Origin: Sanguibacter keddieii DSM 10542
GTDB lineage: Bacteria > Actinomycetota > Actinomycetes > Actinomycetales > Cellulomonadaceae
DNA length: 64,000 nucleotides
Reading direction: 5' to 3'
Assembly (NCBI RefSeq): GCF_000024925.1
Contig: NC_013521.1
Location: 496,001-560,000, forward strand
This document shows positions 1 through 64,000 of this stretch, piece by piece. The translations under genes and the position numbers were made by a program. The notes beneath the pieces are model-generated. The model saw nothing but the letters and a program-made list of their open reading frames with translations, was not told the DNA's origin and did no database searches. Each line of letters opens with the position of its first letter. The stretch's first letter is position 1.

Positions 1-659
1 ACGGTGGAGGGGCCGAGATCTTCGCGCACAGCTCCGCCATCGTCGGTGGAGGCGTGATCGCCGAGGGGCAGCGGGTCGCGTTCCTCGTCGTCGAGGGCGA
101 GAAGGGGCCGCAGGCGGACCACCTCCTGCCGCTCGCCGCTCAGGCTGCCGGCGCGCAGGCCGCGGGTCCCGCCGGTGCCGACGGCGCTGACGGCACCGTG
201 AGCTGGTACGACGCGGGCAAGGGCTTCGGCTTCGTCACCCCCGACTCCGGGGAGCCGGACGCCTTCGTCCACGCCCGGTCGCTCGCCGGAGGAGCCACCG
301 AGCTGGTCGAGGGCGATCGCGTGAGCTTCAGCGTCGTGCCCGGCGACCGGGGTCCGCAGGCTCAGGACGTCCGGGTCGTGGGCGGGACGGGCCGGGGTGC
401 CCGCAGCGCCCCGGGCCGTGGCGGGTCCCAGCGTCCGGAGGCGTCCCGCGCCCCGGCGCGCGGCGGCGAGGGTGTCGTGGCGCGCTACGACGCAGAGCGC
501 GGTTTCGGCTTCATCACGCCCGACTCCGGCGGCCCGGACCTCTTCGTGCACGTCTCGGTCGTGCGGGAGGGCCAGGAGCTGTACGAGGGCGACCGGGTCC
601 GTTTCCAGGTGCGGCAGAGCGACCGCGGGCCGCAGGCAGACCGGGTCGACCTGGCCTGA
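1..659 (+). CDS. Multi-cold-shock-domain protein (5' end cut by window edge)
   Basis: The reading frame is already open at base 3, where it reads GGGAEIFAHSS, the second half of a cold-shock domain, so the gene starts before the window. The first GTG (position 54) lies inside that domain and is not a credible start. Two full cold-shock domains follow. Each has a GFGF[VI]TPDSG RNP1-like core, an aromatic RNP2-like FVH segment and a GPQA ending; they lie near 187-380 and 472-650. Linkers are Ala/Gly/Arg-rich. Ordinary CspA proteins have one domain of about 67 residues; this has at least three in tandem. It probably binds single-stranded RNA or DNA, but the partner is unknown. It ends 313 bp before dnaK. 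Confidence 0.88.
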   Translation, partial: GGGAEIFAHSSAIVGGGVIAEGQRVAFLVVEGEKGPQADHLLPLAAQAAGAQAAGPAGADGADGTVSWYDAGKGFGFVTPDSGEPDAFVHARSLAGGATELVEGDRVSFSVVPGDRGPQAQDVRVVGGTGRGARSAPGRGGSQRPEASRAPARGGEGVVARYDAERGFGFITPDSGGPDLFVHVSVVREGQELYEGDRVRFQVRQSDRGPQADRVDLA

Positions 660-816
660 GCGAGGCCTGACGTCCTGAGCCCGCCGTCCTGCGACGACCG
701 GGCCGGGCCGGACTGGGCGCGGCGGTGATCTCGCCGCGCTCGGTCCGGTCGACGCCCCCGCGCGCAGCCTCGGAGCTGCGCCAGTGCAGGACGGGAATAC
801 GATCGGGTGCCTCAAG

Positions 817-837
817 GTTGAGCCAAGCAGACTCAAG
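817..837 (+). promoter_or_regulatory. HAIR element 1 (HspR operator) upstream of dnaK
   Basis: The sequence is GTTGAGC-N7-ACTCAAG. The HspR-associated inverted repeat consensus is CTTGAGT-N7-ACTCAAG, so the right arm is perfect and the left arm differs at its two end bases. It sits 136 bp before the dnaK start. The HspR repressor is encoded at the end of the same operon, so autoregulation by a DnaK/HspR loop is expected. The rest of the 660-972 gap, apart from the second HAIR, shows no gene. Confidence 0.88.
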
Positions 838-879
838 TTTGACCCAGGCGGGTTGCTCTCCGATCCGGCCGGGTGCAGA

Positions 880-900
880 CTTGAGTGGAACAGACTCAAT
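880..900 (+). promoter_or_regulatory. HAIR element 2 (HspR operator) upstream of dnaK
   Basis: The sequence is CTTGAGT-N7-ACTCAAT, only one base from the HAIR consensus. Its centre is 63 bp (six helical turns) from the centre of the first HAIR, so two HspR dimers could bind the same DNA face. The dnaK start follows 72 bp downstream. Confidence 0.92.
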
Positions 901-972
901 CGCAGTCGGTCCGGGCCCCGCAGGTGCACCAGCACCGCGACCCGGCCGGTGTTCGGAAGGAAGGCATCACCC

Positions 973-2828
<1,856 letters not shown>

Positions 2829-2832
<4 letters not shown>

Positions 2833-3395
2833 CGAGCAACGAGGGCACGGGCGCCGAGAACACGCCCGAAGGCAACGACCCCCTGGAAGGTCTCGACTTC
2901 GAGCCGTCCGCCGAGGCCTTCGACGTCGACGCAGCACCGGCCGCACCCGCGGCCGAGCTCACGGAGCTCGAGAAGGCGCAGGCCGAGTCGGCCGACCGCC
3001 TCTCGGACCTCCAGCGGCTCAACGCGGAGTACGTGAACTTCTCCAAGCGCGCCAAGCGCGAGCAGGAGGCGGCACGTGCACGAGGCATCGAGGAGCTCCT
3101 CGTCGGGCTCCTCCCGGTGCTGGACGACGTCTCACGAGCACGGCAGGCGGGAGACCTCACCGGTCCCTTCGAGTCGATCGCGGACAAACTGACCGCGACG
3201 CTCACCCGCTTCGGCGTCGAGCAGTACGGGGAGGCGGGGGAGGAGTTCGACCCCGCCGTCCACGAGGCGCTCATGCACCAGACGTCGCCCGACGCGCAGA
3301 CCACCACGGTCCAGCACGTCGTCGAGGTCGGGTACCGCATCGGTGACCGCGTGGTGCGAGCCGCACGCGTCGCCGTCGTCGGGCCCGAGGCCTGA
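2829..3395 (+). CDS. grpE: Nucleotide exchange factor GrpE
   Basis: GrpE releases ADP from DnaK and acts as a homodimer. The 188-residue protein has an acidic disordered N-terminus, a coiled-coil segment (about 45-80, [20 protein letters not shown]), then the conserved stretch ending in [11 protein letters not shown] and the C-terminal beta domain ([21 protein letters not shown]). It starts at GTG, overlapping the dnaK stop by 4 nt, so translation is probably coupled. A strong stem-loop follows its stop. Confidence 0.97.
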
Positions 3396-3406
3396 CGCAC
3401 CCCTGA

Positions 3407-3457
3407 GCCCGGGACCGCCTCGCCGTCGACACCGACGGGCGCGAGGCGGTCCCGGGC
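3407..3457 (+). terminator. Strong stem-loop between grpE and dnaJ (terminator or processing site)
   Basis: Bases 3407-3423 pair with 3441-3457 without a mismatch (GCCCGGGACCGCCTCG and its complement plus one inner C-G pair). This gives a 17-bp GC-rich stem with a 17-nt loop. There is no T-run. It lies inside what should be a continuous heat-shock operon, so it may cap dnaK-grpE transcripts or set lower dnaJ-hspR expression. Confidence 0.7.
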
Positions 3458-3566
3458 CTCGGTCGTCGCCCCGCGAGAGCGGGCGCGGCACACCGGCGAT
3501 AGCCGGTCCCATACTTCACACTGCTACCGGTGAGCGCTGCAGCTCACCCACGAGGAAGGAGACGCC

Positions 3567-4565
3567 TTGACCGGTCAGGACTGGATCGAGAAGGACTTCT
3601 ACGCCTCCCTGGGCGTCTCGAAGGACGCCGACGACGCGGCCATCAAGAAGGCGTACCGCAAGCTCGCCCGCACGTACCACCCGGACCAGAACGCCGGCGA
3701 CCCCAAGGCCGAGAGCAAGTTCAAGGAGATCGGCGAGGCCTACTCGGTGCTCTCCGACTCCGAGCAGCGCCAGCAGTACGACGCCGTCCGCGCGATGGCT
3801 GGCGGCGGTGCACGGTTCTCCGCGGGCAGCGGAGGACGCGGCGGCTCGGCAGGTTTCGAGGACGTCTTCGGCGGGATGTTCGGCGGTGGCGGCGGAGGCC
3901 GCCAGCAGTACGCCGGTGGTGGCGGCGGGATGCCCGACGGCTTCGACGACATCCTCAGCTCCATGTTCGGCGGCGCGGGCGGTGCGCCCGGCGGGTTCCG
4001 CCAGCAGGCCCGCCCCCAGGCCGGGCAGGACCTCACCACCGCGGCGACCCTGCCCTTCCGCGAGGCGGTCGAGGGCTGCACCGTGACGCTGACCGTCGAC
4101 GGGCGGCAGATGACGGCGCGCATCCCGGCGGGTGTGCGCGACGGCCAGAAGATCCGCCTCCGCGGCAAGGGACGCCCCGGCACCGGCGGCGGCCCCGCGG
4201 GCGACCTCGTGGTCGCCGTGACCGTGACGCCCCACCCCGTCTTCAGCATCGACGGCCACAACCTGCGCATCACCGTCCCCGTGACCTTCCCCGAGGCCGC
4301 GCTCGGCACGCAGCTCGAGGTCCCGACCCTCGACGGCTCGAGCGTCAAGGTCAAGGTCGCCGAGGGCACGCCGTCCGGTCGTGTCCTGCGTGTCAAGGGC
4401 CGTGGCGTCAAGACCGCGAAGCAGACTGGAGACCTGCTGGTCACCGTGCAGGTCGCGGTGCCGCAGAAGCTCTCCAAGGCAGCACGTGAGGCGGTCGAGG
4501 CCTTCGCCGCCGCCACGGGTGGTGAGAACGTCCGGGAAGACCTCGTCGCACGAGCGAAGGAGTAG
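3567..4565 (+). CDS. dnaJ: DnaJ-family co-chaperone lacking the zinc-finger domain
   Basis: Stimulates DnaK ATPase and delivers clients. The J domain spans residues about 10-75 with HPD at 38-40. A Gly/Phe-rich linker (about 80-150) follows, then the two C-terminal beta domains from about 153 (AGQDLTTAATLPF). The protein has a single cysteine and no CxxCxGxG repeats, so it is CbpA/DNAJB-like rather than classical zinc-finger DnaJ, although it occupies the dnaJ operon position. At 332 residues it is shorter than the roughly 375-390 of zinc-finger DnaJ. The start is TTG at 3567, with GAGGAAGGAG 6-7 nt upstream and the expected N-terminus. It is followed 3 nt later by hspR. Confidence 0.93.
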   Translation: MTGQDWIEKDFYASLGVSKDADDAAIKKAYRKLARTYHPDQNAGDPKAESKFKEIGEAYSVLSDSEQRQQYDAVRAMAGGGARFSAGSGGRGGSAGFEDVFGGMFGGGGGGRQQYAGGGGGMPDGFDDILSSMFGGAGGAPGGFRQQARPQAGQDLTTAATLPFREAVEGCTVTLTVDGRQMTARIPAGVRDGQKIRLRGKGRPGTGGGPAGDLVVAVTVTPHPVFSIDGHNLRITVPVTFPEAALGTQLEVPTLDGSSVKVKVAEGTPSGRVLRVKGRGVKTAKQTGDLLVTVQVAVPQKLSKAAREAVEAFAAATGGENVREDLVARAKE

Positions 4566-4568
4566 GCC

Positions 4569-5039
4569 ATGGCGCAGCGCGGAACGCAGACCCCGCCCCC
4601 GCGGGACGACGAGCCGGTGTTCGTCATCTCGCGGGCGGCCGAGCTCGCCGGCATGCACCCGCAGACCCTGCGGCAGTACGACCGGCTCGGTATCGTGTCC
4701 CCGCAGCGCTCGCCCGGGCGCGGTCGCCGCTACTCGCGGCGCGACGTCCTCCAGCTCGTCGAGGTCCAGCGCCTCAGCCAGGACGAGGGCATCAACCTCG
4801 CCGGCATCAAGCGGATCCTCGACCTCGAGGCGCAGGTCCGCGTGCTCGAGCACCGCGTCGAGCTCCTCGCCGCGGCGGCCGACCCCGGCTCCCGCATCTT
4901 CACCGCGGCGTCGTCGGGTGACGTCGTCGCGGTCCGCGGCGGCCGCCGCCTGCGCCGCACCGGGTGGCGCCGCGGCGGCGAGACGGTCGTCGAGGCCGAC
5001 GAGCGCGCCGCCCTCGTCCTCTGGCGCCCCCAGCGCTGA
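4569..5039 (+). CDS. hspR: Heat-shock repressor HspR (MerR family)
   Basis: MerR-type repressor that binds HAIR operators with DnaK as co-repressor. The N-terminal half holds a MerR helix-turn-helix (FVISRAAELAGMHPQTLRQY, then SPGRGRRYSRRDV), followed by a helix that ends in a dimerisation segment (LEAQVRVLEHRVELLAAAA). The C-terminal 45 residues are Arg-rich and less conserved. At 156 residues it is typical. It is the last gene of dnaK-grpE-dnaJ-hspR, and its predicted operators lie at 817-837 and 880-900. Confidence 0.96.
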   Translation: MAQRGTQTPPPRDDEPVFVISRAAELAGMHPQTLRQYDRLGIVSPQRSPGRGRRYSRRDVLQLVEVQRLSQDEGINLAGIKRILDLEAQVRVLEHRVELLAAAADPGSRIFTAASSGDVVAVRGGRRLRRTGWRRGGETVVEADERAALVLWRPQR

Positions 5040-5057
5040 CCCGCCCGGCCCGCCCGG

Positions 5058-5125
5058 CGAGTTCGTGACTTTCGAGCGAGTTCGTGCCGTAGGGGTCACG
5101 AACTCTCTCCGAACTCACGAACTCG
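5058..5125. repeat. Dispersed 68-nt palindrome, family I, copy 1
   Basis: Outer arms CGAGTTCGTG (5058-5067) and CACGAACTCG (5116-5125) are perfect complements. An inner pair, GAGTTCGTG (5078-5086) and CACGAACTC (5097-5105), is also perfect. The whole element folds as one long imperfect hairpin around a 10-nt loop. The same architecture, also exactly 68 nt, recurs at 59576-59643. Both copies lie between convergent genes; here they are hspR and the SanA-like gene. It may act as a bidirectional terminator or be a REP-like mobile palindrome. Confidence 0.85.
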
Positions 5126-5141
5126 AGGATGGCTGGCTGGC

Positions 5142-5858
5142 TCAGTGTGTCTGGGCCGTCGCCAACGCCGTCTGGACGGCGTCGTCGGGCGGGCCGAGGA
5201 GCGGCTCACGCTTCGTCACGAGGTCGACGACGGTCTTCATGGCGGCGAGCTGGTCGCGCAGGGTGGTCTTCGCCCAGGTGGCGCGGCGTGACTTGACGGT
5301 CGTGTCGCCGACGCCGACCGCGTCGACCCCCACAGCGCGGCAGGTCGTCACCGCGCGGGCGAGGTGGAAGCTCTGCGTGACGACGGTGAGCGCACCGACG
5401 CCGTAGACCTTGTCCGCCCGGACGCACGAGTCGTAGGTGTCGAAGCCCGCCGAGTCCTGGATGATCGCCTCGGCAGGCACGCCCTGCTCGACGAGGTACC
5501 GGCGCATCGCCGCCGGCTCGTCGTTGTGGTCCGGCCGCCCGTCCCCGGGCACCAGCAGGACCTCGACCGACCCGGCGCCGTACAGCTCGACGGCGAGGTC
5601 GAGTCGTGCCCGCAAGAACTGCGAGGGTGTCCCGTCGTCGTAGACCCGCGCGCCGAGCACGAGCGCGACGGGCGTCGCGGGGACGTCGTCCGCCGTGTAC
5701 ATGTGGTCGGCGGCCCGCGCCTGGACGAACACCACCGGCCCGGCGACCGCGAGGAGCGTGAGACCGGCGACCACCCCGACCCCCACGCGCACCCGACGGT
5801 TCCGGAGGATCCCAGCGACCCCGCCGGAGGAAGGGCGCGGAGGTCGTGTGGGTGCCAT
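5142..5858 (-). CDS. SanA/YdcF-type DUF218 membrane protein
   Basis: Single-pass inner-membrane protein with an extracytoplasmic DUF218 domain; relatives (SanA, ElyC, YdcF) affect envelope integrity, and their reaction is not settled. One N-terminal membrane helix (VGVVAGLTLLAVAGPVVFV) is followed by the family motifs ALVLGARVYDDGTPS, VLLVPGDGR, DSAGFDTYDSC and VVTQSFHLARAV. ATG at 5858 is preferred over the GTG two codons upstream, because a TACGAT -10 box ends 6 nt before it, the leaderless spacing seen across this window. The end converges with hspR across the family I palindrome. Confidence 0.85.
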   Translation of the reverse strand: MAPTRPPRPSSGGVAGILRNRRVRVGVGVVAGLTLLAVAGPVVFVQARAADHMYTADDVPATPVALVLGARVYDDGTPSQFLRARLDLAVELYGAGSVEVLLVPGDGRPDHNDEPAAMRRYLVEQGVPAEAIIQDSAGFDTYDSCVRADKVYGVGALTVVTQSFHLARAVTTCRAVGVDAVGVGDTTVKSRRATWAKTTLRDQLAAMKTVVDLVTKREPLLGPPDDAVQTALATAQTH

Positions 5859-5864
5859 GCCCAC

Positions 5865-6048
5865 ATCGTACGGGCCAGGTCAGACCGTTTATGCAACAAG
5901 AACGTGCGCTATTCATTCGACAAATGGCGCCAGGTAAGTAAGTCCTTGCTTGCTATACAGCATTTCTTCGGCGGTCTACGGTGATGGAAAAGCACGTCAG
6001 AACCCCCCACGTGCCACCGAGAGCATCGCCACCACAGCTGGAGGAATC
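5865..6048. other. Low-GC divergent intergenic region
   Basis: About half A+T over roughly 5880-5990, against about 72% GC around it. It lies between the minus-strand SanA-like gene and the plus-strand DUF1540 gene. GTAAGTAAG (5934-5942) can pair with CTTGCTTGC (5945-5953) as RNA if two G-U pairs are allowed. I found no convincing -35/-10 pair for the DUF1540 gene and no coding frame. Confidence 0.5.
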
Positions 6049-6354
6049 ATGAGTGCACTTCTGGACCTGCCCCACGTCAGCGAGTGTTCGGTCGCGTCCT
6101 GCGGCTACAACCACGACGGGTGCCACGCCGGCGCCGTGACGGTCGCCGGCCACGCCGGTGCCGCCGAGTGCGCCACCTTCATCCCGCTGTCCGCGAAGGG
6201 TGGCCTCGACAAGGTCGTCGCCCATGTCGGCGCCTGCCAGCGCTCCGAGTGCGCGAACAACGTCGCCCTCGAGTGCACGGCCTCCTCGATCCGCATCGGT
6301 GCGGGCTCTTCGGCCGGCGACCTCGCGGACTGCCTCACCTACACCCCGCGCTGA
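6049..6354 (+). CDS. DUF1540 cysteine-rich protein
   Basis: A 101-residue protein with two DUF1540 modules. The first has C-x4-C-GYN-x3-C-x18-C (from residue about 10) and the second C-x4-C-x7-C-x17-C. The Cys spacing suggests metal binding, but no function is established. The ATG at 6049 has GGAGGA just upstream; a longer in-frame frame from 5950 runs through the AT-rich spacer and is not likely. A strong hairpin follows at 6474. Confidence 0.85.
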   Translation: MSALLDLPHVSECSVASCGYNHDGCHAGAVTVAGHAGAAECATFIPLSAKGGLDKVVAHVGACQRSECANNVALECTASSIRIGAGSSAGDLADCLTYTPR

Positions 6355-6473
6355 TACCTGCGCCGTCTCACGACGAGCGCCCCCTGCTGGACACCGCAGC
6401 GCGCCAGCGTCCCTCAGCCTCTCGCCGGGCCAGGACGCGTCGGCCCCCACCCGCGCGCAACGACCTCAGCACC

Positions 6474-6507
6474 GACAGCCGGTCCACCCTCGGGTGGACC
6501 GGCTGTC
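6474..6507 (+). terminator. Terminator downstream of the DUF1540 gene
   Basis: GACAGCCGGTCCACCC (6474-6489) and its exact complement (6492-6507) form a 16-bp stem with a minimal loop. Nine bases on, GGGGCCTAGGCCCC (6516-6529) is a second palindrome. The remainder of the gap to 6672 shows no gene. Confidence 0.85.
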
Positions 6508-6672
6508 TGCGTCCCGGGGCCTAGGCCCCGCTGCGGCCAGGTCCCGCTGCGCCCAGGGCGCCGCGCGACCGGCACGCCGCCCTGTACCTGCGCGACCGGC
6601 GCCTCGCGCGACGGCCGCATGCCCGGCGTGTCCCCCTGCGACACGTCGACCCTGAGCCGTCAGCCCCGACCG

Positions 6673-7293
6673 TCACCCGGCGCGCCGGGCCTCCACGACC
6701 TCGACCCGCGCCGACGCCTCGTACCGGTAGCCCGCTCCGCGGACCGTGAGGATCTCGTGGTGCAGCCCGAGCTTGTCGCGCAGCCGCCGCACGTGGACGT
6801 CGATGGTGCGCGAGCCCGGCTCAGCGGGCCGCGACCGCCAGACCGACGCGAAGAGTTCGGACCGCCCGACCACCCGGCCAGGAGCGGCCACGAGGTAGGC
6901 CAGCAGCTCGAACTCCTTGTAGGTGAGTCGTTGCTCCCGGCCGTCGACCGCCACCTGCCGCGATCCCAGGTCGACGGTGAGCCGTGGCTCTCGAGGTCGG
7001 TCGACCACCTCGAGGTGCGCGAGCCGGTCCCCGAGCCCGTCGATCTCGACCGGTCGCTGCCCGGTGCCCCCGGCCCCGCCGAGGGACAGCGCCGTGTAGG
7101 TCTCGGCGGTGGGCAGCAGCTCGCGAGCCAGCTCACCGAGCGTCTCGGCGAGCTCGATGATGTCTGCCGCCTGGCGGGAGCGGTCCTGCGGGTCGATGCC
7201 GACCCAGAGCAGGAAGCCGTGCTGCGGGCGCGGTGACGTCGGCGGGGCGTCGAGCCGTCGTGCAGGTGCTGCGAGGTCTGCGGGTGCCGTCAT
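6673..7293 (-). CDS. Orphan OmpR/PhoB-type winged-helix regulator
   Basis: Probable DNA-binding transcription factor of 206 residues. The C-terminal half is an OmpR-type winged helix ([14 protein letters not shown], then [14 protein letters not shown] and VRGAGYRYEA). The N-terminal half (FLLWVGIDPQDRSRQAADIIELAETLGELA) lacks the Asp pocket of a receiver domain, so it is not an ordinary two-component regulator, and there is no kinase nearby. ATG at 7293 is chosen because GGAG sits 7 nt upstream; the frame is open further but reads as low-complexity sequence. Target genes cannot be inferred. Confidence 0.8.
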   Translation of the reverse strand: MTAPADLAAPARRLDAPPTSPRPQHGFLLWVGIDPQDRSRQAADIIELAETLGELARELLPTAETYTALSLGGAGGTGQRPVEIDGLGDRLAHLEVVDRPREPRLTVDLGSRQVAVDGREQRLTYKEFELLAYLVAAPGRVVGRSELFASVWRSRPAEPGSRTIDVHVRRLRDKLGLHHEILTVRGAGYRYEASARVEVVEARRAG

Positions 7294-7335
7294 GGCGGTC
7301 TCCGGGGGTGCGGTCTCCGCCGTCGGGCGGGGAAG

Positions 7336-7366
7336 GTCGGTCCTGGGCTCGGTGGTCAGGACCGAC
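7336..7366. promoter_or_regulatory. Inverted repeat upstream of the winged-helix gene
   Basis: GTCGGTCCT (7336-7344) and AGGACCGAC (7358-7366) are exact complements separated by 13 nt, 43 bp upstream of the regulator start. It could be an autoregulatory operator or an RNA hairpin in its leader. The rest of 7294-7622 shows no feature I can support. Confidence 0.45.
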
Positions 7367-7622
7367 AACACGCACGGCCGCACGCGCGCACGTCGAGCAG
7401 CACCTGCGAGGAGGTGTCGACGATCGGGCGCGGGAGGCTCACCCGCGCACACTCTCAGACGAGACGCGCCACGGCCAGGGGTAGGAGGTGCAGTCTCAGA
7501 TGACGATACGACAGGGTGCTCACCCGTCGAGACGGCGCGATGCGAGGTGCAGGCCGCCGCGGGCCACAGGTCGTGCATCGCAGGCCGGTCGCGTCGGAGT
7601 GGTGCGTGCGACCCGCGGAACG

Positions 7623-7664
7623 GCTGCGGGCCGCGGCCTCCGAGAGGAGACCACGGCCCGCAGC
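7623..7664 (-). terminator. Terminator downstream of upp
   Basis: GCTGCGGGCCG (7623-7633) pairs exactly with CGGCCCGCAGC (7654-7664), with a 20-nt loop. It lies 24 bp past the upp stop on the minus strand. Confidence 0.75.
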
Positions 7665-7687
7665 GAACACCCGTGTCGGGTCGACCG

Positions 7688-8326
7688 TCAGTCGACCACG
7701 CCGTACAGGCGGTCCCCGGCGTCCCCGAGCCCCGGGATGATGTACGCGTTCTCGTCCAGGCGCTCGTCCACAGCAGCGACGACCACCTTCACGTCCCCGC
7801 GGTCGCCGACGGCCTTCTCGAGGACCTCGAGGCCCTCGGGTGCGGCGAGCAGGCACACGACGGTGACGTCGCGCGCGCCCCGCTTGAGCAGGAAGTCGAT
7901 CGCTGCGACGAGCGTGCCGCCGGTCGCGAGCATGGGGTCGACGAGGAAGCACTGGCGACCGGTGAGGTCGTCCGGGAGACGGTTCGCGTACGTGACGGCC
8001 TCGAGGGTCTCCTCGTTGCGCTGCATCCCCAGGAACCCGACCTCGGCGGTCGGCAGTAGGCGCGTCATGCCGTCGAGCATGCCGAGGCCGGCCCGCAGGA
8101 TCGGCACAACGAGCGGACGCGGGTCCGCGATGCGGGTGCCGATGGTCTCGGCGACGGGCGTGGAGATGGTGTGGGGCTCGGTCGCGACCTCGCGGGTGGC
8201 CTCGTAGGCCAGGAGGGTGACGAGCTCGTCGACGAGGAGGCGGAACGTCGGGGACGCCGTCTCCTTGTTACGGAGGACGGTGAGTTTGTGGGCCACCAGA
8301 GGGTGGTCGGCGACGTGCAAGCGCAT
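7688..8326 (-). CDS. upp: Uracil phosphoribosyltransferase
   Basis: Cytosolic pyrimidine-salvage enzyme: uracil + PRPP gives UMP + pyrophosphate. It is 212 residues, the family length. Visible motifs are [14 protein letters not shown], the PRPP-binding loop [14 protein letters not shown], and the uracil-binding tail [16 protein letters not shown]. It is divergent from tadA across 84 bp. A uracil permease is encoded at 20929, so uptake and salvage are both present but not adjacent. Confidence 0.97.
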
Positions 8327-8410
8327 GGTGACAACCTACAGCGTCACCCGGACCCGTGCGTGCGACCTCGGGCCCGAGGGCAGAGCGGCCCCGCGGGTAG
8401 GCTCGCCGCC

Positions 8411-8920
8411 ATGACCTCGCCCACGGCCCCAGGCTCCGCGCCCCGACCCGTGCCCCGTCCCGAGCTGGACCAGCTCATGGGTCTGGCGATCGACGAGGCG
8501 CGGCTCGCCCTCGAGACCGGCGACGTGCCGGTGGGCGCGGTCGTCGTCGGCCCCGACGGCACTGTGATCGGCCGCGGCCACAACGCCCGCGAGGCCGCGG
8601 GGGACCCCACGGCGCACGCCGAGGTGCTCGCGCTGCGCGAGGCCGCCCAGACCCTCGGCGAGTGGCGGCTCACCGGATGCACGCTCGTCGTGACGCTCGA
8701 GCCCTGCGTCATGTGCGCGGGGGCGACGATGCTCGCCCGCGTGCCCCGGCTCGTCCTCGGAGCCTGGGACGACAAGGCGGGCGCCACCGGGTCGATGTGG
8801 GACCTCGTGCGCGATCGCCGCTCGACCCACCGCGTCGAGGTGGTGGGCGGTGTCCGTGAGGCGGAGTGCGCCGCGTTGCTCCTCGACTTCTTCGCGGACC
8901 ACCGAGTTCCTCGCGCCTGA
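8411..8920 (+). CDS. tadA: tRNA-specific adenosine deaminase
   Basis: Converts A34 to inosine in tRNA-Arg(ACG), using a catalytic zinc. The deaminase motifs are HAEV (zinc His and catalytic Glu) and PCVMC (two zinc Cys). The 169-residue product has a Pro-rich N-terminal extension of about 18 residues. ATG at 8411 fits because a TAGGCT -10 box (8398-8403) ends 7 nt before it, implying a leaderless transcript; upstream in-frame codons lie in the divergent upp promoter. It converges with the sirtuin gene, with a 28-nt gap. Confidence 0.95.
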   Translation: MTSPTAPGSAPRPVPRPELDQLMGLAIDEARLALETGDVPVGAVVVGPDGTVIGRGHNAREAAGDPTAHAEVLALREAAQTLGEWRLTGCTLVVTLEPCVMCAGATMLARVPRLVLGAWDDKAGATGSMWDLVRDRRSTHRVEVVGGVREAECAALLLDFFADHRVPRA

Positions 8921-8948
8921 GCCACCCGCCCACGCGCCCGGCACGACG

Positions 8949-9989
8949 TCACGGAGCGAGCGCCCGCGCGATCGCCTCGAGGGTCTGCGTCGCCCCCGCA
9001 TCGACCGTGAGGGTCGCGAGGGGGTCGCCGCGGGTCTCCCCACGGTTGACGATGATCACCGGGATGCCCGCCTTGGCGGCGTGCTTGACGAACCTCAGGC
9101 CGGAGTGGACCGTGAGCGACGACCCGGCGACCAGCAGCACCTCCGCCTCGTCGACCATCGCGAAGGCGCGGGCCACCCGTGCCTTCGGGACCATCTCGCC
9201 GAAGTACACGATGTCGGGCTTGAGCGTGCCGCCGCACACCTCGCAGGCGACCGGACGGAAGTGCGCAGTCGTCTCGATCACGGCGTCGGCGTCAGGCGCG
9301 ATCTCGATGTCGGCGACGTCACCGATGGACTCGACGAACCCGGGGTTCGCCTCCTCCAGCCGCGTCGCGAGCGACTCGCGGGACACCACGTGCCCGCAGT
9401 CGAGGCACACCACCCGGTCGAAGCTGCCGTGCAGGTCGACGACGTTCTCCGCCCCCGCCACCACGTGCAGGGTGTCGACGTTCTGCGTGATGATGCCCGT
9501 CACGAGCCCGGCCTGCTCCAGGCGCGTCAGGGCGCGGTGGCCCTCGTTCGGGCTCGTCCGCTCCACGTGCCGCCAGCCCACGTGGTTACGGGCCCAGTAG
9601 TGCCGGCGGAAGGACTCGTCGCCGATGAACTGCTGGTACGTCATCGGGTTGCGCGGCGGCGAGTCGGGCCCACGGTAGTCAGGGATACCGGAGTCGGTCG
9701 AGACACCAGCACCCGTGAGCACCGCGAAGCGTCGACCGCGCAGCAGGTCGAGCATCGCCGCGAGGTCGGCCTCGGAGGGCTCGGGGTGGTCGCGTCGCGG
9801 TGACGGTCGCGACACCCGCTGCTCACGCGCGGCACCCGCGGCGTCCTGGGCGCCGTCGTCCTCCGCGCTGGTCGGCGCCGAGGCTCCCGCAGGTTCCTGC
9901 GGGAGCTCGGCCGCGTCGACCGCGCTCGAGGCGAGCGGCAGGGCGGAGAGGGAGGCGGGGGAGGGAGTCTCGGGCTGTGCATGGTCCAC
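8949..9989 (-). CDS. Sir2-family NAD-dependent protein deacylase
   Basis: Removes acyl groups from lysine using NAD+. Motifs in order are GAGVSTDSGIPDYRGP (NAD binding), TQNVDTLH, catalytic His in VDLHGSF, a four-Cys zinc site (CLDCG and CEVCGG), DIVYFGE, and GSSLTVHSG. The first ~75 residues are Ala/Ser/Pro-rich and disordered, unlike compact sirtuins of about 240-280. GTG at 9989 follows a TAGCCT -10 box by 6 nt (leaderless); an internal start closer to the domain cannot be excluded. Confidence 0.93.
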   Translation of the reverse strand: MDHAQPETPSPASLSALPLASSAVDAAELPQEPAGASAPTSAEDDGAQDAAGAAREQRVSRPSPRRDHPEPSEADLAAMLDLLRGRRFAVLTGAGVSTDSGIPDYRGPDSPPRNPMTYQQFIGDESFRRHYWARNHVGWRHVERTSPNEGHRALTRLEQAGLVTGIITQNVDTLHVVAGAENVVDLHGSFDRVVCLDCGHVVSRESLATRLEEANPGFVESIGDVADIEIAPDADAVIETTAHFRPVACEVCGGTLKPDIVYFGEMVPKARVARAFAMVDEAEVLLVAGSSLTVHSGLRFVKHAAKAGIPVIIVNRGETRGDPLATLTVDAGATQTLEAIARALAP

Positions 9990-10115
9990 CTCCCCAGGCT
10001 ACGACCGCCTGCCGCCCCCGCCTCCCCAGATCCTTCGGCCCTCCGAGAACACCCCGTCCGAGCACGCACCCGTCCGAGCCCACCCCTCGGAGCGCTGACC
10101 CTGGTCCGGGCGTGA

Positions 10116-11591
10116 TCAGGGCTCGGGTGCGACGACCGTGAGCGTTGCGGTCTCGGTGACCGTGGCCCCGTGGGCGTTCGTCACCCGGGCGCGGACGAGG
10201 GTGCCGTCCTGCTCCGCGGTGACCTCGGCGAGGCTCAGGGTCGACGAGGCGACGCCCTGTGCTGCCGCCGACGGCCCGTCGGCGCTCGCGGAGGCCTCGC
10301 CGGGCACGGTCCGCGGCTGGACGGCGACGTCGGTCCACGTCGCGCCGTCGTCGGTCGAGGTCTCCCACTCCACCACGGGGGAGGGGATTCCGGTGGCCGT
10401 GGTCGTGAAGGTCGCGGCGGCGCCCGGGGCCACAGTCACGTCGGCCGGCCCCGCGGCGACCGTCGGCAGCTCGACGCGCTGGTCGGCCACGGGCCACCCG
10501 TCGACCCAGTCGAGGCGCTGGATCCCGAGCGTCGGGAAGTACGGGATCTCCTCGTTGGAGGCGTCGTAGTAGTGGAAGGCCAGGTAGTCGCCGGACACCG
10601 ACTGCCCGCCCGGACCCACCACGGCACCGTGCTCCTCGAGCAGGATCGTCCCGCCGCCGCCGTACATGTCCTGACCCTCGCGGTCGAGGTACGGGCCGGT
10701 CACGGACTCTGAGCGCCCGACGGCCACCTGGTAGGTGGAGTCGGCGCCCTGGCAGCACGCCCCGAAGGACACGAAGAGGTAGTAGTAGCCGTCGCGGTGC
10801 GTGATGTACGGGGCCTCGATCGGGTTGCCGGCGACGAACCTGTCGGCGATGTTGACGGTCTGCTCCTGCCAGCCGTCGACGGGCTTACCGCTCGGCCACT
10901 CGAGCGGCACCAGGAAGATCCCGTACCAGAACGAGCCGATGGCCATGAAGGGGTTGCCGTCCTCGTCCTCGACGATCCCGGCGTCGATCGCGTTGAACCG
11001 CGCGTCCCCCGGCAGCCCGGAGACGGGGGACTCGACGACGAGACCCTGGTCGACCCACTCGTAGTCGGGGTCGGTCGGGTCGAGCGTCACGTTGGTGGCG
11101 AGCGCGGTGAGGGAGTCGTCGGTGCCGAACCGCGACGCCGAGTAGTAGAGGTAGTAAGTGCCGTCGTGCTCGTAGACCTCGGGGGCCCAGAGGTTGTCGG
11201 GCAGCGCCCCGTCGGAGAAGTGGTCGTCGATCCACGCCGGGATCTCGTCCCAGACGGTGCCCGCGTACTCCCAGGTGGTGCCGTCGTCGTGGGAGGTGGC
11301 GATCTGGATGGTGCCGCCGTTCTCCCGGTTGACCCGCCCGGTCGAGAACGCGTACCAGGTGCCGTCGTCGTCGATCACGAGGGCGGGGTCGTGGATGGGC
11401 GAGGTCTCGCCGACGAGCGTCTTGCCGCCGACGGGGTCCCCAGCCGGCGCGGCAGCCACGGCAGCGACGGCCGTCGAGTCGCCTGTGGCGGGAGCGGGCG
11501 GGGGAGCGGGTGCGGGTGCCGCTGCGGTCACGAGCGCGAGGGCCGCTGCGGCGAGCAGGGCTGCGGCTCGGGTGCTGAGGGGTCGTTCCAC
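10116..11591 (-). CDS. Secreted GH43-type arabinan-degrading enzyme with C-terminal Ig-like domain
   Basis: Signal peptide (RAAALLAAAALALVTAAAPA), then a five-bladed propeller typical of glycoside hydrolase family 43 endo-arabinanases. The base is likely the Asp in SPIHDPALV; the pKa-modulating Asp is in NAIDAGIV and the acid Glu in IEAPYI. The last ~115 residues form an Ig-like beta-sandwich (GPADVTVAPGAAATFTTTATG onwards). It would cut arabinan or arabinoxylan side chains outside the cell; the exact substrate cannot be fixed by eye. It is a single gene with its own promoter and a 30-bp palindromic operator, so sugar-responsive repression is likely. No sugar transporter is adjacent. Confidence 0.88.
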   Translation of the reverse strand: MERPLSTRAAALLAAAALALVTAAAPAPAPPPAPATGDSTAVAAVAAAPAGDPVGGKTLVGETSPIHDPALVIDDDGTWYAFSTGRVNRENGGTIQIATSHDDGTTWEYAGTVWDEIPAWIDDHFSDGALPDNLWAPEVYEHDGTYYLYYSASRFGTDDSLTALATNVTLDPTDPDYEWVDQGLVVESPVSGLPGDARFNAIDAGIVEDEDGNPFMAIGSFWYGIFLVPLEWPSGKPVDGWQEQTVNIADRFVAGNPIEAPYITHRDGYYYLFVSFGACCQGADSTYQVAVGRSESVTGPYLDREGQDMYGGGGTILLEEHGAVVGPGGQSVSGDYLAFHYYDASNEEIPYFPTLGIQRLDWVDGWPVADQRVELPTVAAGPADVTVAPGAAATFTTTATGIPSPVVEWETSTDDGATWTDVAVQPRTVPGEASASADGPSAAAQGVASSTLSLAEVTAEQDGTLVRARVTNAHGATVTETATLTVVAPEP

Positions 11592-11636
11592 GGGGTGTCC
11601 GTCCTCTCGGTGCGGTCGTCGTCGACCGCTCGTGGT

Positions 11637-11700
11637 CCGACGTTCTACATCGATGTAGGACGTCGGTCTCGAACGTATCTGCCTCCCGGTGCGGGGTCAA
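11637..11700 (-). promoter_or_regulatory. Promoter and palindromic operator of the GH43 gene
   Basis: On the minus strand, -35 TTGACC (11700-11695), a 17-bp spacer and -10 TACGTT (11677-11672) predict a start near 11665. Bases 11637-11666 form a 30-bp palindrome with one mismatched pair; its core is CTACATCGATGTAG. The central CG is typical of LacI-family operators. Lying on and just after the start site, it would repress by blocking initiation. Confidence 0.8.
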
Positions 11701-11804
11701 GGTCCTGGCCCGCCCGTCGCCGGCGACCAGGCGACGCCCTCTCGGCTGCCGCGGATCGGCGCCGATTTAGCCATCCGGCGATCTCCAGGTAGTCTTCTCG
11801 GCGA

Positions 11805-11894
11805 GGTAGCGTGTCCGAGCGGCCTAAGGAGCACGCCTCGAAAGCGTGTGTGGGTGAAAGTCCACCGTGAGTTCGAATCTCACCGCTACCGCCA
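11805..11894 (+). tRNA. tRNA-Ser (anticodon CGA)
   Basis: Acceptor arms GGTAGCG (11805-11811) and CGCTACC (11884-11890) pair. The anticodon loop CTCGAAA gives CGA, reading UCG. There is a long variable arm (class II) and GTTCGAATC in the T arm. The 3' CCA is encoded (11892-11894). A TAGTCT -10 box lies at 11790-11795 with TTTAGC 18 bp upstream. Confidence 0.97.
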
Positions 11895-11898
11895 CCGT

Positions 11899-11944
11899 GA
11901 GAGCGGCTGCACCCGTCGAGAGATCGACAGGAGCAGCCGCTCTC
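11899..11944 (+). terminator. Terminator of tRNA-Ser(CGA)
   Basis: GAGAGCGGCTGC (11899-11910) pairs with its complement (11933-11944), and a CTGTTT stretch follows. The rest of 11945-12202 holds the leader of the next gene, with a possible TAGTGT -10 at 12048-12053, and no other gene. Confidence 0.8.
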
Positions 11945-12202
11945 GCTGTTTCTCTGGGTGCCGGATCCCCGCAGGGGACCTCTCCCCACCCCCGGGCGAG
12001 GGCACTTCTGCCCATCCGGAACCGCTCGCGGACGCGCCTCCCGCGGCTAGTGTGAGGTCATCCCACCAGGAGACGGCCAAGACCAGCAGCAGTGCCGGCA
12101 CTCGTGCACGAGCACCGCAGTCGGCGTCGTCTCCGGCCCCTCCGCCGCAGAGGCAGGGCCGGGCCCCGGTGAGGATCCTCAGCTCTCGACGAAGGAGAAC
12201 AC

Positions 12203-13075
12203 ATGCGTATCGCACGCGGAATCGCCGTCCTGTCCGTCGCCTCGGTCGGCGTCTTCGGCCTCACGGCCTGCTCGGACGACTCGGACAGCACCAAGGACAC
12301 CTCGACGGCCGCCTTCGGCACCGGAGGCGACAGCACCGACGCGACCGACACCGCGGACGACGCAGCCTCGGACGACGCAGCCTCGGAGGACACCTCGTCC
12401 GACGACGCCGCCTCCGGCGCCGGCGACCTCACCACCGAGAACTTCGCGGAGCGCCTCACGGCCGCGACCCTCGAGGCCGGCTCGTACAGCCTCGACATGA
12501 CCACCGAGGCCGCCGGCACCGAGGCGACCATCTCGGCGAACGTCGAGCTCACCGACAGCACCACCAACATGGCGATGACCATGGACCAGGCGGGCATGGA
12601 GATGGAGATCCGCATCGTCGACGCCATCTTCTACCTCAACCTGGGTGACCTCAGCGGTGGCAAGTTCGTCAAGGTCGACCCGGCCGACGAGACCAACCCG
12701 CTGGCCGGCCAGTTCGACGGCATCGAGGAGCAGCTCGACCCGACCGCCAGCCTCGAGGGCTTCGAGGGTGCGTTCACCAAGGTCGAGAAGGTCGGCGAGC
12801 CCGTCGACGTCGACGGCGTCCAGGCCCAGCAGTACACCGTCGTCATCGACACCACCAAGGTGACCGGCGAGCTCCAGGAGCAGGCCGAGGCTGCCGGCTC
12901 GGCGCTCCCGCCCGAGCTCACCTACGAGTACTGGGTCGACGACCAGGACCGCATGGTCCGCACCACCAGCGAGGTCGCCGGCGCCACGGTCGACATGACC
13001 TTCTCCGGCTGGGGCGAGGACTTCGGCATCGTGGCCCCGTCCGAGGACGAGATCTCGACCGAGCCGCTCTTCTGA
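12203..13075 (+). CDS. LppX/LprG-like lipoprotein
   Basis: Exported lipoprotein of 290 residues. The lipobox LTAC puts the lipidated Cys near residue 23. An acidic Ser/Thr/Asp linker (to about 75) follows, then a domain resembling the mycobacterial LppX_LprAFG fold: repeated beta-strand patterns such as GSYSLDMTTEAAGTEATISA, and a terminal YEYWVDDQDRMVRTTSEV. Relatives carry lipids across the cell wall; the role here is inferred only from the fold. It starts after GAAGGAG 8 nt before ATG. The probable 5' UTR is about 140 nt. Confidence 0.8.
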   Translation: MRIARGIAVLSVASVGVFGLTACSDDSDSTKDTSTAAFGTGGDSTDATDTADDAASDDAASEDTSSDDAASGAGDLTTENFAERLTAATLEAGSYSLDMTTEAAGTEATISANVELTDSTTNMAMTMDQAGMEMEIRIVDAIFYLNLGDLSGGKFVKVDPADETNPLAGQFDGIEEQLDPTASLEGFEGAFTKVEKVGEPVDVDGVQAQQYTVVIDTTKVTGELQEQAEAAGSALPPELTYEYWVDDQDRMVRTTSEVAGATVDMTFSGWGEDFGIVAPSEDEISTEPLF

Positions 13076-13099
13076 CGCTCAGCGCACCCTGCACCGCCG

Positions 13100-13139
13100 C
13101 GCCCTCGCCACCTGCTCCTCAGAGCGGGCGGCGAGGGCG
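13100..13139 (+). terminator. Terminator after the lipoprotein gene
   Basis: CGCCCTCGCC (13100-13109) pairs with GGCGAGGGCG (13130-13139), with a 20-nt loop, 24 bp past the stop codon. Confidence 0.75.
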
Positions 13140-13156
13140 TCGTCGTCCGCAGGAGT

Positions 13157-13216
13157 GCCGTCGCGGTCGCGCGGACGCCGTCACCGTCGCGCGGGCGCCG
13201 TCGCGGTCGTGCGACC
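13157..13216. repeat. Three tandem 20-nt direct repeats
   Basis: Units at 13157-13176, 13177-13196 and 13197-13216 all begin GCCGTC, read GCCGTCgCggTCGcGCGgaC with a few changes, and are head-to-tail without spacers. They end 26 bp before the next start codon. This could be a replication-slippage array or a repeated protein-binding site. Confidence 0.8.
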
Positions 13217-13242
13217 GGTGGCCCGTGTGTGAGACTCGTGGC

Positions 13243-14496
13243 ATGCACGACCTGACGTCCGGAACAGACCAGCTTGCCCTCATCCCGCTCTTCGTCGCGA
13301 TCGAGCCGCGCGACCCCCGCGGCGAGGCGGACCTCCCGATCGAGGCGATCGAGCACGTGCCCGCCGCGACCGTCGCCGAGGTCGCCGACGTCCTCGGCCA
13401 GCTCGGGATCCCCGCCGACCTCATGGACGGCGCCGTGCTCGGCGCACCCGGCTGGGTGGTCGCGCGCACCGTCGGCTGGAGCGACGGCCGCCTCGTCCGC
13501 TGGGCACCCGACGAGAACCCCGTCGACGGCCCGTACCCCACGCTGTCGAGCGACGACGTCGCCGCGTACCTGGCCCGCGCGCTCGACGTCGCGTGCCGGA
13601 TCTCCTCCGACCTCGAGATCCCCGGCGAGACGCCAGGTGACGACGCCGTCGGGCTGGTCATCGAGGCACGCGCCGGAGCCGTCGTGGGACGCATCCGCTC
13701 GACCGACGTCCCGCGCCTGGCCTACCTCACCGGCTCCGACCTCTGGTTCACCCAGGTGGACGGGGTCTCCGTGATCGCCGGGGTCGAGCCGACCACGGAC
13801 CTCGAGGCCGTCGTCACCAGCCCCACCAGCAGCCCGACCATCGGCCTCGAGCGCAACGGGCCCTGGCGTCGCATGGGCCTGGTCCAGTCCGGCCGCATGA
13901 TCACCGCGCACGAGTGGGGACCGCGCTGGTTCCGGATCGACCCGTCAGAAGGGCACGACCCGTCCTCGGACGTCCTGCAGCTCGTCGACGAGTACTTCGA
14001 GGTGCCGACGGCCGACGCCGACGAGATCGTCCAGCAGTTCGACCTCAGCCCCGTCCAGGCCGTCCACCTCGCGGCGCTGCTCGACGACGCGGACTCCGAC
14101 GACCCCTTCACCGAGCTCATGCGCCTGCTCGGCCTGCCCGTCGAGGCAGCGGAGGTCGCCGAGGGGTGGCTGCCGCCCGCAGACCTCCCCGACGTGCGCC
14201 GCGTCGCCGCCCAGCCCCTCGTCCGAGCCCTGTGGTCGTCGGTCACCACGGTGCCGACCGAGCCCGGCCGCATGAACGACCTGCAGCGGCTGTGGATCGA
14301 GCGACCCACCGCCTACTGGGTGCTGGCCGGCGCCGAGGTCGTGCTCTGCGCGGCAGGCGCGGCCGTCGCCCTGCGCCGGCCCGCGGCCGAGACCTCCCGC
14401 GGACGCCGCGTGCTCGGGCGGACCCTGGCGGTCCTCGCCGTCCTCAACGCGGCCGACCTCGCCCTGCCCCGCCGGCTGCGCGGCCTCGGGCGCTGA
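13243..14496 (+). CDS. Hypothetical protein with two C-terminal membrane segments
   Basis: I do not recognise the family. The 417-residue product is mainly soluble, acidic sequence (to about 355), followed by two hydrophobic stretches near the C-terminus (WVLAGAEVVLCAAGAAVAL and RTLAVLAVLNAADLAL) separated by a basic loop. No catalytic motif is apparent. ATG at 13243 is preferred; a weak -10-like GAGACT ends 6 nt before it, again the leaderless spacing, and an upstream in-frame start would overlap that box. It is preceded by the three 20-nt repeats. Confidence 0.7.
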   Translation: MHDLTSGTDQLALIPLFVAIEPRDPRGEADLPIEAIEHVPAATVAEVADVLGQLGIPADLMDGAVLGAPGWVVARTVGWSDGRLVRWAPDENPVDGPYPTLSSDDVAAYLARALDVACRISSDLEIPGETPGDDAVGLVIEARAGAVVGRIRSTDVPRLAYLTGSDLWFTQVDGVSVIAGVEPTTDLEAVVTSPTSSPTIGLERNGPWRRMGLVQSGRMITAHEWGPRWFRIDPSEGHDPSSDVLQLVDEYFEVPTADADEIVQQFDLSPVQAVHLAALLDDADSDDPFTELMRLLGLPVEAAEVAEGWLPPADLPDVRRVAAQPLVRALWSSVTTVPTEPGRMNDLQRLWIERPTAYWVLAGAEVVLCAAGAAVALRRPAAETSRGRRVLGRTLAVLAVLNAADLALPRRLRGLGR

Positions 14497-14567
14497 CCCG
14501 GCCCGGTCGGGCCTGGTCAGGGGCTGACGCCCGGCGTCGTCGCGGGCGCCCGCATAGGCTGGACCGC

Positions 14568-15488
14568 ATGGACCTCCGCATCTTCACCGAACCCCAGCAG
14601 GGCGCGACCTACGACGACATCCTCGCGGTGGCCCAGGCCACCGAGGAGCTCGGCTACGACGCGTTCTTCCGCTCCGACCACTTCCTCGCGATGGGCGGCG
14701 ACGGCCTGCCCGGCCCCACGGACGCCTGGCTCACGCTCGCCGCGCTCGCCCGCGAGACGAGCCGCATCAAGCTCGGCACACTCGTGACCTCGGCGACCTT
14801 CCGCCACCCCGGGCTCCTCGCGGTCCAGGTGGCGCAGGTCGACCAGATGAGCGGCGGCCGCGTCGAGCTCGGCCTGGGCACCGGCTGGTTCGCCGAGGAG
14901 CACACCGCCTACGGCGTGCCCTTCCCGGCCAAGCGCTTCGGCATCCTCGAGGAGCAGCTCGAGATCATCACCGGCCTGTGGTCGACGCCCGTCGGCGAGA
15001 AGTACTCCTTCGACGGCACGCACTACACGCTCGTCGACTCGCCCGCGCTGCCCAAGCCGGTGCAGAGCCCCGTCCCCGTGATCGTCGGCGGCAACGGGCC
15101 CAAGCGCACCCCGGCCCTGGCCGCGCGGTTCGGCACCGAGTTCAACGCCGCCTTCCCGGAGATCGACGACATCCCGCAGATGTTCGCCCGCGTCCGTGCG
15201 GCGTGCGAGGAGGCCGGGCGACCGGCCGACGACCTCGCCTACTCGGCGGCGCTCGTCATGTGCGTCGGCGCCGACGAGGCCGAGTTCTCCCGCCGGGCAG
15301 CAGCCATCGGCCGCGAGCCCGCCGAGCTCCGCGAGCACGGTGTCGCCGGGACCGTGAGCGAGGCCGTCGACCGCCTCGGGCTCCTCGCCGAGCACGGTGC
15401 GACGCGCGTGTACCTCCAGGCCCTCGACATGAGCGACCTCGACCACCTCGACCTCGTCGCCCGCGAGGTCGCCACGCAGCTCGGCTGA
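14568..15488 (+). CDS. LLM-class (F420-dependent type) oxidoreductase
   Basis: A 306-residue TIM-barrel enzyme of the luciferase-like monooxygenase class, probably using coenzyme F420. Signature segments are MDLRIFTEPQQG, AFFRSDHFLAMG, RIKLGTLVTSATFRHPG, MSGGRVELGLGTGWFAEEH and PVPVIVGGNGPKRT. The substrate is unknown. TAGGCT (14555-14560) ends 7 nt before the ATG, so the mRNA is probably leaderless. A perfect 30-nt palindrome follows the stop. Confidence 0.9.
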   Translation: MDLRIFTEPQQGATYDDILAVAQATEELGYDAFFRSDHFLAMGGDGLPGPTDAWLTLAALARETSRIKLGTLVTSATFRHPGLLAVQVAQVDQMSGGRVELGLGTGWFAEEHTAYGVPFPAKRFGILEEQLEIITGLWSTPVGEKYSFDGTHYTLVDSPALPKPVQSPVPVIVGGNGPKRTPALAARFGTEFNAAFPEIDDIPQMFARVRAACEEAGRPADDLAYSAALVMCVGADEAEFSRRAAAIGREPAELREHGVAGTVSEAVDRLGLLAEHGATRVYLQALDMSDLDHLDLVAREVATQLG

Positions 15489-15501
15489 GGCCGGCTGCGG
15501 C

Positions 15502-15531
15502 CTGCGGGGGCGGCACGTGCCGCCCCCGCAG
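15502..15531 (+). terminator. Terminator after the LLM gene
   Basis: CTGCGGGGGCGGCAC (15502-15516) is followed immediately by its exact complement (15517-15531), a 30-nt perfect palindrome. Confidence 0.8.
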
Positions 15532-15633
15532 CTGACGGCGACCAGCCTCGTGGGAGGTCCCCCGTAGACTCGGTCGGCGCGGACCGCCAGAGCGGCGGCC
15601 CGTCCGTCTGCCGAGAAGGAGCACCGCGAGCCC

Positions 15634-16746
15634 ATGGTCAACGTCCTGCTGGCCGGAGGGATCGCCACGGCAGTGTCGCTCCTGTGCACCCCCGCCTTCA
15701 TCAGGTTCTTGGTCCGGCGCAGGTACGGCCAGTTCGTCCGTGACGACCTGACCCACCACCACGTCAAGCGGGGCAAGCCCACCATGGGTGGTGCGGTGAT
15801 CATCGCCGCCGCGGTCGTCGGGTACCTCGCCTCGCACGCGATCCTGCTGCCGCTGCACGGCTCCGACCTCATCAGGGTGGCCCCGAGCCGCATCTCGCTC
15901 AGCGCGCTCCTCGTCCTGTTCCTGCTCGTCGGCCTCGGCGTCGTCGGCTTCCTGGACGACTTCACCAAGATCCGCAGAGAACGCAGCCTCGGGCTCACCT
16001 CCCGGCAGAAGCTCGTGGGCCAGTCGCTGGTCACGGTCCTGTTCGCCCTGGGAGCCCTGCTGCTCAAGGACTCGAACGGCCAGTCCCCAGCCTCCACGGC
16101 GATCTCCGTCGTCAGGGACACGAGCCTCGACCTGGCGTTCGCAGGTCCGGCGGTGGGCGCCGTGCTCTTCCTCCTGTGGGCCAACATCCTCATCACCGGC
16201 GCCTCGAACGGCGTCAACATCACCGACGGCCTGGACGGTCTTGCCACCGGGGCATCGGTCATGGTCTTCGGCGCGTACACGATGATCAGCATCTGGCAGT
16301 ACAACCAGAGCTGCCAGACGGTCCCCGGCCCCAACTGCTACGCCGTCACCGACGCGCTCGACCTCGCGGTGGTGTCCTGCGCGATCGCCGGTGCGTGCCT
16401 CGGGTTCCTGTGGTGGAACGCCTCGCCGGCCCAGATCATCATGGGCGACACCGGGTCGCTGTCCCTCGGTGCGGCTCTCGCGGGCCTGGCCATCCTCACC
16501 CAGACCCAGCTGCTGCTCGTGGTGCTCGGCGGGCTCTTCGTGATCGTCACGCTGTCGGTCATCATCCAGGTCGCGAGCTTCAAGCTGACGGGGCGCCGGG
16601 TGTTCCGCATGGCCCCGCTGCACCACCACTTCGAGCTCATCGGCTGGTCCGAGGTGACGATCGTCGCCCGGTTCTGGATCGTCTCGGCGGTCTGCGTCAT
16701 CGCAGGGCTGGCGCTGTTCTACGGCGAGTGGGTCGTGACGGGCTGA
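15634..16746 (+). CDS. MraY-type phospho-N-acetylmuramoyl-pentapeptide transferase, outside a dcw cluster
   Basis: Integral membrane enzyme that attaches phospho-MurNAc-pentapeptide to undecaprenyl phosphate (lipid I). The 370-residue protein has about ten membrane helices and all the active-site motifs: HHHVKRGKPTMGG, FLDDFTKI (paired Asp), NGVNITDGLDGLA, IMGDTGSLSLG and PLHHHFELIGWSE. It is not flanked by murE, murF, murD or ftsW, so it is either a second copy or a relocated one. TAGACT (15565-15570) is a likely -10. AAGGAG lies 13 nt before the ATG, rather far. Confidence 0.88.
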   Translation: MVNVLLAGGIATAVSLLCTPAFIRFLVRRRYGQFVRDDLTHHHVKRGKPTMGGAVIIAAAVVGYLASHAILLPLHGSDLIRVAPSRISLSALLVLFLLVGLGVVGFLDDFTKIRRERSLGLTSRQKLVGQSLVTVLFALGALLLKDSNGQSPASTAISVVRDTSLDLAFAGPAVGAVLFLLWANILITGASNGVNITDGLDGLATGASVMVFGAYTMISIWQYNQSCQTVPGPNCYAVTDALDLAVVSCAIAGACLGFLWWNASPAQIIMGDTGSLSLGAALAGLAILTQTQLLLVVLGGLFVIVTLSVIIQVASFKLTGRRVFRMAPLHHHFELIGWSEVTIVARFWIVSAVCVIAGLALFYGEWVVTG

Positions 16747-16777
16747 GACGCGCGCCCGTCTGCCCCGGCAGCTCCTT

Positions 16778-16808
16778 CGCCCCGTCGTCCGGCCCGGACG
16801 GCGGGGCG
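16778..16808 (+). terminator. Terminator after the mraY-like gene
   Basis: A 13-bp GC-rich stem (16778-16790 with 16796-16808, one G-T pair) closes a 5-nt loop and is followed by TCGTCGTC. Confidence 0.7.
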
Positions 16809-16889
16809 TCGTCGTCCCCGCTCGCTGCCGCTCGAGGAGCGTGCGGTGACGACATCCTCCGGTACGTGCTCTTTGTCGGCGTTCGGCAG

Positions 16890-16908
16890 TTAGGCTAGCC
16901 TGACCTAA
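16890..16908 (+). promoter_or_regulatory. IdeR/DtxR-type iron box
   Basis: The 19 bp TTAGGCTAGCCTGACCTAA match the DtxR/IdeR consensus TTAGGTTAGSCTAACCTAA except for one symmetric pair of changes. It ends 24 bp before the siderophore-binding protein and includes TAGGCT as a candidate -10, so iron-loaded repressor would block transcription of the whole import operon. Confidence 0.9.
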
Positions 16909-16932
16909 CCAACCTACCCGAGGAGCCTCACC

Positions 16933-17937
16933 ATGTCACTGCGCCTGCGCGCACGCACCGCGACCGCCGTCCTCACGGCGGTCCCGCTCGCCCTCGTCCT
17001 CGCTGCCTGCGGCGCGGACACCGAGTCGCAGGCCGGTGAGACGACCGGCGGAGGTGAACCGCGGACCGTGACCATCGAGGACAACCACGGGAGCGTCGAG
17101 GTCCCCGTCGACCCGGCACGCGTCGTCGCGCTCGACAACCACGTCTTCGAGACGCTCTCCGCCTGGGACGTGCCGCTGGCCGCGGCACCGAAGGGCATCA
17201 TGGGCGACGGCCTCTGGCCCGAGTACACCGACGACGACGCCGTGCTCGACGTCGGCATGCACCGCGAGCCGAACCTCGAGTCGATCGTCGCGGCCGAGCC
17301 CGACCTCATCATCGGCGGGTACCGGTTCTCCGACAGCTATGACGACATCAAGGCGCAGAACCCGGACGCGGTGGTCATCGAGATCGCACCCCGCGAGGGG
17401 GAGGACCAGGCCGCCGAGCTCGCCCGCCAGACCGAGATCCTCGGCGAGATCTTCGACCGCCAGGACGAGGCCGCCGCCATCGTCGCGGACTACGACGCCG
17501 CGGTCGACGCCGCGCGCACCGCCTACGACGGGCAGAGCACGGTTGTCGGGCTCATCACCTCGGGCGGCGAGATCTCGTACAGCGCGCCCGTGACCGGGCG
17601 CAGCATCGGCGTGCTGTTCCCCGCGCTCGGCCTTCAGCCCGCCATCGAGCAGGCCGCCGAGGACACCTCGCACGGCGACGACATCAGCGTCGAGGCCATC
17701 GCGTCGGCGAACCCGGACTGGATCATCGTCCTCGACCGTGACGGTGCCGGGGTCGGCGAGGGCGAGTACCGCCCCGCCAAGGAGCTCATCGAGGGTTCTG
17801 AGGCGCTCGCGTCGGTCACCGCCGTGGCCGAGCAGCAGGTCGTCTACCTCGACCCCGACTTCTACCTCACCGAGGACATCCAGGCGTACACGGCGCTGTA
17901 CGAGCAGATCGCGCAGGCCTTCGAGGCCGCGGCCTGA
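16933..17937 (+). CDS. Iron-siderophore ABC transporter, substrate-binding lipoprotein
   Basis: Captures Fe(III)-siderophore outside the membrane. Lipobox LVLAAC gives a lipidated Cys near residue 27. Two lobes typical of FepB/FatB proteins follow, with PARVVALDNHVFETL early, NLESIVAAEPDLIIGG, and a terminal DIQAYTALYEQIAQAF helix. At 334 residues it is normal. It is the first gene of a four-gene operon (binding protein, two permeases, ATPase). The ligand (catecholate, hydroxamate or other) cannot be told from sequence alone. Confidence 0.93.
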   Translation: MSLRLRARTATAVLTAVPLALVLAACGADTESQAGETTGGGEPRTVTIEDNHGSVEVPVDPARVVALDNHVFETLSAWDVPLAAAPKGIMGDGLWPEYTDDDAVLDVGMHREPNLESIVAAEPDLIIGGYRFSDSYDDIKAQNPDAVVIEIAPREGEDQAAELARQTEILGEIFDRQDEAAAIVADYDAAVDAARTAYDGQSTVVGLITSGGEISYSAPVTGRSIGVLFPALGLQPAIEQAAEDTSHGDDISVEAIASANPDWIIVLDRDGAGVGEGEYRPAKELIEGSEALASVTAVAEQQVVYLDPDFYLTEDIQAYTALYEQIAQAFEAAA

Positions 17938-17955
17938 CGGGCTGACGCTCCCCTC

Positions 17956-18975
17956 GTGAACGCCCAGGACCCCGCACCCGCCGCCGCGGCGTCAGCGCAG
18001 GCCCCGACCACCGGCCCGGACGCAGGTCCGGGTCGGCGGTCGGCCCTCCCGCTGACCGTCGCCGTCCTCGTCACCCTCGCCCTCGTGGTGGTGTCGCTCT
18101 TCGTGGGCGTCTACGACCTGCGGGCCGAGGGCGGCGCCGAGATGTTCGCCATCACCCGCGTGCCCCGCACCGTCGCCCTGGTGCTCGCCGGCAGCGCGAT
18201 GGCCGTGAGCGGGCTGGTCCTCCAGCAGCTCACCCAGAACCGGTTCGTCGAGCCCACCACCATCGGCACGAGCGAGTGGGCCGGCCTCGGCCTGCTGCTC
18301 TCCGTGATCGTCCTCCCGACGGCCAGCATCTCGACCCGGATGGTGATCGCGAGCCTCTCCGCCTTCGTCGGGACCATGGTCTTCATGGCGATCCTGCGCC
18401 GCATCCCGGTGCGCACCACCCTCGTGGTCCCCGTCGTCGGGATCATGCTCGGCGCCGTGGTCAGTGCCCTGACCACCCTCGTCGCGATCTCCACGAACTA
18501 CCTGCAGCTCCTCGGGACCTGGTTCATGGGCAGCTTCACCAGCGTGGTCCGCGGCCAGTACGAGATGCTGTGGGTGGTCGCCGTCGTGTGCGGGGCGATC
18601 TTCGTCCTGGCCGACCGGCTCACCGTCGCCGGTCTCGGGCGCGAGGTCGCGACCAACCTCGGGGTCCGCTACGACCGCCTGATCCTGCTCGGCACGGCCC
18701 TGGTGGCCGTCGCCTCCGGGGTCACGACCGTCGTCGTGGGGTTCCTGCCGTTCCTCGGGCTCGTGGTCCCCAACGTCGTCTCGCTGCTGCGCGGCGACGA
18801 CCTGCGGTCGAACCTCCCGTGGGTGTGCCTCGGCGGCATCGCGCTCGTCACCGTCTGCGACATCGTGGGTCGCACGGTGCGGATGCCCTTCGAGGTGCCG
18901 GTCTCGATGGTCCTCGGGCTCGTCGGCGCCGTCGCCTTCGTCGCCCTCGTGCTCCGGGTGCAGCGCCGTGGCTGA
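17956..18975 (+). CDS. Iron-siderophore ABC transporter permease 1 (FecCD family)
   Basis: A 339-residue membrane subunit with about nine helices. Family marks include RVPRTVALVLAGSAMAVSGLVLQQLTQNRFVEPTTIGTSEWA and, near the end, VVVGFLPFLGLVVPNVVSLLRGDD, the region contacting the ATPase. The first ~30 residues are Ala/Pro-rich and cytosolic. It begins at GTG 18 nt after the binding-protein stop and overlaps the second permease by 8 nt. It should pair with that permease as a heterodimer. Confidence 0.93.
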   Translation: MNAQDPAPAAAASAQAPTTGPDAGPGRRSALPLTVAVLVTLALVVVSLFVGVYDLRAEGGAEMFAITRVPRTVALVLAGSAMAVSGLVLQQLTQNRFVEPTTIGTSEWAGLGLLLSVIVLPTASISTRMVIASLSAFVGTMVFMAILRRIPVRTTLVVPVVGIMLGAVVSALTTLVAISTNYLQLLGTWFMGSFTSVVRGQYEMLWVVAVVCGAIFVLADRLTVAGLGREVATNLGVRYDRLILLGTALVAVASGVTTVVVGFLPFLGLVVPNVVSLLRGDDLRSNLPWVCLGGIALVTVCDIVGRTVRMPFEVPVSMVLGLVGAVAFVALVLRVQRRG

Positions 18976-20038
18976 GGCGACGGGCTCGTCGCCCGCGGTC
19001 GACGTGCGGACGCCAGGCCCGCCCGGTCCCGCACAGCCGCTCGCGCACCGTGCTCCCCGCTGGCGCCGGGTCACGCGGTCCTACGGCGCCCGCCTCACCC
19101 TCGTGGCCCTGCTGGCGCTCGCCGCGGCCGTCGGCATCCTCACCTACGCCAACCCCGCCCCGCCGGGGGGCCGCGGGTTCTGGGTCATCGTCGAGAGCCG
19201 CGCCGTCTCCGTCGGCACCATCCTCGTGGTCGCCACCTGCCAGGGCGTCGCCACCGTCATCTTCCACACGGTCACCGGCAACAGGATCCTCACCCCCTCG
19301 ATCCTCGGCTTCGACGCGCTCTACCGCGTCATCCAGACCTCCCTCGTGTTCTTCCTCGGGGCAGGCAGCCTCGCCGCGATCGACGGGCTCGGCAAGGTCG
19401 CGGTCCAGAGCCTGCTGATGATCGTCTTCGCCTCCGTGCTCTACGGGTGGCTGTTCACCGGCACCAAGGCCGACCTGCACCTGCTGCTCCTCGTCGGCGT
19501 CGTGCTCGGCATGGGCTTCGGGTCGCTGTCGACCTTCATGCAGCGGCTGCTCACACCGAGCGAGTTCGACATCCTCTCGGCACGCCTGTTCGGCAACATC
19601 AGCACCTCGCACGTGACCTACCTGCCGTGGGGCGCGCTCGTGTGCGTGGTGGTCGGCACGGTGGTGTGGCGCCGACGGCACGTCCTCGACGTCGTCGCCC
19701 TCGGACGGGAGACCGCCACCAGCCTCGGTGTCCGCCACCAGCGCGAGGTGATGCTCACGCTCGTGCTCGTCGCGGTGCTCATCTCGGTCTCGACCTCCAT
19801 GGTCGGACCGATGACCTTCTTCGGGTTCGTCGTCGCGATGCTCACCTACCAGCTCGTCGGGTCCAGCGAGCACGCACGGACCCTGCCCATGGTCGTCGCG
19901 GTGGCCGCCGCGACGCTGCTCGGCGCCTACTTCGTGCTGCGGCACGTGTTCTACGCGGCCGGCCTGATCTCGGTGATCATCGAGCTCTGCGGCGGCCTCG
20001 TGTTCCTCCTCTACCTGCTCCGGAAGGGCCTGCGGTGA
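18968..20038 (+). CDS. Iron-siderophore ABC transporter permease 2 (FecCD family)
   Basis: A 356-residue membrane subunit. After a Pro-rich N-terminus (to about 35) come about nine helices, with the ILTPSILGFDALYRVIQTSLVF segment equivalent to the conserved region of permease 1, and MVGPMTFFGFVVAMLTYQLVGSSEHARTL as the ATPase contact. GTG start; its stop overlaps the ATPase start by 4 nt, so the genes are translationally coupled. Confidence 0.93.
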   Translation: MAEATGSSPAVDVRTPGPPGPAQPLAHRAPRWRRVTRSYGARLTLVALLALAAAVGILTYANPAPPGGRGFWVIVESRAVSVGTILVVATCQGVATVIFHTVTGNRILTPSILGFDALYRVIQTSLVFFLGAGSLAAIDGLGKVAVQSLLMIVFASVLYGWLFTGTKADLHLLLLVGVVLGMGFGSLSTFMQRLLTPSEFDILSARLFGNISTSHVTYLPWGALVCVVVGTVVWRRRHVLDVVALGRETATSLGVRHQREVMLTLVLVAVLISVSTSMVGPMTFFGFVVAMLTYQLVGSSEHARTLPMVVAVAAATLLGAYFVLRHVFYAAGLISVIIELCGGLVFLLYLLRKGLR

Positions 20039-20796
20039 TCACGCTCCAGCACGTCGTCAAGACCTATGGCGACGTCCACGCCCTCGGGCCCGTCGACCTC
20101 GAGATCCCCGCCGGCGGGGTCACCGCGCTCGTGGGCCCCAACGGCGCCGGGAAGTCCACGATGCTCACCATCGTCGGGCGGCTGCTCGGCGCCGACACCG
20201 GGACGGTCACGGTCGGCGGGCTCGACGTCGTCACCTCGCGCCCGCGCGACCTCGCGCGGAGGCTCGCGATCCTGCGGCAGGAGAACCACTTCGTCGCGAG
20301 GCTCACCGTCCGTCAGCTGGTCCGCCTGGGCAGGTTCCCGCACTCCCAGGGCCGCAGCACCCCGCAGGACGAGGAGGCCGTCGACACCGCGCTCGGGTTC
20401 CTCGACCTGCTCGACCTGCAGGGCAGGTACCTCGACGAGCTGTCCGGCGGGCAGCGCCAGCGCGCCTACGTCGCGATGGTCCTCGCGCAGGAGACCGAGT
20501 ACGTGCTGCTCGACGAGCCGCTCAACAACCTCGACATGCAGCACGCCGTGTCCATGATGGCGAGGCTGCGGCGCGCCGCGGACGAGCTCGGCAAGACGGT
20601 GGTCCTCGTGGTCCACGACATCAACTTCGCCGCCGCCTACGCCGACAGGATCGTCGCGATGACCGAGGGCACCGTCCGGTACGTCGGGACACCGGCGGAG
20701 ATCATGACCACCGAGATCCTCTCGGAGGTGTTCTCGACCCCCGTGGCCGTCGTCGACGGACCCGGCCACCCGCTCGCGGTGTACTACCGACCGTGA
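20035..20796 (+). CDS. Iron-siderophore ABC transporter ATPase
   Basis: Cytosolic subunit (253 residues) powering siderophore import. Walker A GPNGAGKST, Q-loop ILRQENHF, signature LSGGQRQRAYVAM, Walker B YVLLDEPLNNLD and switch His in VVHDINFAA are all present. The GTG start at 20035 overlaps the permease stop and gives the family N-terminus MITLQHVVKTYG. Last gene of the iron operon. Confidence 0.95.
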   Translation: MITLQHVVKTYGDVHALGPVDLEIPAGGVTALVGPNGAGKSTMLTIVGRLLGADTGTVTVGGLDVVTSRPRDLARRLAILRQENHFVARLTVRQLVRLGRFPHSQGRSTPQDEEAVDTALGFLDLLDLQGRYLDELSGGQRQRAYVAMVLAQETEYVLLDEPLNNLDMQHAVSMMARLRRAADELGKTVVLVVHDINFAAAYADRIVAMTEGTVRYVGTPAEIMTTEILSEVFSTPVAVVDGPGHPLAVYYRP

Positions 20797-20928
20797 GCGC
20801 GGTGCGCGCCACCCGGTGACCGGCGTCGACAGGGCCCGCGGACCCGGCCGCAGGTCCCAGGACGCCCGCAGTAGTCTGCTCCCTGGGTCGGCACCAGCCG
20901 CCCCGGACAGCAGACGCGGGAGACGAAC

Positions 20929-22239
20929 GTGAGCTTTGGTTGGACCATCCACGGCGACGGCAAGCACATGGGCCCCCAGGACGTCGTCGCCCCCGGCGAG
21001 CGGCTCGCGTGGCCGCTCACCATCAGCATCGGGCTGCAGCACATCGTCGCGATGTTCGGGGCCACGTTCCTCGTCCCGATCCTCACCGGCTTCTCGCCGG
21101 CCACGACGCTGTTCTTCTCGGCTATCGGCACCGTCCTCTTCCTGCTGATCACCGGCAACCGCCTGCCGAGCTACCTCGGCTCGAGCTTCGCCTTCATCGC
21201 GCCCATCGGCGCGGCCACGGCCTCCGGCGGCCAGTCCGTCGCGGTCGGCGGCATCCTCGTCACAGGTCTCGCGCTCGCCGTCGTCGGCGTCGTCGTGCAC
21301 TTCGCGGGGGCGCGCTGGATCAACGCCCTCATGCCGCCCGTGGTCAACGGCACCATCGTCGCGCTCATCGGCTTCAACCTGGCGCCCGCCGCCAAGGGGA
21401 ACTTCGAGCAGGCGCCGGTCACGGCCCTCGTGACGCTCGGCGCGATCATCCTCGCGACCGTCCTGTTCCGCGGCATCCTCGGGCGCCTCGCGATCCTGCT
21501 CGGCGTCGCGGTCGGGTACGTCACGGCCGTCGTCCGCGGCGAGGTCGACTTCAGCAAGGTCGAGACGGCCTCGTGGGTCGGGCTCCCCGAGTTCACCACG
21601 CCGACCTTCGAGCTCTCCGTCCTCGGGCTGTTCCTCCCCGTGGTCCTCGTGCTCGTCGCCGAGAACATCGGCCACGTGAAGTCCGTCGCCGCCATGACCG
21701 GGCAGGACCTCGACCACCTCGCCGGGCGCGCGCTCTTCGCCGACGGCATCGCCACCAGCCTCGCCGGCGTCGGCGGAGGGTCGGGCACCACCACCTACGC
21801 CGAGAACATCGGCGTGATGGCCGCGACGCGCGTGTACTCGACGGCCGCCTACTGGGTCGCCGCGGCGGGCGCGCTGCTGCTCAGCATGTCGCCCAAGTTC
21901 GGGGAGGCCATCGCCTCGGTCCCGGCCGGCGTCCTCGGCGGTGCGGCCACCCTGCTCTACGGCATGATCGGCATGCTCGGCGCCCGCATCTGGGTGCAGA
22001 ACAAGGTCAACTTCTCCGACCCCGTGAACCTCACCACCGCTGCCGTGGCGCTCGTGGTCGGCATCGCGAACTTCACGTGGACGCCGGGCGACCTGCACTT
22101 CGAGGGCATCGCCATCGGCACGGTGACCACCCTCGTGGTCTACCACCTGATGCGTGGCCTGGCCCGCTGGCGCGGGACCAGCCAGGAGGCGGCATCACCG
22201 GCATCCGCACCGGCGGGCGTCGAGCTCGAGAAGGACTGA
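20929..22239 (+). CDS. uraA: Uracil permease (NCS2 family)
   Basis: Proton-coupled uracil uptake carrier, 436 residues, about fourteen membrane segments. Family motifs are GLQHIVAMFGATFLVPIL, GSSFAFIAPI, the substrate-site Glu in VAENIGHVKSV, and GVGGGSGTTTYAENIGV. GTG start, with GGGAGA upstream; TAGTCT (20872-20877) is a candidate -10. Imported uracil would be salvaged by upp at 7688. It converges with the LytR_C gene. Some NCS2 members carry xanthine or urate, but the sequence is clearly closest to UraA. Confidence 0.92.
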   Translation: MSFGWTIHGDGKHMGPQDVVAPGERLAWPLTISIGLQHIVAMFGATFLVPILTGFSPATTLFFSAIGTVLFLLITGNRLPSYLGSSFAFIAPIGAATASGGQSVAVGGILVTGLALAVVGVVVHFAGARWINALMPPVVNGTIVALIGFNLAPAAKGNFEQAPVTALVTLGAIILATVLFRGILGRLAILLGVAVGYVTAVVRGEVDFSKVETASWVGLPEFTTPTFELSVLGLFLPVVLVLVAENIGHVKSVAAMTGQDLDHLAGRALFADGIATSLAGVGGGSGTTTYAENIGVMAATRVYSTAAYWVAAAGALLLSMSPKFGEAIASVPAGVLGGAATLLYGMIGMLGARIWVQNKVNFSDPVNLTTAAVALVVGIANFTWTPGDLHFEGIAIGTVTTLVVYHLMRGLARWRGTSQEAASPASAPAGVELEKD

Positions 22240-22292
22240 GCGGGACCTGACCGGAGCCCGGGGGCCTAGGCGGATACTGGCCGGGGGCTGGC

Positions 22293-22976
22293 TCAGCCCT
22301 CGGCCGGCTCCTCGGCGGGCGGGTCCTCGGCCGGGACCTCGTCTGTCGCGTCGTCCGCGGGATCGGTCGTGGCCAGCGGCTCCGGGGTGAGGCTGTCGAG
22401 CGAGCGGCAGCCGTCGATCGACGTCATCGGTGCGTCCGGGGCCAGCGCGATCTCCTCGGCGGGGACGAGGTCCCCGAAGCTCGCGCCGATCGCGAGGTCG
22501 ATGCTCGCGTCGGTGCGTGCGTCGTAGAGCAGGTTCGCCCGGGGGAACTGCGCGGCGAGCGTGTACGCGGCCGCGAGGCCCTGCGAGCCGAAGGAGATCC
22601 GCACGTCGGCGAGCTTGGCCTCCTGCGTCTCGGTCGCCGTGATGGTGAAGCTGCGGCGCGCGAGGGCGTCGGACACCTGGGCCGCGAGCCCGGAGCGGTC
22701 CGTCGCGTTGAGCACCCGCACCGAGATGTCCTGGTAGGGGACGGGGAGCGTCCCGTCCGGCAGGCACGGCTGCGTGGCGACCTGGTCGGTGACCGTCTCC
22801 TCCTCGCTGAACGCCCGGTCGAAGGGCGCGTCGACCGCGCCCGTGTAGACCGCGGCTGCCGCGAGCCCGGAGACGGCCAAGAAGGCGATGAGCAGGCCGA
22901 AGACGAGCGCCTGACGCTCGTGCTTGCGCCGTCGGCGCTGCGTTCTGGCGCGCTGGACGTCATCCGGCGTAGTCAT
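22293..22976 (-). CDS. LytR_C-domain membrane protein
   Basis: A 227-residue protein. It has a basic N-terminus (RARTQRRRRKHERQ), one membrane helix (LVFGLLIAFLAVSGLAAAAV), and an outside LytR C-terminal domain beginning ISVRVLNATDRSGLAAQVSDAL. A Glu/Pro/Ala tail ends the protein. Standalone LytR_C proteins in actinobacteria are linked to envelope integrity; no enzyme activity is known. It lies 24 bp after the 98-residue gene and is probably co-transcribed with it. Confidence 0.85.
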   Translation of the reverse strand: MTTPDDVQRARTQRRRRKHERQALVFGLLIAFLAVSGLAAAAVYTGAVDAPFDRAFSEEETVTDQVATQPCLPDGTLPVPYQDISVRVLNATDRSGLAAQVSDALARRSFTITATETQEAKLADVRISFGSQGLAAAYTLAAQFPRANLLYDARTDASIDLAIGASFGDLVPAEEIALAPDAPMTSIDGCRSLDSLTPEPLATTDPADDATDEVPAEDPPAEEPAEG

Positions 22977-23000
22977 CTGTCGAGCCTCTCTGAGTGCGGG

Positions 23001-23297
23001 TCAGTCCAGGACCAGGACACGGGCGTGCAGCAGCGCACGTTGCTGGAGGGCGGCGCGCACCGCACGGTGCAGGCCGTCCTCGAGGTACATGATGCCCTTG
23101 TACTGGACGACGTGGGCGAACAGGTCGCCGTAGAACGTGGAGTCTTCTGCGAGGAGGTTGTCGAGGTTCAGCTCGCGCTTGGTCGTCACGAGGTCCTCGA
23201 GCCGCACCTGGCGAGGCGCCACCGCCGCCCAGTCCTTGGTGCTCACCAGCCCGTGGTCCGGGTAGGGGCGGCCGTCTCCCACACCTTTGAAGATCAT
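23001..23297 (-). CDS. Small conserved actinobacterial protein (often labelled VapB-type antitoxin)
   Basis: A 98-residue protein starting MIFKGVGDGRPYPDHG, with VRLEDLVTTKRELNLDNLLAEDSTFYGDLFAHVV and a terminal LEDGLHRAVRAALQQR helix, the latter resembling ParB-like domains. Databases often call such proteins VapB antitoxins, but no PIN-domain toxin lies beside it, so I do not treat it as a toxin-antitoxin pair. TAGAGT ends 6 nt before the ATG (leaderless). In actinobacteria it commonly sits next to a LytR_C gene, as here. Confidence 0.75.
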   Translation of the reverse strand: MIFKGVGDGRPYPDHGLVSTKDWAAVAPRQVRLEDLVTTKRELNLDNLLAEDSTFYGDLFAHVVQYKGIMYLEDGLHRAVRAALQQRALLHARVLVLD

Positions 23298-23306
23298 GGG
23301 CCAACT

Positions 23307-25394
23307 CTAGACGCCCGCCCCGTCGTGGCCTGCGCGTCGACGCTCCTCCGCGTCGGCGATGAGGGTCTCCCGGAGCTCCTCGCGCCGCTCGAGCACCACG
23401 TCCAGGCGGCGCAGCTCCTCGTCCGAGGCCGGCAGGCCGTAGACCTCGCTGACGAACCGCACGAGGTCGGGGCGGTAGTCGTGCGCCTGCGCCCGGTAGG
23501 GGCCCGGGGCCTGCGCGTTCTTCATGTCGACGAGGGTCTGGAAGAACGTCGTGACCGGCCGCCAGCGGACCCACGGCGGCGTGCCGCGCGGGCTGACGGG
23601 CACGTCGGTCCCGGCAGGGACCGGCCGCGGGGCCCGGGCGGGGGCGGTGAGCCACGCGGGCCGGGTGAGCGCGATGTCCGGGCCCATCTTGGTGACGCCG
23701 TCGTCGTCGTGGTTGACCAGCACGTACCGCAGCGCCGCCCGGCGCTCCGGCCCGAGGTCCACCAGCTCGAGGTAGTCGTTGACCACGGCGACGGTGTCCG
23801 CGTCCACCTCGAGGCGGTCCGGGTCGGACACCTCGTGCATCCACCCGCTCGTGTGCGGCGTGCCGACCCACAGGGCACGGTCGATCCCGAGGGCCGACGG
23901 CCCGATGGTGCCCCAGTCGAGGAACACGTCCTGGCTGGTGTGCGCACCGAGGCTCTCGCCGAAGACGACCACCCGCGGGCGCCGCTCCTCCGGGATCTCG
24001 CGGAGCCGCACGAGGATCCGCATCCAGAGCCGCCGGTTCTGCTCGCGCGCGACCTTCACCTTGGTGAGGGAGAGCGGGGAGGGGCGCTTGGAGTACTGCA
24101 TCGTCACGGTCGCGACGTCGCCGAGGGTCAGGTACTGGAGCGCGGCGAGCGCCACGTAGTTGACGTACCCGGTGCCGGTCGGCGAGACGAGCACGAGCAG
24201 CGACCGGTCGAAGGCGCCGAGCTGCTCCATCTCGGCGAGCGCGAGGTCGACCCGCTCGCGGGCCGTCGGGGCGCTGTCGAGCCCGACGTACACCTGGACC
24301 GGCTCGGCGGCCGCGGGCCTGCGCATCACGGTCTCGATCGAGAGGTCGGGGACCGGCTCGGTCGCGGAGAGCGTGCCCAGGCCGGGGCGCGAGCCTGCGG
24401 CCGGGTCGGCCGGTGCCGTGGGGACCCGGGACAGCACGTGCCGTCGGCCCTCGCGCCCGAGCGAGTCCCAGGGCACGAGGCTCTGGCCGGAGCCGCTGAC
24501 CGTGGGTCGGGTGATGACCGCCGGGTCGAGACCGACGGACCGGGCGTCGTCGGAGAGCGTCGCCGCCTCGATGCGCTGCATCGCCCGGTCCCACACGACC
24601 ACGACCGAGCCGGTGACCGCCCCGAGGCTCACGGCGCGTGCGCACACCTGCCAGAACCACGGGGTGCCGGGCAGGACGCTGTGCAGCAGCCTGCCGAGGC
24701 GCCGGGCGAGCAGGCTCTCGGCGGCCGCGAAGCCGCTGAGGCCCACGACCACACCACCGGCGACCGCCACGGACACGAGCCGGGAGTTGGAGCTCACGGA
24801 CTCGAGGTCGGGCGTGGGGAGGTGCTGGTGCGACCTGTTGCGCTCGACGACGTAGGCGACCGCCGCCCCGAGGGGGACCGACAGGGGGACCCGGGCGAGG
24901 GTCCTGTCGAGACCGAGGGTGCGGTCGAGCGCGGTCGCCCCCGCGTGGCCGAGGTTCAGCGCAGCGCCTGCTCCTCCCGAGAGGGCGATCCTGCACCCGG
25001 CGAAGCGGGCGAGCGCCTGGGCGGTGCTCTCGCGCGGGTCGGCGGGCAGCAGCAGCGCGAGCCCGCTGCCGGCGGGGACAGCGAGCAGGTCGACGGCCAC
25101 CTGGAGGGTGCGGGCGCGGTGCTCGCGGGGGAGCCACGTCGCGTCGGCGAGGAACGTCGAGTCGACGAGCTGCTGGGCGACGCCCGACAGGACGTCCTGC
25201 GCTGCGACGGCCACGAGGTAGTGCGAGGCGACGGAGAGCCCGGTGACGATGCCCTGGTCCACGGGGCTGCGCGGGGCGAGCGACGGGGCGAAGGTCTCCG
25301 ACGTCAGCGCGGAGGCGATGAGCAGGCTGGTCTGGGCTGCGCTCGGGCGCGGGACGCCCCAGACGCTGGGCAGGTCGGGGTCCGGTGCGGCCAC
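23307..25394 (-). CDS. Membrane-anchored alpha/beta-hydrolase family protein
   Basis: A 695-residue protein. The first ~290 residues contain several hydrophobic segments. The C-terminal half is an alpha/beta-hydrolase-like domain (Abhydrolase_9 type) with nucleophile motif VVFGESLGAHTSQD, the preceding YVNYVALAALQYLTLGD, and late HDDDGVTKMGPDIALTRPAW. The family is actinobacterial; substrates are unknown, though lipid or cell-wall ester hydrolysis is plausible. GTG start; no clear -10. It ends 9 bp before the next minus-strand gene, and with the two genes after it forms an envelope cluster. Confidence 0.8.
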   Translation of the reverse strand: MAAPDPDLPSVWGVPRPSAAQTSLLIASALTSETFAPSLAPRSPVDQGIVTGLSVASHYLVAVAAQDVLSGVAQQLVDSTFLADATWLPREHRARTLQVAVDLLAVPAGSGLALLLPADPRESTAQALARFAGCRIALSGGAGAALNLGHAGATALDRTLGLDRTLARVPLSVPLGAAVAYVVERNRSHQHLPTPDLESVSSNSRLVSVAVAGGVVVGLSGFAAAESLLARRLGRLLHSVLPGTPWFWQVCARAVSLGAVTGSVVVVWDRAMQRIEAATLSDDARSVGLDPAVITRPTVSGSGQSLVPWDSLGREGRRHVLSRVPTAPADPAAGSRPGLGTLSATEPVPDLSIETVMRRPAAAEPVQVYVGLDSAPTARERVDLALAEMEQLGAFDRSLLVLVSPTGTGYVNYVALAALQYLTLGDVATVTMQYSKRPSPLSLTKVKVAREQNRRLWMRILVRLREIPEERRPRVVVFGESLGAHTSQDVFLDWGTIGPSALGIDRALWVGTPHTSGWMHEVSDPDRLEVDADTVAVVNDYLELVDLGPERRAALRYVLVNHDDDGVTKMGPDIALTRPAWLTAPARAPRPVPAGTDVPVSPRGTPPWVRWRPVTTFFQTLVDMKNAQAPGPYRAQAHDYRPDLVRFVSEVYGLPASDEELRRLDVVLERREELRETLIADAEERRRAGHDGAGV

Positions 25395-25473
25395 GTCTCA
25401 TTGAACCACCGCGCGGGCCGGTGGCCGCTGAGCGCGGCGGTCCTGCGTGCGGGGCGCGTCACGCCGGGGACGA

Positions 25474-25510
25474 CGAAGCCCCCACCCGGTCGAGCCGGGT
25501 GGGGGCTTCG
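25474..25510 (-). terminator. Terminator of tRNA-Ser(GGA)
   Basis: CGAAGCCCCCACCCGG (25474-25489) pairs exactly with 25495-25510, a 16-bp stem with 5-nt loop, 7 bp after the tRNA 3' end. Confidence 0.85.
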
Positions 25511-25517
25511 TCTGCTG

Positions 25518-25602
25518 CGGAGGATGGGGGATTCGAACCCCCGAGGGCGTTAACCCAACCGCCTTTCCAAGACGGCGCCATAGGCCACTAGGCGAATCCT
25601 CC
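25518..25602 (-). tRNA. tRNA-Ser (anticodon GGA)
   Basis: Minus-strand class II tRNA. Acceptor GGAGGAT (25602-25596) pairs with ATCCTCC (25525-25519). The anticodon loop CTTGGAA reads GGA. There is a long variable arm, and GTTCGAATC in the T arm. No CCA is encoded, unlike the other tRNA-Ser in this window. It lies divergent from the SRP RNA gene. Confidence 0.96.
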
Positions 25603-25708
25603 AGCACGCACCGGCCGAGGCCAGCGTGACGAGAGTACCGGACGATCCACCGTGCGGCCGAATCGGCCCGGATTTACCTCCGGGCGGGCGCCTGGGTTAA
25701 CCTGGGGG

Positions 25709-25800
25709 CTGACCCCTCGTGCGGCGTCATCTCACTGAACTCCCCCAGGGCCGGAAGGCAGCAAGGGCAGGTGAGCTCTGATGGGTGTGCGAGGGGTCTT
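25709..25800 (+). ncRNA. ffs: Signal recognition particle RNA (small bacterial 4.5S type)
   Basis: Contains the conserved Ffh-binding hairpin with GGAAGGCAGCAAGGGCAGG (25753-25771) and the CTCCCCCAGGGCC strand before it. Ends GACCCCTC (25711-25718) and GAGGGGTC (25791-25798) pair to close the molecule. A TAACCT -10 (25698-25703), with TTACCT 18 bp upstream, places the start near 25709. In many actinobacteria ffs lies next to dnaX; here a methionine transporter sits between them. Confidence 0.93.
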
Positions 25801-25814
25801 CTGCATGCCCGGCC

Positions 25815-25840
25815 AGGGCGAAATGTCCCGTACTCGCCCT
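25815..25840 (+). terminator. Terminator of the SRP RNA gene
   Basis: AGGGCGA (25815-25821) pairs with TCGCCCT (25834-25840), followed by TTCATCT. The spacer from here to 25934 shows no gene. Confidence 0.6.
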
Positions 25841-25934
25841 TTCATCTCAGCAGGCGACCCTCTGGCTGCTCGCATCATGAGATTTCCGGGTCGGGGATTG
25901 GTGCTCGCCGCGATCGCGCCCCCATCATGGAGCC

Positions 25935-26036
25935 ATGTTCACGTCGACCCACGCCGCCGTCACCCGGGCCAGCGCACCGCGCCGCCCGGTGATGTGCTGT
26001 CGTGCCCGCTCGATGCCCGGTGGGTGCTGTCGCTGA
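25935..26036 (+). CDS. Cys/Met-rich leader peptide upstream of metQ
   Basis: A 33-codon frame whose last 14 residues are MCCRARSMPGGCCR, with the two Cys-Cys-Arg blocks encoded TGC TGT CGT and TGC TGT CGC, the second directly before the stop. This looks like an amino-acid-sensing leader peptide for the methionine importer 248 nt downstream. CATCAT (25923-25928) ends 6 nt before the ATG, with TTGGTG 19 bp upstream, so the leader may be leaderless. A shorter start at 25989 or 25992 is possible. Sulfur-amino-acid leader peptides with Cys runs are known in actinobacteria; assignment here is by inspection. Confidence 0.65.
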   Translation: MFTSTHAAVTRASAPRRPVMCCRARSMPGGCCR

Positions 26037-26070
26037 CCTGGCGACCCACCCGGACCGGGGACGACCCCGG
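26017..26070 (+). promoter_or_regulatory. Candidate attenuator hairpins after the Cys/Met leader peptide
   Basis: CCGGTGGGT inside the leader frame (26017-26025) can pair with ACCCACCCGG (26044-26053), across the stop codon. The adjacent CCGGGG-ACGA-CCCCGG (26055-26070) forms a compact second hairpin. A ribosome stalled on the terminal Cys codons would cover the first stem. A further 8-bp stem (26248-26255 with 26259-26266) lies just before the metQ ribosome-binding site. I found no SAM-riboswitch signature in 25841-26283. Confidence 0.45.
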
Positions 26071-26283
26071 CAACACGCCGTGAACCACGGCACCCTCTGC
26101 TCTCCTCGTCAGCCTCCTCGCAGGTGATGACGGCCCCGCCCCGCGGAGCCAGCCGACGACGACCACGCACCGGTCCCAGGGCTCGACGCCCGGACCACGC
26201 GCCCCCACACCACCCAGCACACGCTCGCAGCCACGGCTGCACCTCGATGCGCGCCGACGGCGCGCACCACCGGAAGGACACCC

Positions 26284-27189
26284 ATGTCTCGCTCCACCCG
26301 TACGGCCCGCACCCTCGGCGCCGCCAGCCTCGTCGCAGCTCTTACCCTGGGCCTCGCCGCGTGCTCCTCGGACGACGCCTCGTCCGACGCCGCCAAGGGC
26401 GACGAGTCCAACCCCGTGGTCATCGGTGTCGTCAACGCCGCAGCCGACGACCAGTGGTCCGTCTTCGAGGAGCAGGCCGAGGCCGAGGGCATCTACGTCG
26501 AGATCAAGGACCTCGGCAGCTACGACCTCCCCAACGCCGCGCTCACCTCCGAGGAGCTGGACCTCAACCAGTTCCAGCACCTGCAGTACCTCGCGGAGTA
26601 CAACACCAACACCGGTGAGGACCTCACGCCCATCGGCGCGACGGCCGTCTACCCGCTGAGCCTCTACTCCTCGAAGTACACCTCGGTCGACGAGATCCCG
26701 GCCGGCGCCGAGATCGCCATCCCGAACGACCCGACCAACCTGGCCCGCGCGCTCCTCGTTCTGCAGGACGCCGGGCTGCTCGAGCTCAAGGACGGCGGCT
26801 CCTCCGTGTCCACCGAGCTCGACGTGCTGCCGTCGTCGACCGTCACCGTGACCCCGGTCGACGCCACGCAGACCGCGGTGAACCTCGACAGCATCGACGG
26901 TGCGGTCGTCAACAACGACTTCATCAAGGACGCCGGCCTCGCCGCCGAGGACGCGCTCTACCAGGACTCGGCCGAGGCCGAGGGCGCCCGCCCCTACATC
27001 AACGTGTGGGTCTCCCGCGCGGCTGACAAGGACGACGAGACCTTCCTCAAGCTCGTCGAGATCTCGCACTCCCCCGAGGTCGAGGCAGCGCTCCTCGAGG
27101 CGTCCGGCGACAGCGCCGTGATCGCCGACCAGGACGGCCCGACGCTCCAGGGCTACCTCGACGAGATCCAGGCGAACCTCCAGGGCTGA
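26284..27189 (+). CDS. metQ: Methionine ABC transporter, substrate-binding lipoprotein
   Basis: Binds methionine outside the membrane (NlpA family), 301 residues. Lipobox LGLAAC precedes a short Ser/Asp linker. Family motifs are IKDLGSYDLPNAALTSEELDLNQFQHL, PIGATAVYPLSLYS, IAIPNDPTNLARAL and VNNDFIKDAGL. GGAAGGA lies upstream of the ATG. Two tandem strong hairpins follow its stop, before metN, suggesting that more binding protein than transporter is made. Confidence 0.93.
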   Translation: MSRSTRTARTLGAASLVAALTLGLAACSSDDASSDAAKGDESNPVVIGVVNAAADDQWSVFEEQAEAEGIYVEIKDLGSYDLPNAALTSEELDLNQFQHLQYLAEYNTNTGEDLTPIGATAVYPLSLYSSKYTSVDEIPAGAEIAIPNDPTNLARALLVLQDAGLLELKDGGSSVSTELDVLPSSTVTVTPVDATQTAVNLDSIDGAVVNNDFIKDAGLAAEDALYQDSAEAEGARPYINVWVSRAADKDDETFLKLVEISHSPEVEAALLEASGDSAVIADQDGPTLQGYLDEIQANLQG

Positions 27190-27200
27190 CGCACTGGTGC

Positions 27201-27262
27201 CAGAGGGTGGGCCGGCCGGTGCCGGTCCACCCTCTGCGCGTCCGGGCCCGCGGGCCCGGACG
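27201..27262 (+). terminator. Two tandem hairpins between metQ and metN
   Basis: The first stem is CAGAGGGTGG (27201-27210) with CCACCCTCTG (27227-27236), extended inward to about 16 bp with one G-T pair. The second is a perfect 24-nt palindrome, 27239-27262 (core GTCCGGGCCCGCGGGCCCGG). They lie inside the operon and could act as a partial terminator or protect the metQ mRNA end. Confidence 0.75.
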
Positions 27263-27352
27263 GCGCGCGTCTCGCGCCTCGACGAGCCCCTGTGCGCAGG
27301 TGCCGGGGCCGTGCCACCATCGACCATCCACCCCCGCCGAACGGAGCAGCGC

Positions 27353-28615
27353 ATGAGCGCCAGCCACACCGCCATGGTGAGGTTCACCGACGTCACCAAG
27401 ACCTTCAAGGGGAGCTCGGGACCGTTCAACGCCGTCGACGGCGTGACCCTCGACATCCGCAAGGGCGAGATCTTCGGCGTGATCGGCTACTCCGGTGCCG
27501 GCAAGTCCACGCTCGTGCGCCTCATCAACGCCCTCGAGACCGTCTCCGGCGGCTCGGTCGAGGTCGACGGCACCGACCTCACCGGCCGGTCGGAGACCGA
27601 GCTGCGCAAGGTCCGCGCCGGCATCGGCATGATCTTCCAGCAGTTCAACCTGCTCTCGTCACGGACCGTCGCGGGGAACATCGCCTACCCGCTCAAGGTG
27701 GCGGGCTGGGACCGGGCGCGGCGCGCGGCACGCGTGGCCGAGCTGCTCGAGTTCGTCGGGATCGCCGACAAGGCCAAGCAGTACCCGAACAAGCTCTCGG
27801 GCGGGCAGAAGCAGCGCGTGGGCATCGCCCGTGCGCTCGCCACCAACCCGAGCATCCTGCTGGCCGACGAGGCGACGAGCGCCCTCGACCCCGAGACCAC
27901 CCAGGACGTCCTCGCGCTGCTCAAGCGCGTCAACCGCGACCTCGGCGTCACCGTCGTGGTGATCACCCACGAGATGGACGTCGTGAAGTCGATCTGCGAC
28001 CGCGTGGCCGTCATGGAGCACGGCAAGGTCGTCGAGTCGGGCGACGTGTACCCCGTCTTCGCCGACCCGCAGCACCGCGCGACCCGCCGGTTCGTCGGGG
28101 CGACCGTCAAGGACCGCCCGAGCGCGAAGGTGCTCGAGCGTCTGCGGCACCGCCACCCGCACCGACTCGTCACGGTCGCCGTGCACGAGGACGGCTCCTC
28201 GGGAGGGCGCATCACCGACGTGCTGCGCGACAACGACGTGCAGGGCACCGTCGTGTTCGGCGGCATCTCCGAGGTCACCGAGCGGCCCTTCGGGTCGCTC
28301 ACCTGGGAGCTGGCCGGCGACGACGCCGCGATCGAGCGCTGCGTCGCGACGCTGCGCAGCTACACGGACGTCACCGACCTCGGGACGGCGGCGAACCCGC
28401 TCGTCGACCCACGGGCCGAGGACGCCGCGGCGGCGCCGGACCCGGGGGTCGACGGCTCCACGGGCACGGCTGAGCCTGGCCTCGCTGCCAGCGCCCCCTA
28501 CCCGGTGCCCGGCTCGACCCTCGCAGGCAGCGCGGAGGGCGGGACGCTCGCTCCCGGAGTGCCGAGGTTCGACAAGCCCCGGACCGACGGCTCCACCGAG
28601 GGAGGTGCGCGATGA
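27353..28615 (+). CDS. metN: Methionine ABC transporter ATPase
   Basis: ATPase of the methionine importer, 420 residues. Walker A GYSGAGKST, signature LSGGQKQRVGIA, Walker B ILLADEATSALD and switch VVITHEMDV are present. A C-terminal NIL/ACT-type domain (about 265-345, SGGRITDVLRDNDVQGTVVFGG) senses methionine in relatives and shuts transport. About 70 further residues are Ala/Pro/Gly-rich and exceed the ~340-residue E. coli protein. ATG at 27353 has CGGAG 7 nt upstream; the frame is open farther but low in family similarity. It overlaps metI by 4 nt. Confidence 0.93.
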   Translation: MSASHTAMVRFTDVTKTFKGSSGPFNAVDGVTLDIRKGEIFGVIGYSGAGKSTLVRLINALETVSGGSVEVDGTDLTGRSETELRKVRAGIGMIFQQFNLLSSRTVAGNIAYPLKVAGWDRARRAARVAELLEFVGIADKAKQYPNKLSGGQKQRVGIARALATNPSILLADEATSALDPETTQDVLALLKRVNRDLGVTVVVITHEMDVVKSICDRVAVMEHGKVVESGDVYPVFADPQHRATRRFVGATVKDRPSAKVLERLRHRHPHRLVTVAVHEDGSSGGRITDVLRDNDVQGTVVFGGISEVTERPFGSLTWELAGDDAAIERCVATLRSYTDVTDLGTAANPLVDPRAEDAAAAPDPGVDGSTGTAEPGLAASAPYPVPGSTLAGSAEGGTLAPGVPRFDKPRTDGSTEGGAR

Positions 28616-29271
28616 CCGACTGGTCCCAGCTCGGCCCCCGCCTGTGGACGGCGCTCGGCGAGACCATGCAGATGGTCTCGGCCACGATGCTGCTCGGCGG
28701 GTTCGTCGGCCTCCTCATCGGCCTCGGCCTCTACACGACGCGCAAGGGCAACCTGCTGTCCAACCCCGTCGTGTTCAACGTCCTCAACGTGATCGTCAAC
28801 TTCGTGCGGCCGATCCCGTTCATCATCTTCGTCACGGCCATCCGCCCGGTCACCTACGAGGTGACCGGCGCGACCATCGGCGTCCAGGCAGTCATCCTGC
28901 CGATGACCCTCATGGCGGCGGTCGCCTTCGCGCGCATCGTCGAGCAGAACCTCGTCGCCCTCGACCCGGGCGTCGTCGAGGCGGCCCGCGCGATGGGTGC
29001 CTCACGGTTCCGGATCATCTGGTCGGTGCTCATCCCCGAGGCGCTCGCCCCACTGATCCTCGGCTACACCTTCCTGTTCGTCGGCGTCATCGACATGTCG
29101 GCGATGGCCGGTGCGATCGGTGGTGGAGGTCTCGGAGACTTCGCGCTGCGCTTCGGGTACCAGAAGTTCAACGACGAGGTCACCTGGGTGGCGGTGCTCG
29201 TCATCGTGGCGATCGTCCAGGTCGCCCAGTACCTGGGCAACTGGCTGGCCAAGAAGGCCCTGCACCGCTGA
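28612..29271 (+). CDS. metI: Methionine ABC transporter permease
   Basis: A 219-residue membrane subunit with five helices, the MetI length. The EAA loop is EAARAMGASRFRIIWSVLIPEALAPLILG, contacting MetN. The N-terminus TDWSQLGPRLWTALGETMQMV is typical. It starts in the ATGA overlap with metN. A 13-bp terminator follows. Confidence 0.94.
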   Translation: MTDWSQLGPRLWTALGETMQMVSATMLLGGFVGLLIGLGLYTTRKGNLLSNPVVFNVLNVIVNFVRPIPFIIFVTAIRPVTYEVTGATIGVQAVILPMTLMAAVAFARIVEQNLVALDPGVVEAARAMGASRFRIIWSVLIPEALAPLILGYTFLFVGVIDMSAMAGAIGGGGLGDFALRFGYQKFNDEVTWVAVLVIVAIVQVAQYLGNWLAKKALHR

Positions 29272-29281
29272 GGTCGACGAT

Positions 29282-29320
29282 CACCCGACAGGGCTGGGCG
29301 ATGCTCGGCCCTGTCGGGTG
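29282..29320 (+). terminator. Terminator of the methionine transporter operon
   Basis: CACCCGACAGGGC (29282-29294) pairs exactly with GCCCTGTCGGGTG (29308-29320), with a 13-nt loop. The dnaX -10 box follows 8 bp later. Confidence 0.85.
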
Positions 29321-29339
29321 CACCGTCTAAGGTGGCGGG

Positions 29340-31958
29340 GTGAGCACAGCCCTGTACCGCCGCTACCGTCCCGAGAACTTCGCCGAGGTGATCGGTCAGG
29401 AGCACGTGACGGACCCGCTCCGGCAGGCTCTGCGCTCCGACCGCGTGAACCACGCCTACCTGTTCTCCGGCCCCCGAGGCTGCGGCAAGACGACGTCCGC
29501 CCGCATCCTCGCGCGCATCCTCAACTGTGCGAAGAACACCCCCGAGACGCCGACCGACACGCCCTGCGGCGAGTGCGAGTCCTGCACGGAGCTCGCCCGC
29601 GGCGGCCCCGGCAGCCTCGACGTCGTCGAGATCGACGCGGCGAGCCACGGTGGCGTCGACGACGCCCGTGAGCTGCGCGAGCGCGCCACGTTCTCGCCGT
29701 CGCGCGACCGCTTCAAGATCTTCATCCTCGACGAGGCCCACATGGTCACGGCGCAGGGCTTCAACGCGCTGCTCAAGATCGTCGAGGAGCCGCCGGAGTA
29801 CCTCAAGTTCATCTTCGCGACGACCGAGCCCGACAAGGTCATCGGCACCATCCGCTCGCGCACCCACCACTACCCCTTCCGCCTCGTGGCGCCCGAGACG
29901 CTCCAGACGTACCTCGGCGAGCTCTGCACCAGCGAGAACATCACGGTGGGCGGGGGAGTGCTGCCGCTCGTCGTGCGCGCCGGCGGCGGCTCGGTCCGTG
30001 ACTCGCTGTCCGTCCTCGACCAGCTGATGGCCGGCGCCGAGAGCGGCGTCCTCGACTACGAGCGCGCCGTCTCGCTGCTCGGCTTCACGCACGTCACCCT
30101 GCTCGACGACGTCGTCGAGGCGCTCGCCGCCCGCGACGGCGCCAGCATGTTCCGCGTGGTCGACCACGTGGTCGCGACCGGCCACGAGCCCCGACGGTTC
30201 GTCGAGGACCTGCTCGAGCGCCTGCGCGACCTCATCGTGCTGTCCGTCTCGGGCGAGGCCGCCCAGGCTGTGCTGCGCAGCGTCCCGGCCGACCAGCTCG
30301 CCCGCATGCAGGCGCAGGCCACCAACCTCGGCGCCGCCGAGCTCTCGCGCTCCGCCGACGTCGTCAACGCCGCGCTCACCGAGATGAGCGGTGCGACCTC
30401 GCCCCGCCTGCACCTCGAGCTGCTCTGCGCACGCCTGCTGCTGCCCGCGGTCGACGACACGACCACCGGCATCGCCGCACGGCTCGACCGCCTCGAGCGC
30501 GGCGCCGTCGCCGGTGCGCCCCCGGTGCGCGCCGTGGAGGCTGCGGCGTATGCGCCGCCGGCCCCTGCCGCCCCGGTGGCACCGCAGGTCGCGGCTCCCG
30601 CTGTGCCGGCACCTGTGGTCACGGAGCCTGTGGCCCCGGCGGCGAGCGCTGCCGAGCCCGCGCCGGTCGGCGTCGTCCGCGCCCCGGCCGAGGCCACGGA
30701 CGCCCCGGTCGCCGAGCCGGTCGAGCCCACGGCCCCGGCACGCCCCTCGGGCATCCCGCCGTGGGAGGACGCACCGTCCGCCGAGACGTCGCCCGCCGCT
30801 GCCGCGGATGCGGGCGCGGCGGCCCCGTCGCCTGAGCCGGTGGAAGCAGAGTCTCCCGCGCCTGCGGAGACCGCTCCGGAACCGGCCGTGGTCACCGAGC
30901 CGGTCGCCCCCGCCCCGCCGGTCACGCAGCCCGCCCCGCAGGCTGCTGCTCCGCCTGCCGCTGCCCCGGTGTCTGCTGCCCCGGTGGCATCGCCGCCGGC
31001 ACCCCAGGCTGCTGCTCAGCCGGAGCAGGGCGGCCACGCCGCCGCGTCGGCCGAGATGCTGCGCCGACGCTGGCCCGAGGTGCTCGACACCCTGAGCCGC
31101 ATGAAGAAGTCCACCTGGGCGCTCATCGCCCAGAACGCGCAGGTCGCCGACCTCAGCGACACCACGCTGCGCCTCACCTTCGCCTCGAGCGGTCTGGCGA
31201 CGACGTTCCGCAACGGTCCGCACGCCGAGCTCGTCCAGCGCGCCGTCCGCGAGACCCTCGGCTTCGACGCCCGGGTCGAGGGCGGCATCGAGGAGCAGTC
31301 GCGCCCGGCGGCCCCCGCCCCGAGCGCGTCCGCGCCAGCCCGACCGGCTGGACCTGCCGGGGTCGACCCCGCTGCGGCCGCAGCCTCGTGGGACGTGCCG
31401 GTGTCGACGGTCTCCGCGCCGGCGGCCCCGCCGGTCGCCGCGCAGCCTGCGCCGGCCGCAGCCGCGCCCAGCCCTCAGACCGCTTCCCTCCCGGCCGCGA
31501 CCGGGGCGGGTGCGGCGCCGGGTCGCGCCGGGAGCCCGGCAGGCCCGCCGCCCGAGCGTCGGGGCACGGCCGAGGAGCCGCCGCCCGGGTACGGAGAAGA
31601 GCCGCCCGAGGATTTTGACCACGGGCCGGAGCCGGTCGTCGACCGGGGGCCCGCACGTGACCAGGCTCCTGCGAACGGCTCGGCTCCCGCACGGGACGCC
31701 GCGCCCGCCGTCAGCGGGGCTGCCGCGCCGGCCGGTGCGCGTACCGACGCCTCCGCCGTGCCGGGGGAGACCCCGCGTCAGGCTGCCGAGCGTCGCTTCG
31801 CCGAGGAGCGCGCTGCCGAGGAGGCGCGCGCCCACGTGGTCGACGACCCCCAGCCGGACGACGAGGACCTCGCCTCGACCGGGCTCGTCGGCGTCCCGCT
31901 CGTCACCCAGATCCTCGGCGGCACCATCATCGACGAGATCGTCGACGGCCAGGTCTGA
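29340..31958 (+). CDS. dnaX: DNA polymerase III subunits gamma/tau
   Basis: Clamp-loader ATPase that tethers polymerase III cores, 872 residues. The AAA+ domain begins MSTALYRRYRPENFAEVIGQ, with Walker A GPRGCGKTTSARI, a four-Cys zinc module (C-x8/9-C-x2-C type, CGECESC), Walker B IFILDEAHMVT and sensor FATTEP. Domain III ends near residue 380. Long Ala/Pro/Val linkers (about 395-570 and 660-800) flank a conserved tau-like segment (RRRWPEVLDTLSRMKKSTW). GTG at 29340 follows TAAGGT (29328-29333) by 6 nt, so it is leaderless. Confidence 0.96.
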   Translation: MSTALYRRYRPENFAEVIGQEHVTDPLRQALRSDRVNHAYLFSGPRGCGKTTSARILARILNCAKNTPETPTDTPCGECESCTELARGGPGSLDVVEIDAASHGGVDDARELRERATFSPSRDRFKIFILDEAHMVTAQGFNALLKIVEEPPEYLKFIFATTEPDKVIGTIRSRTHHYPFRLVAPETLQTYLGELCTSENITVGGGVLPLVVRAGGGSVRDSLSVLDQLMAGAESGVLDYERAVSLLGFTHVTLLDDVVEALAARDGASMFRVVDHVVATGHEPRRFVEDLLERLRDLIVLSVSGEAAQAVLRSVPADQLARMQAQATNLGAAELSRSADVVNAALTEMSGATSPRLHLELLCARLLLPAVDDTTTGIAARLDRLERGAVAGAPPVRAVEAAAYAPPAPAAPVAPQVAAPAVPAPVVTEPVAPAASAAEPAPVGVVRAPAEATDAPVAEPVEPTAPARPSGIPPWEDAPSAETSPAAAADAGAAAPSPEPVEAESPAPAETAPEPAVVTEPVAPAPPVTQPAPQAAAPPAAAPVSAAPVASPPAPQAAAQPEQGGHAAASAEMLRRRWPEVLDTLSRMKKSTWALIAQNAQVADLSDTTLRLTFASSGLATTFRNGPHAELVQRAVRETLGFDARVEGGIEEQSRPAAPAPSASAPARPAGPAGVDPAAAAASWDVPVSTVSAPAAPPVAAQPAPAAAAPSPQTASLPAATGAGAAPGRAGSPAGPPPERRGTAEEPPPGYGEEPPEDFDHGPEPVVDRGPARDQAPANGSAPARDAAPAVSGAAAPAGARTDASAVPGETPRQAAERRFAEERAAEEARAHVVDDPQPDDEDLASTGLVGVPLVTQILGGTIIDEIVDGQV

Positions 31959-32011
31959 GTCGTCGGGCCCCTCGGGTCTGCGGACGGCCCGCGCGCACGT
32001 AGGCTAGGGGG

Positions 32012-32611
32012 GTGTACGAAGGCGCAGTCCAAGACCTGATCGACGAGCTCGGCCGGCTTCCCGGCATCGGGCCCAAGAGCGCGCAGCGGATCGCGTTCCA
32101 CCTCCTCGCCGCCGACGCCGAGGACGCCCGACGCCTCGCCGAGGCGCTCACCGAGGTCAAGCTCAAGGTCCGCTTCTGCGAGATCTGCGGCAACGTCGCC
32201 GAGTCCGAGCAGTGCCGCATCTGCCAGGACCCGCGCCGCTCCGTCGCGGTGATCTGCGTGGTCGAAGAGGCCAAGGACGTCGTCGCCATCGAGCGCACCC
32301 GCGAGTTCCGCGGCAAGTACCACGTGCTCGGCGGGGCCATCAACCCGATCGACAACGTCGGCCCGGACGACCTCCGCATCAAGGAGCTCCTCACCCGTCT
32401 GGCCGACGGGGCCGTCCAGGAGGTCATCCTCGCCATGGACCCCAACGTCGAGGGGGAGGCCACGGCCACCTACCTCGCCCGGATGCTCGGCCCGATGGGC
32501 CTGCGCGTCACCCGTCTCGCCTCGGGCCTGCCCGTCGGCGGAGACCTCGAGTACGCCGACGAGGTCACGCTCGGCCGTGCCTTCGAGGGACGGCGGGTCG
32601 TCGGTGCCTGA
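32012..32611 (+). CDS. recR: Recombination protein RecR
   Basis: Works with RecF and RecO to load RecA at gaps. The 199-residue protein has an N-terminal helix-hairpin-helix ([21 protein letters not shown]), a zinc finger ([16 protein letters not shown]), a Toprim domain ([15 protein letters not shown], then [18 protein letters not shown]) and a Walker-B-like tail. GTG at 32012 is 6 nt after TAGGCT (leaderless). It overlaps the DUF5063 gene by 8 nt. Confidence 0.97.
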
Positions 32612-33260
32612 CGACGCTGCGGACGCAGCCGGCACCCCGGACCCCACGGGCACCTCAGCCACCGCCACCGCCACCACCACTGCCGCTGCGTCTGCGGTCG
32701 GTGCGGGGCGCACCGACGTCGTCGGTGTCGCCGCGGCCTTCGCGCCGCAGGCGGCACGGTTCCTGCAGACCTGCGCCGACGTCGCTTCCGGGGCTGTGCC
32801 CGAGGCCGCGATCCCGCTGCTGCTGCTCGCCACCTCCGACGTCCTCGGGGCCGGCGCGCGCCTCGGCGCGATGGTCGACGTCGTACCCTCCAGCCGGACC
32901 GAGCCGGACGACGGCGAGGAGACCGACATCGACCCGCTGCGCATCGGGCTGGCCCTCGTCCTCGACGGCATCGACGAGTACACCGAGGTCGTCGACCCGG
33001 TCCTCAGCGACGCCACCGGGGACGCCGCGCTCTCGGCGGACCTCGCGACCGTCGCCGCCGCCCTCGGGCAGGGGCTGCAGCACTACGAGGCCGGGCACGT
33101 CGTCGAGGCCCTGTGGTGGTGGCAGTTCTCCTACCTCACCTCGTGGGGCGACCGCGGCGCGAGCGCGGTCCGCGGTCTCGTGCTGATCCTCGGGCACCTG
33201 CGCACGGACGTGGCCGACGACCCGGCCGCCGACGCCGAGCGGGACGCGCTCGAGGGCTGA
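32604..33260 (+). CDS. DUF5063 domain protein
   Basis: A 218-residue cytosolic protein of unknown function. The N-terminal 35 residues are Ala/Thr-rich; the remainder is helical, with [42 protein letters not shown] and [26 protein letters not shown]. Genes of this type commonly follow recR in actinobacteria. The GTG at 32604 is chosen because it gives an 8-nt overlap with recR and skips codons lying within recR. Confidence 0.8.
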
Positions 33261-33426
33261 GCCCAGGATCCTGGTGGCTCTGGTCCGCCGGTCCGCCCGT
33301 CCTGCCCCTCGCCCTCTCGTGGACGAGGGCTGGACCCGCGCGCCCCGGGTCGTACACTCGAACCGTTCGGACAGCACCTGGTGGACGTTTAGATCGACGG
33401 GACCAGCTACGTAACGGAGCAGCACA

Positions 33427-34734
33427 GTGGCACTCATCGTGCAGAAGTACGGCGGCTCGTCAGTCGCCGACGCAGAGAGCATCAAGCGCGTCGCCAAGCG
33501 GATCAGCGAGGCACGCAAGGCCGGTCACGACGTCGTCGTCGTGGTGTCGGCCATGGGCGACACGACGGACGAGCTCATCGACCTCGCCCGCCAGATCACC
33601 CCGATCCCGCCCTCGCGCGAGATGGACATCCTCCTCACCGCCGGCGAGCGCATCTCCATGTCGCTCCTCGCGATGGCCATCAACAACCTCGGGGTCAAGG
33701 CGAAGTCCTTCACGGGCCAGCAGGCGGGTGTCATCACCGACGCCGTGCACGGCAAGGCGCGCATCGTCGACGTGGTCCCCGGGCGCATCCGCGAGACGGT
33801 CGACAAGGGCTCGGTCGCGATCGTCGCCGGCTTCCAGGGCGTCACGGAGAGCACCAACGACGTGACGACCCTCGGCCGCGGCGGCTCGGACACGACCGCC
33901 GTCGCCCTCGCCGCAGGGCTGGGCGCCGACGTCTGCGAGATCTACACCGACGTGGACGGCATCTTCACCGCCGACCCGCGCATCGTCTCGAGCGCGCGCA
34001 AGATCGACCGCATCACCTACGAGGAGATGCTCGAGATGGCCGCGAGCGGCGCCAAGATCCTCGCCCTGCGGTGCGTCGAGTACGCCCGCCGCTACGACGT
34101 CCCGGTCCACGTCCGGTCGTCGTTCTCCGGGGTCCCAGGGACCCTCGTCACCAACGCCAGCAACGTCACCACGGTCCCGGGCGTCGACGCCGGGACGAGC
34201 GAGGGAGAAGCCGTCATGGAAGCACCGATCATCTCCGGGGTGGCGCACGACCGCAGCGAGGCCAAGATCACGGTCGTCGGCGTGCCGGACGTCCCGGGCA
34301 CGGCAGCCCACATCTTCGAGGTCGTGGCAGGGGCCGGCGCGAACATCGACATGATCGTGCAGAACATCTCGGGTGCCTCGACGGGGCGCACGGACATCTC
34401 GTTCACCCTCCCGGAGTCCGACGGGCCGGTGGCCACCACGGCCCTCAACGCCGTGCGCGAGGCCATCGGCTTCGAGTCGATCCAGCTCGACGACCAGATC
34501 GGCAAGCTGTCGCTGGTCGGTGCGGGCATGAAGTCGCACCCCGGGGTGTCTGCGAAGCTCTTCGGCGCGCTGCGCGACGCGGGCATCAACATCGAGATGA
34601 TCACCACCTCGGAGATCCGCATCTCGGTCGTCACCCGCGAGGACAGCCTCGACGCCGCGGTCCGTGCCGTGCACACCGCCTTCGACCTCGACACCGAGGC
34701 CGAGGCCGTCGTCTACGGCGGCACCGGCCGCTGA
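33427..34734 (+). CDS. lysC: Aspartate kinase
   Basis: First step of the aspartate family pathway: L-aspartate + ATP gives aspartyl phosphate. The 435-residue protein has the kinase signature [48 protein letters not shown], and two C-terminal ACT domains (from about 280) that normally bind Lys and Thr. A methionine at about 264 inside the coding region (ATGGAAGCACC, preceded by GAGGGAGAAG) fits the internal start used for a separate beta subunit in other actinobacteria. A promoter TGGACC/TACACT lies at 33331-33358. asd follows. Confidence 0.96.
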
Positions 34735-35865
<1,131 letters not shown>

Positions 35866-35901
35866 GGCCCCACCCCCCCACCCCACTACCTCCCGCCTCC
35901 T

Positions 35902-35963
35902 CATGCCCGGGGCGCGTTCGCACCACCCTCCGCAGAGGGCTGTGCGCTCGCGCTCCGGGCATG
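35902..35963. repeat. Dispersed 62-nt palindrome, family II, copy A
   Basis: A 29-nt left arm starting CATGCCCGGG (35902-35930) and a right arm ending CCGGGCATG (35935-35963) pair at 24 of 29 positions around a CGCA loop. A second element of the same length and the same ends (CATGcyCGGGgcgcg) lies at 39657-39718. Both follow the stop codon of an amino-acid biosynthesis gene. Confidence 0.82.
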
Positions 35964-35987
35964 TGTGTGTGGGCTCTTGTGCGTTCG

Positions 35988-36023
35988 CTGGTTCTGTGGT
36001 TCATTAGTGGAGTAGTGAACCAG
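35988..36023. promoter_or_regulatory. Overlapping inverted repeats, probable operator of the GntR regulator
   Basis: GGTTCA (35998-36003) and TGAACC (36016-36021) form a 24-bp imperfect palindrome with inner TTA/TAG bases. CTGGTTC (35988-35994) can pair alternatively with GAACCAG (36017-36023). YtrA-subfamily GntR proteins usually bind such sites at their own promoters. The regulator starts 44 bp downstream. Confidence 0.65.
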
Positions 36024-36066
36024 TGAGGCGGTCGGACGGTCGCCCTGAGACGAGGGGAGGTGCGGC

Positions 36067-36459
36067 GTGTTCGACGGACGAGACCCGATCTACCTGCAGA
36101 TCGCCGACCAGATCCGGCGGGACGTCCTCGCCGGCTCGCTCCCGGAGGGGACCCAGGTCATGTCGACGACCCAGTACGCGACGACCTTCCGCATCAACCC
36201 GGCCACGGCGGCCAAGGCCTTCTCGCTCCTCGTCGAGGACGGCGTGCTCTTCAAGCAGCGCGGCGTCGGCATGTTCGTCGCCGACGGCGCAGCCGACAGG
36301 CTCCGTGCGGGCAGCCGCGCCGACTTCTTCGCCGACGAGCTCCGACCGGTCCTCGACCGTGCGGCGCTGCTCGGCATCAGCGCCGACGAGATCCAGCGCT
36401 ACGTCGCAGAGGCCCTCGCCGGCGACGCCCCGACCACCAGCCAGGAGGCACAGTCATGA
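36067..36459 (+). CDS. GntR-family regulator, YtrA subfamily
   Basis: A 130-residue repressor. The GntR winged helix reads DPIYLQIADQIRRDVLAGSLPEGTQVMSTTQYATTFRINPATAAKAFSLLVEDGVL; the short C-terminal helix pair (RADFFADELRPVLDRAALLG) is the small YtrA dimer domain, with no effector-binding domain. GTG start with GGGGAGG 6 nt upstream. It overlaps the ABC ATPase by 4 nt, the usual regulator-exporter arrangement for YtrA. Inducers of such systems are often envelope-active compounds; none is identifiable here. Confidence 0.9.
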   Translation: MFDGRDPIYLQIADQIRRDVLAGSLPEGTQVMSTTQYATTFRINPATAAKAFSLLVEDGVLFKQRGVGMFVADGAADRLRAGSRADFFADELRPVLDRAALLGISADEIQRYVAEALAGDAPTTSQEAQS

Positions 36460-37424
36460 CAGGCTTCAGCGTCGAGCTCCGCGGCGTCGGGGTGACCTTC
36501 GACCGCCCCGCGCTCCAGGGCGTCGACCTCACGCTCGCCCCGGGCGTCGTCCACGGCCTGCTGGGCCGCAACGGCTCCGGCAAGACCACCCTGCTCTCGC
36601 TCCTCGCGGCGTTCCGACGCCCGACGCGCGGCACCGTCCTCGTGGACGGCGAGGACCCCTTCGAGAACGAGCGTGTCCTCGAGGGCACCTGCTTCGTCCG
36701 CGAGAGCGGCGACGTCATGGACGACGAGAAGGTCTCGGTCAACCTCGACTTCGTCGAGGGGATGCGGCCGGCCTTCGACCGCGCCTACGCCGAGGACCTG
36801 CTCGACCAGTTCGAGGTGCCGCTCAGCACCAAGATCGGCTCCCTGTCCCGCGGGCAGAAGTCCGCGGTCGGCGCCTCGACGGGCCTCGCGGCCCGGGCCC
36901 CGCTGACCATCCTCGACGAGGTCTACCTCGGCATGGACGCCCCCTCGCGCTACAGGTTCTACGAGGCGCTGCTCCGCGACTACGTCGAGCACCCCCGCAC
37001 CGTCGTGCTGTCGAGCCACCTCATCGGCGAGCTCGACCGGGTGCTCGAGCAGGTGACCATCCTGCACCGCGGCGGTGTCCTGCTGACCGACACGGCCGAC
37101 TCGCTCCGGGAGCGCGGCTCCACCTTCACCGGCCCACGGGCCGTCGTCGACGACGTGGTGGCCGACCTCGCGATCGACGTGCTCGCCCGGACCGAGCTCG
37201 GCGGCACGTCCCAGGTGACGGTCGTCGGCCACCTCGACGCCCAGGTGCTCGAGCGCGTGCGTCGTGCAGGGCTCGAGGTCGGGCCCGTGGCGCTGCAGGA
37301 CCTGTTCGTGCACCTCACGGACGGCCGGGGTGAGCCCGGCAGCGTGCCGACCACGACCGGGAAGACGACCGCAGCCGCGACGGCCGCGGCCACCACCACC
37401 ACGACCGAGGAGGTCGACCGATGA
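36456..37424 (+). CDS. ABC transporter ATPase with degenerate signature motif
   Basis: A 322-residue ATPase. Walker A GLLGRNGSGKTTLLSLL, Walker B PLTILDEVYLGMD and switch VVLSSHLIGELD are intact, but the signature reads LSRGQKSAVG instead of LSGGQ, as in several YtrA-linked ABC systems. The C-terminal ~100 residues contain a small domain and end in a Thr/Ala-rich tail. It is coupled by 4-nt overlaps to both the regulator and the permease. The function is probably export or sensing of an unknown compound. Confidence 0.88.
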   Translation: MTGFSVELRGVGVTFDRPALQGVDLTLAPGVVHGLLGRNGSGKTTLLSLLAAFRRPTRGTVLVDGEDPFENERVLEGTCFVRESGDVMDDEKVSVNLDFVEGMRPAFDRAYAEDLLDQFEVPLSTKIGSLSRGQKSAVGASTGLAARAPLTILDEVYLGMDAPSRYRFYEALLRDYVEHPRTVVLSSHLIGELDRVLEQVTILHRGGVLLTDTADSLRERGSTFTGPRAVVDDVVADLAIDVLARTELGGTSQVTVVGHLDAQVLERVRRAGLEVGPVALQDLFVHLTDGRGEPGSVPTTTGKTTAAATAAATTTTTEEVDR

Positions 37425-38167
37425 CCGCCGTCGACACACCCCGCCGCATCCCCGTGCGGCGCAGCCAGACCCGCCGCGCGGCGTGGTGGCTGCTGTCCTC
37501 CCACCTCTACATGGCCGCCTGGTTCTGGGGGATCATCCTGGTCCTCACCGTCGTCGCGACCTTCGTGTTCCGCGCGAACGGCCTCGGGACCCGCGACGAC
37601 GGCACGGCCGCGAGCGTCGTGAGCATGGGCACGCAGGCCGCCATGTGGTTCAGCTTTGCCATGGCGATCGCGCTGAGCCTGCGCCAGCTCGCGGCGCACC
37701 TCGCCGCAGGGCTGACGCGCCGGTCGTTCGTCCGGGCGAACCTCGTCACCGTCGTCGGGATGGCCGCGGTCTACTCCCTCGTCATGGTGGTGCTGCTCGT
37801 CGTCGAGTCGCTCGTGATCGACGCGGCCGGGTGGCGGGCGCGCACCGTCGCCGGCGTGACCTTCGACGGCGTCGCCGACGCCCCCAGGATGTTCCTGGTC
37901 TACCTGCTGGTCTTCGCGACGGCCGCGGTCGCCGGGCTCGTCGTCGGGATGGCCTACCACCGCCTCGGCGGCCTGTGGGGCACCGTCGCGCTGATCCCCG
38001 CGATCCCGCCGCTGTTCCTCGTGATGATGCTGCTCGTCGACCGGGGCTCGAGCGGCTGGCTCCCGTCGGCCCTCGACGGCGAAGCCGCCCGCATGCTGCT
38101 GACCGCGGCGATCGCCGCGGTGTACGCCGTCGTCTACCAGGCGTCGATGCGCCGCGTCACCGTCTGA
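37421..38167 (+). CDS. ABC transporter membrane subunit
   Basis: A 248-residue membrane protein with about six helices (for example WWLLSSHLYMAAWFWGIILVL, VYSLVMVVLLVVESLVI, MFLVYLLVFATAAVAGLVVG). It has no recognisable EAA loop, as is usual for ABC-2-type exporters. The ATG overlaps the ATPase stop by 4 nt. It is the last gene of the regulator-ATPase-permease operon, before a strong terminator. Confidence 0.83.
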   Translation: MTAVDTPRRIPVRRSQTRRAAWWLLSSHLYMAAWFWGIILVLTVVATFVFRANGLGTRDDGTAASVVSMGTQAAMWFSFAMAIALSLRQLAAHLAAGLTRRSFVRANLVTVVGMAAVYSLVMVVLLVVESLVIDAAGWRARTVAGVTFDGVADAPRMFLVYLLVFATAAVAGLVVGMAYHRLGGLWGTVALIPAIPPLFLVMMLLVDRGSSGWLPSALDGEAARMLLTAAIAAVYAVVYQASMRRVTV

Positions 38168-38197
38168 CCGCCCCCGCTCCCTCGAACCACCACGGGA

Positions 38198-38237
38198 CAC
38201 GTTCCCGGGGTACCTCACGAGGTACCCCGGGAGCGTG
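38198..38237 (+). terminator. Terminator of the YtrA-ABC operon
   Basis: CCCGGGGTACCTC (38204-38216) pairs exactly with GAGGTACCCCGGG (38219-38231); the outer CACGTT/AGCGTG extends it to 19 bp with one G-T pair. The space from here to the next promoter at 38293 shows nothing. Confidence 0.85.
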
Positions 38238-38305
38238 GCGCGTCGCCGAAGGGAGGGGTGAGACGGGAGCGGGGGCAGCCGGGCGGCTGTGCTAGCCTCG
38301 CTCTC

Positions 38306-38374
38306 GTGACCGGAAATCGTTGGTATCTGCGCTTTACGCTGGCTCCTGGTGGGGCCGAGCGGGCGCACGCCTGA
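38306..38374 (+). CDS. Leader peptide with Trp-Tyr-Phe codons, upstream of DAHP synthase
   Basis: A 22-codon frame starting GTG, whose residues 5-10 are RWYLRF. Trp, Tyr and Phe are the three end products of the pathway begun by the downstream enzyme. Their codons, with the AAT and CGT before them (AAT CGT TGG TAT, then TTT), are AT-ending where possible and rare in this GC-rich genome, which would favour stalling. A TAGCCT -10 box (38293-38298) ends 7 nt before the GTG, so the transcript likely begins at the start codon. A terminator follows. Confidence 0.85.
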   Translation: MTGNRWYLRFTLAPGGAERAHA

Positions 38375-38439
38375 CCAACCGACCACCGGAGCCAGCACAG
38401 GACCTTGACGCAGACGCGCGTCGGGGTCCTTCGTCTTTT
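38338..38439 (+). promoter_or_regulatory. Transcription attenuator before DAHP synthase
   Basis: A 14-bp stem with one bulge joins 38338-38352 (inside the leader frame) to 38383-38396. Next to it, 38399-38411 pairs with 38418-38430 (13 bp, two G-T pairs, 6-nt loop) and is followed by TCGTCTTTT, a true intrinsic terminator. A ribosome stalled at the Trp/Tyr/Phe codons would open the first stem. I could not identify a clear antiterminator pairing. The rest of the leader to 38549 holds no gene. Confidence 0.75.
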
Positions 38440-38549
38440 CAGACGGGCCGACTCCGCACCCCGGATCTTCGTGGCCTGCACGGCTCCGTCTGAGACCACC
38501 CCCTCTCAGCCGCAGCCCTCGTCAGACCCCCGAACGGAGACCCGCCCCC

Positions 38550-39635
38550 ATGTCGGCCCACTCGTCACTGGACACTCTCATCGACGCTCACAGCACCAAC
38601 GACCTGCGCATCCGCGCCCTCGACCCGCTGCCCGCCCCGGCGACCATGCTCGCCGAGCTGCCGTTGTCCGACCGCAGCGCGGAGCTCGTCGAGCGCAGCC
38701 GCGGCGAGGTCCGCGACGTCGTCCACGGCACGGACGACCGCCTCCTCGTGATCGTCGGGCCGTGCTCGGTCCACGACCCCGCCGCCGCACTCGACTACGC
38801 CCGTCGCCTCGCGCCCCTCGCGCAGGAGCTCGCCGACGACCTCGTCGTCGTCATGCGTGTGTACTTCGAGAAGCCGCGCACCACCGTCGGGTGGAAGGGC
38901 CTCATCAACGACCCCGGCATGGACGAGTCCTTCGACGTCAACCGCGGCCTGCGCCTGGCGCGCGAGGTCCTGCTCGGCGTGCTCGACGAGGGCGTCCCGG
39001 CGGCCTGCGAGTTCCTCGAGCCGACGAGCCCGCAGTACATCGCCGACGCCGTCTCGTGGGGCGCGATCGGCGCCCGCAACCCCGAGAGCCAGGTGCACCG
39101 CCAGCTCGCCTCCGGCCTCTCGATGCCCATCGGCTTCAAGAACGCCACGGACGGCGACGTCCAGGCCGCTGTCGACGGCTGCGTCACCGCAGCCGCCGAG
39201 CACACGTTCTTCGGCATCGACGCCGACGGCCGCGCGGCAGCCGTCGCGACGACCGGCAACCCGGACTGCCACGTGATCCTGCGCGGCGGCCGCTCGGGCC
39301 CCAACTTCGACGACGCCTCCGTCGCCGACGCGCTCGACGTGGTCGGTGCCGCGGACCTCGGCCGCCGCCTGGTCATCGACGCGAGCCACGGCAACTCCGG
39401 CAAGTCCCACGTCCGCCAGGCCGAGGTGGTCCGCGAGATCGCAGGCTCCGTCGCTGCCGGCAACCACGGCATCTCCGGGATCATGATGGAGAGCTTCCTC
39501 GTGGCCGGCGCGCAGAAGCCCGCACCGAGCGGCCTCGTCTACGGCCAGTCCGTCACGGACGCCTGCATCGACTGGGACACCACCGCCGAGCTCCTCACCG
39601 AGCTCGCCGCAGCCTCCCGCGCCCGCCGGGCCTGA
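38550..39635 (+). CDS. aroF: 3-deoxy-7-phosphoheptulonate synthase (DAHP synthase, class I)
   Basis: Joins phosphoenolpyruvate and erythrose 4-phosphate to start the shikimate pathway. The 361-residue protein has class I (AroF/G/H) marks: VGPCSVHDPAAALDYA, MRVYFEKPRTTVGWKGLINDP, GARNPESQVHRQLASGLSMPIGFKN, and the metal/phosphate motif DASHGNSGKSH. Class I enzymes are feedback-inhibited by one aromatic amino acid; which one cannot be read here. It is controlled by the leader-peptide attenuator. The second family II palindrome follows it. Confidence 0.95.
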   Translation: MSAHSSLDTLIDAHSTNDLRIRALDPLPAPATMLAELPLSDRSAELVERSRGEVRDVVHGTDDRLLVIVGPCSVHDPAAALDYARRLAPLAQELADDLVVVMRVYFEKPRTTVGWKGLINDPGMDESFDVNRGLRLAREVLLGVLDEGVPAACEFLEPTSPQYIADAVSWGAIGARNPESQVHRQLASGLSMPIGFKNATDGDVQAAVDGCVTAAAEHTFFGIDADGRAAAVATTGNPDCHVILRGGRSGPNFDDASVADALDVVGAADLGRRLVIDASHGNSGKSHVRQAEVVREIAGSVAAGNHGISGIMMESFLVAGAQKPAPSGLVYGQSVTDACIDWDTTAELLTELAAASRARRA

Positions 39636-39656
39636 CGCCCCCGACCCCGCCGTACT

Positions 39657-39718
39657 CATGCTCGGGGCGCGACCGCGGGGCCCTCTCTAGAGGGCCCCGC
39701 GGTCGCGCCCCGAGCATG
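39657..39718. repeat. Dispersed 62-nt palindrome, family II, copy B
   Basis: A perfect 30-bp inverted repeat (39657-39686 with 39689-39718) with only CT between the arms, starting CATGCTCGGGGCGCGACCGC. It has the same length and ends as copy A at 35902-35963, which is more diverged. It lies 22 bp after the DAHP synthase stop and could serve as its terminator. Confidence 0.93.
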
Positions 39719-39755
39719 ACAGCGGGGGGACTTGGTGGGCGGTACTGTCTCGCGT

Positions 39756-41309
39756 GTGGACGACATGACAGTGACCGTCGTCGTGCTCGTGCTCGCCGTC
39801 GTCGTGTTCGTCTGGAACAAGGTGCCGGTCGGGCTCGTCGCGATCGGCGTCACCCTCGCGCTGTACGGCACCGGAGTGGTCTCGCTCGAGCAGGCCTTCG
39901 GCGGCTTCGGCGACCCGGTCATCATCTTCATCGCCGCGCTGTTCGTGGTGAGCGACGGCCTCGAGGCCTCTGGGGTCACCTCGTGGGCCGGGCAGCAGCT
40001 CGTCGACCGCGCGCACGGCAGCCGTACCCGCCTCGTCGTGCTGCTCATGGCCCTCGTCGCGGTCGTCACCGCGCTCATCAGCGTCAACGGCGCGGTCGCC
40101 GCGCTGCTGCCCATGGTGGTGGTGACCGCGGTCCGCCTGCGGCTGTCGCCGTCGCAGTTCTTGATCCCGCTGGCCTTCGGGGCGCACGCGGGCTCGTTGC
40201 TCGTCCTCACCGGCACCCCGGTCAACGTCCTCGTCTCCGAGCTCGCCGTCGGCGCGGGGGAGGAGCCCTTCGGGTTCTTCTCCTTCACCCTCGTCGGCCT
40301 GCCGCTCGTGCTCGGCACGATGCTCGTGGTGGTCCTCCTCGGCCCACGGCTGCTGCCGAACCGCGCGCCGACGGCCCTGCCTCGCGACCTCAGCGGGCAC
40401 GCACGGCTCCTCGCCGAGCAGTACGCCCTCGACGACCGCGCGCTCCTCGGCAGCGACACCGGTGTCACCGAGGTGGTCGTGTCCCCGCGGTCCGCGCTCA
40501 TCGGGGCCGAGGCGTTCCCCGGCATGGTCACCGAGAGCGGCGACCTGGTGATCGCAGCCATCCAGCGCGGCGGGGAGCAGGTCGGGCCGACGACGCTCCA
40601 GGCCGGCGACGCGCTCCTCCTCCAGGGGACGTGGGAGGCGCTCGACCGGACGACGACGGACCCCGACGTCACCGTCGTCGACCCGCCCCAGCTGCTGCGC
40701 CGCCAGGCTGCCCCGATGGGCGGCCGCGCCAAGGTGGCGATCGGCATCGTGCTCGGCATGGTGCTGCTGCTCGCGACGGGCGCCGTCCCGGCCTCGGTCG
40801 CGGCCCTGCTCGCCGCGTGCGCCATGGTGCTGCTGCGCGTCATGACGGTCTCCGAGGCGCACCGCGCGATCTCGTGGACCACGCTCATCCTCGTGGGCGG
40901 CATGATCCCGCTCTCCGTCGCGATCCAGAGCACCGGTCTGGCCGACGCGATGGCCCGTGGCCTCGTCGACGTGGTCGGCACGGACCAGCCGCACCTGCTG
41001 CTGCTGGGGATCGTGGTGGTCACCGTGATCCTCGGGCAGCTCATCAGCAACATGGCGACGGCCCTGGTCATCGGGCCGATCGCCGTGGCGGTCGCGGTCG
41101 ACACCGGCCTGTCGCCCCTGCCGATGCTCATGGGCGTCACCGTCGCCGCTGCGGCCGCGTTCCTCACCCCGGTCGCGACGCCGGCCAACACGATGGTCCT
41201 GGGGCCGGGCGGGTACAGGTTCGGGGACTACTGGCGCCTCGGCCTGCCGCTCACCCTCTTGTTCGTGCTGGTGGCGACCTTCCTCGTGCCGGTCTTCTGG
41301 CCGTTCTAG
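39756..41309 (+). CDS. SLC13/DASS-type transporter with TrkA-C (RCK_C) domains
   Basis: A 517-residue membrane protein with about eleven helices in two halves, interrupted by a cytosolic insert (about 215-310) containing an RCK_C fold (VVVSPRSALIGAEAFPG, then GDALLLQGTWEALD). Conserved ion-site loops are VSVNGAVAALLPMVV-like (LISVNGAVAALLP) and ATPANTMVLGPGGY. Likely cargo is sulfate or a di/tricarboxylate with sodium; the sequence does not settle this. GTG at 39756 is 7 nt after TACTGT (39743-39748), leaderless; the frame is open 8 codons further but across that box. Confidence 0.87.
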   Translation: MDDMTVTVVVLVLAVVVFVWNKVPVGLVAIGVTLALYGTGVVSLEQAFGGFGDPVIIFIAALFVVSDGLEASGVTSWAGQQLVDRAHGSRTRLVVLLMALVAVVTALISVNGAVAALLPMVVVTAVRLRLSPSQFLIPLAFGAHAGSLLVLTGTPVNVLVSELAVGAGEEPFGFFSFTLVGLPLVLGTMLVVVLLGPRLLPNRAPTALPRDLSGHARLLAEQYALDDRALLGSDTGVTEVVVSPRSALIGAEAFPGMVTESGDLVIAAIQRGGEQVGPTTLQAGDALLLQGTWEALDRTTTDPDVTVVDPPQLLRRQAAPMGGRAKVAIGIVLGMVLLLATGAVPASVAALLAACAMVLLRVMTVSEAHRAISWTTLILVGGMIPLSVAIQSTGLADAMARGLVDVVGTDQPHLLLLGIVVVTVILGQLISNMATALVIGPIAVAVAVDTGLSPLPMLMGVTVAAAAAFLTPVATPANTMVLGPGGYRFGDYWRLGLPLTLLFVLVATFLVPVFWPF

Positions 41310-41490
41310 CAGGTGGGCGACGCGGTGCGGGGCCGCTCGCACCCGGGCGCGCACCGTGGCCGCAGGCGTGCCGTGACGCCTGCCGCAGGGCAGACTGAGG
41401 GGACGGACCCGCGGGTCCGGCGCCCGGCAGGACCGCCGGGCAGGCGGGACCACACGCTCGACACGCACCACGACGACGAGGACGGACCCC

Positions 41491-43029
41491 ATGACGACCG
41501 CAGAGCACAGGCTGATCCCTGACACCTTCACACCGACGCCGTCGAGGGAGGCGCTCGAGTCGTTGACCGTCTCGGTCGTCGACATCCTCGGTGACGCCGA
41601 GGCCGTGGGATACCCCGTGGGCCTCGAGGGGCAGGTCCCGGTCGAGCTCGGCGTGGGGCGCGACGCCCTCGAGCACGTCGACTTCGAGGGCAAGGTCGGC
41701 CAGACGGTCGTCATGCCCCGCCGTGACGGCGTGACCGTGGTCGCGGTCGGCATCGGTCACGCCGACGAGCTGTGCGCCGCTGAGCTCCGCGACGCCGCGG
41801 CGGCCTTCGCCCGTGCAGCCGGACGGTACGGTTCGATCGCGCTGCACCTGCCGGCCGACACCGACGTCGACGCGGAGAGCGCCGGGCAGGCCGTGGTCGA
41901 GGGCGTGCTCCTCGCCCGGTACCGCTACTCGGTCCTCAAGTCCGCCCCGAAGGACGTGGGCCTCACCAGCCTCGAGATCGTCGCACCCGAGGCGGACCGC
42001 GCCGACGTGGCCGCCGGTGCCGAGCGCGGCATGGTGGTCGCCGCGGCGACCGAGCTCGCCCGCGACCTCGCCAACACCCCGCCCGGGCACCTGACCGCGA
42101 CCGACCTCGCCGACCTGGCCGAGCGCATCGCCCCGGAGCACGGCCTCGAGGTCGAGACGTACGACAGGCAGCGCCTGATCGAGCTGGGCTGCGGCGGTCT
42201 GCTCGGCGTCAACGCCGGCAGCGTCGACGAGCCCCGCATGGTGCGCCTGCGGTACGTCCCGACCGACGCCGACGGCCAGCCCGTCGAGCCGCGCGGCACG
42301 CTCGCGCTGGTGGGCAAGGGCATCATGTACGACTCGGGCGGCATCAGCCTCAAGCCCTCCGACCCCATGCACCTGGCCATGAAGATGGACATGTCCGGTG
42401 CTGCGGCCGTCCTCGCGGCGCTCACGGCACTCGAGGCCCTGGGCTGCCAGACGGCTGTCACGGCGTACCTCATGTGCACGGACAACATGCCGTCCGGCTC
42501 GGCGCTCAAGCTCGGTGACGTGCTCACCATCCGCAACGGCACCACGGTCGAGGTCAAGAACACCGACGCCGAGGGGCGCCTGGTCATGTCGGACGCGCTC
42601 GCCCTCGCCGCGGAGGAGCAGCCCGACGCGATCGTCGACATCGCGACGCTCACCGGTGCCGCGCTCGTGGCCCTGGGCCAGTCGACCGCGGCTGTGCTCG
42701 GCAACGACCAGCCGCTCGTCGACGCCGTCCTCGCCGCAGGCCGTGCGACCGACGAGCAGGTGTGGCAGCTGCCGCTCGAGCAGCGGTACCGCAAGCAGCT
42801 GGACTCCGACGTCGCCGACATGTCGAACATGGGCGGCAAGTACGCCGGCGCGACGCTCGCAGCGCTGTTCCTGTCCGAGTTCGTCGACGGCATCCCGTGG
42901 GCGCACATCGACATCGCGGGGACCATGCAGTCGGAGGCCGACGAGTCGTGGCGCCCGCGCGGCGCGACGGGCTTCGGCGCCCGGCTGCTCATCGACCTCG
43001 CCCTCGGCTTCTCCGCCCCTGCGGAGTAG
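41491..43029 (+). CDS. pepA: Leucyl aminopeptidase (M17)
   Basis: Cytosolic two-metal exopeptidase removing N-terminal residues, 512 residues. The catalytic C-terminal domain shows LVGKGIMYDSGGISLKP (Lys and Asp ligands), MKMDMSGAAAV, and NTDAEGRLVMSDAL (family signature with Asp, Glu and Arg). The N-terminal ~175 residues form the variable M17 domain. It lies 34 bp before a lipoprotein gene. The 181-bp gap before it has only a 16-nt palindrome (41404-41419). Confidence 0.95.
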   Translation: MTTAEHRLIPDTFTPTPSREALESLTVSVVDILGDAEAVGYPVGLEGQVPVELGVGRDALEHVDFEGKVGQTVVMPRRDGVTVVAVGIGHADELCAAELRDAAAAFARAAGRYGSIALHLPADTDVDAESAGQAVVEGVLLARYRYSVLKSAPKDVGLTSLEIVAPEADRADVAAGAERGMVVAAATELARDLANTPPGHLTATDLADLAERIAPEHGLEVETYDRQRLIELGCGGLLGVNAGSVDEPRMVRLRYVPTDADGQPVEPRGTLALVGKGIMYDSGGISLKPSDPMHLAMKMDMSGAAAVLAALTALEALGCQTAVTAYLMCTDNMPSGSALKLGDVLTIRNGTTVEVKNTDAEGRLVMSDALALAAEEQPDAIVDIATLTGAALVALGQSTAAVLGNDQPLVDAVLAAGRATDEQVWQLPLEQRYRKQLDSDVADMSNMGGKYAGATLAALFLSEFVDGIPWAHIDIAGTMQSEADESWRPRGATGFGARLLIDLALGFSAPAE

Positions 43030-43063
43030 CGCACCCCGCCCCACCGACGACAAGGACACGGAC

Positions 43064-43573
43064 ATGAGGAACAGCAGGACTCTCGCCCTCGCGACCGCCG
43101 CGCTGCTCGCGGCGGCGGCCCTGACCGCCTGCGGCTCGGACGACGCCTCGGAGGAGGCCACCGCCACGACGACGCCCTCCGAGGCGGTCCCCACGGGCGA
43201 CGCCGACTCGTCCGGGCTCCCCGACGGTGTCGCCGCCGGGCTCCCCGAAGGTGTCGAGGCGCCCCAGGACGCGGCCGCCGGGGCCGGTTGGACGGAAGAC
43301 GGCACGGGCCTGTGGGTGGTGACCTTCGGGAGCAGCACCAACCCGACGGTCGCGACCCTCGAGTCGGCCGACGCCGGGACGGTGACCCTCGCGCTGGCCC
43401 CGGTCGTGCCCGACGGGCCGGGGACGATGGACTACGTCCCGACGACCACGGTCCTCGACCTCCCGGAGGAGGTCGACAGCGGGGCGCCCGTCGAGGTGGT
43501 CCTCGGCGACCTCGGGTCGGTCATGGTCACCGGACCTGGCGCACCTGCCTGGGTCGTCCCCGACGGCTCGTAG
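43064..43573 (+). CDS. Small lipoprotein of unknown function
   Basis: A 169-residue lipoprotein. Signal peptide with lipobox LTAC (Cys near residue 23), a Ser/Thr/Glu linker, then a compact beta-rich domain (TGLWVVTFGSSTNPTVATLE, TVLDLPEEVDSGAPVEVVLG). I recognise no family. It follows pepA by 34 bp and may share its transcript. A 16-bp terminator follows. Confidence 0.8.
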   Translation: MRNSRTLALATAALLAAAALTACGSDDASEEATATTTPSEAVPTGDADSSGLPDGVAAGLPEGVEAPQDAAAGAGWTEDGTGLWVVTFGSSTNPTVATLESADAGTVTLALAPVVPDGPGTMDYVPTTTVLDLPEEVDSGAPVEVVLGDLGSVMVTGPGAPAWVVPDGS

Positions 43574-43600
43574 CGACACCGGTCGGCAGTCAGCACCGGC

Positions 43601-43635
43601 GAGGCCCGGCACCGTCGTGGACGGTGCCGGGCCTC
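43601..43635 (+). terminator. Terminator after the lipoprotein gene
   Basis: GAGGCCCGGCACCGTC (43601-43616) pairs exactly with 43620-43635 around a GTG loop, followed by TCTGC. Confidence 0.9.
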
Positions 43636-43659
43636 TCTGCACCCGGCCCTCGCTCTCGT

Positions 43660-43673
43660 GGGACCTAGGTCCC
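43660..43673 (+). promoter_or_regulatory. DosR/DevR-like palindrome upstream of the dicarboxylate transporter
   Basis: GGGACCTAGGTCCC is a perfect 14-bp palindrome matching 12 of 14 core positions of the mycobacterial DosR box (GGGACTWWAGTCCC). The outer bases do not match. It ends 102 bp before the start of a Dcu-type transporter, a protein class used in oxygen-poor growth, so hypoxia control is plausible. Another regulator could own this site. Confidence 0.5.
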
Positions 43674-43775
43674 GGGCGTTACCCGACGCCACTGGCACGA
43701 TGGTGATCTTGCGGACAAGTCGCCCGCAGAGCAGCCGCTCGTGCCAGCAGCGTGGCGCGTGCACGGAGGAGGCCC

Positions 43776-45074
43776 GTGGTCGTCGTCGAGCTCGCCGTTG
43801 TCCTCGCTGCGATCGTCCTGGGCGCGCGCCTCGGCGGGATCGGCATCGGGTACGCGGGCGGTGCCGGGGTGCTCGTCCTCGGCCTGCTGGGCGTGAGCCC
43901 GGGGACCGCGCCCTTCGACGTCATCTCGATCATCATGGCGGTCATCGCCGCGATCGCCGCCATGCAGGTGGCCGGGGGCATGGACCACCTGGTGCACCTC
44001 GCCGACCGGCTGCTGCGGCGCCGGCCGCAGCAGATCACGTACTACGCCCCGCTCGTCACCTACGGCATGACCCTCATGGCCGGGACGGGGCACACGGCCT
44101 TCTCGACGCTCCCGGTGATCTCCGAGGTGGCCAAGGAGAACGGCGTCCGGCCGTCGCGCCCGCTGTCGATCGCGGTGGTGGCCTCGCAGGTCGCCATCAC
44201 GGCGTCGCCGGTCTCGGCGGCGGTGATCTTCGTGGCGGCGGTCCTCGAGCCCTTCGGCGTCGACTACCTGCAGGTCCTCGCGGTCTCGATCCCGTCCACC
44301 CTGCTCGCCGTGGTCCTGGCCTCGCTCGTCACCAACCGGCTGGGCAAGGACCTCGCGGACGACGACGAGTACCAGGCGCGCCTCGCACGCGGTGAGATCA
44401 CCTTCCGGCCGCAGACGGAGTACGTGGCACGCCCCGGTGCCCGGCGGTCCGTCGTGATCTTCCTCGTCGGGATCGTGGCGGTGATGTCGTACGCGACCGC
44501 CGTCAGCGAGAACGTCGGCCTCATCGCCGACCCGGCCCTCGCCCGCAACGAGGCGATCCTCGTCATCATGCTCACGGTCGCGACCGTCATCACCGTCACC
44601 TGCGGCGTGAGCACCCCGAAGATCCTCGAGATGTCGACCTTCCGGTCGGGGATGAGCGCGTGCGTCTGCGTCCTCGGTGTCGCGTGGCTCGGCGACACCT
44701 TCGTCCAGCACAACCTCGAGACTATCCAGTCGGTCTCGGGCGGCGCCCTCGACGCACAGCCCTGGCTGCTCGCCGTGGTGCTGTTCTTCGCGTCGGCGCT
44801 GCTCTACTCGCAGGCGGCGACGGCGTCGGCCCTCATGCCCGCGGCTCTCGCCCTCGGCGTCAGCCCGCTGACGGCGGTCGCCTCCTTCGCGGCCGTGTCG
44901 GCGCTGTTCGTCCTGCCGACCTACCCGACGCTGCTCGCGGCGGTCGAGCTCGACGACACCGGCTCGACGAAGATCGGGAAGCTCGTGTTCAACCACCCGT
45001 TCATCGTCCCGGGGACCCTCACCATCGTCCTCGCGGTGCTGCTGGGCTTCGCCGTCGGGAGCGTCGTGCTCTAG
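43776..45074 (+). CDS. Anaerobic C4-dicarboxylate transporter, DcuA/DcuB family
   Basis: Exchanges or takes up fumarate, succinate, malate or aspartate. The 432-residue protein has about eleven helices, with strong family stretches VLAAIVLGARLGGIGIGYAGG, SIIMAVIAAIAAMQVAGGMD, TLMAGTGHTAFSTLPVI, RPSRPLSIAVVASQVAI and TASPVSAAVIF. GTG at 43776 has GGAGG 6 nt upstream; the GTG at 43752 lies before this site and is less likely. In enteric bacteria Dcu proteins serve fumarate respiration; no fumarate reductase is visible in this window. Confidence 0.92.
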   Translation: MVVVELAVVLAAIVLGARLGGIGIGYAGGAGVLVLGLLGVSPGTAPFDVISIIMAVIAAIAAMQVAGGMDHLVHLADRLLRRRPQQITYYAPLVTYGMTLMAGTGHTAFSTLPVISEVAKENGVRPSRPLSIAVVASQVAITASPVSAAVIFVAAVLEPFGVDYLQVLAVSIPSTLLAVVLASLVTNRLGKDLADDDEYQARLARGEITFRPQTEYVARPGARRSVVIFLVGIVAVMSYATAVSENVGLIADPALARNEAILVIMLTVATVITVTCGVSTPKILEMSTFRSGMSACVCVLGVAWLGDTFVQHNLETIQSVSGGALDAQPWLLAVVLFFASALLYSQAATASALMPAALALGVSPLTAVASFAAVSALFVLPTYPTLLAAVELDDTGSTKIGKLVFNHPFIVPGTLTIVLAVLLGFAVGSVVL

Positions 45075-45094
45075 GGCGGTCGTGGCAGACGCAC

Positions 45095-45127
45095 GAAGGG
45101 CCGGGTCTCTGCGAGACCCGGCCCTTC
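45095..45127. terminator. Bidirectional terminator between dcu and tRNA-Pro
   Basis: GAAGGGCCGGGTCTC (45095-45109) pairs exactly with 45113-45127 around a TGC loop. It lies between convergent genes. Confidence 0.88.
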
Positions 45128-45153
45128 TGTCGATGCCCTGAGACATCGTGCTC

Positions 45154-45228
<75 letters not shown>

Positions 45229-45342
45229 AGCTGCTCCGTACCCACATGGTGCCAGCCTGCTGACGAGCACCGTGTGTCCTTCGAAGCCTGCTCAGAATAG
45301 CCGACAAGTGGCCTCATCACGAAACCGGCGACCTGCTGCGGC

Positions 45343-46275
45343 TCAGCGGCCCGACGTGAGGGTCACGAGGACCGCCTCGGGACGGCACGCGAAGCGCACC
45401 GGGGCGTACGGAGAGGTGCCCAGACCTGCGCAGACGTGCATCCAGGTCGAGTCCTCACCGCCGGGCTGATCGGGGCGCGGCCCGGGCCAGCCGTGCAGGC
45501 CCTTGGCCCGCCTGCGGTCGACGTCACAGTTGGTCACCAGGGCCCCGTAGAAGGGCACGCAGAGCTGCCCGCCGTGGGTGTGCCCGGCGAGGATGACGTC
45601 CGACCCGTCGTGGTGCATCTGGTCGAGGGTCCGCACGTACGGGGCGTGCGTGACGCCCATGCGGAGGTCGACGTCCGGGAGCCCACCAGGCTCAGCGGCC
45701 GGGAACACGTCGCGGTCCAGGTGCGGGTCGTCGACGCCCACCAGGGCGATCCGGCGACCGTCAGCCACGACCGTGTCGCGACGGTTGGTGAGGTCCTTCC
45801 ACCCGGCGGAGCTCATGGCCGCGGCGAGCTCGTCGGCGGGCAGCCGGACGGGGTCGCTCGACCGGGAGGTCCGGGCGTCCGCCCGCAGGTACCGCGCCGG
45901 GTTCTTGAAGGACGGTGCGAAGTAGTCGTTCGACCCCATGACGAAGGCCCCGGGGAACCGCAGGAGCGGCTCGAGGGCGTGCAGCAGCGGGGGGAGGGCG
46001 CCGACGTGCGCCATGTTGTCGCCCGTGTCGACCACGAGGTCGGGGGCGAGGTCGGCGAGGGACCGCACCCACGCGATCTTGTCGTGCTGCGACGGCGTGA
46101 GGTGCAGGTCGGAGACGTGCAGCACCCGCAGGTCCGGCTGCCCCGCCGGCAGCACGGGGACCGTGACCTCGCGGAGCGTGAACATGTGGGCCTCGGCGAC
46201 GCCCCAGGCGAGAGCGCCGACCCCGGCGGCCGCGGCACCGGCGAGTGCCACGGCCGCCCGGGTGGCGGGTGTCAC
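45343..46275 (-). CDS. Membrane-anchored metallophosphoesterase
   Basis: A 310-residue protein with one N-terminal membrane helix (TRAAVALAGAAAAGVGALAWGV) and a calcineurin-type two-metal domain: VLHVSDLHLTP, VVDTGDNMAHVG, MGSNDYFAP (in place of GNHD) and ILAGHTHGGQLCVP. The substrate is unknown; envelope phospholipid or isoprenoid phosphates are possible. GTG at 46275 is chosen because the PBP gene stops 4 nt earlier; the open frame upstream lies inside that gene. Co-transcription with the PBP is likely, an order seen widely in actinobacteria. Confidence 0.88.
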   Translation of the reverse strand: MTPATRAAVALAGAAAAGVGALAWGVAEAHMFTLREVTVPVLPAGQPDLRVLHVSDLHLTPSQHDKIAWVRSLADLAPDLVVDTGDNMAHVGALPPLLHALEPLLRFPGAFVMGSNDYFAPSFKNPARYLRADARTSRSSDPVRLPADELAAAMSSAGWKDLTNRRDTVVADGRRIALVGVDDPHLDRDVFPAAEPGGLPDVDLRMGVTHAPYVRTLDQMHHDGSDVILAGHTHGGQLCVPFYGALVTNCDVDRRRAKGLHGWPGPRPDQPGGEDSTWMHVCAGLGTSPYAPVRFACRPEAVLVTLTSGR

Positions 46276-46279
46276 GCGG

Positions 46280-48571
46280 TCAGCCCTCGGCCGGAGCGGG
46301 TGCCTCGGGAGGCGCTTCGCCCTCGGGTGCGGCAGGGGCTGCCGGGGCCTCGGGGGCCGCTGGTGCCCGAGGTGCGGGAGCCTGGCCGAGCTGCTCGGGG
46401 GCGATGGCGTCACTCAGGGGTACGTCCTCGTTGCCGCCGACGGCCTGGTCCATGATGCGCTTCCAGGTGGGAGCGGCGATCGTCGAGCCGTAGACGAACT
46501 GGTTGTACACGCCGTTGATCCGCGAGTCGGCGAGCGAGCGCTCCTTGAGCGGGTGGCCCATCCAGATGGCCATCGAGGCTTCCTTGGTGTAGCCGACGAA
46601 CCACGCGTCGTTGTTGCTGTTGGTGGTACCCGTCTTGCCCGCTGCGGTGCGGCCGGCGAGCGCCGACTTCTTGGCCCCGCCCTCCTTGAGCACGCCCTCG
46701 AGGGCGTAGTTCATGGCGTTCGCCGTCGCCGTGCTGAGCGCCTCGGTGCAGTTGGCGGAGGGGATCGGGAGCTCTTCGTCGCCGCGGGTCACCGACAGGA
46801 TCGCGACCGGGTCGCAGCGGACGCCGCCGCTGGCGAAGGTCGCGTAGGCGTTTGCCATGCCGAGCGGAGACGTCTCCTGCGTACCGAGCGTCATCGTCAT
46901 CCGGGGCTGGACCGCTCCGCCGTCCGCGGGAGCGAAGCCGATGCGGTCGGCGGTCGCGGCGATGTCGCAGAGGTTCATCTGTGCCTGCATCGCGACGTAC
47001 GCGGTGTTGACCGAGTCGTTCGTGGCCCGCGCGACGGAGATGTTCCCGCCGGCCTTGCCGTCGGCGTTCTTCGGCTGCCACGGCTTTGTGCCCGGCAGCG
47101 AGGCGTCGCAGGACGCAGCAGGCGTGTTCTCGAGGAAGTCCGCCACCGTCCAACGGCGCTCGTTGGCGCTCACGGTCTCGCGCAGCGTGTGCCCGGACTC
47201 GAACCACTGGGCGAGGACGAAGGCCTTGAAGGTCGACCCGGGCTGGAAGCCGTTGGACCCGCCGTAGGCGCTGCCGGTGCTGTAGTTGACCTGGGTGGAG
47301 TACTGGGCGGACTCGTCCGTGGAGTACGTGCTGTTCTGCGACATCCCGAGGATCTGGCCGCTGCCCGGGGCGACCATCGCGCCGGCGATCGCGAAGCCGT
47401 ACTCGTTGTCGACGGGCACGCTGCCCTGGAGCTCACGGTTGATGATCTCCTGGATGCCCACGTTGAGCGTCGTGGTGATGTTGAGCCCGCCCTGGTAGAG
47501 CAGCGCGTAGCGGTCGGCACGGTCCTCGCCGAAGACCGGGTCCGACATGATGACCTTGGTGACGTAGTCGCAGAAGTACCCGGCGTTGATCGCGCCACCA
47601 GCGCCCTCGCAGCCCTGGTTGATGGGCTGCGGGTTGAGCGTCTGGTCGAGCGGCGTCGTCCGTGCCTCGTCGTACTCGTCCTTGGTGATGTACTGCACCT
47701 CGTACATCGACTTGAGGACGGCGTTGCGGCGGCGCTCCGAGTTGTCCGGGTTGCGGATCGGGTCGTTCGCGTTGGGGCTCTGCGTGATGCCGGCGATGGT
47801 CGCGGCCTGGACGATCGACAGGTCGGACGCGTCGACGCCGAAGTACCGCTGCGAGGCGGCCTGGACGCCGTAGACGGACGAGCCGAACTGCGCGATGTTG
47901 AGGTAGCCCTCGAGGATCTCGTCCTTGGTCATGCGCTTCTCGAGCGCGATGGCCAGCTTCGCCTCGCGGAGCTTGCGCGAGACCGTGCTCTCGGAGGCGG
48001 CCTGGACGGCGGCGAGGTCGTCCTCGCGCTTGGCGAGGTCGATGAGCACGTTCTTGACGTACTGCTGCGTCAGCGTCGACGCACCCTGGCGCTGGTCGTC
48101 ACCACCGCGGAGGTTCGAGACCAGCGCGCGGGCCATGCCCTGCGGGTCGATGCCGCCGTGGGTGTAGAAGCGGCGGTCCTCGACGGCGATCGCGGCGTGC
48201 TGGAGGTTCTCCGAGATCTGGTCGAGCGGGACCACCTCGCGGTTGTCCGAGTACAGCCGGGCGAGCAGCGTGGTGCCGTCCGCGGCGTAGATGTTGGACG
48301 CCTGCGCGAGGGGCTGCGGCTCGAGCTCGGTCGGCAGGTCGTTGAAGGCCTCGACACCACCGTTGGTCACGGTGCTCGTGGCGGCCGCCACGGGGATGAC
48401 CAGGCCCGCCATGAGCAGCCCGCCGACCCCGGCGAGCAGCACGAAGGTCAGCAGCAGCGCGAGCGCCTGGAAGGGGTTGACCGTGTGACGGGGCCGCCGA
48501 GCGGTCGTCGAACCACCGTCGCCGTCGTCCTCGGGCGTGAGCGAGCCGCCATCGAGCGCAGAAGATGCCAT
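46280..48571 (-). CDS. Bifunctional class A penicillin-binding protein
   Basis: Polymerises and cross-links peptidoglycan, 763 residues. After a cytosolic tail and one membrane helix (ALALLLTFVLLAGVGGLLMAGLV) comes the GT51 domain: EDRRFYTHGGIDP, GASTLTQQYVKN, RKLREAKLAIALEKRMTKDEILEGYLN. The transpeptidase follows, with SxxK in GSTFKAF, SxN in DSVNTAY and KTGTT. A Pro/Ala/Glu tail ends it. TAGGCT (minus strand, 48583-48578) ends 6 nt before the ATG, so it is probably leaderless. Followed by the metallophosphoesterase. Confidence 0.95.
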   Translation of the reverse strand: MASSALDGGSLTPEDDGDGGSTTARRPRHTVNPFQALALLLTFVLLAGVGGLLMAGLVIPVAAATSTVTNGGVEAFNDLPTELEPQPLAQASNIYAADGTTLLARLYSDNREVVPLDQISENLQHAAIAVEDRRFYTHGGIDPQGMARALVSNLRGGDDQRQGASTLTQQYVKNVLIDLAKREDDLAAVQAASESTVSRKLREAKLAIALEKRMTKDEILEGYLNIAQFGSSVYGVQAASQRYFGVDASDLSIVQAATIAGITQSPNANDPIRNPDNSERRRNAVLKSMYEVQYITKDEYDEARTTPLDQTLNPQPINQGCEGAGGAINAGYFCDYVTKVIMSDPVFGEDRADRYALLYQGGLNITTTLNVGIQEIINRELQGSVPVDNEYGFAIAGAMVAPGSGQILGMSQNSTYSTDESAQYSTQVNYSTGSAYGGSNGFQPGSTFKAFVLAQWFESGHTLRETVSANERRWTVADFLENTPAASCDASLPGTKPWQPKNADGKAGGNISVARATNDSVNTAYVAMQAQMNLCDIAATADRIGFAPADGGAVQPRMTMTLGTQETSPLGMANAYATFASGGVRCDPVAILSVTRGDEELPIPSANCTEALSTATANAMNYALEGVLKEGGAKKSALAGRTAAGKTGTTNSNNDAWFVGYTKEASMAIWMGHPLKERSLADSRINGVYNQFVYGSTIAAPTWKRIMDQAVGGNEDVPLSDAIAPEQLGQAPAPRAPAAPEAPAAPAAPEGEAPPEAPAPAEG

Positions 48572-48703
48572 GTCCCTAGCCTACGCGGAGGCCCTAGGCC
48601 GGGGGAGAGGGGCAGGGCGGTGAGGACGTGGGGGTTCTGTGAGCATGGGAGGGCTCCTGCCGCGGGCTGTCCTGCCGCCCGTGCACGCACTAGGCTCGGG
48701 CGC

Positions 48704-48862
48704 ATGGCACAGACCTGGGAGTACGCGACCGTTCCGCTCTTGATCCACGCGACCAAGCAGATCCTCGACAACTGGGGGTCCGACGGCTGGGAGCTCGTCA
48801 CGGTCGTCACCGGCCCTGACGGCAACGGCCTCGTGGCCTACCTCAAGCGCCCCACCTCGTGA
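48704..48862 (+). CDS. DUF4177 small protein
   Basis: A 52-residue protein with TWEYATVPLLIHATKQILDNWGSDGWELV, matching the short DUF4177 pattern; function unknown. TAGGCT (48691-48696) ends 7 nt before the ATG (leaderless). It overlaps ridA by 4 nt and is divergent from the PBP gene, the two -10 boxes lying 107 bp apart. Confidence 0.85.
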   Translation: MAQTWEYATVPLLIHATKQILDNWGSDGWELVTVVTGPDGNGLVAYLKRPTS

Positions 48863-49338
48863 CGTCCTCCGTCCTCGGGCGCCTCGCCGAGCTCGGGCTC
48901 GAGCTCCCCGAGGTCGCCGCCCCGGTCGCGACGTACGTCCCGGCCGTGCGCACCGGACGCTACGTCTACACGTCGGGCCAGCTGCCCTTCGTCGACGGCG
49001 CGCTCGCCGCGACCGGCAAGGTCGGTGACGGAGAAGGCCTCGTGGGCCCGCTCGTCGCTGCCTCGCTCGCCCGCACCGCCGTGCTCAACGCGCTCGCCGC
49101 GGTCGCGTCGCAGATCGGGTCGCTCGACCAGGTCTCGCGCATCGTCAAGGTCGTCGGCTTCGTCGCCTCCGACCCGTCCTTCACCGGCCAGCCGGCCGTG
49201 GTCAACGGTGCGAGCGTCCTGCTCGGCGAGATCTTCGGCGAGGCCGGCGTGCACGCCCGCAGCGCGGTCGGCGTCGCCGTCCTGCCCCTCGACTCGCCCG
49301 TCGAGATCGAGCTGGTCGTCGAGCTCGAGGAGAGCTGA
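48859..49338 (+). CDS. RidA-family (YjgF/UK114) protein
   Basis: A 159-residue protein of the enamine/imine deaminase family that clears reactive intermediates of amino-acid metabolism. Recognisable parts are GRYVYTSGQLPFVDG, ARTAVLNALAAVASQIGSLDQVSRIVKVVGFV and GVHARSAVGVAVLPLDSPVEIELVVEL, with the substrate-contact Arg in ARSAVGV. It is longer than canonical RidA (about 128) and belongs to the variant subfamily with PVAAPVATYVPAV N-terminus. GTG overlaps the DUF4177 stop. Confidence 0.9.
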   Translation: MTSSVLGRLAELGLELPEVAAPVATYVPAVRTGRYVYTSGQLPFVDGALAATGKVGDGEGLVGPLVAASLARTAVLNALAAVASQIGSLDQVSRIVKVVGFVASDPSFTGQPAVVNGASVLLGEIFGEAGVHARSAVGVAVLPLDSPVEIELVVELEES

Positions 49339-49398
49339 CACCCACCCGGGGTCGACCGCACACTCCACCACGCACGACGCGCTCCACGACGCACGAGA

Positions 49399-49434
49399 AG
49401 AGCGGGCCCGCAGCATCTGCTGCGGGCCCGCTCT
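49399..49434. terminator. Bidirectional terminator between ridA and crp
   Basis: AGCGGGCCCGCAGCA (49401-49415) pairs exactly with 49418-49432, extended by two further pairs, with a TC loop. It lies between convergent genes. Confidence 0.88.
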
Positions 49435-49457
49435 CGTCTGTCCTGCGGTCGTGCTGG

Positions 49458-50138
49458 TCAGCGCGCGCGGCGCTCGAGCCGGTCGAGGTCGAGCAGCACC
49501 ACGGCGCGACCCTCACGGCGGACCCAGCCACGGCCGGCGAAGTCGGCGAGCGCCTTGTTGACGGTCTCGCGGGAGGCGCCGACCAGCTGGGCGAGCTCCT
49601 CCTGCGTGAGGTCGTGAGCGACGCGGATGCCCTCGTCGACCTGCTCGCCGAAGCGGGTGGAGAGGTCGAGGAGCGCCTTGGCGACACGGCCGGGCACGTC
49701 GGAGAACACGAGGTCGGCGAGCGCCTCGTTGGTGCGGCGCAGGCGGCGCGCCAGGGCGGTCAGCAGGTGCTTGGCCACGCCCGGGTTCTCCTCGAGCACG
49801 CGGAGCAGCGCGTCGTGGCCGAGCTCGTAGACCACCGAGTCGGAGACGGCGCTCGCGCCGAGCGAGCGGGGGCCTGGGTCGAACAGGGACAGCTCGCCGA
49901 ACATCTCGCCCGGTCCGAGGACGGCGATGAGGTTCTCCCGGCCGTCGCTCGAGCTGCGGCCGAGCTTGATCTTGCCCTCGCTGATGACGTAGAGCCGGTC
50001 ACCGGGCTGACCCTCGGTGAACAGCACGTCGCCGCGGGCGAGCTCGACCTTCGACATGGAGGCCAGGAGCCCACGGGTCTCGGCCTCTTCCATGGTCGCG
50101 AAGAGGGGAGCAGAGAGCACTACGTCGTCGTTGTCCAC
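49458..50138 (-). CDS. crp: Crp/Fnr-family transcription regulator
   Basis: Cyclic-nucleotide-type global regulator (GlxR/Crp of actinobacteria), 226 residues. The cNMP domain has DRLYVISEGKIKLGR and the phosphate-binding cassette FGELSLFDPGPRSLGAS. A helix-turn-helix follows: LTQEELAQLVGASRETVNKALADF. GTG start, as expected for the MDNDDVVLSAPLF N-terminus. It converges with ridA. In corynebacteria and mycobacteria this protein controls hundreds of genes; targets here were not searched. Confidence 0.95.
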   Translation of the reverse strand: MDNDDVVLSAPLFATMEEAETRGLLASMSKVELARGDVLFTEGQPGDRLYVISEGKIKLGRSSSDGRENLIAVLGPGEMFGELSLFDPGPRSLGASAVSDSVVYELGHDALLRVLEENPGVAKHLLTALARRLRRTNEALADLVFSDVPGRVAKALLDLSTRFGEQVDEGIRVAHDLTQEELAQLVGASRETVNKALADFAGRGWVRREGRAVVLLDLDRLERRAR

Positions 50139-50204
50139 GCGGAACGTCCTTCACGGGAGTAGCTGGTGTTTGTGCGCACCACAGTCTGCCTCATGTGCGC
50201 TCCC

Positions 50205-50603
50205 TCACGGTACAGCGCGGACGGCCTCCAGGCGCTCCACGAGCACGTCGGTCGCCTGCATCAGCGCTCGGCGCACCTGCGCCTCGTACTCGCCGAGGGA
50301 CTTCTCGGCGGCGCGCAGGCGGAGCAGGTCGTCGACGGCGAAGGCGTCGCCGGGGCGCCGCGCGGCCGCGAGCAGGTCGCCGAAGGCAGGCAGCATCGAG
50401 AGGGTCTCGGGGCTCACCTGGTCCGTGATCTCGAGCCCGAGCCGGGACGGGAGCACCGCGCGGGCTACTGTGAGGTCGAGCCTCGCCCGGATGATCCGGC
50501 GCCAGTGCGTCGCCTGCGAGACCTCGTGCCGCAGCACCGCACGGGTGCGCCGCAGCTCGGCGATGTCCAGGAGCTGGAGGGCGGTCTCTGAGGCAGTCAG
50601 CAC
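50205..50603 (-). CDS. RsiG-like helical protein (tentative)
   Basis: A 132-residue, mostly helical protein. The N-terminal helix-rich part ([20 protein letters not shown], then [11 protein letters not shown]) resembles the antiparallel helices of RsiG, an anti-sigma factor that senses c-di-GMP in Streptomyces. The RsiG binding pattern E-x3-S-x2-R-x3-Q-x3-D would here read V, T, R, R, D, so only two positions agree and ligand binding is doubtful. GTG at 50603 has GGGAG 6 nt upstream. It lies between crp and divergent nth. It could simply be an uncharacterised protein. Confidence 0.5.
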
Positions 50604-50719
50604 GACGTGCTCCCGGCGATGATCAGGTGAAGTTGCGTACATCCCTACTGTCGGCACGCCGGCGGTCGATCTTGAGTGATGTGGACCACTGCGTCTGCAC
50701 GTGCGAGGAGGAACGAACG

Positions 50720-51436
50720 GTGAGCACGCGAGCAGGAGCCCGACCCGCCGAGCGGCCGCCGGTCGCGCTGGTCCGCCGGGCGCGACGCACCAACCGCCTC
50801 CTCGCCGACGTGTACCCCGACGCCCGCTGCGAGCTCGACTTCACGACGCCGCTCGAGCTGCTCGTGGCCACGGTCCTGTCCGCCCAGTGCACCGACAAGC
50901 GCGTGAACCAGGTGACGCCCGCCCTGTTCGAGCGCTTCCCCGACGCGCAGGCCTACGCCGAGGCCGACCCCGAGGTGCTCGAGGACATGATCCGCAGCAC
51001 CGGGTTCTTCCGCCCCAAGGCGCGGTCCCTCGCGGGCATCGGCGCCGCGCTCGTCGAGCGGCACGGCGGGGAGGTCCCGGGCTCCCTCGACGAGCTCGTC
51101 GCGCTCCCGGGGGTCGGTCGCAAGACGGCGAACGTCGTCCTCGGCGACGCCTTCGGGGTCCCGGGCATCACGGTCGACACGCACGTCGGCAGGCTCGTGC
51201 GCCGGTGGGGGTGGACCACCAGCGAGGACCCCGTCGTGGTCGAGCGCGAGATCGGTGCGCTCGTCGAGCGGTCGGAGTGGACGCTGCTCTCGCACCGGGT
51301 GATCTTCCACGGGCGGCGCGTCTGCTTCGCCCGACGCCCGGCGTGCGGGGCCTGCCCGGTCGCCGGCCTGTGCCCCTCGGCGGGGATCGGCGAGACCGAC
51401 CCGGAGGCGGCAGCCGCGCTCGTCAAGACCGCCTGA
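50720..51436 (+). CDS. nth: Endonuclease III
   Basis: DNA glycosylase/AP lyase for oxidised pyrimidines, 238 residues. The helix-hairpin-helix [14 protein letters not shown] carries the catalytic Lys, and VDTHVGRL the Asp. The iron-sulfur loop is C-x6-C-x2-C-x5-C ([17 protein letters not shown]). GTG at 50720 has GGAGGAA 6 nt upstream. It is divergent from the RsiG-like gene and convergent with the hydrolase gene. Confidence 0.96.
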
Positions 51437-51484
51437 CAGCGTCGGTCGACACCGGTCAGCACCGGCGTCCTGACTCAGACGGGC

Positions 51485-52411
51485 TCAGTCCTGCGCGTCA
51501 GGCGCCGACAGCCCGGCCAGCCAGTCGAGCAGGATCGCGGAGACGTCGTCGGAGGCCTCCTCGGGGAGGAAGTGCCCGGCATCTGGCAGCACCACGTAGC
51601 GGAGCTCGCGGCACAGGGCCGAGCTGTCCGCGTCCGCGGTCTCGGGTCGGACGACGGGGTCCAAGCCGCCCTGGACCTGCAGCGCGGGGACGGCGATCGG
51701 CGCGCGCACGGCGGACAGGTACCGTCGTCCGCTGCCTGTGGGGACCAGCCGGGCGTACCAGCGGACCGCCTCGAGAGCGCTGTGCGCCGCGAAGGGCACC
51801 CGCGCCGCCTCGGTGTAGGTCTCCACGACGCCCTCAGGCCACACGAAGTCCGGGCGGGCCCGCAGCACCTGGGCCACGAGGTCGCCGCGCGTCATGCGAC
51901 GCTCGGGCCGGTTGGGCAGCTGCAGGTACGCCAGACGCCCCTGGGCGCGACGGCTGAGCGACGCGCGCAGCGAGACGTGCATGCGGGCCGGGTGCGGCGC
52001 GGCGAGCGCGGCCACGGCGGCGGTCACGACCGGCTGGAGCGCGGGCATCGACCAGGCGACGACGCCGCCCAGCCCGTGCCCGACCACCACGGCGCGCTCG
52101 AAGCCGAGCGACCGCACGACACCCGCGACGTCGCGGGTGCGGGTGTGCAGGTCGTAGCCGATCGGGGGCTTGTCCGAGGCTCCCGTGCCGCGCAGGTCCA
52201 TCGCGGCGACCCGGTACCCCGCGGCGGCGAGCGCGCTGATCTGGTCGCGCCACACCCACCAGAACTGCGGGAACGAGTGCAGCAGCATGACGAGCGGGGC
52301 CTTGCTGTCCGTCGGGCCGGCCAGCGCCACGTGGAACCGGGCACCGTTCGCGGCGACGAACTCGTGCTGCCAGTCGCCGGGGATGAGGACGTCGGAGAAG
52401 TCGGTGGTCAC
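51485..52411 (-). CDS. Alpha/beta hydrolase, epoxide-hydrolase-like
   Basis: A 308-residue enzyme. Oxyanion segment [12 protein letters not shown], then [14 protein letters not shown]. At the nucleophile elbow the sequence is [12 protein letters not shown], with Gly where Ser or Asp normally stands, so a usual nucleophile appears to be missing. The His is in [11 protein letters not shown]. The reaction is therefore uncertain. GTG at 52411 follows a TAGGTT -10 (minus strand, 52424-52419) by 7 nt and overlaps the glnR stop by 4 nt, so it can be read both from glnR and from its own internal promoter. Confidence 0.85.
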
Positions 52412-53157
52412 CGGTCCGAACCTACCGGAGCAGAGCCGGCCTGCTCCAGGGCCGCGTTGTCCGCCGCCTGCGCCGCCCGACGGTCCTTGGGCGGGTCGAA
52501 CCTGTAGCCGACGTTGCGCACGGTCCCGATGAGCTGCTCGTACTCGGGCCCCAGCTTGGCGCGCAGGCGCCGCACGTGGACGTCGACCGTCCGGGTGCCC
52601 CCGTAGTAGTCGTAGCCCCACACCTCCTGCAGCAGCTGGGCTCGCGTGAAGACGCGCCCCGGGTGCTGCACGAGGTACTTGAGGAGCTCGAACTCCTTGT
52701 AGGTGAGGTCGAGCGGCGTGCCGCGCAGGCGGGCGGTGTAGCCGCTCGCGTCGATCATCAGCTCGCCCGAGGAGATCTCCTCGGGCTGGTCGCCCGAGCC
52801 GTGGCTGGCCGAGCGCTCGCGCGCCAGGCGCAGCCGGGCCTCGACCTCGGCGGGCGTCGCGGTGTCGAGGAGCAGGTCGTCGGCGCCCCACTCGGCGGTG
52901 ACGACCATGAGGCCGCCCTCGGTGACGATGAGGACGAGGGGCACGGTGAGCCCGGTCGCGCGCAGCAGCCGGCACGTGGTGCGGGCACCGACGAGGTCGC
53001 GGCGGGCGTCGAGCAGGACGACGTCGGAGTCGGGCGCGTCGACCAGCGCGGAGGGCTCCATCGGGAGCACCCGGATGCGGTGCGTCAGCAGACCGAGGGC
53101 AGGGAGCACCTGGGCAGAACCACCCGCAGTGGGGGTGAGGAGCAGGAGCTCGGACAC
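52408..53157 (-). CDS. glnR: Nitrogen regulator GlnR (OmpR-type)
   Basis: A 249-residue global nitrogen-control regulator of actinobacteria. The N-terminal receiver-like domain reads [48 protein letters not shown] and LVVTEGG-like [36 protein letters not shown], close to GlnR and lacking a cognate kinase. The winged helix reads [57 protein letters not shown] at 53157 gives the family N-terminus MSELLLL and has AAGGTGAG just upstream; GTG at 53166 is an alternative. Confidence 0.9.
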
Positions 53158-53319
53158 CGTTCTCACCTTCTCTCAGCAGGCGCTCACGGTACCGCGAGGC
53201 CCTCGTCCCACGAGCAGGCTGACCGGATGTCGGTGCGCTCGTCCCCTGATTCTTCCACGTCGGAGGCCTGATCTGCCCCGAGTTCGGGTCTGGGCCCCTG
53301 CATCTGGGACACTGACCCG

Positions 53320-54054
53320 GTGAATCTGTCGACGCGCGCCGTGGCCACCGCCTGTGCATCAGCTGCCATCGCCGGAGGCGTCTTCCTCGGCGAGTGGGGC
53401 CTGCTCGCCGTCCTCGTCGCGCTCGTCGTGGCCTTCGCCGCCGGGTGGGCGCCGCTCCTCGGGCTCCCCGCACCGGGCGGCACGTTCTTCGTCGTGGCGC
53501 TGCCCGGGCTCGGGGCCCTCGCCGCGGTGCACGTGACCACGACCGAGCCGTGGCTGCGCTACCTGCCCCTCGTCCTGGCCATGGGTCTGCTGCTCTCGTT
53601 CACCAACGAGCTCTTGCGCGGCGACGGCCGCGAGCGGCTGGTCGAGTCCCTGGTGGGCGGGGTGAGCGGCGTCGTCGTCGCCGTCTCGGCCGCCGGGTGG
53701 ATCGCCGCCTCGAAGGTCACTGACGGCATGGCCCTCGTCATCCTCTGCGCCGCCGCGCTCGCCGCCGCCTCCGCAGTCTCCGCCACGCGCCTGCGGGGCG
53801 TGCTCAACAGCGTCGTGACGCTGGTGGGCGCGGTCGCCGTCTCGGTGGGCGTCGCCTCGGTGCTCCCCGAGCTCGTGCCGCTCGACGGCGTGTGGGCCGG
53901 CGTCGTCGCCGCGATCCTCGTGTCGTCGCTGCAGATGCTGTTCCACCGCCTGCCCGCGCTCCGAGAGCCCCGTGCCGCGCTCGCGGTCATCGTGCTGCCG
54001 GTCGCGATGAGCGGCGTGCTCGCCTACGTCGTCGGGCGCGTGCTCGTCGCCTAG
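53320..54054 (+). CDS. Integral membrane protein of unknown function
   Basis: A 244-residue protein with about eight hydrophobic helices and very short loops (for example LLAVLVALVVAFAAGWAPLLGL, LPLVLAMGLLLSF, MALVILCAAALAAASAV, VVAAILVSSLQML). The only polar stretch of note is NELLRGDGRERLVESLVGGVSG. I recognise no transporter signature. GTG at 53320 is 6 nt after GACACT (53308-53313), a weaker version of the leaderless pattern. It is divergent from glnR and convergent with the DsrE gene. Confidence 0.75.
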   Translation: MNLSTRAVATACASAAIAGGVFLGEWGLLAVLVALVVAFAAGWAPLLGLPAPGGTFFVVALPGLGALAAVHVTTTEPWLRYLPLVLAMGLLLSFTNELLRGDGRERLVESLVGGVSGVVVAVSAAGWIAASKVTDGMALVILCAAALAAASAVSATRLRGVLNSVVTLVGAVAVSVGVASVLPELVPLDGVWAGVVAAILVSSLQMLFHRLPALREPRAALAVIVLPVAMSGVLAYVVGRVLVA

Positions 54055-54072
54055 CAGACGAGAGTCTGTCGC

Positions 54073-54456
54073 CTAGTAGACGAGCGCCTGCGTCTGCGGC
54101 GCCATGATCTCCTCGACGAACACCGGGGCACCGGCGATGCGCACGCCGGGCAGCAGGTCGTCCGGGGTGATGCCACGTCGGGCAGCGCACTGGGTGCACA
54201 CCGTGACCGTGCCGCCGTCGACGAGCGACGCCAGCAGGTCCTCGAGCGGGGCCGCGTGCTCGAGCACGAGGTCGCCCGCCCGGCCGGGAACCCCGAACCA
54301 CGCCGAGTCGCCGGTGAGCCACACGCTCACCTCGACGCCGGCGGCGAGCGCGCTCGCCGCGACGGTGAAGGCCTGGTTGGTCAGCTCGGGCGACGACGCG
54401 CCCGCGGTCGACTTCACGACGAGCCGTCGGGAGGGGGCACCGGTCTGTTCGCTCAT
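54073..54456 (-). CDS. DsrE-family protein
   Basis: A 127-residue protein with the DsrE/TusD-like fold: LVVKSTAGASSPELTNQAFTVAASALAAGVEVSVWLTGDSAW, and the Cys-bearing VTVCTQCAARRGI that in relatives carries persulfide. A sulfur-transfer role is possible but not shown. TACCCT (54468-54463) ends 6 nt before the ATG (leaderless). Divergent from the small membrane protein gene, their start codons 32 bp apart. Confidence 0.82.
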   Translation of the reverse strand: MSEQTGAPSRRLVVKSTAGASSPELTNQAFTVAASALAAGVEVSVWLTGDSAWFGVPGRAGDLVLEHAAPLEDLLASLVDGGTVTVCTQCAARRGITPDDLLPGVRIAGAPVFVEEIMAPQTQALVY

Positions 54457-54488
54457 GCGGTCAGGGTAACGGCACGTAGGATGGCCGC

Positions 54489-54602
54489 ATGAGTGTTCAC
54501 ATGCTTGAGATGATCTTCCTCGGGCTGCTGGTCGCAGCCACGGTGACCATCACCTGGTTCGCCGGCTTCGTGGTCTACAGGCTCTACAAGGGTCAGCGCT
54601 GA
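54489..54602 (+). CDS. Small single-pass membrane protein (37 residues)
   Basis: A short frame with one clear membrane helix (MIFLGLLVAATVTITWFAGF) and a basic tail (VVYRLYKGQR). TAGGAT (54477-54482) ends 6 nt before the ATG, exactly the leaderless spacing of neighbouring genes. The stop lies 2 nt before the next gene, so it heads an operon with the nitrobindin-like, YgfZ and perhaps FUSC genes. No family is recognised. Confidence 0.72.
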   Translation: MSVHMLEMIFLGLLVAATVTITWFAGFVVYRLYKGQR

Positions 54603-54604
54603 CC

Positions 54605-55282
54605 GTGTCGTTCTCGATCCCCGACGGGCTGGCGCCCGAGGTCTACCCGCTGGCGTGGTTGGTGGGTTCCTGGCGAGGCGAGGGCGTGATCTCGTACCCC
54701 GGGATCGACGCCGTCGCGTTCCTGCAGGACGTGACCTTCGACCACGACGGCGGCCCGTACCTGCGGTACGAGTCCACGATCCGTGTCATCGAGCCCGTGG
54801 TGCCGTCGACGGTCCCGGAGGAGTGGGCGCAGAGCAGCGCCGACGCCGCTCCGGGCACGACGGACGGCCCTGGTGCGGCTGACGCGCCGGCCGACGTCGT
54901 GGAGCAGGGCTCGGTCGACGGGCTCACGCCCGCTGTCCCGCCGCTCGGCACGGGCGAGACGACCGTGTGGTCCACCGAGACCGGCTATTGGCGGGTCCCG
55001 CCCGAGCGCCCGGACGGGCTCGGCGAGGGCAAGACGCCGCTCGAGGTCATGATGTCCGACCCTGCCGGCCGGTTGACGCTGTACCTCGGGTCCATCGGCA
55101 ACGGGCGGGTCGACCTCGCGAGCGACCTCATCGCCCGCACGCCGACCTCGGCCGAGGTGACGGCCTCGAGCCGTCTCTACGGACTCGTCGAGGGCAACCT
55201 CATGTGGGTGTGGGAGCTCGCGGCCTTCGGCCAGCCGCTCCAGTCCTACGTGTCGGCGAACCTCAGCCGCGTGGAGGGATGA
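54605..55282 (+). CDS. Nitrobindin-like heme-binding beta-barrel protein (FABP-like)
   Basis: A 225-residue protein of the actinobacterial FABP/nitrobindin type. The signature GSWRGEG lies near residue 22, followed by barrel strands FLQDVTFDHDGGPYLRYES, STETGYWRVPP and VEGNLMWVWELAAFGQPLQSYVSANL with a possible haem-ligand region. A ~50-residue Ala/Pro/Asp insert (about 75-120) is unusual for the family. Nitrobindins bind ferric haem and scavenge peroxynitrite. GTG start, 2 nt after the small membrane gene. Confidence 0.85.
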   Translation: MSFSIPDGLAPEVYPLAWLVGSWRGEGVISYPGIDAVAFLQDVTFDHDGGPYLRYESTIRVIEPVVPSTVPEEWAQSSADAAPGTTDGPGAADAPADVVEQGSVDGLTPAVPPLGTGETTVWSTETGYWRVPPERPDGLGEGKTPLEVMMSDPAGRLTLYLGSIGNGRVDLASDLIARTPTSAEVTASSRLYGLVEGNLMWVWELAAFGQPLQSYVSANLSRVEG

Positions 55283-55283
55283 C

Positions 55284-56393
55284 ATGACGTACTCGAGCCC
55301 GCTGCTCTCCCGGCACGGTGCCGTCGCCGGGGCCGGCGTCGACGCCGGTGTCGCCTGGCACTACGGCGACCCGACCGCCGAGCAGCGCGCGCTCGAGCGC
55401 GGCGGCGCCTTCGTCGACCTCTCGCACCACGGCGTCGTCACGGTCTCCGGGCCGGACCGGCTGGGATGGCTCAACTCCATCACCTCGCAGCTGCTGCTCG
55501 ACCTCGGCCCGCGCGACTCCACGGAGACGCTCGTGCTGTCGCCCCACGGGCACGTCGAGCACGCCATGTCCGTCGTCGACGACGGCGAGACGACGTGGCT
55601 GGTCACCGAGGGGTCGAAGGCCGCCGAGCTCACCGCGTGGCTCCAGCGCATGAAGTTCATGATGCGGGTCGAGATCACCGACGCGACCGACGCCTGGGCT
55701 GTGATCGGCGAGCCGGTCGACGCCGAGGGCACGCCCGACGAGACCGTCACCTGGCGCGACCCGTGGCCCCGCACCCGCGAGGGCGGGACGCGGTACGGCC
55801 TGCCCGACGACGAGCACCCCGGCACCGAGCGCCCCTGGCGCCTGGTCCTGGTCCCGCGCGAGACCCTCGCCGAGGCTGCCGCGGCCCGCGAGGCCGCCGG
55901 CTGGCGCCTCGCCGGAACGTGGGCGTCGGAGGCGCTGCGCATCGCCGCCTGGCGACCGCGCCTGGCGACCGAGGTGGACCACAAGACCATCCCGCACGAG
56001 CTCGACTGGCTGCGGACCTCCGTCCACCTGCACAAGGGCTGCTACCGCGGGCAGGAGACCGTCGCGCGGGTGCACAACATGGGTCGTCCGCCGCGCCGCC
56101 TGGTCATGGCGCACCTCGACGGCTCCGGGCACCTGCTGCCCGAGGTCGGAGCAGCGGTCGAGGCCGGGGACCGGTCGGTCGGCACGGTGACGTCGGTCGC
56201 GCGGCACCACGAGCTCGGGCCCGTGGCCCTCGCCGTGGTCAAGCGCAGCACTCCCACCGACGTCGACCTGCTCGTCGCCTGCGACGGCGGTGACGTCGCC
56301 GCCGGCCAGGAGGTCGTGGTCCCGGGCGAGGGCGTCTCGGTCGACCGCCCGGCCGCCCGCGGCCCGGTCGCGCGCGGGCTGAACCCTCGATGA
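55284..56393 (+). CDS. ygfZ: YgfZ/GcvT-family folate-binding protein
   Basis: A 369-residue tetrahydrofolate-binding protein required in E. coli for some iron-sulfur enzymes. The hallmark KGCYRGQETVAR is near residue 252. The N-terminal GcvT-like domain has HHGVVTVSGPDRLGWLNSITSQLL. The ATG is 1 nt past the preceding stop, so it is co-transcribed with the nitrobindin-like gene. Confidence 0.92.
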   Translation: MTYSSPLLSRHGAVAGAGVDAGVAWHYGDPTAEQRALERGGAFVDLSHHGVVTVSGPDRLGWLNSITSQLLLDLGPRDSTETLVLSPHGHVEHAMSVVDDGETTWLVTEGSKAAELTAWLQRMKFMMRVEITDATDAWAVIGEPVDAEGTPDETVTWRDPWPRTREGGTRYGLPDDEHPGTERPWRLVLVPRETLAEAAAAREAAGWRLAGTWASEALRIAAWRPRLATEVDHKTIPHELDWLRTSVHLHKGCYRGQETVARVHNMGRPPRRLVMAHLDGSGHLLPEVGAAVEAGDRSVGTVTSVARHHELGPVALAVVKRSTPTDVDLLVACDGGDVAAGQEVVVPGEGVSVDRPAARGPVARGLNPR

Positions 56394-56487
56394 CCCGCTC
56401 CTCCTCGCCGACCGTGGCACGTCCGCACCCTCGTCTCGCCCCGGGCGTCGCAGGCCTGTGAGCCGCAGCCCCGGGGAGGAGTCCTTC

Positions 56488-57585
56488 GTGACCTCCGCGA
56501 TCCACCGGACGTCGCTCCAGCTCCGCAGCCGCGTCCGTCAGGGCAGCATCCGGGTGCGCTCGGGCGCGGGGCCGATCCTCACCGCCGGCATCGCGGTCAG
56601 CCTCTCGTACTGGATCGCACACCTGCTGCTCGGGCACCCCTTCCCGTTCTTCGCGCCGGTCTGCGCCTGGATCTGCCTCGGCTTCACGGCGGACCGCAAC
56701 ATGCGGCGGGTGGCCGAGGTCGGCATCGGCGTCGCGATCGGCGTGGGCCTCGGCGAGGCGATCGCGTCGTTCATCGGGGCCGGGGCGATCCAGATCGGTG
56801 TCGTGCTCGTGGTGTCCGCGCTCGTCGCGCGGTTCATCGACCGCGGGGCGCTGCTCACCACCCAGGCGGGCGTCCAGTCGATCGTCATCGTCGGGCTCCC
56901 CGTGATGTCGACCGGTGGAGGCGGCGGCCTGGGGCGCTGGACCGACGCACTCGTCGGGGCAGCCGTCGCCTTCGTGGTGGCGGCGCTGACCCCGGGCGAC
57001 CCGCGGCGCCTGCCGCGCAGGCTCGGCGGCGAGGGGCTCTCGGAGCTGGCTCGCACCTTCGAGGAGATCGCCCACGGGATGCGCACGGGCGAGGCCGCCG
57101 ACCGCGAGGCGGCGCTGGTCCGCGGCCGAGCCTCCGAGCCGGCGCTCGACGAGTGGCAGTCGGTCACCAAGGACGCCCTCGGCACGGCCAAGGTCACGGC
57201 GACGGGACGGCGGTACCGGGCCGAGCTCACCGTCATGGGGCGCACCGCCATGCTCGGAGACCGGACCATGCGGACCGTGCGGGTGATCGCGCGTCGCGCG
57301 CTCAGCCTGCCGACCGGGCCCGAGGTCGACCGGCTCGCGCAGCTCCTCGACGACCTCGCCAAGGCCACCCACCTGCTCGCCGAGAACGTGGCCTCGGGGA
57401 CGGAGCCGGCGGTCGCCCGCGAGATGCTCCTCGACGTCGCACACGAGGCGCACCCGGGGCTGCTCGGCACGGGCGACTGGCAGGTGCAGTCGATCACCCT
57501 GATCCTGCGCTCGGCCATCGTCGACCTGTGCGAGACGGCGGGCGCGACGCCCGGTGAGGCCCGCGACGCGCTCGCCCCGATGTAG
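56488..57585 (+). CDS. FUSC-family membrane protein (aromatic acid exporter-like)
   Basis: A 365-residue protein. The N-terminal half carries about six helices (ILTAGIAVSLSYWIAHLLLG, AEVGIGVAIGVGLGEAI, GVVLVVSALVARFI, ALVGAAVAFVVAALTPGDPRR); the C-terminal half is a cytosolic helical domain (SLPTGPEVDRLAQLLDDLAKATHLLAENV). Such proteins are thought to export aromatic acids. GTG at 56488 has GGGGAGGA 8 nt upstream and is preferred to GTG 56458. Confidence 0.85.
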   Translation: MTSAIHRTSLQLRSRVRQGSIRVRSGAGPILTAGIAVSLSYWIAHLLLGHPFPFFAPVCAWICLGFTADRNMRRVAEVGIGVAIGVGLGEAIASFIGAGAIQIGVVLVVSALVARFIDRGALLTTQAGVQSIVIVGLPVMSTGGGGGLGRWTDALVGAAVAFVVAALTPGDPRRLPRRLGGEGLSELARTFEEIAHGMRTGEAADREAALVRGRASEPALDEWQSVTKDALGTAKVTATGRRYRAELTVMGRTAMLGDRTMRTVRVIARRALSLPTGPEVDRLAQLLDDLAKATHLLAENVASGTEPAVAREMLLDVAHEAHPGLLGTGDWQVQSITLILRSAIVDLCETAGATPGEARDALAPM

Positions 57586-57612
57586 GTGCTGATCACCGCT
57601 TAGGCTTGGCCC

Positions 57613-57948
57613 ATGTTCGCCTCGCTCCAGCTCACCGTCATGCTCTTGCTCACGCTCGCGCTGTTCCTCCTCGAGGTCTTCGCCCTCGTCGACGCTGCAC
57701 GCCGGCCGGCCGGGGCGTTCACGAGCGCGGGCAAGCGCACCAAGGTGTTCTGGGCGAGCATCCTCGCCGGAGGGGCGCTGCTCGGCTTCGTCGGCCTCTA
57801 CCCGCCGCTCGGCATCGGCCTGCTCGGCATGGCCGCGCTGTTCATGGTGGTCCCTGCCGCGATCTACCTCACCGACGTGCGCCCCGCCCTCGGCCCGCAC
57901 CGCCGCAGCGGCGGACCGCGGTCTGGCCCCGGCCGCGGAGGCTGGTGA
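57613..57948 (+). CDS. DUF2516 membrane protein
   Basis: A 111-residue protein with three hydrophobic helices (LTVMLLLTLALFLLEVFALVDA, FWASILAGGALLGFVGLY, GMAALFMVVPAAIYLTDV) and a Gly/Arg/Pro tail. Function unknown; the family is confined to actinobacteria. TAGGCT (57601-57606) ends 6 nt before the ATG (leaderless). dtd begins 3 nt after its stop. Confidence 0.88.
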   Translation: MFASLQLTVMLLLTLALFLLEVFALVDAARRPAGAFTSAGKRTKVFWASILAGGALLGFVGLYPPLGIGLLGMAALFMVVPAAIYLTDVRPALGPHRRSGGPRSGPGRGGW

Positions 57949-57951
57949 ACT

Positions 57952-58389
57952 GTGCGCGCCGTGCTGCAGCGGGCCTCTCGCGCCCGCGTGACGGTCGACG
58001 GTGAGGAGCTGGCCTCCTTCGACCGGCAGGGTCTCGTGGTGCTGGTCGGGGCGACCCACGACGACGGCCCCGAGCAGGTCGCCACGGTGGCCCGCAAGGT
58101 CGCCGAGCTGCGCGTCCTCGACGGTGCGGACGGCGCGGAGGTCAGCGTGAGCGACCTCGACGCGCCCGTGATCGTCGTCAGCCAGTTCACGCTCTACGCC
58201 GACACCCGCAAGGGGCGGCGCCCGTCGTGGAACGCCGCGGCCCCCGGGCCGGTCGCCGAGCCGCTGGTCGCGGCCGTGGTCGACGCGCTGCGCGAGCGTG
58301 GGCTCACCGTCGGGACGGGGCGCTTCGGCGCGGACATGCAGGTCGAGCTCGTCAACGACGGGCCCATGACGATCGTGGTCGACGCATGA
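57952..58389 (+). CDS. dtd: D-aminoacyl-tRNA deacylase
   Basis: Hydrolyses D-aminoacyl-tRNAs (and Gly-tRNA-Ala) to prevent misincorporation. A 145-residue protein beginning MRAVLQRASRARVTVDG, with SQFTLYADTRKGRRPSW and NDGPMTIVVDA, the GP motif of the active site. GTG start; the stop overlaps the glycosyltransferase start by 4 nt. Confidence 0.97.
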   Translation: MRAVLQRASRARVTVDGEELASFDRQGLVVLVGATHDDGPEQVATVARKVAELRVLDGADGAEVSVSDLDAPVIVVSQFTLYADTRKGRRPSWNAAAPGPVAEPLVAAVVDALRERGLTVGTGRFGADMQVELVNDGPMTIVVDA

Positions 58390-59549
58390 GCGCGGGCAGC
58401 GTCGCACAGGGGGGCGCAGAGGGCCGTCCGCTGACCGTCGGGCTGGTCATCGACGACTCCCTCGACCGGCCCGACGGCGTGCAGCAGCACGTGCTCACCC
58501 TGGGGGAGTGGCTGAGCGCGCAGGGGCACACGGTCCACTACCTCACGAGCACCACGGTCCGCACGGACCGGCCGCGCATGCACTCGCTCGCCAAGAACCT
58601 GCGGCTGCGCTTCAACGGCAACCGGCTCGGCGTTCCGCTGCCCGCTCCGGCCGCCGGGATCACGACGCTGCTCGACGAGGTCGACTTCGACGTGCTGCAC
58701 GTCAACATGCCCTACAGCCCGCTGCTCGCCGGGCGTGTGGTGAGCCGGGCGCGGGCCGGGACGACGGTCGTGGGGACCTTCCACATCCTGCCGTGGACCT
58801 GGCTCACCCGGTGGGGCGCACGCGGTCTCGGACTGGTGCAGCGGCGCCAGCTGCGACGGTTCTCCCGGGTGATCGCGGTGTCCACGCCGGCCGCGGCCTT
58901 CGCGGCCGAGGCGCTGCGCGTCGAGCCGGTGGTCATCGGCAACCCCGTCGACGTCACCCGGTTCACCCGGGCGCGCGACGCCGAGCTCGCCCGCTGGGAG
59001 CCGTCCGACGCCGACCCGGTGCGCATCGTGTTCCTCGGGCGGCTCGTCGAGCGCAAGGGAGCCGGCGAGCTGCTGCGCGCGGTGGCCCGCGCACGGTCGC
59101 TCACCCAGGTCCCCGTCGAGGTGGTGGTCGGCGGCACCGGACCGCTCCGTGAGGAGCTCGAGTCCTACGTCGCGACCGCCGGGCTCGAGGGCGTGAGCTT
59201 CATCGGCTTCGTCGACGAGGACGACAAGGCGGCGCTGCTGGCCGGCGCCGACGTGGTCGCCCTCCCGTCGACGGGCGGTGAGAGCTTCGGCATCAGCGTC
59301 GTCGAGGCCCTCGCGGCCAGCCGCGGCGTGGTCCTCGCCGGGGACAACCCCGGCTACCGGACGGTGATGGAGGGGCTCGAGGACCAGCTCGTCGACGCGA
59401 CCGACACCGAGACCTTCGCCGCGCTCCTCGCCCGCCACGTCGGCGACGCGGCGGCGCGGACCGCGGCGAGCGCCCGGCAGGTCGAGCACGCCGGCCGCTT
59501 CGACGTCGACGTCATCGGCGCGCAGGTCGTCGAGGTCTACCGGGCGTAG
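58386..59549 (+). CDS. GT4-family glycosyltransferase (PimB/PimC-like)
   Basis: A 387-residue GT-B enzyme. The N-terminal domain has IDDSLDRPDGVQQHVLTLGEWL and DFDVLHVNMPYSPLL; the C-terminal nucleotide-sugar domain has VFLGRLVERKGAGELLRAV, GGTGPLREELE and the E-x7-E motif in ESFGISVVEALAASRGVVLA. It may mannosylate phosphatidylinositol or another lipid; the acceptor is not determined. Coupled to dtd by an ATGA overlap. The second family I palindrome follows 26 bp later. Confidence 0.88.
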   Translation: MSAGSVAQGGAEGRPLTVGLVIDDSLDRPDGVQQHVLTLGEWLSAQGHTVHYLTSTTVRTDRPRMHSLAKNLRLRFNGNRLGVPLPAPAAGITTLLDEVDFDVLHVNMPYSPLLAGRVVSRARAGTTVVGTFHILPWTWLTRWGARGLGLVQRRQLRRFSRVIAVSTPAAAFAAEALRVEPVVIGNPVDVTRFTRARDAELARWEPSDADPVRIVFLGRLVERKGAGELLRAVARARSLTQVPVEVVVGGTGPLREELESYVATAGLEGVSFIGFVDEDDKAALLAGADVVALPSTGGESFGISVVEALAASRGVVLAGDNPGYRTVMEGLEDQLVDATDTETFAALLARHVGDAAARTAASARQVEHAGRFDVDVIGAQVVEVYRA

Positions 59550-59575
59550 GCGGAGCCGTCAGCGTCTCGCAGCGC

Positions 59576-59643
59576 CGAGCTCGTGACTTCGGAGCGAGTT
59601 CGATACCTCTGAGGCACGAACTCGCTCCGTACGCACGATCTCG
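59576..59643. repeat. Dispersed 68-nt palindrome, family I, copy 2
   Basis: Outer arms CGAGCTCGTG (59576-59585) and CACGATCTCG (59634-59643) pair at 9 of 10. Inner GGAGCGAGTTCG (59591-59602) and CGAACTCGCTCC (59617-59628) are perfect, with a 14-nt loop. It has the same length and order of motifs as copy 1 at 5058-5125, again between convergent genes. Confidence 0.85.
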
Positions 59644-59692
59644 CTCCGGCTCACGACCCGGTGAGGAGGCGGCAGGCTGCGGTCGTGCAGCC

Positions 59693-60139
59693 TCAGGCCG
59701 CCAGGTGCTCGACGCAGCGGTCTGCTGCCCAGCCGGCCCACACGTCGGCCGGGACGAGGACGTCGTCGGTCGGGGTGACCGAGGTGGTCTTGTCCGTGAG
59801 GATCGGTGCGTCGCAGACGGTGCCCTCGGCGCTGGTGAAGGTGCAGCGTGCCCCGGCGACCTTGGCGAAGAACTCCTCGGTGAGCAGCGTGCCGTCGACG
59901 ACGGTCGCGATGGGGGACACCGGGATCTCGGACGGGCCGTGCTCGGCCTGCGCGAAGGTCTCGTCGGTGAGCCCGGTGCCGTCGAGGACGATGCGGACCT
60001 CGTAGCGTCCGGGCTGCGCGGGGTCGTGCTCGGCGATCTCCTCGGCGGCGGCCTCCGGGTCCTCCCAGACGCCGAGCGGGACGACGACGTCCCCGGTGAT
60101 GCGGTCGACGACGACGTGGAGCTGGTGCGAGACGGTCAT
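59693..60139 (-). CDS. Hypothetical soluble protein
   Basis: I recognise no family. The 148-residue product is acidic and appears soluble (QLHVVVDRITGDVVVPLGVWEDPEAAAEEIAEHDP at its start; two Cys later). The segments ILDGTGLTDETFAQAEHGP-like and DGTLLTEEFFAKVAG look like two related short units (x-DGTxLTxExFA), suggesting an internal duplication. GGAG lies about 13 nt before the ATG. The 182-bp gap beyond its start holds nothing I can support. Confidence 0.6.
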   Translation of the reverse strand: MTVSHQLHVVVDRITGDVVVPLGVWEDPEAAAEEIAEHDPAQPGRYEVRIVLDGTGLTDETFAQAEHGPSEIPVSPIATVVDGTLLTEEFFAKVAGARCTFTSAEGTVCDAPILTDKTTSVTPTDDVLVPADVWAGWAADRCVEHLAA

Positions 60140-60321
60140 GGTGCGGCGGGTCTCCGTGATCCGGGGGCGGGGGCGCCCCCATCATCCCACCGCGGGCCCG
60201 CAGCAGCACGACCGCGGGCGAGGCCGTCCGGGGCGACCCTGAGACGGGCCTGGTCAAGATCCGGGGTGGACCAGGGGGATGCCGGATGGGCGGCGCGACC
60301 CCACGGTGGAAGGCTCGAGGC

Positions 60322-60624
60322 ATGAGCGCAGACTGGTCCGAGAGCGGACAGACCCAGACCCCAGCACCCACCCCGACCCCCACCCAGCGGTTCTTCGCCT
60401 GGACCCGCCGGCTCGGCATCGTCCGGCCCGCCGGCGGGCGCGTCCTCGGCGGCGTCGCCGCGGCCCTCGCGCAGAAGGTGGGCATCGGCGCGGGGTGGAT
60501 GCGCCTGATCCTCGTCGGCCTGGTGCTGTTCGTCGGGCTGAGCCTCTGGTTCTACGCGATCGCGTGGGCGCTGCTCCCCGACGAGCGCACCGGCACCATC
60601 CCGCTCGAGCGCTGGATCAGCTGA
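60322..60624 (+). CDS. PspC-domain protein
   Basis: A 100-residue protein: a Pro/Thr-rich N-terminus, then RRLGIVRPAGGRVLGGVAAALAQKVGIGAGWMRLILVGL, the PspC fold, a membrane helix (LILVGLVLFVGLSLWFYAIAWALL) and LLPDE at its end, typical of PspC. Probably a membrane-stress sensor subunit; no pspA or two-component genes are adjacent. ATG at 60322 is preferred over 60286. Confidence 0.87.
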   Translation: MSADWSESGQTQTPAPTPTPTQRFFAWTRRLGIVRPAGGRVLGGVAAALAQKVGIGAGWMRLILVGLVLFVGLSLWFYAIAWALLPDERTGTIPLERWIS

Positions 60625-60856
60625 GCGAGCGGTCCGGCCGGACGGGCGAGGGCGAGCAGGAGTCGGGCCGGGTCGAGTCGGCGGTTCGGGTGGTCAGGAC
60701 GTGGTGAAGTCCGCCTAGCAGACGGTTCGATGTGCGACGTGGGCCCTATGTCCTATAGTGGACCGTTCGCTCTGCACCGGTCGTGACCCGACGAGGTGCC
60801 CACCGCCTGACGACGCCCAGCGAGGTGCGTCGGATCTCCAGGAAGAGGCCGAACAC

Positions 60857-62356
60857 GTGTCCGACCAGACCTACCGCATCATCGCGATCGCCGTGTACAT
60901 GGCGGCGATGCTCGTCATCGGGTATCTCGCCTTCCGCAAGACGGACGACCTCGACGACTACATGCTCGCCGGTCGCAGGCTCCGCCCGACCACGGCAGCG
61001 CTCAGCGCCGGTGCCTCGGACATGTCGGGATGGCTGCTCATGGGCCTGCCCGGTGCGATCTACGCCTTCGGGCTGGTCGAGGCCTGGATCGCGATCGGGT
61101 TGACCGTCGGCGCCTGGCTCAACTGGACCTACGTGGCCCCCAGGCTGCGCAGCTACACGCAGGTGTCGAAGAACTCGATCACCGTGCCCACCTTCTTCGA
61201 GAACCGCCTCCGTGACAGCTCGCACCTGCTGCGCATCACCTCGGGCGTCATCATCCTCGTCTTCTTCACCTTCTACGTGTCCTCCGGCATGGTGGCCGGT
61301 GGGACGTTCTTCGAGAGCGCCTTCGGGGGCAGCTACCTCACGGGCATGCTGCTGGTCGCCGGCGTGACCCTCGCGTACACGCTCTTCGGAGGGTTCATCG
61401 GCGCAACCTGGACCGACGTCGTGCAGGGCCTGCTCATGCTCGCCGCCCTCGTGGTCGTCCCCGTCGTCGCCGTCTCGAACCTCGGGGGCGTCGGCGAGAC
61501 CATCGAAGGGGTCCGTGCCGCCGACGCGGCCGCCAACGCCGCAGGCGCCGACCTCAACCGCCTGTCCCTCGTCGCCGGCGGATCCGTCATCGGCGTCCTG
61601 TCCGCCGTCGCGTGGGGCCTGGGGTACTTCGGCCAGCCCCACATCATCGTGCGCTTCATGGCGCTGCGCTCCGCCCAGGACGCCAAGGTCGGCCGCCGCG
61701 TCGGCATCGGCTGGATGGTGCTCATCGCGAGCGGTGCCGTGCTCTCCGGGATCATCGGCGTGGCGTTCTTCTGGCGCGACGGCGAGATCCTCGCCAACCC
61801 CGAGACCGTGTTCCTCGACATGGCCGCCATCGTGTTCCACCCGCTCGTCGGAGGCCTCGTCCTCGCCGCCGTGCTCGCCGCGATCATGTCGACCGTCTCG
61901 TCGCAGCTCATCGTCTGCTCCTCCGCCCTCGTCGAGGACCTCTACAAGATCGCCGGCAAGGAGGCCAGCCCCCAGAAGCAGGTCGTCCTCGGGCGGACCG
62001 GGGTGCTCGTCGTCGCCGTCGTCGCGGGGCTGCTCGCCATCAACCCGAGCGGCACCATCCTCGAGCTCGTCGGCTTCGCCTGGGCCGGGTTCGGCGCGGC
62101 CTTCGGCCCCGTCATCCTGCTGTCCCTCTACTGGCGCCGCCTCACCCGCCAGGGTGCCCTCGCCGGGATGATCACCGGCGCCGTCGTCGTGATCGTCTGG
62201 GGGACCACCGCCCTGGGCGACACCCTCTACGAGATCGTCCCCGGCTTCCTCGCCAACCTCCTCGTCGCCGTCCTCGTCAGCCGCGCCACCGCTGTCGAGC
62301 AGCCCGAGATCGAGGTCGAGTTCGACGAGGCGGCCGCGCAGGCAGCACGCGCCTGA
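60857..62356 (+). CDS. putP: Sodium/proline symporter (SSS family)
   Basis: Takes up proline with sodium, 499 residues, about thirteen helices. Strong PutP stretches are DLDDYMLAGRRL, LSAGASDMSGWLLMGLPGAIYAFG, AYTLFGGFIGATWTDVVQG, WGLGYFGQPHIIVRFMA and IMSTVSSQLIVCSSALVEDLYK. GTG at 60857 is chosen from GGAAGAGG 8 nt upstream; the open frame before it crosses the likely -10 (TATAGT, 60754-60759), giving a ~90-nt leader. A 12-bp terminator follows. Confidence 0.93.
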   Translation: MSDQTYRIIAIAVYMAAMLVIGYLAFRKTDDLDDYMLAGRRLRPTTAALSAGASDMSGWLLMGLPGAIYAFGLVEAWIAIGLTVGAWLNWTYVAPRLRSYTQVSKNSITVPTFFENRLRDSSHLLRITSGVIILVFFTFYVSSGMVAGGTFFESAFGGSYLTGMLLVAGVTLAYTLFGGFIGATWTDVVQGLLMLAALVVVPVVAVSNLGGVGETIEGVRAADAAANAAGADLNRLSLVAGGSVIGVLSAVAWGLGYFGQPHIIVRFMALRSAQDAKVGRRVGIGWMVLIASGAVLSGIIGVAFFWRDGEILANPETVFLDMAAIVFHPLVGGLVLAAVLAAIMSTVSSQLIVCSSALVEDLYKIAGKEASPQKQVVLGRTGVLVVAVVAGLLAINPSGTILELVGFAWAGFGAAFGPVILLSLYWRRLTRQGALAGMITGAVVVIVWGTTALGDTLYEIVPGFLANLLVAVLVSRATAVEQPEIEVEFDEAAAQAARA

Positions 62357-62373
62357 GCAGGACCCCTCTTCCC

Positions 62374-62406
62374 GCCCCGCAGGGCATGACCAAGGCCCTG
62401 CGGGGC
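62374..62406 (+). terminator. Terminator after putP
   Basis: GCCCCGCAGGGC (62374-62385) pairs exactly with GCCCTGCGGGGC (62395-62406), with a 9-nt loop. A TAGTGT -10 for pgi follows at 62422-62427. Confidence 0.85.
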
Positions 62407-62490
62407 CCGACCACGAGCGACTAGTGTCTACAGGTGGACCTGCCGACGGGACGACCGTCGCGACCGACTCGACCTGAAGGGTGACGCCAC

Positions 62491-64000
62491 GTGGCTTCAT
62501 ACGACCTCTCCGGAACGGCTGCCTGGAGCGCGCTGCGCGACGAGCACCAGACCCTCGCCGCGACGACGCTCCGCGAGCTCTTCGCCACCGACCCGGAGCG
62601 CGGGACGCGCCTCACCGCGGACGCCGTCGAGCTGCACCTCGACTACTCCAAGAACCTCGTGACCGACTCGACCGTCGAGGCGCTCGTCGCGCTCGCGGAC
62701 GAGGCCGGGCTGTCCGAGAAGATCGCCGCGATGTTCGCCGGCGAGCACATCAACCTCACCGAGGACCGCGCCGTGCTGCACACCGCGCTGCGCCTGCCGC
62801 GCGACGCGTCGCTGGTCGTCGACGGGCAGGACGTCGTCGCCGACGTGCACGCCGTCCTCGACCGCATGGCCGAGTTCTCCGAGAAGGTGCGCTCCGGCGC
62901 CTGGACCGGGCACTCGGGCAAGAAGATCACGACGGTCGTCAACATCGGCATCGGCGGCTCCGACCTCGGCCCCGTCATGGCCTACGAGGCGCTCCGCGAC
63001 TACGCCGACCGCGGCATCGAGTGCCGCTTCGTGTCGAACATCGACCCGACCGACGTGTTCGAGAAGGTCCACGACGTCGACTTCGAGAGCACCCTGTTCA
63101 TCGTCGCGTCCAAGACCTTCGGCACGCAGGAGACCCTGACGAACGCCCGGACCGCCCGCCAGTGGCTGGTCGAGGCGTACCAGGGCGACGAGGCCGCGGT
63201 GGCCAAGCACTTCGTGGCGGTCTCGACGAACGCCGAGCGCGTCGCCGACTTCGGCATCGACACGGCCAACATGTTCGGGTTCTGGGACTGGGTCGGCGGA
63301 CGCTACTCCTTCGACTCCGCGGTGGGCCTCGCACTCATGCTGTCGATCGGTGCAGACGGCTTCCGCCAGATGCTCGACGGCTTCCACCAGATGGACGAGC
63401 ACTTCCGCACCACGCCGTTCGCGCAGAACGTGCCCGTCCTCATGGGCCTGCTCAACGTCTGGTACAACAACTTCTTCGGCACCGGCAGCCACGCCGTCTT
63501 GCCGTACAGCCAGTACCTCAACCGGTTCCCGGCGTACCTGCAGCAGCTCACCATGGAGTCCAACGGCAAGTCCGTGCGCCTCGACGGGACGTCGGTCTCC
63601 GACGCCGTCGCGGGCGGCGCCGCAGGCCAGACCGGTGAGATCTTCTGGGGCGAGCCCGGCACCAACGGGCAGCACGCCTTCTACCAGCTGCTGCACCAGG
63701 GCACCAAGATGACGCCGGCCGACTTCATCGGCTTCGCGCTGCCCAACCACGACCTCGGCGAGATGCACGACCTCTTCATGTCGAACTTCTTCGCGCAGAC
63801 CGCGGCGCTCGCCTTCGGCAAGACGGCCGAGGAGGTCGCGGCCGACGGCACGCCGGCCGAGATCGTGAACCACAAGGTCATGCCGGGCAACCGCCCCACG
63901 AGCACGATCCTCGCGGAGAAGCTCACGCCGTCGGTCCTCGGCCAGCTCGTGGCCCTCTACGAGCACATCACGTTCACGCAGTCCGTGGTCTGGGGCATCA
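62491..64000 (+). CDS. pgi: Glucose-6-phosphate isomerase (3' end beyond window)
   Basis: Interconverts glucose 6-phosphate and fructose 6-phosphate in glycolysis. The frame starts at GTG 62491 ([15 protein letters not shown]) and is open to the window end, giving 503 residues of an expected ~550. Signatures seen are [55 protein letters not shown], and MESNGKSVR, with the catalytic Glu in [18 protein letters not shown] region. It is transcribed from a probable TAGTGT -10 with a ~57-nt leader. Confidence 0.97.

Follow-up and report, generated by a model that had tools for sequence, protein, structure and literature searches.

A conserved, predicted leaderless uORF rich in Met and Cys codons precedes the metQNI methionine importer in Sanguibacter keddieii and related genera

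The metQNI operon of Sanguibacter keddieii DSM 10542 is preceded by a short upstream ORF (uORF) rich in methionine and cysteine codons. We propose, with a probability of about 0.7, that this uORF is leaderless and acts in cis as a leader on which ribosomes sense both Cys and Met, damping expression of the importer when both amino acids are plentiful. At the level of sequence, such a leader is supported by the ORF itself, the leaderless architecture of its promoter, its conservation, and a joint enrichment of Met and Cys; from these features we infer that the uORF is translated, that ribosomes would stall within it, and in which direction the importer would respond. The window analysed here comprises 64,000 nucleotides of a genome represented by a single contig of 4,253,413 bases, whose nearest named relatives are Sanguibacter species.

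The leader ORF, MFTSTHAAVTRASAPRRPVMCCRARSMPGGCCR, occupies positions 25935–26036 of the window on the forward strand and encodes 33 amino acids from ATG to a TGA stop codon. This is exactly the frame quoted in the earlier note, which had placed a leader peptide ahead of the importer, and its product ends VMCC-R-ARS-MPGG-CC-R. The first block of interest, Met20-Cys21-Cys22 (ATG TGC TGT, 25992–26000, forward strand), is a candidate sensor, and most orthologs, with about 33 codons, have MCC or MC near codon 20. The second block, Met27-Pro-Gly-Gly-Cys-Cys-Arg (26013–26033, forward strand), is represented in most other genera by CGA-ATG-TGY (Arg-Met-Cys). Genes around the leader ORF contain 0.5% Cys and 1.1% Met. 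The paired Cys doublets, which the earlier note had considered very unlikely to arise by chance, are well beyond this Cys background and recur in metQ leaders of the family. The leader peptide had no profile match in NCBIfam or Pfam.

Upstream of the leader ORF, a tRNA-Ser gene (reverse strand) and the SRP RNA (25708–25804, forward strand) were identified; downstream, 247 nt separate the end of the leader ORF from metQ, the first gene of the operon. The metQ gene (26284–27189, forward strand) encodes an NlpA-family substrate-binding lipoprotein (PF03180, 4.6e-60; TIGR00363) resembling E. coli MetQ (4yah) and other solved NlpA-type lipoproteins. It is followed on the same strand by metN (27353–28615), an ATPase with a C-terminal NIL domain (TIGR02314, 1.1e-94; PF09383), and metI (28612–29271), a permease (PRK10782, 1.4e-44), and by protein family metQNI is assigned as a methionine importer. 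The Shine-Dalgarno region of metQ (CGGAAGGAC) lies at 26271–26279 (forward strand), with GGAAGGA kept in most leaders.

A promoter was predicted at 25898–25928 (forward strand) from the sequence and the ortholog profile. It consists of TTGGTG (25898–25903) and a CATCAT -10-like hexamer (25923–25928), which ends 6 nt ahead of the leader ATG, with TTGGTG 19 nt further 5'; the start codon and promoter of leader ORFs were chosen with a simple score. In the genus-weighted profile of 103 orthologous leaders, the preferred bases relative to the ATG were T at -36 (72%), G at -34 (76%), A at -11 (66%), T at -7 (74%), and C at -1 (97%). The metQ leader ORF is therefore strongly predicted to be leaderless, starting at the 5' end of the transcript, a prediction also favoured by the excess of leaderless ORFs over shuffles in the blind search described below. 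Leaderless ORFs do not require a Shine-Dalgarno sequence. Upstream of the promoter, a GAGATTTcCGG-like box was also observed (25878–25889), which in many genera lies 45–60 nt 5' of the uORF ATG and in genus g8 occurs with the palindrome-like GTCCACATGATGGAC; this box is a possible repressor operator.

To assess conservation, the complete region upstream of metQ was collected at 149 loci of the family and the order, plus one contig-end fragment. A search blind to the peptide identified 66 leaderless short ORFs in 65 of the 109 metQ loci of the GTDB family, with 0.35 ORFs in dinucleotide shuffles and 3 on the antisense strand as controls. In the last 20 codons of these 66 ORFs, Cys reached 17.1% and Met 11.2%. 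Met-Cys was present in 56 and Cys-Cys in 47; neither pair occurred in the 3 antisense ORFs. Catalogued uORFs contained an internal Met in 103/103 cases, Cys in 98/103, Met-Cys in 86/103, and Arg-Met in 92/103, although CGAATG or MCC formed part of the selection for this catalogue, which biases its Met counts and leaves the 66-ORF blind test as the unbiased one. The uORF is conserved in about 20 related genera, and a genome-wide pattern search for a leaderless ORF with CGAATG returned matches mostly at metQ leaders. All five Sanguibacter metQ leaders carry MCC or TCC, then, after 8–14 codons, MPGGCCR or MPSGCCR and the stop; the S. inulinus leader has a 9-nt in-frame insertion and one more Met. 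The order's other families mostly lack the uORF, the exception being one distant sister genus (f13g48), whose uORFs of 13–21 amino acids end in a C-terminal Arg-Met and lack Cys.

A search around PAPS-reductase genes in 20 relatives provided a comparison within the family, since ten sulfur operons of the sulfite-reductase type were found to start with leaderless, TGT-rich poly-Cys uORFs (L168, L169, L171, L173, L174, L179, L180, L181, L183, and L186). The uORF MTTARSTQEATSRRALVTCAPSSTCCCCC is an example from a Sanguibacter cys operon. A long ORF follows these uORFs at about 80–160 nt and was a sulfite reductase in the one scanned. The last 20 codons of the cys-operon uORFs contain 22.5% Cys and 4% Met, of which the Cys figure is biased, as these uORFs were picked for Cys content, and the Met figure is not; Met-Cys occurs in 1 of the 10 and CGAATG in none. 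The codon content of a leader thus tracks the downstream pathway, the cys-operon leaders being poly-Cys with little Met, a pattern that favours the Met codons of the metQ leader being read as such.

This comparison bears directly on whether the metQ leader is a pure cysteine attenuator following the mycobacterial poly-Cys logic, with its Met codons incidental. Conserved Cys doublets, the same predicted leaderless design, and the poly-Cys uORFs before sulfite reductase in the same family all fit such a device. We nevertheless consider it unlikely, given that Met accounts for 11% of the last 20 codons in metQ uORFs vs 4% in cys-operon leaders, that Met precedes Cys in most of the blind-found ORFs (56/66), and that the sister genus retains Arg-Met without any Cys. 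The earlier note had proposed attenuation by the supply of Cys-tRNA, with Cys/Met-tRNA in brackets. A conserved sulfur-amino-acid leader was indeed recovered across the roughly 20 genera, but Cys supply alone is not its best reading; the bracketed alternative fits better because Met is present in every catalogued uORF and Cys in nearly all, while cys-operon leaders have little Met. The earlier note thus caught the Cys half and overlooked both the leaderless placement of the promoter and the equally conserved Met.

Codon usage within the uORFs was then considered. In 7 of 19 invariant Cys columns the codon varied while Cys stayed constant, which points to selection on the amino acid; in the remaining uORF codons, GC3 (0.87) exceeded GC2 (0.79). 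TGT made up 104 of 334 Cys codons in the uORFs, whereas window genes use it for 1 of 14 and a set of 30 metQ genes for 0 of 30. The Arg codon before Met was CGA in 96 of 104 cases, compared with 11 of 478 Arg codons elsewhere in the same uORFs, and CGA accounts for about 5% of Arg codons in window genes. CGA and TGT are wobble-read codons that are probably read slowly, and their use may sensitise the ribosome. It was also observed that CGA-ATG is fixed at the nucleotide level in the metQ uORFs of family f1 despite the rarity of CGA; this fixation could reflect slow reading of the codon pair or else a signal in the RNA. Sanguibacter leaders lack this CGA, with TCG, CTC, or GTC preceding the ATG, and keep Met and Cys.

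The strong preference for CGA before Met, and its retention as CGA-ATG in the Cys-free sister genus, would suit a methionine or arrest-type sensor in which the CGA-AUG pair slows the ribosome and Cys is a later addition. This reading appears improbable, since the loss of CGA from Sanguibacter with Met and Cys intact means that CGA-AUG cannot be the entire mechanism there. For dual sensing, we give roughly even odds to the more specific proposal that one uORF senses the charging of both Cys and Met through slow codons (CGA before AUG, and TGT) and controls the importer family-wide. A weak point of dual sensing in general is that one Met codon alone, the situation in the sister genus, would make a poor sensor.

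Two hairpins, which the earlier note had described as overlapping and following the stop codon, were located in the leader RNA. Hairpin P1 (GGGTG..GTCGC / GCGAC..CACCC, 26022–26051, forward strand) forms in each of the five Sanguibacter leaders; its loop holds the stop codon, and the final Cys codons belong to its 5' arm. Its fold z-score is -2.7 in Sanguibacter, and the fold is strong also in near relatives; a stop hairpin as a general feature was rejected, as z is near 0 in g8, g3, and f13g48. Hairpin P2 (CCGGGG ACGA CCCCGG, 26055–26070, forward strand) is not followed by a U-tract, and across Sanguibacter and three related genera its stem is preserved by compensatory changes. The stem variants among the sequences listed were CCGGGG/CCCCGG, ATCGGGA/TCCCGGT, ATCGGG/CCCGAT, ATCGAG/CTCGAT, and ATCGGA/TCCGAT, judged by eye because the MAFFT alignment misplaced the arms of P1 and P2. 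A guanidine-II (mini-ykkC) hit at 26030–26069 (19.4 bits) was discarded as probably due to chance, being below the cut-off and losing the ACGA loop in S. suarezii.

Between the uORF and metQ, a second near-invariant block (CTCGCCACG..GCTGATGGCCGTGGCCCGCC) was observed 70–140 nt before metQ in genera g3, g7, g8, g12, and g21, at loci including L016, L065, L088, and L045; genera g13, g16, and g18 read CATGGCTGGTAAGCCATTCAACGTTCC at this place. No Rfam match to this block was obtained among the loci scanned.

An RNA aptamer for SAM, Met, or tRNA, with the ORF secondary to a conserved RNA block, would draw on the nucleotide-level conservation of CGAATG, on the downstream block CTCGCC..GCTGATGGCC conserved in five genera, and on hairpins P1 and P2. 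Such an aptamer seems a poor explanation: at nearly every uORF-bearing locus a short ORF reads CGAATG in frame as CGA-ATG, Cys codons vary synonymously, hairpin stability is not general, and no Rfam match was found in the window or in nine relatives. The earlier note's view that a SAM riboswitch is absent holds, as the Rfam scan of the window gave only the SRP RNA and tRNA-Ser as real matches, without any leader match, and SAM riboswitch covariance models matched neither in the window nor in nine relatives. That the peptide is instead a small protein with a function of its own, such as binding metals or thiols, is very improbable: it is Cys-rich, and short translated proteins are common in actinobacteria (PMC4633059), but its N-terminal half is unconserved between genera, its length and Cys arrangement are variable, and it always lies just 5' of metQ.

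In the dual Cys/Met leader that we favour, RNA polymerase would start at or beside the ATG and ribosomes would load on the 5'-terminal AUG. How fast they cross the Met-Cys(-Cys) codons would then report the levels of charged Cys-tRNA and Met-tRNA. A shortage of either would stall the ribosome in codons 20–22, allowing the leader RNA to refold and the importer to be expressed; when both are plentiful, the ribosome would reach the stop inside P1 and expression would be damped. P1 takes up the terminal Cys pair in its 5' arm, from which we infer that the first block (MCC, codons 20–22) is the likelier sensor in Sanguibacter.

For the output step, we favour Rho-dependent termination in the C-rich leader, at slightly less than an even chance; translational attenuation and a hairpin terminator lacking a U-tract are considered less likely. 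The C-rich, G-poor leader, a possible Rho-loading region (26040–26270, forward strand), was indicated by (C-G)/(C+G) skew, which in Sanguibacter leaders is 0.26 downstream vs -0.07 upstream of the uORF, and across leaders 0.25 downstream and -0.05 upstream. The leader is also C-rich at metQ without a catalogued uORF (skew 0.15, 46 regions). No U-tract terminator was found in Sanguibacter leaders, where the longest T run averages 1.6. In folding calculations, the computed accessibility of the Shine-Dalgarno sequence did not change with ribosome position, which gives no sign of its masking being switched by the ribosome. With a ribosome placed at the stop, P2 was gained in G000 (the S. keddieii genome) and not in G003, G005, or G002; ribosome-dependent refolding around the stop thus appeared in single genomes and was inconsistent among relatives. 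The sensing step is held more confidently than the output because no general switch could be demonstrated.

Elsewhere, SAM or T-box RNAs or repressors usually control methionine genes, and to our knowledge no methionine-codon attenuator has been described. The literature searched, which covered subscription journals little, did not describe a Met/Cys leader for metQ. The closest known systems are the leaderless Cys-responsive uORFs of mycobacteria (Canestrari et al. 2020, doi 10.1111/mmi.14498, as cited in PMC9094748, PMC9031893, and PMC13236596), where leaderless uORFs have also been described by Shell et al. 2015 (PMC4633059). The metQ leader resembles the mycobacterial poly-Cys uORFs, as the citing papers describe them, in being a short, predicted leaderless ORF with a Cys cluster near its 3' end, a sulfur-gene target, and no U-tract terminator. 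It differs in having Met-Cys instead of Cys runs, in the CGA-ATG conserved in most genera, in its methionine importer target, and in belonging to a different order of Actinomycetota. Contiguous Cys codons near the ORF end and a sulfur-gene target, two of the marks of a leaderless poly-Cys uORF attenuator, were both found here, with a Met gene as the target.

Seliverstov et al. 2005 (PMC1262725) described candidate Cys leader peptides ahead of cys operons and of cbs; they proposed Rho for the Mycobacterium Cys leaders and, at methionine operons, did not find upstream RNA structures that were conserved. The metQ leader shares with those leaders Cys codons near the stop and the lack of an obvious terminator, whereas its metQ target and Met codons are new. 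It also resembles the trp, his, and leu attenuators and the Corynebacterium ilvB uORF (PMC10272879) in its peptide rich in the regulated amino acid and its hairpins around the stop. Unlike classical attenuators, it is predicted to be leaderless, is proposed to sense two amino acids, and has no intrinsic terminator that was recognised.

Regarding physiology, no match to PF01507 (PAPS/APS reductase) was found in the genomes of S. keddieii or S. inulinus, whereas four other Sanguibacter genomes contain one. Sulfate assimilation has probably been lost in these two species, which probably rely on sulfur in organic or reduced form; four full-length PLP genes of Cys/Met metabolism were also found. 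The uORF as a marker of lost sulfate assimilation was rejected, as most uORF-bearing relatives keep PAPS reductase, and the uORF is older than the loss. In the absence of PAPS/APS reductase, imported methionine may also supply cysteine, which would make a joint Cys/Met readout sensible. If the proposal is true, a leader reading both sulfur amino acids would constitute a compact two-input sensor, for which the Cys-only leaders on cys operons of the same family offer a natural comparison, making the codon-to-signal logic directly testable.
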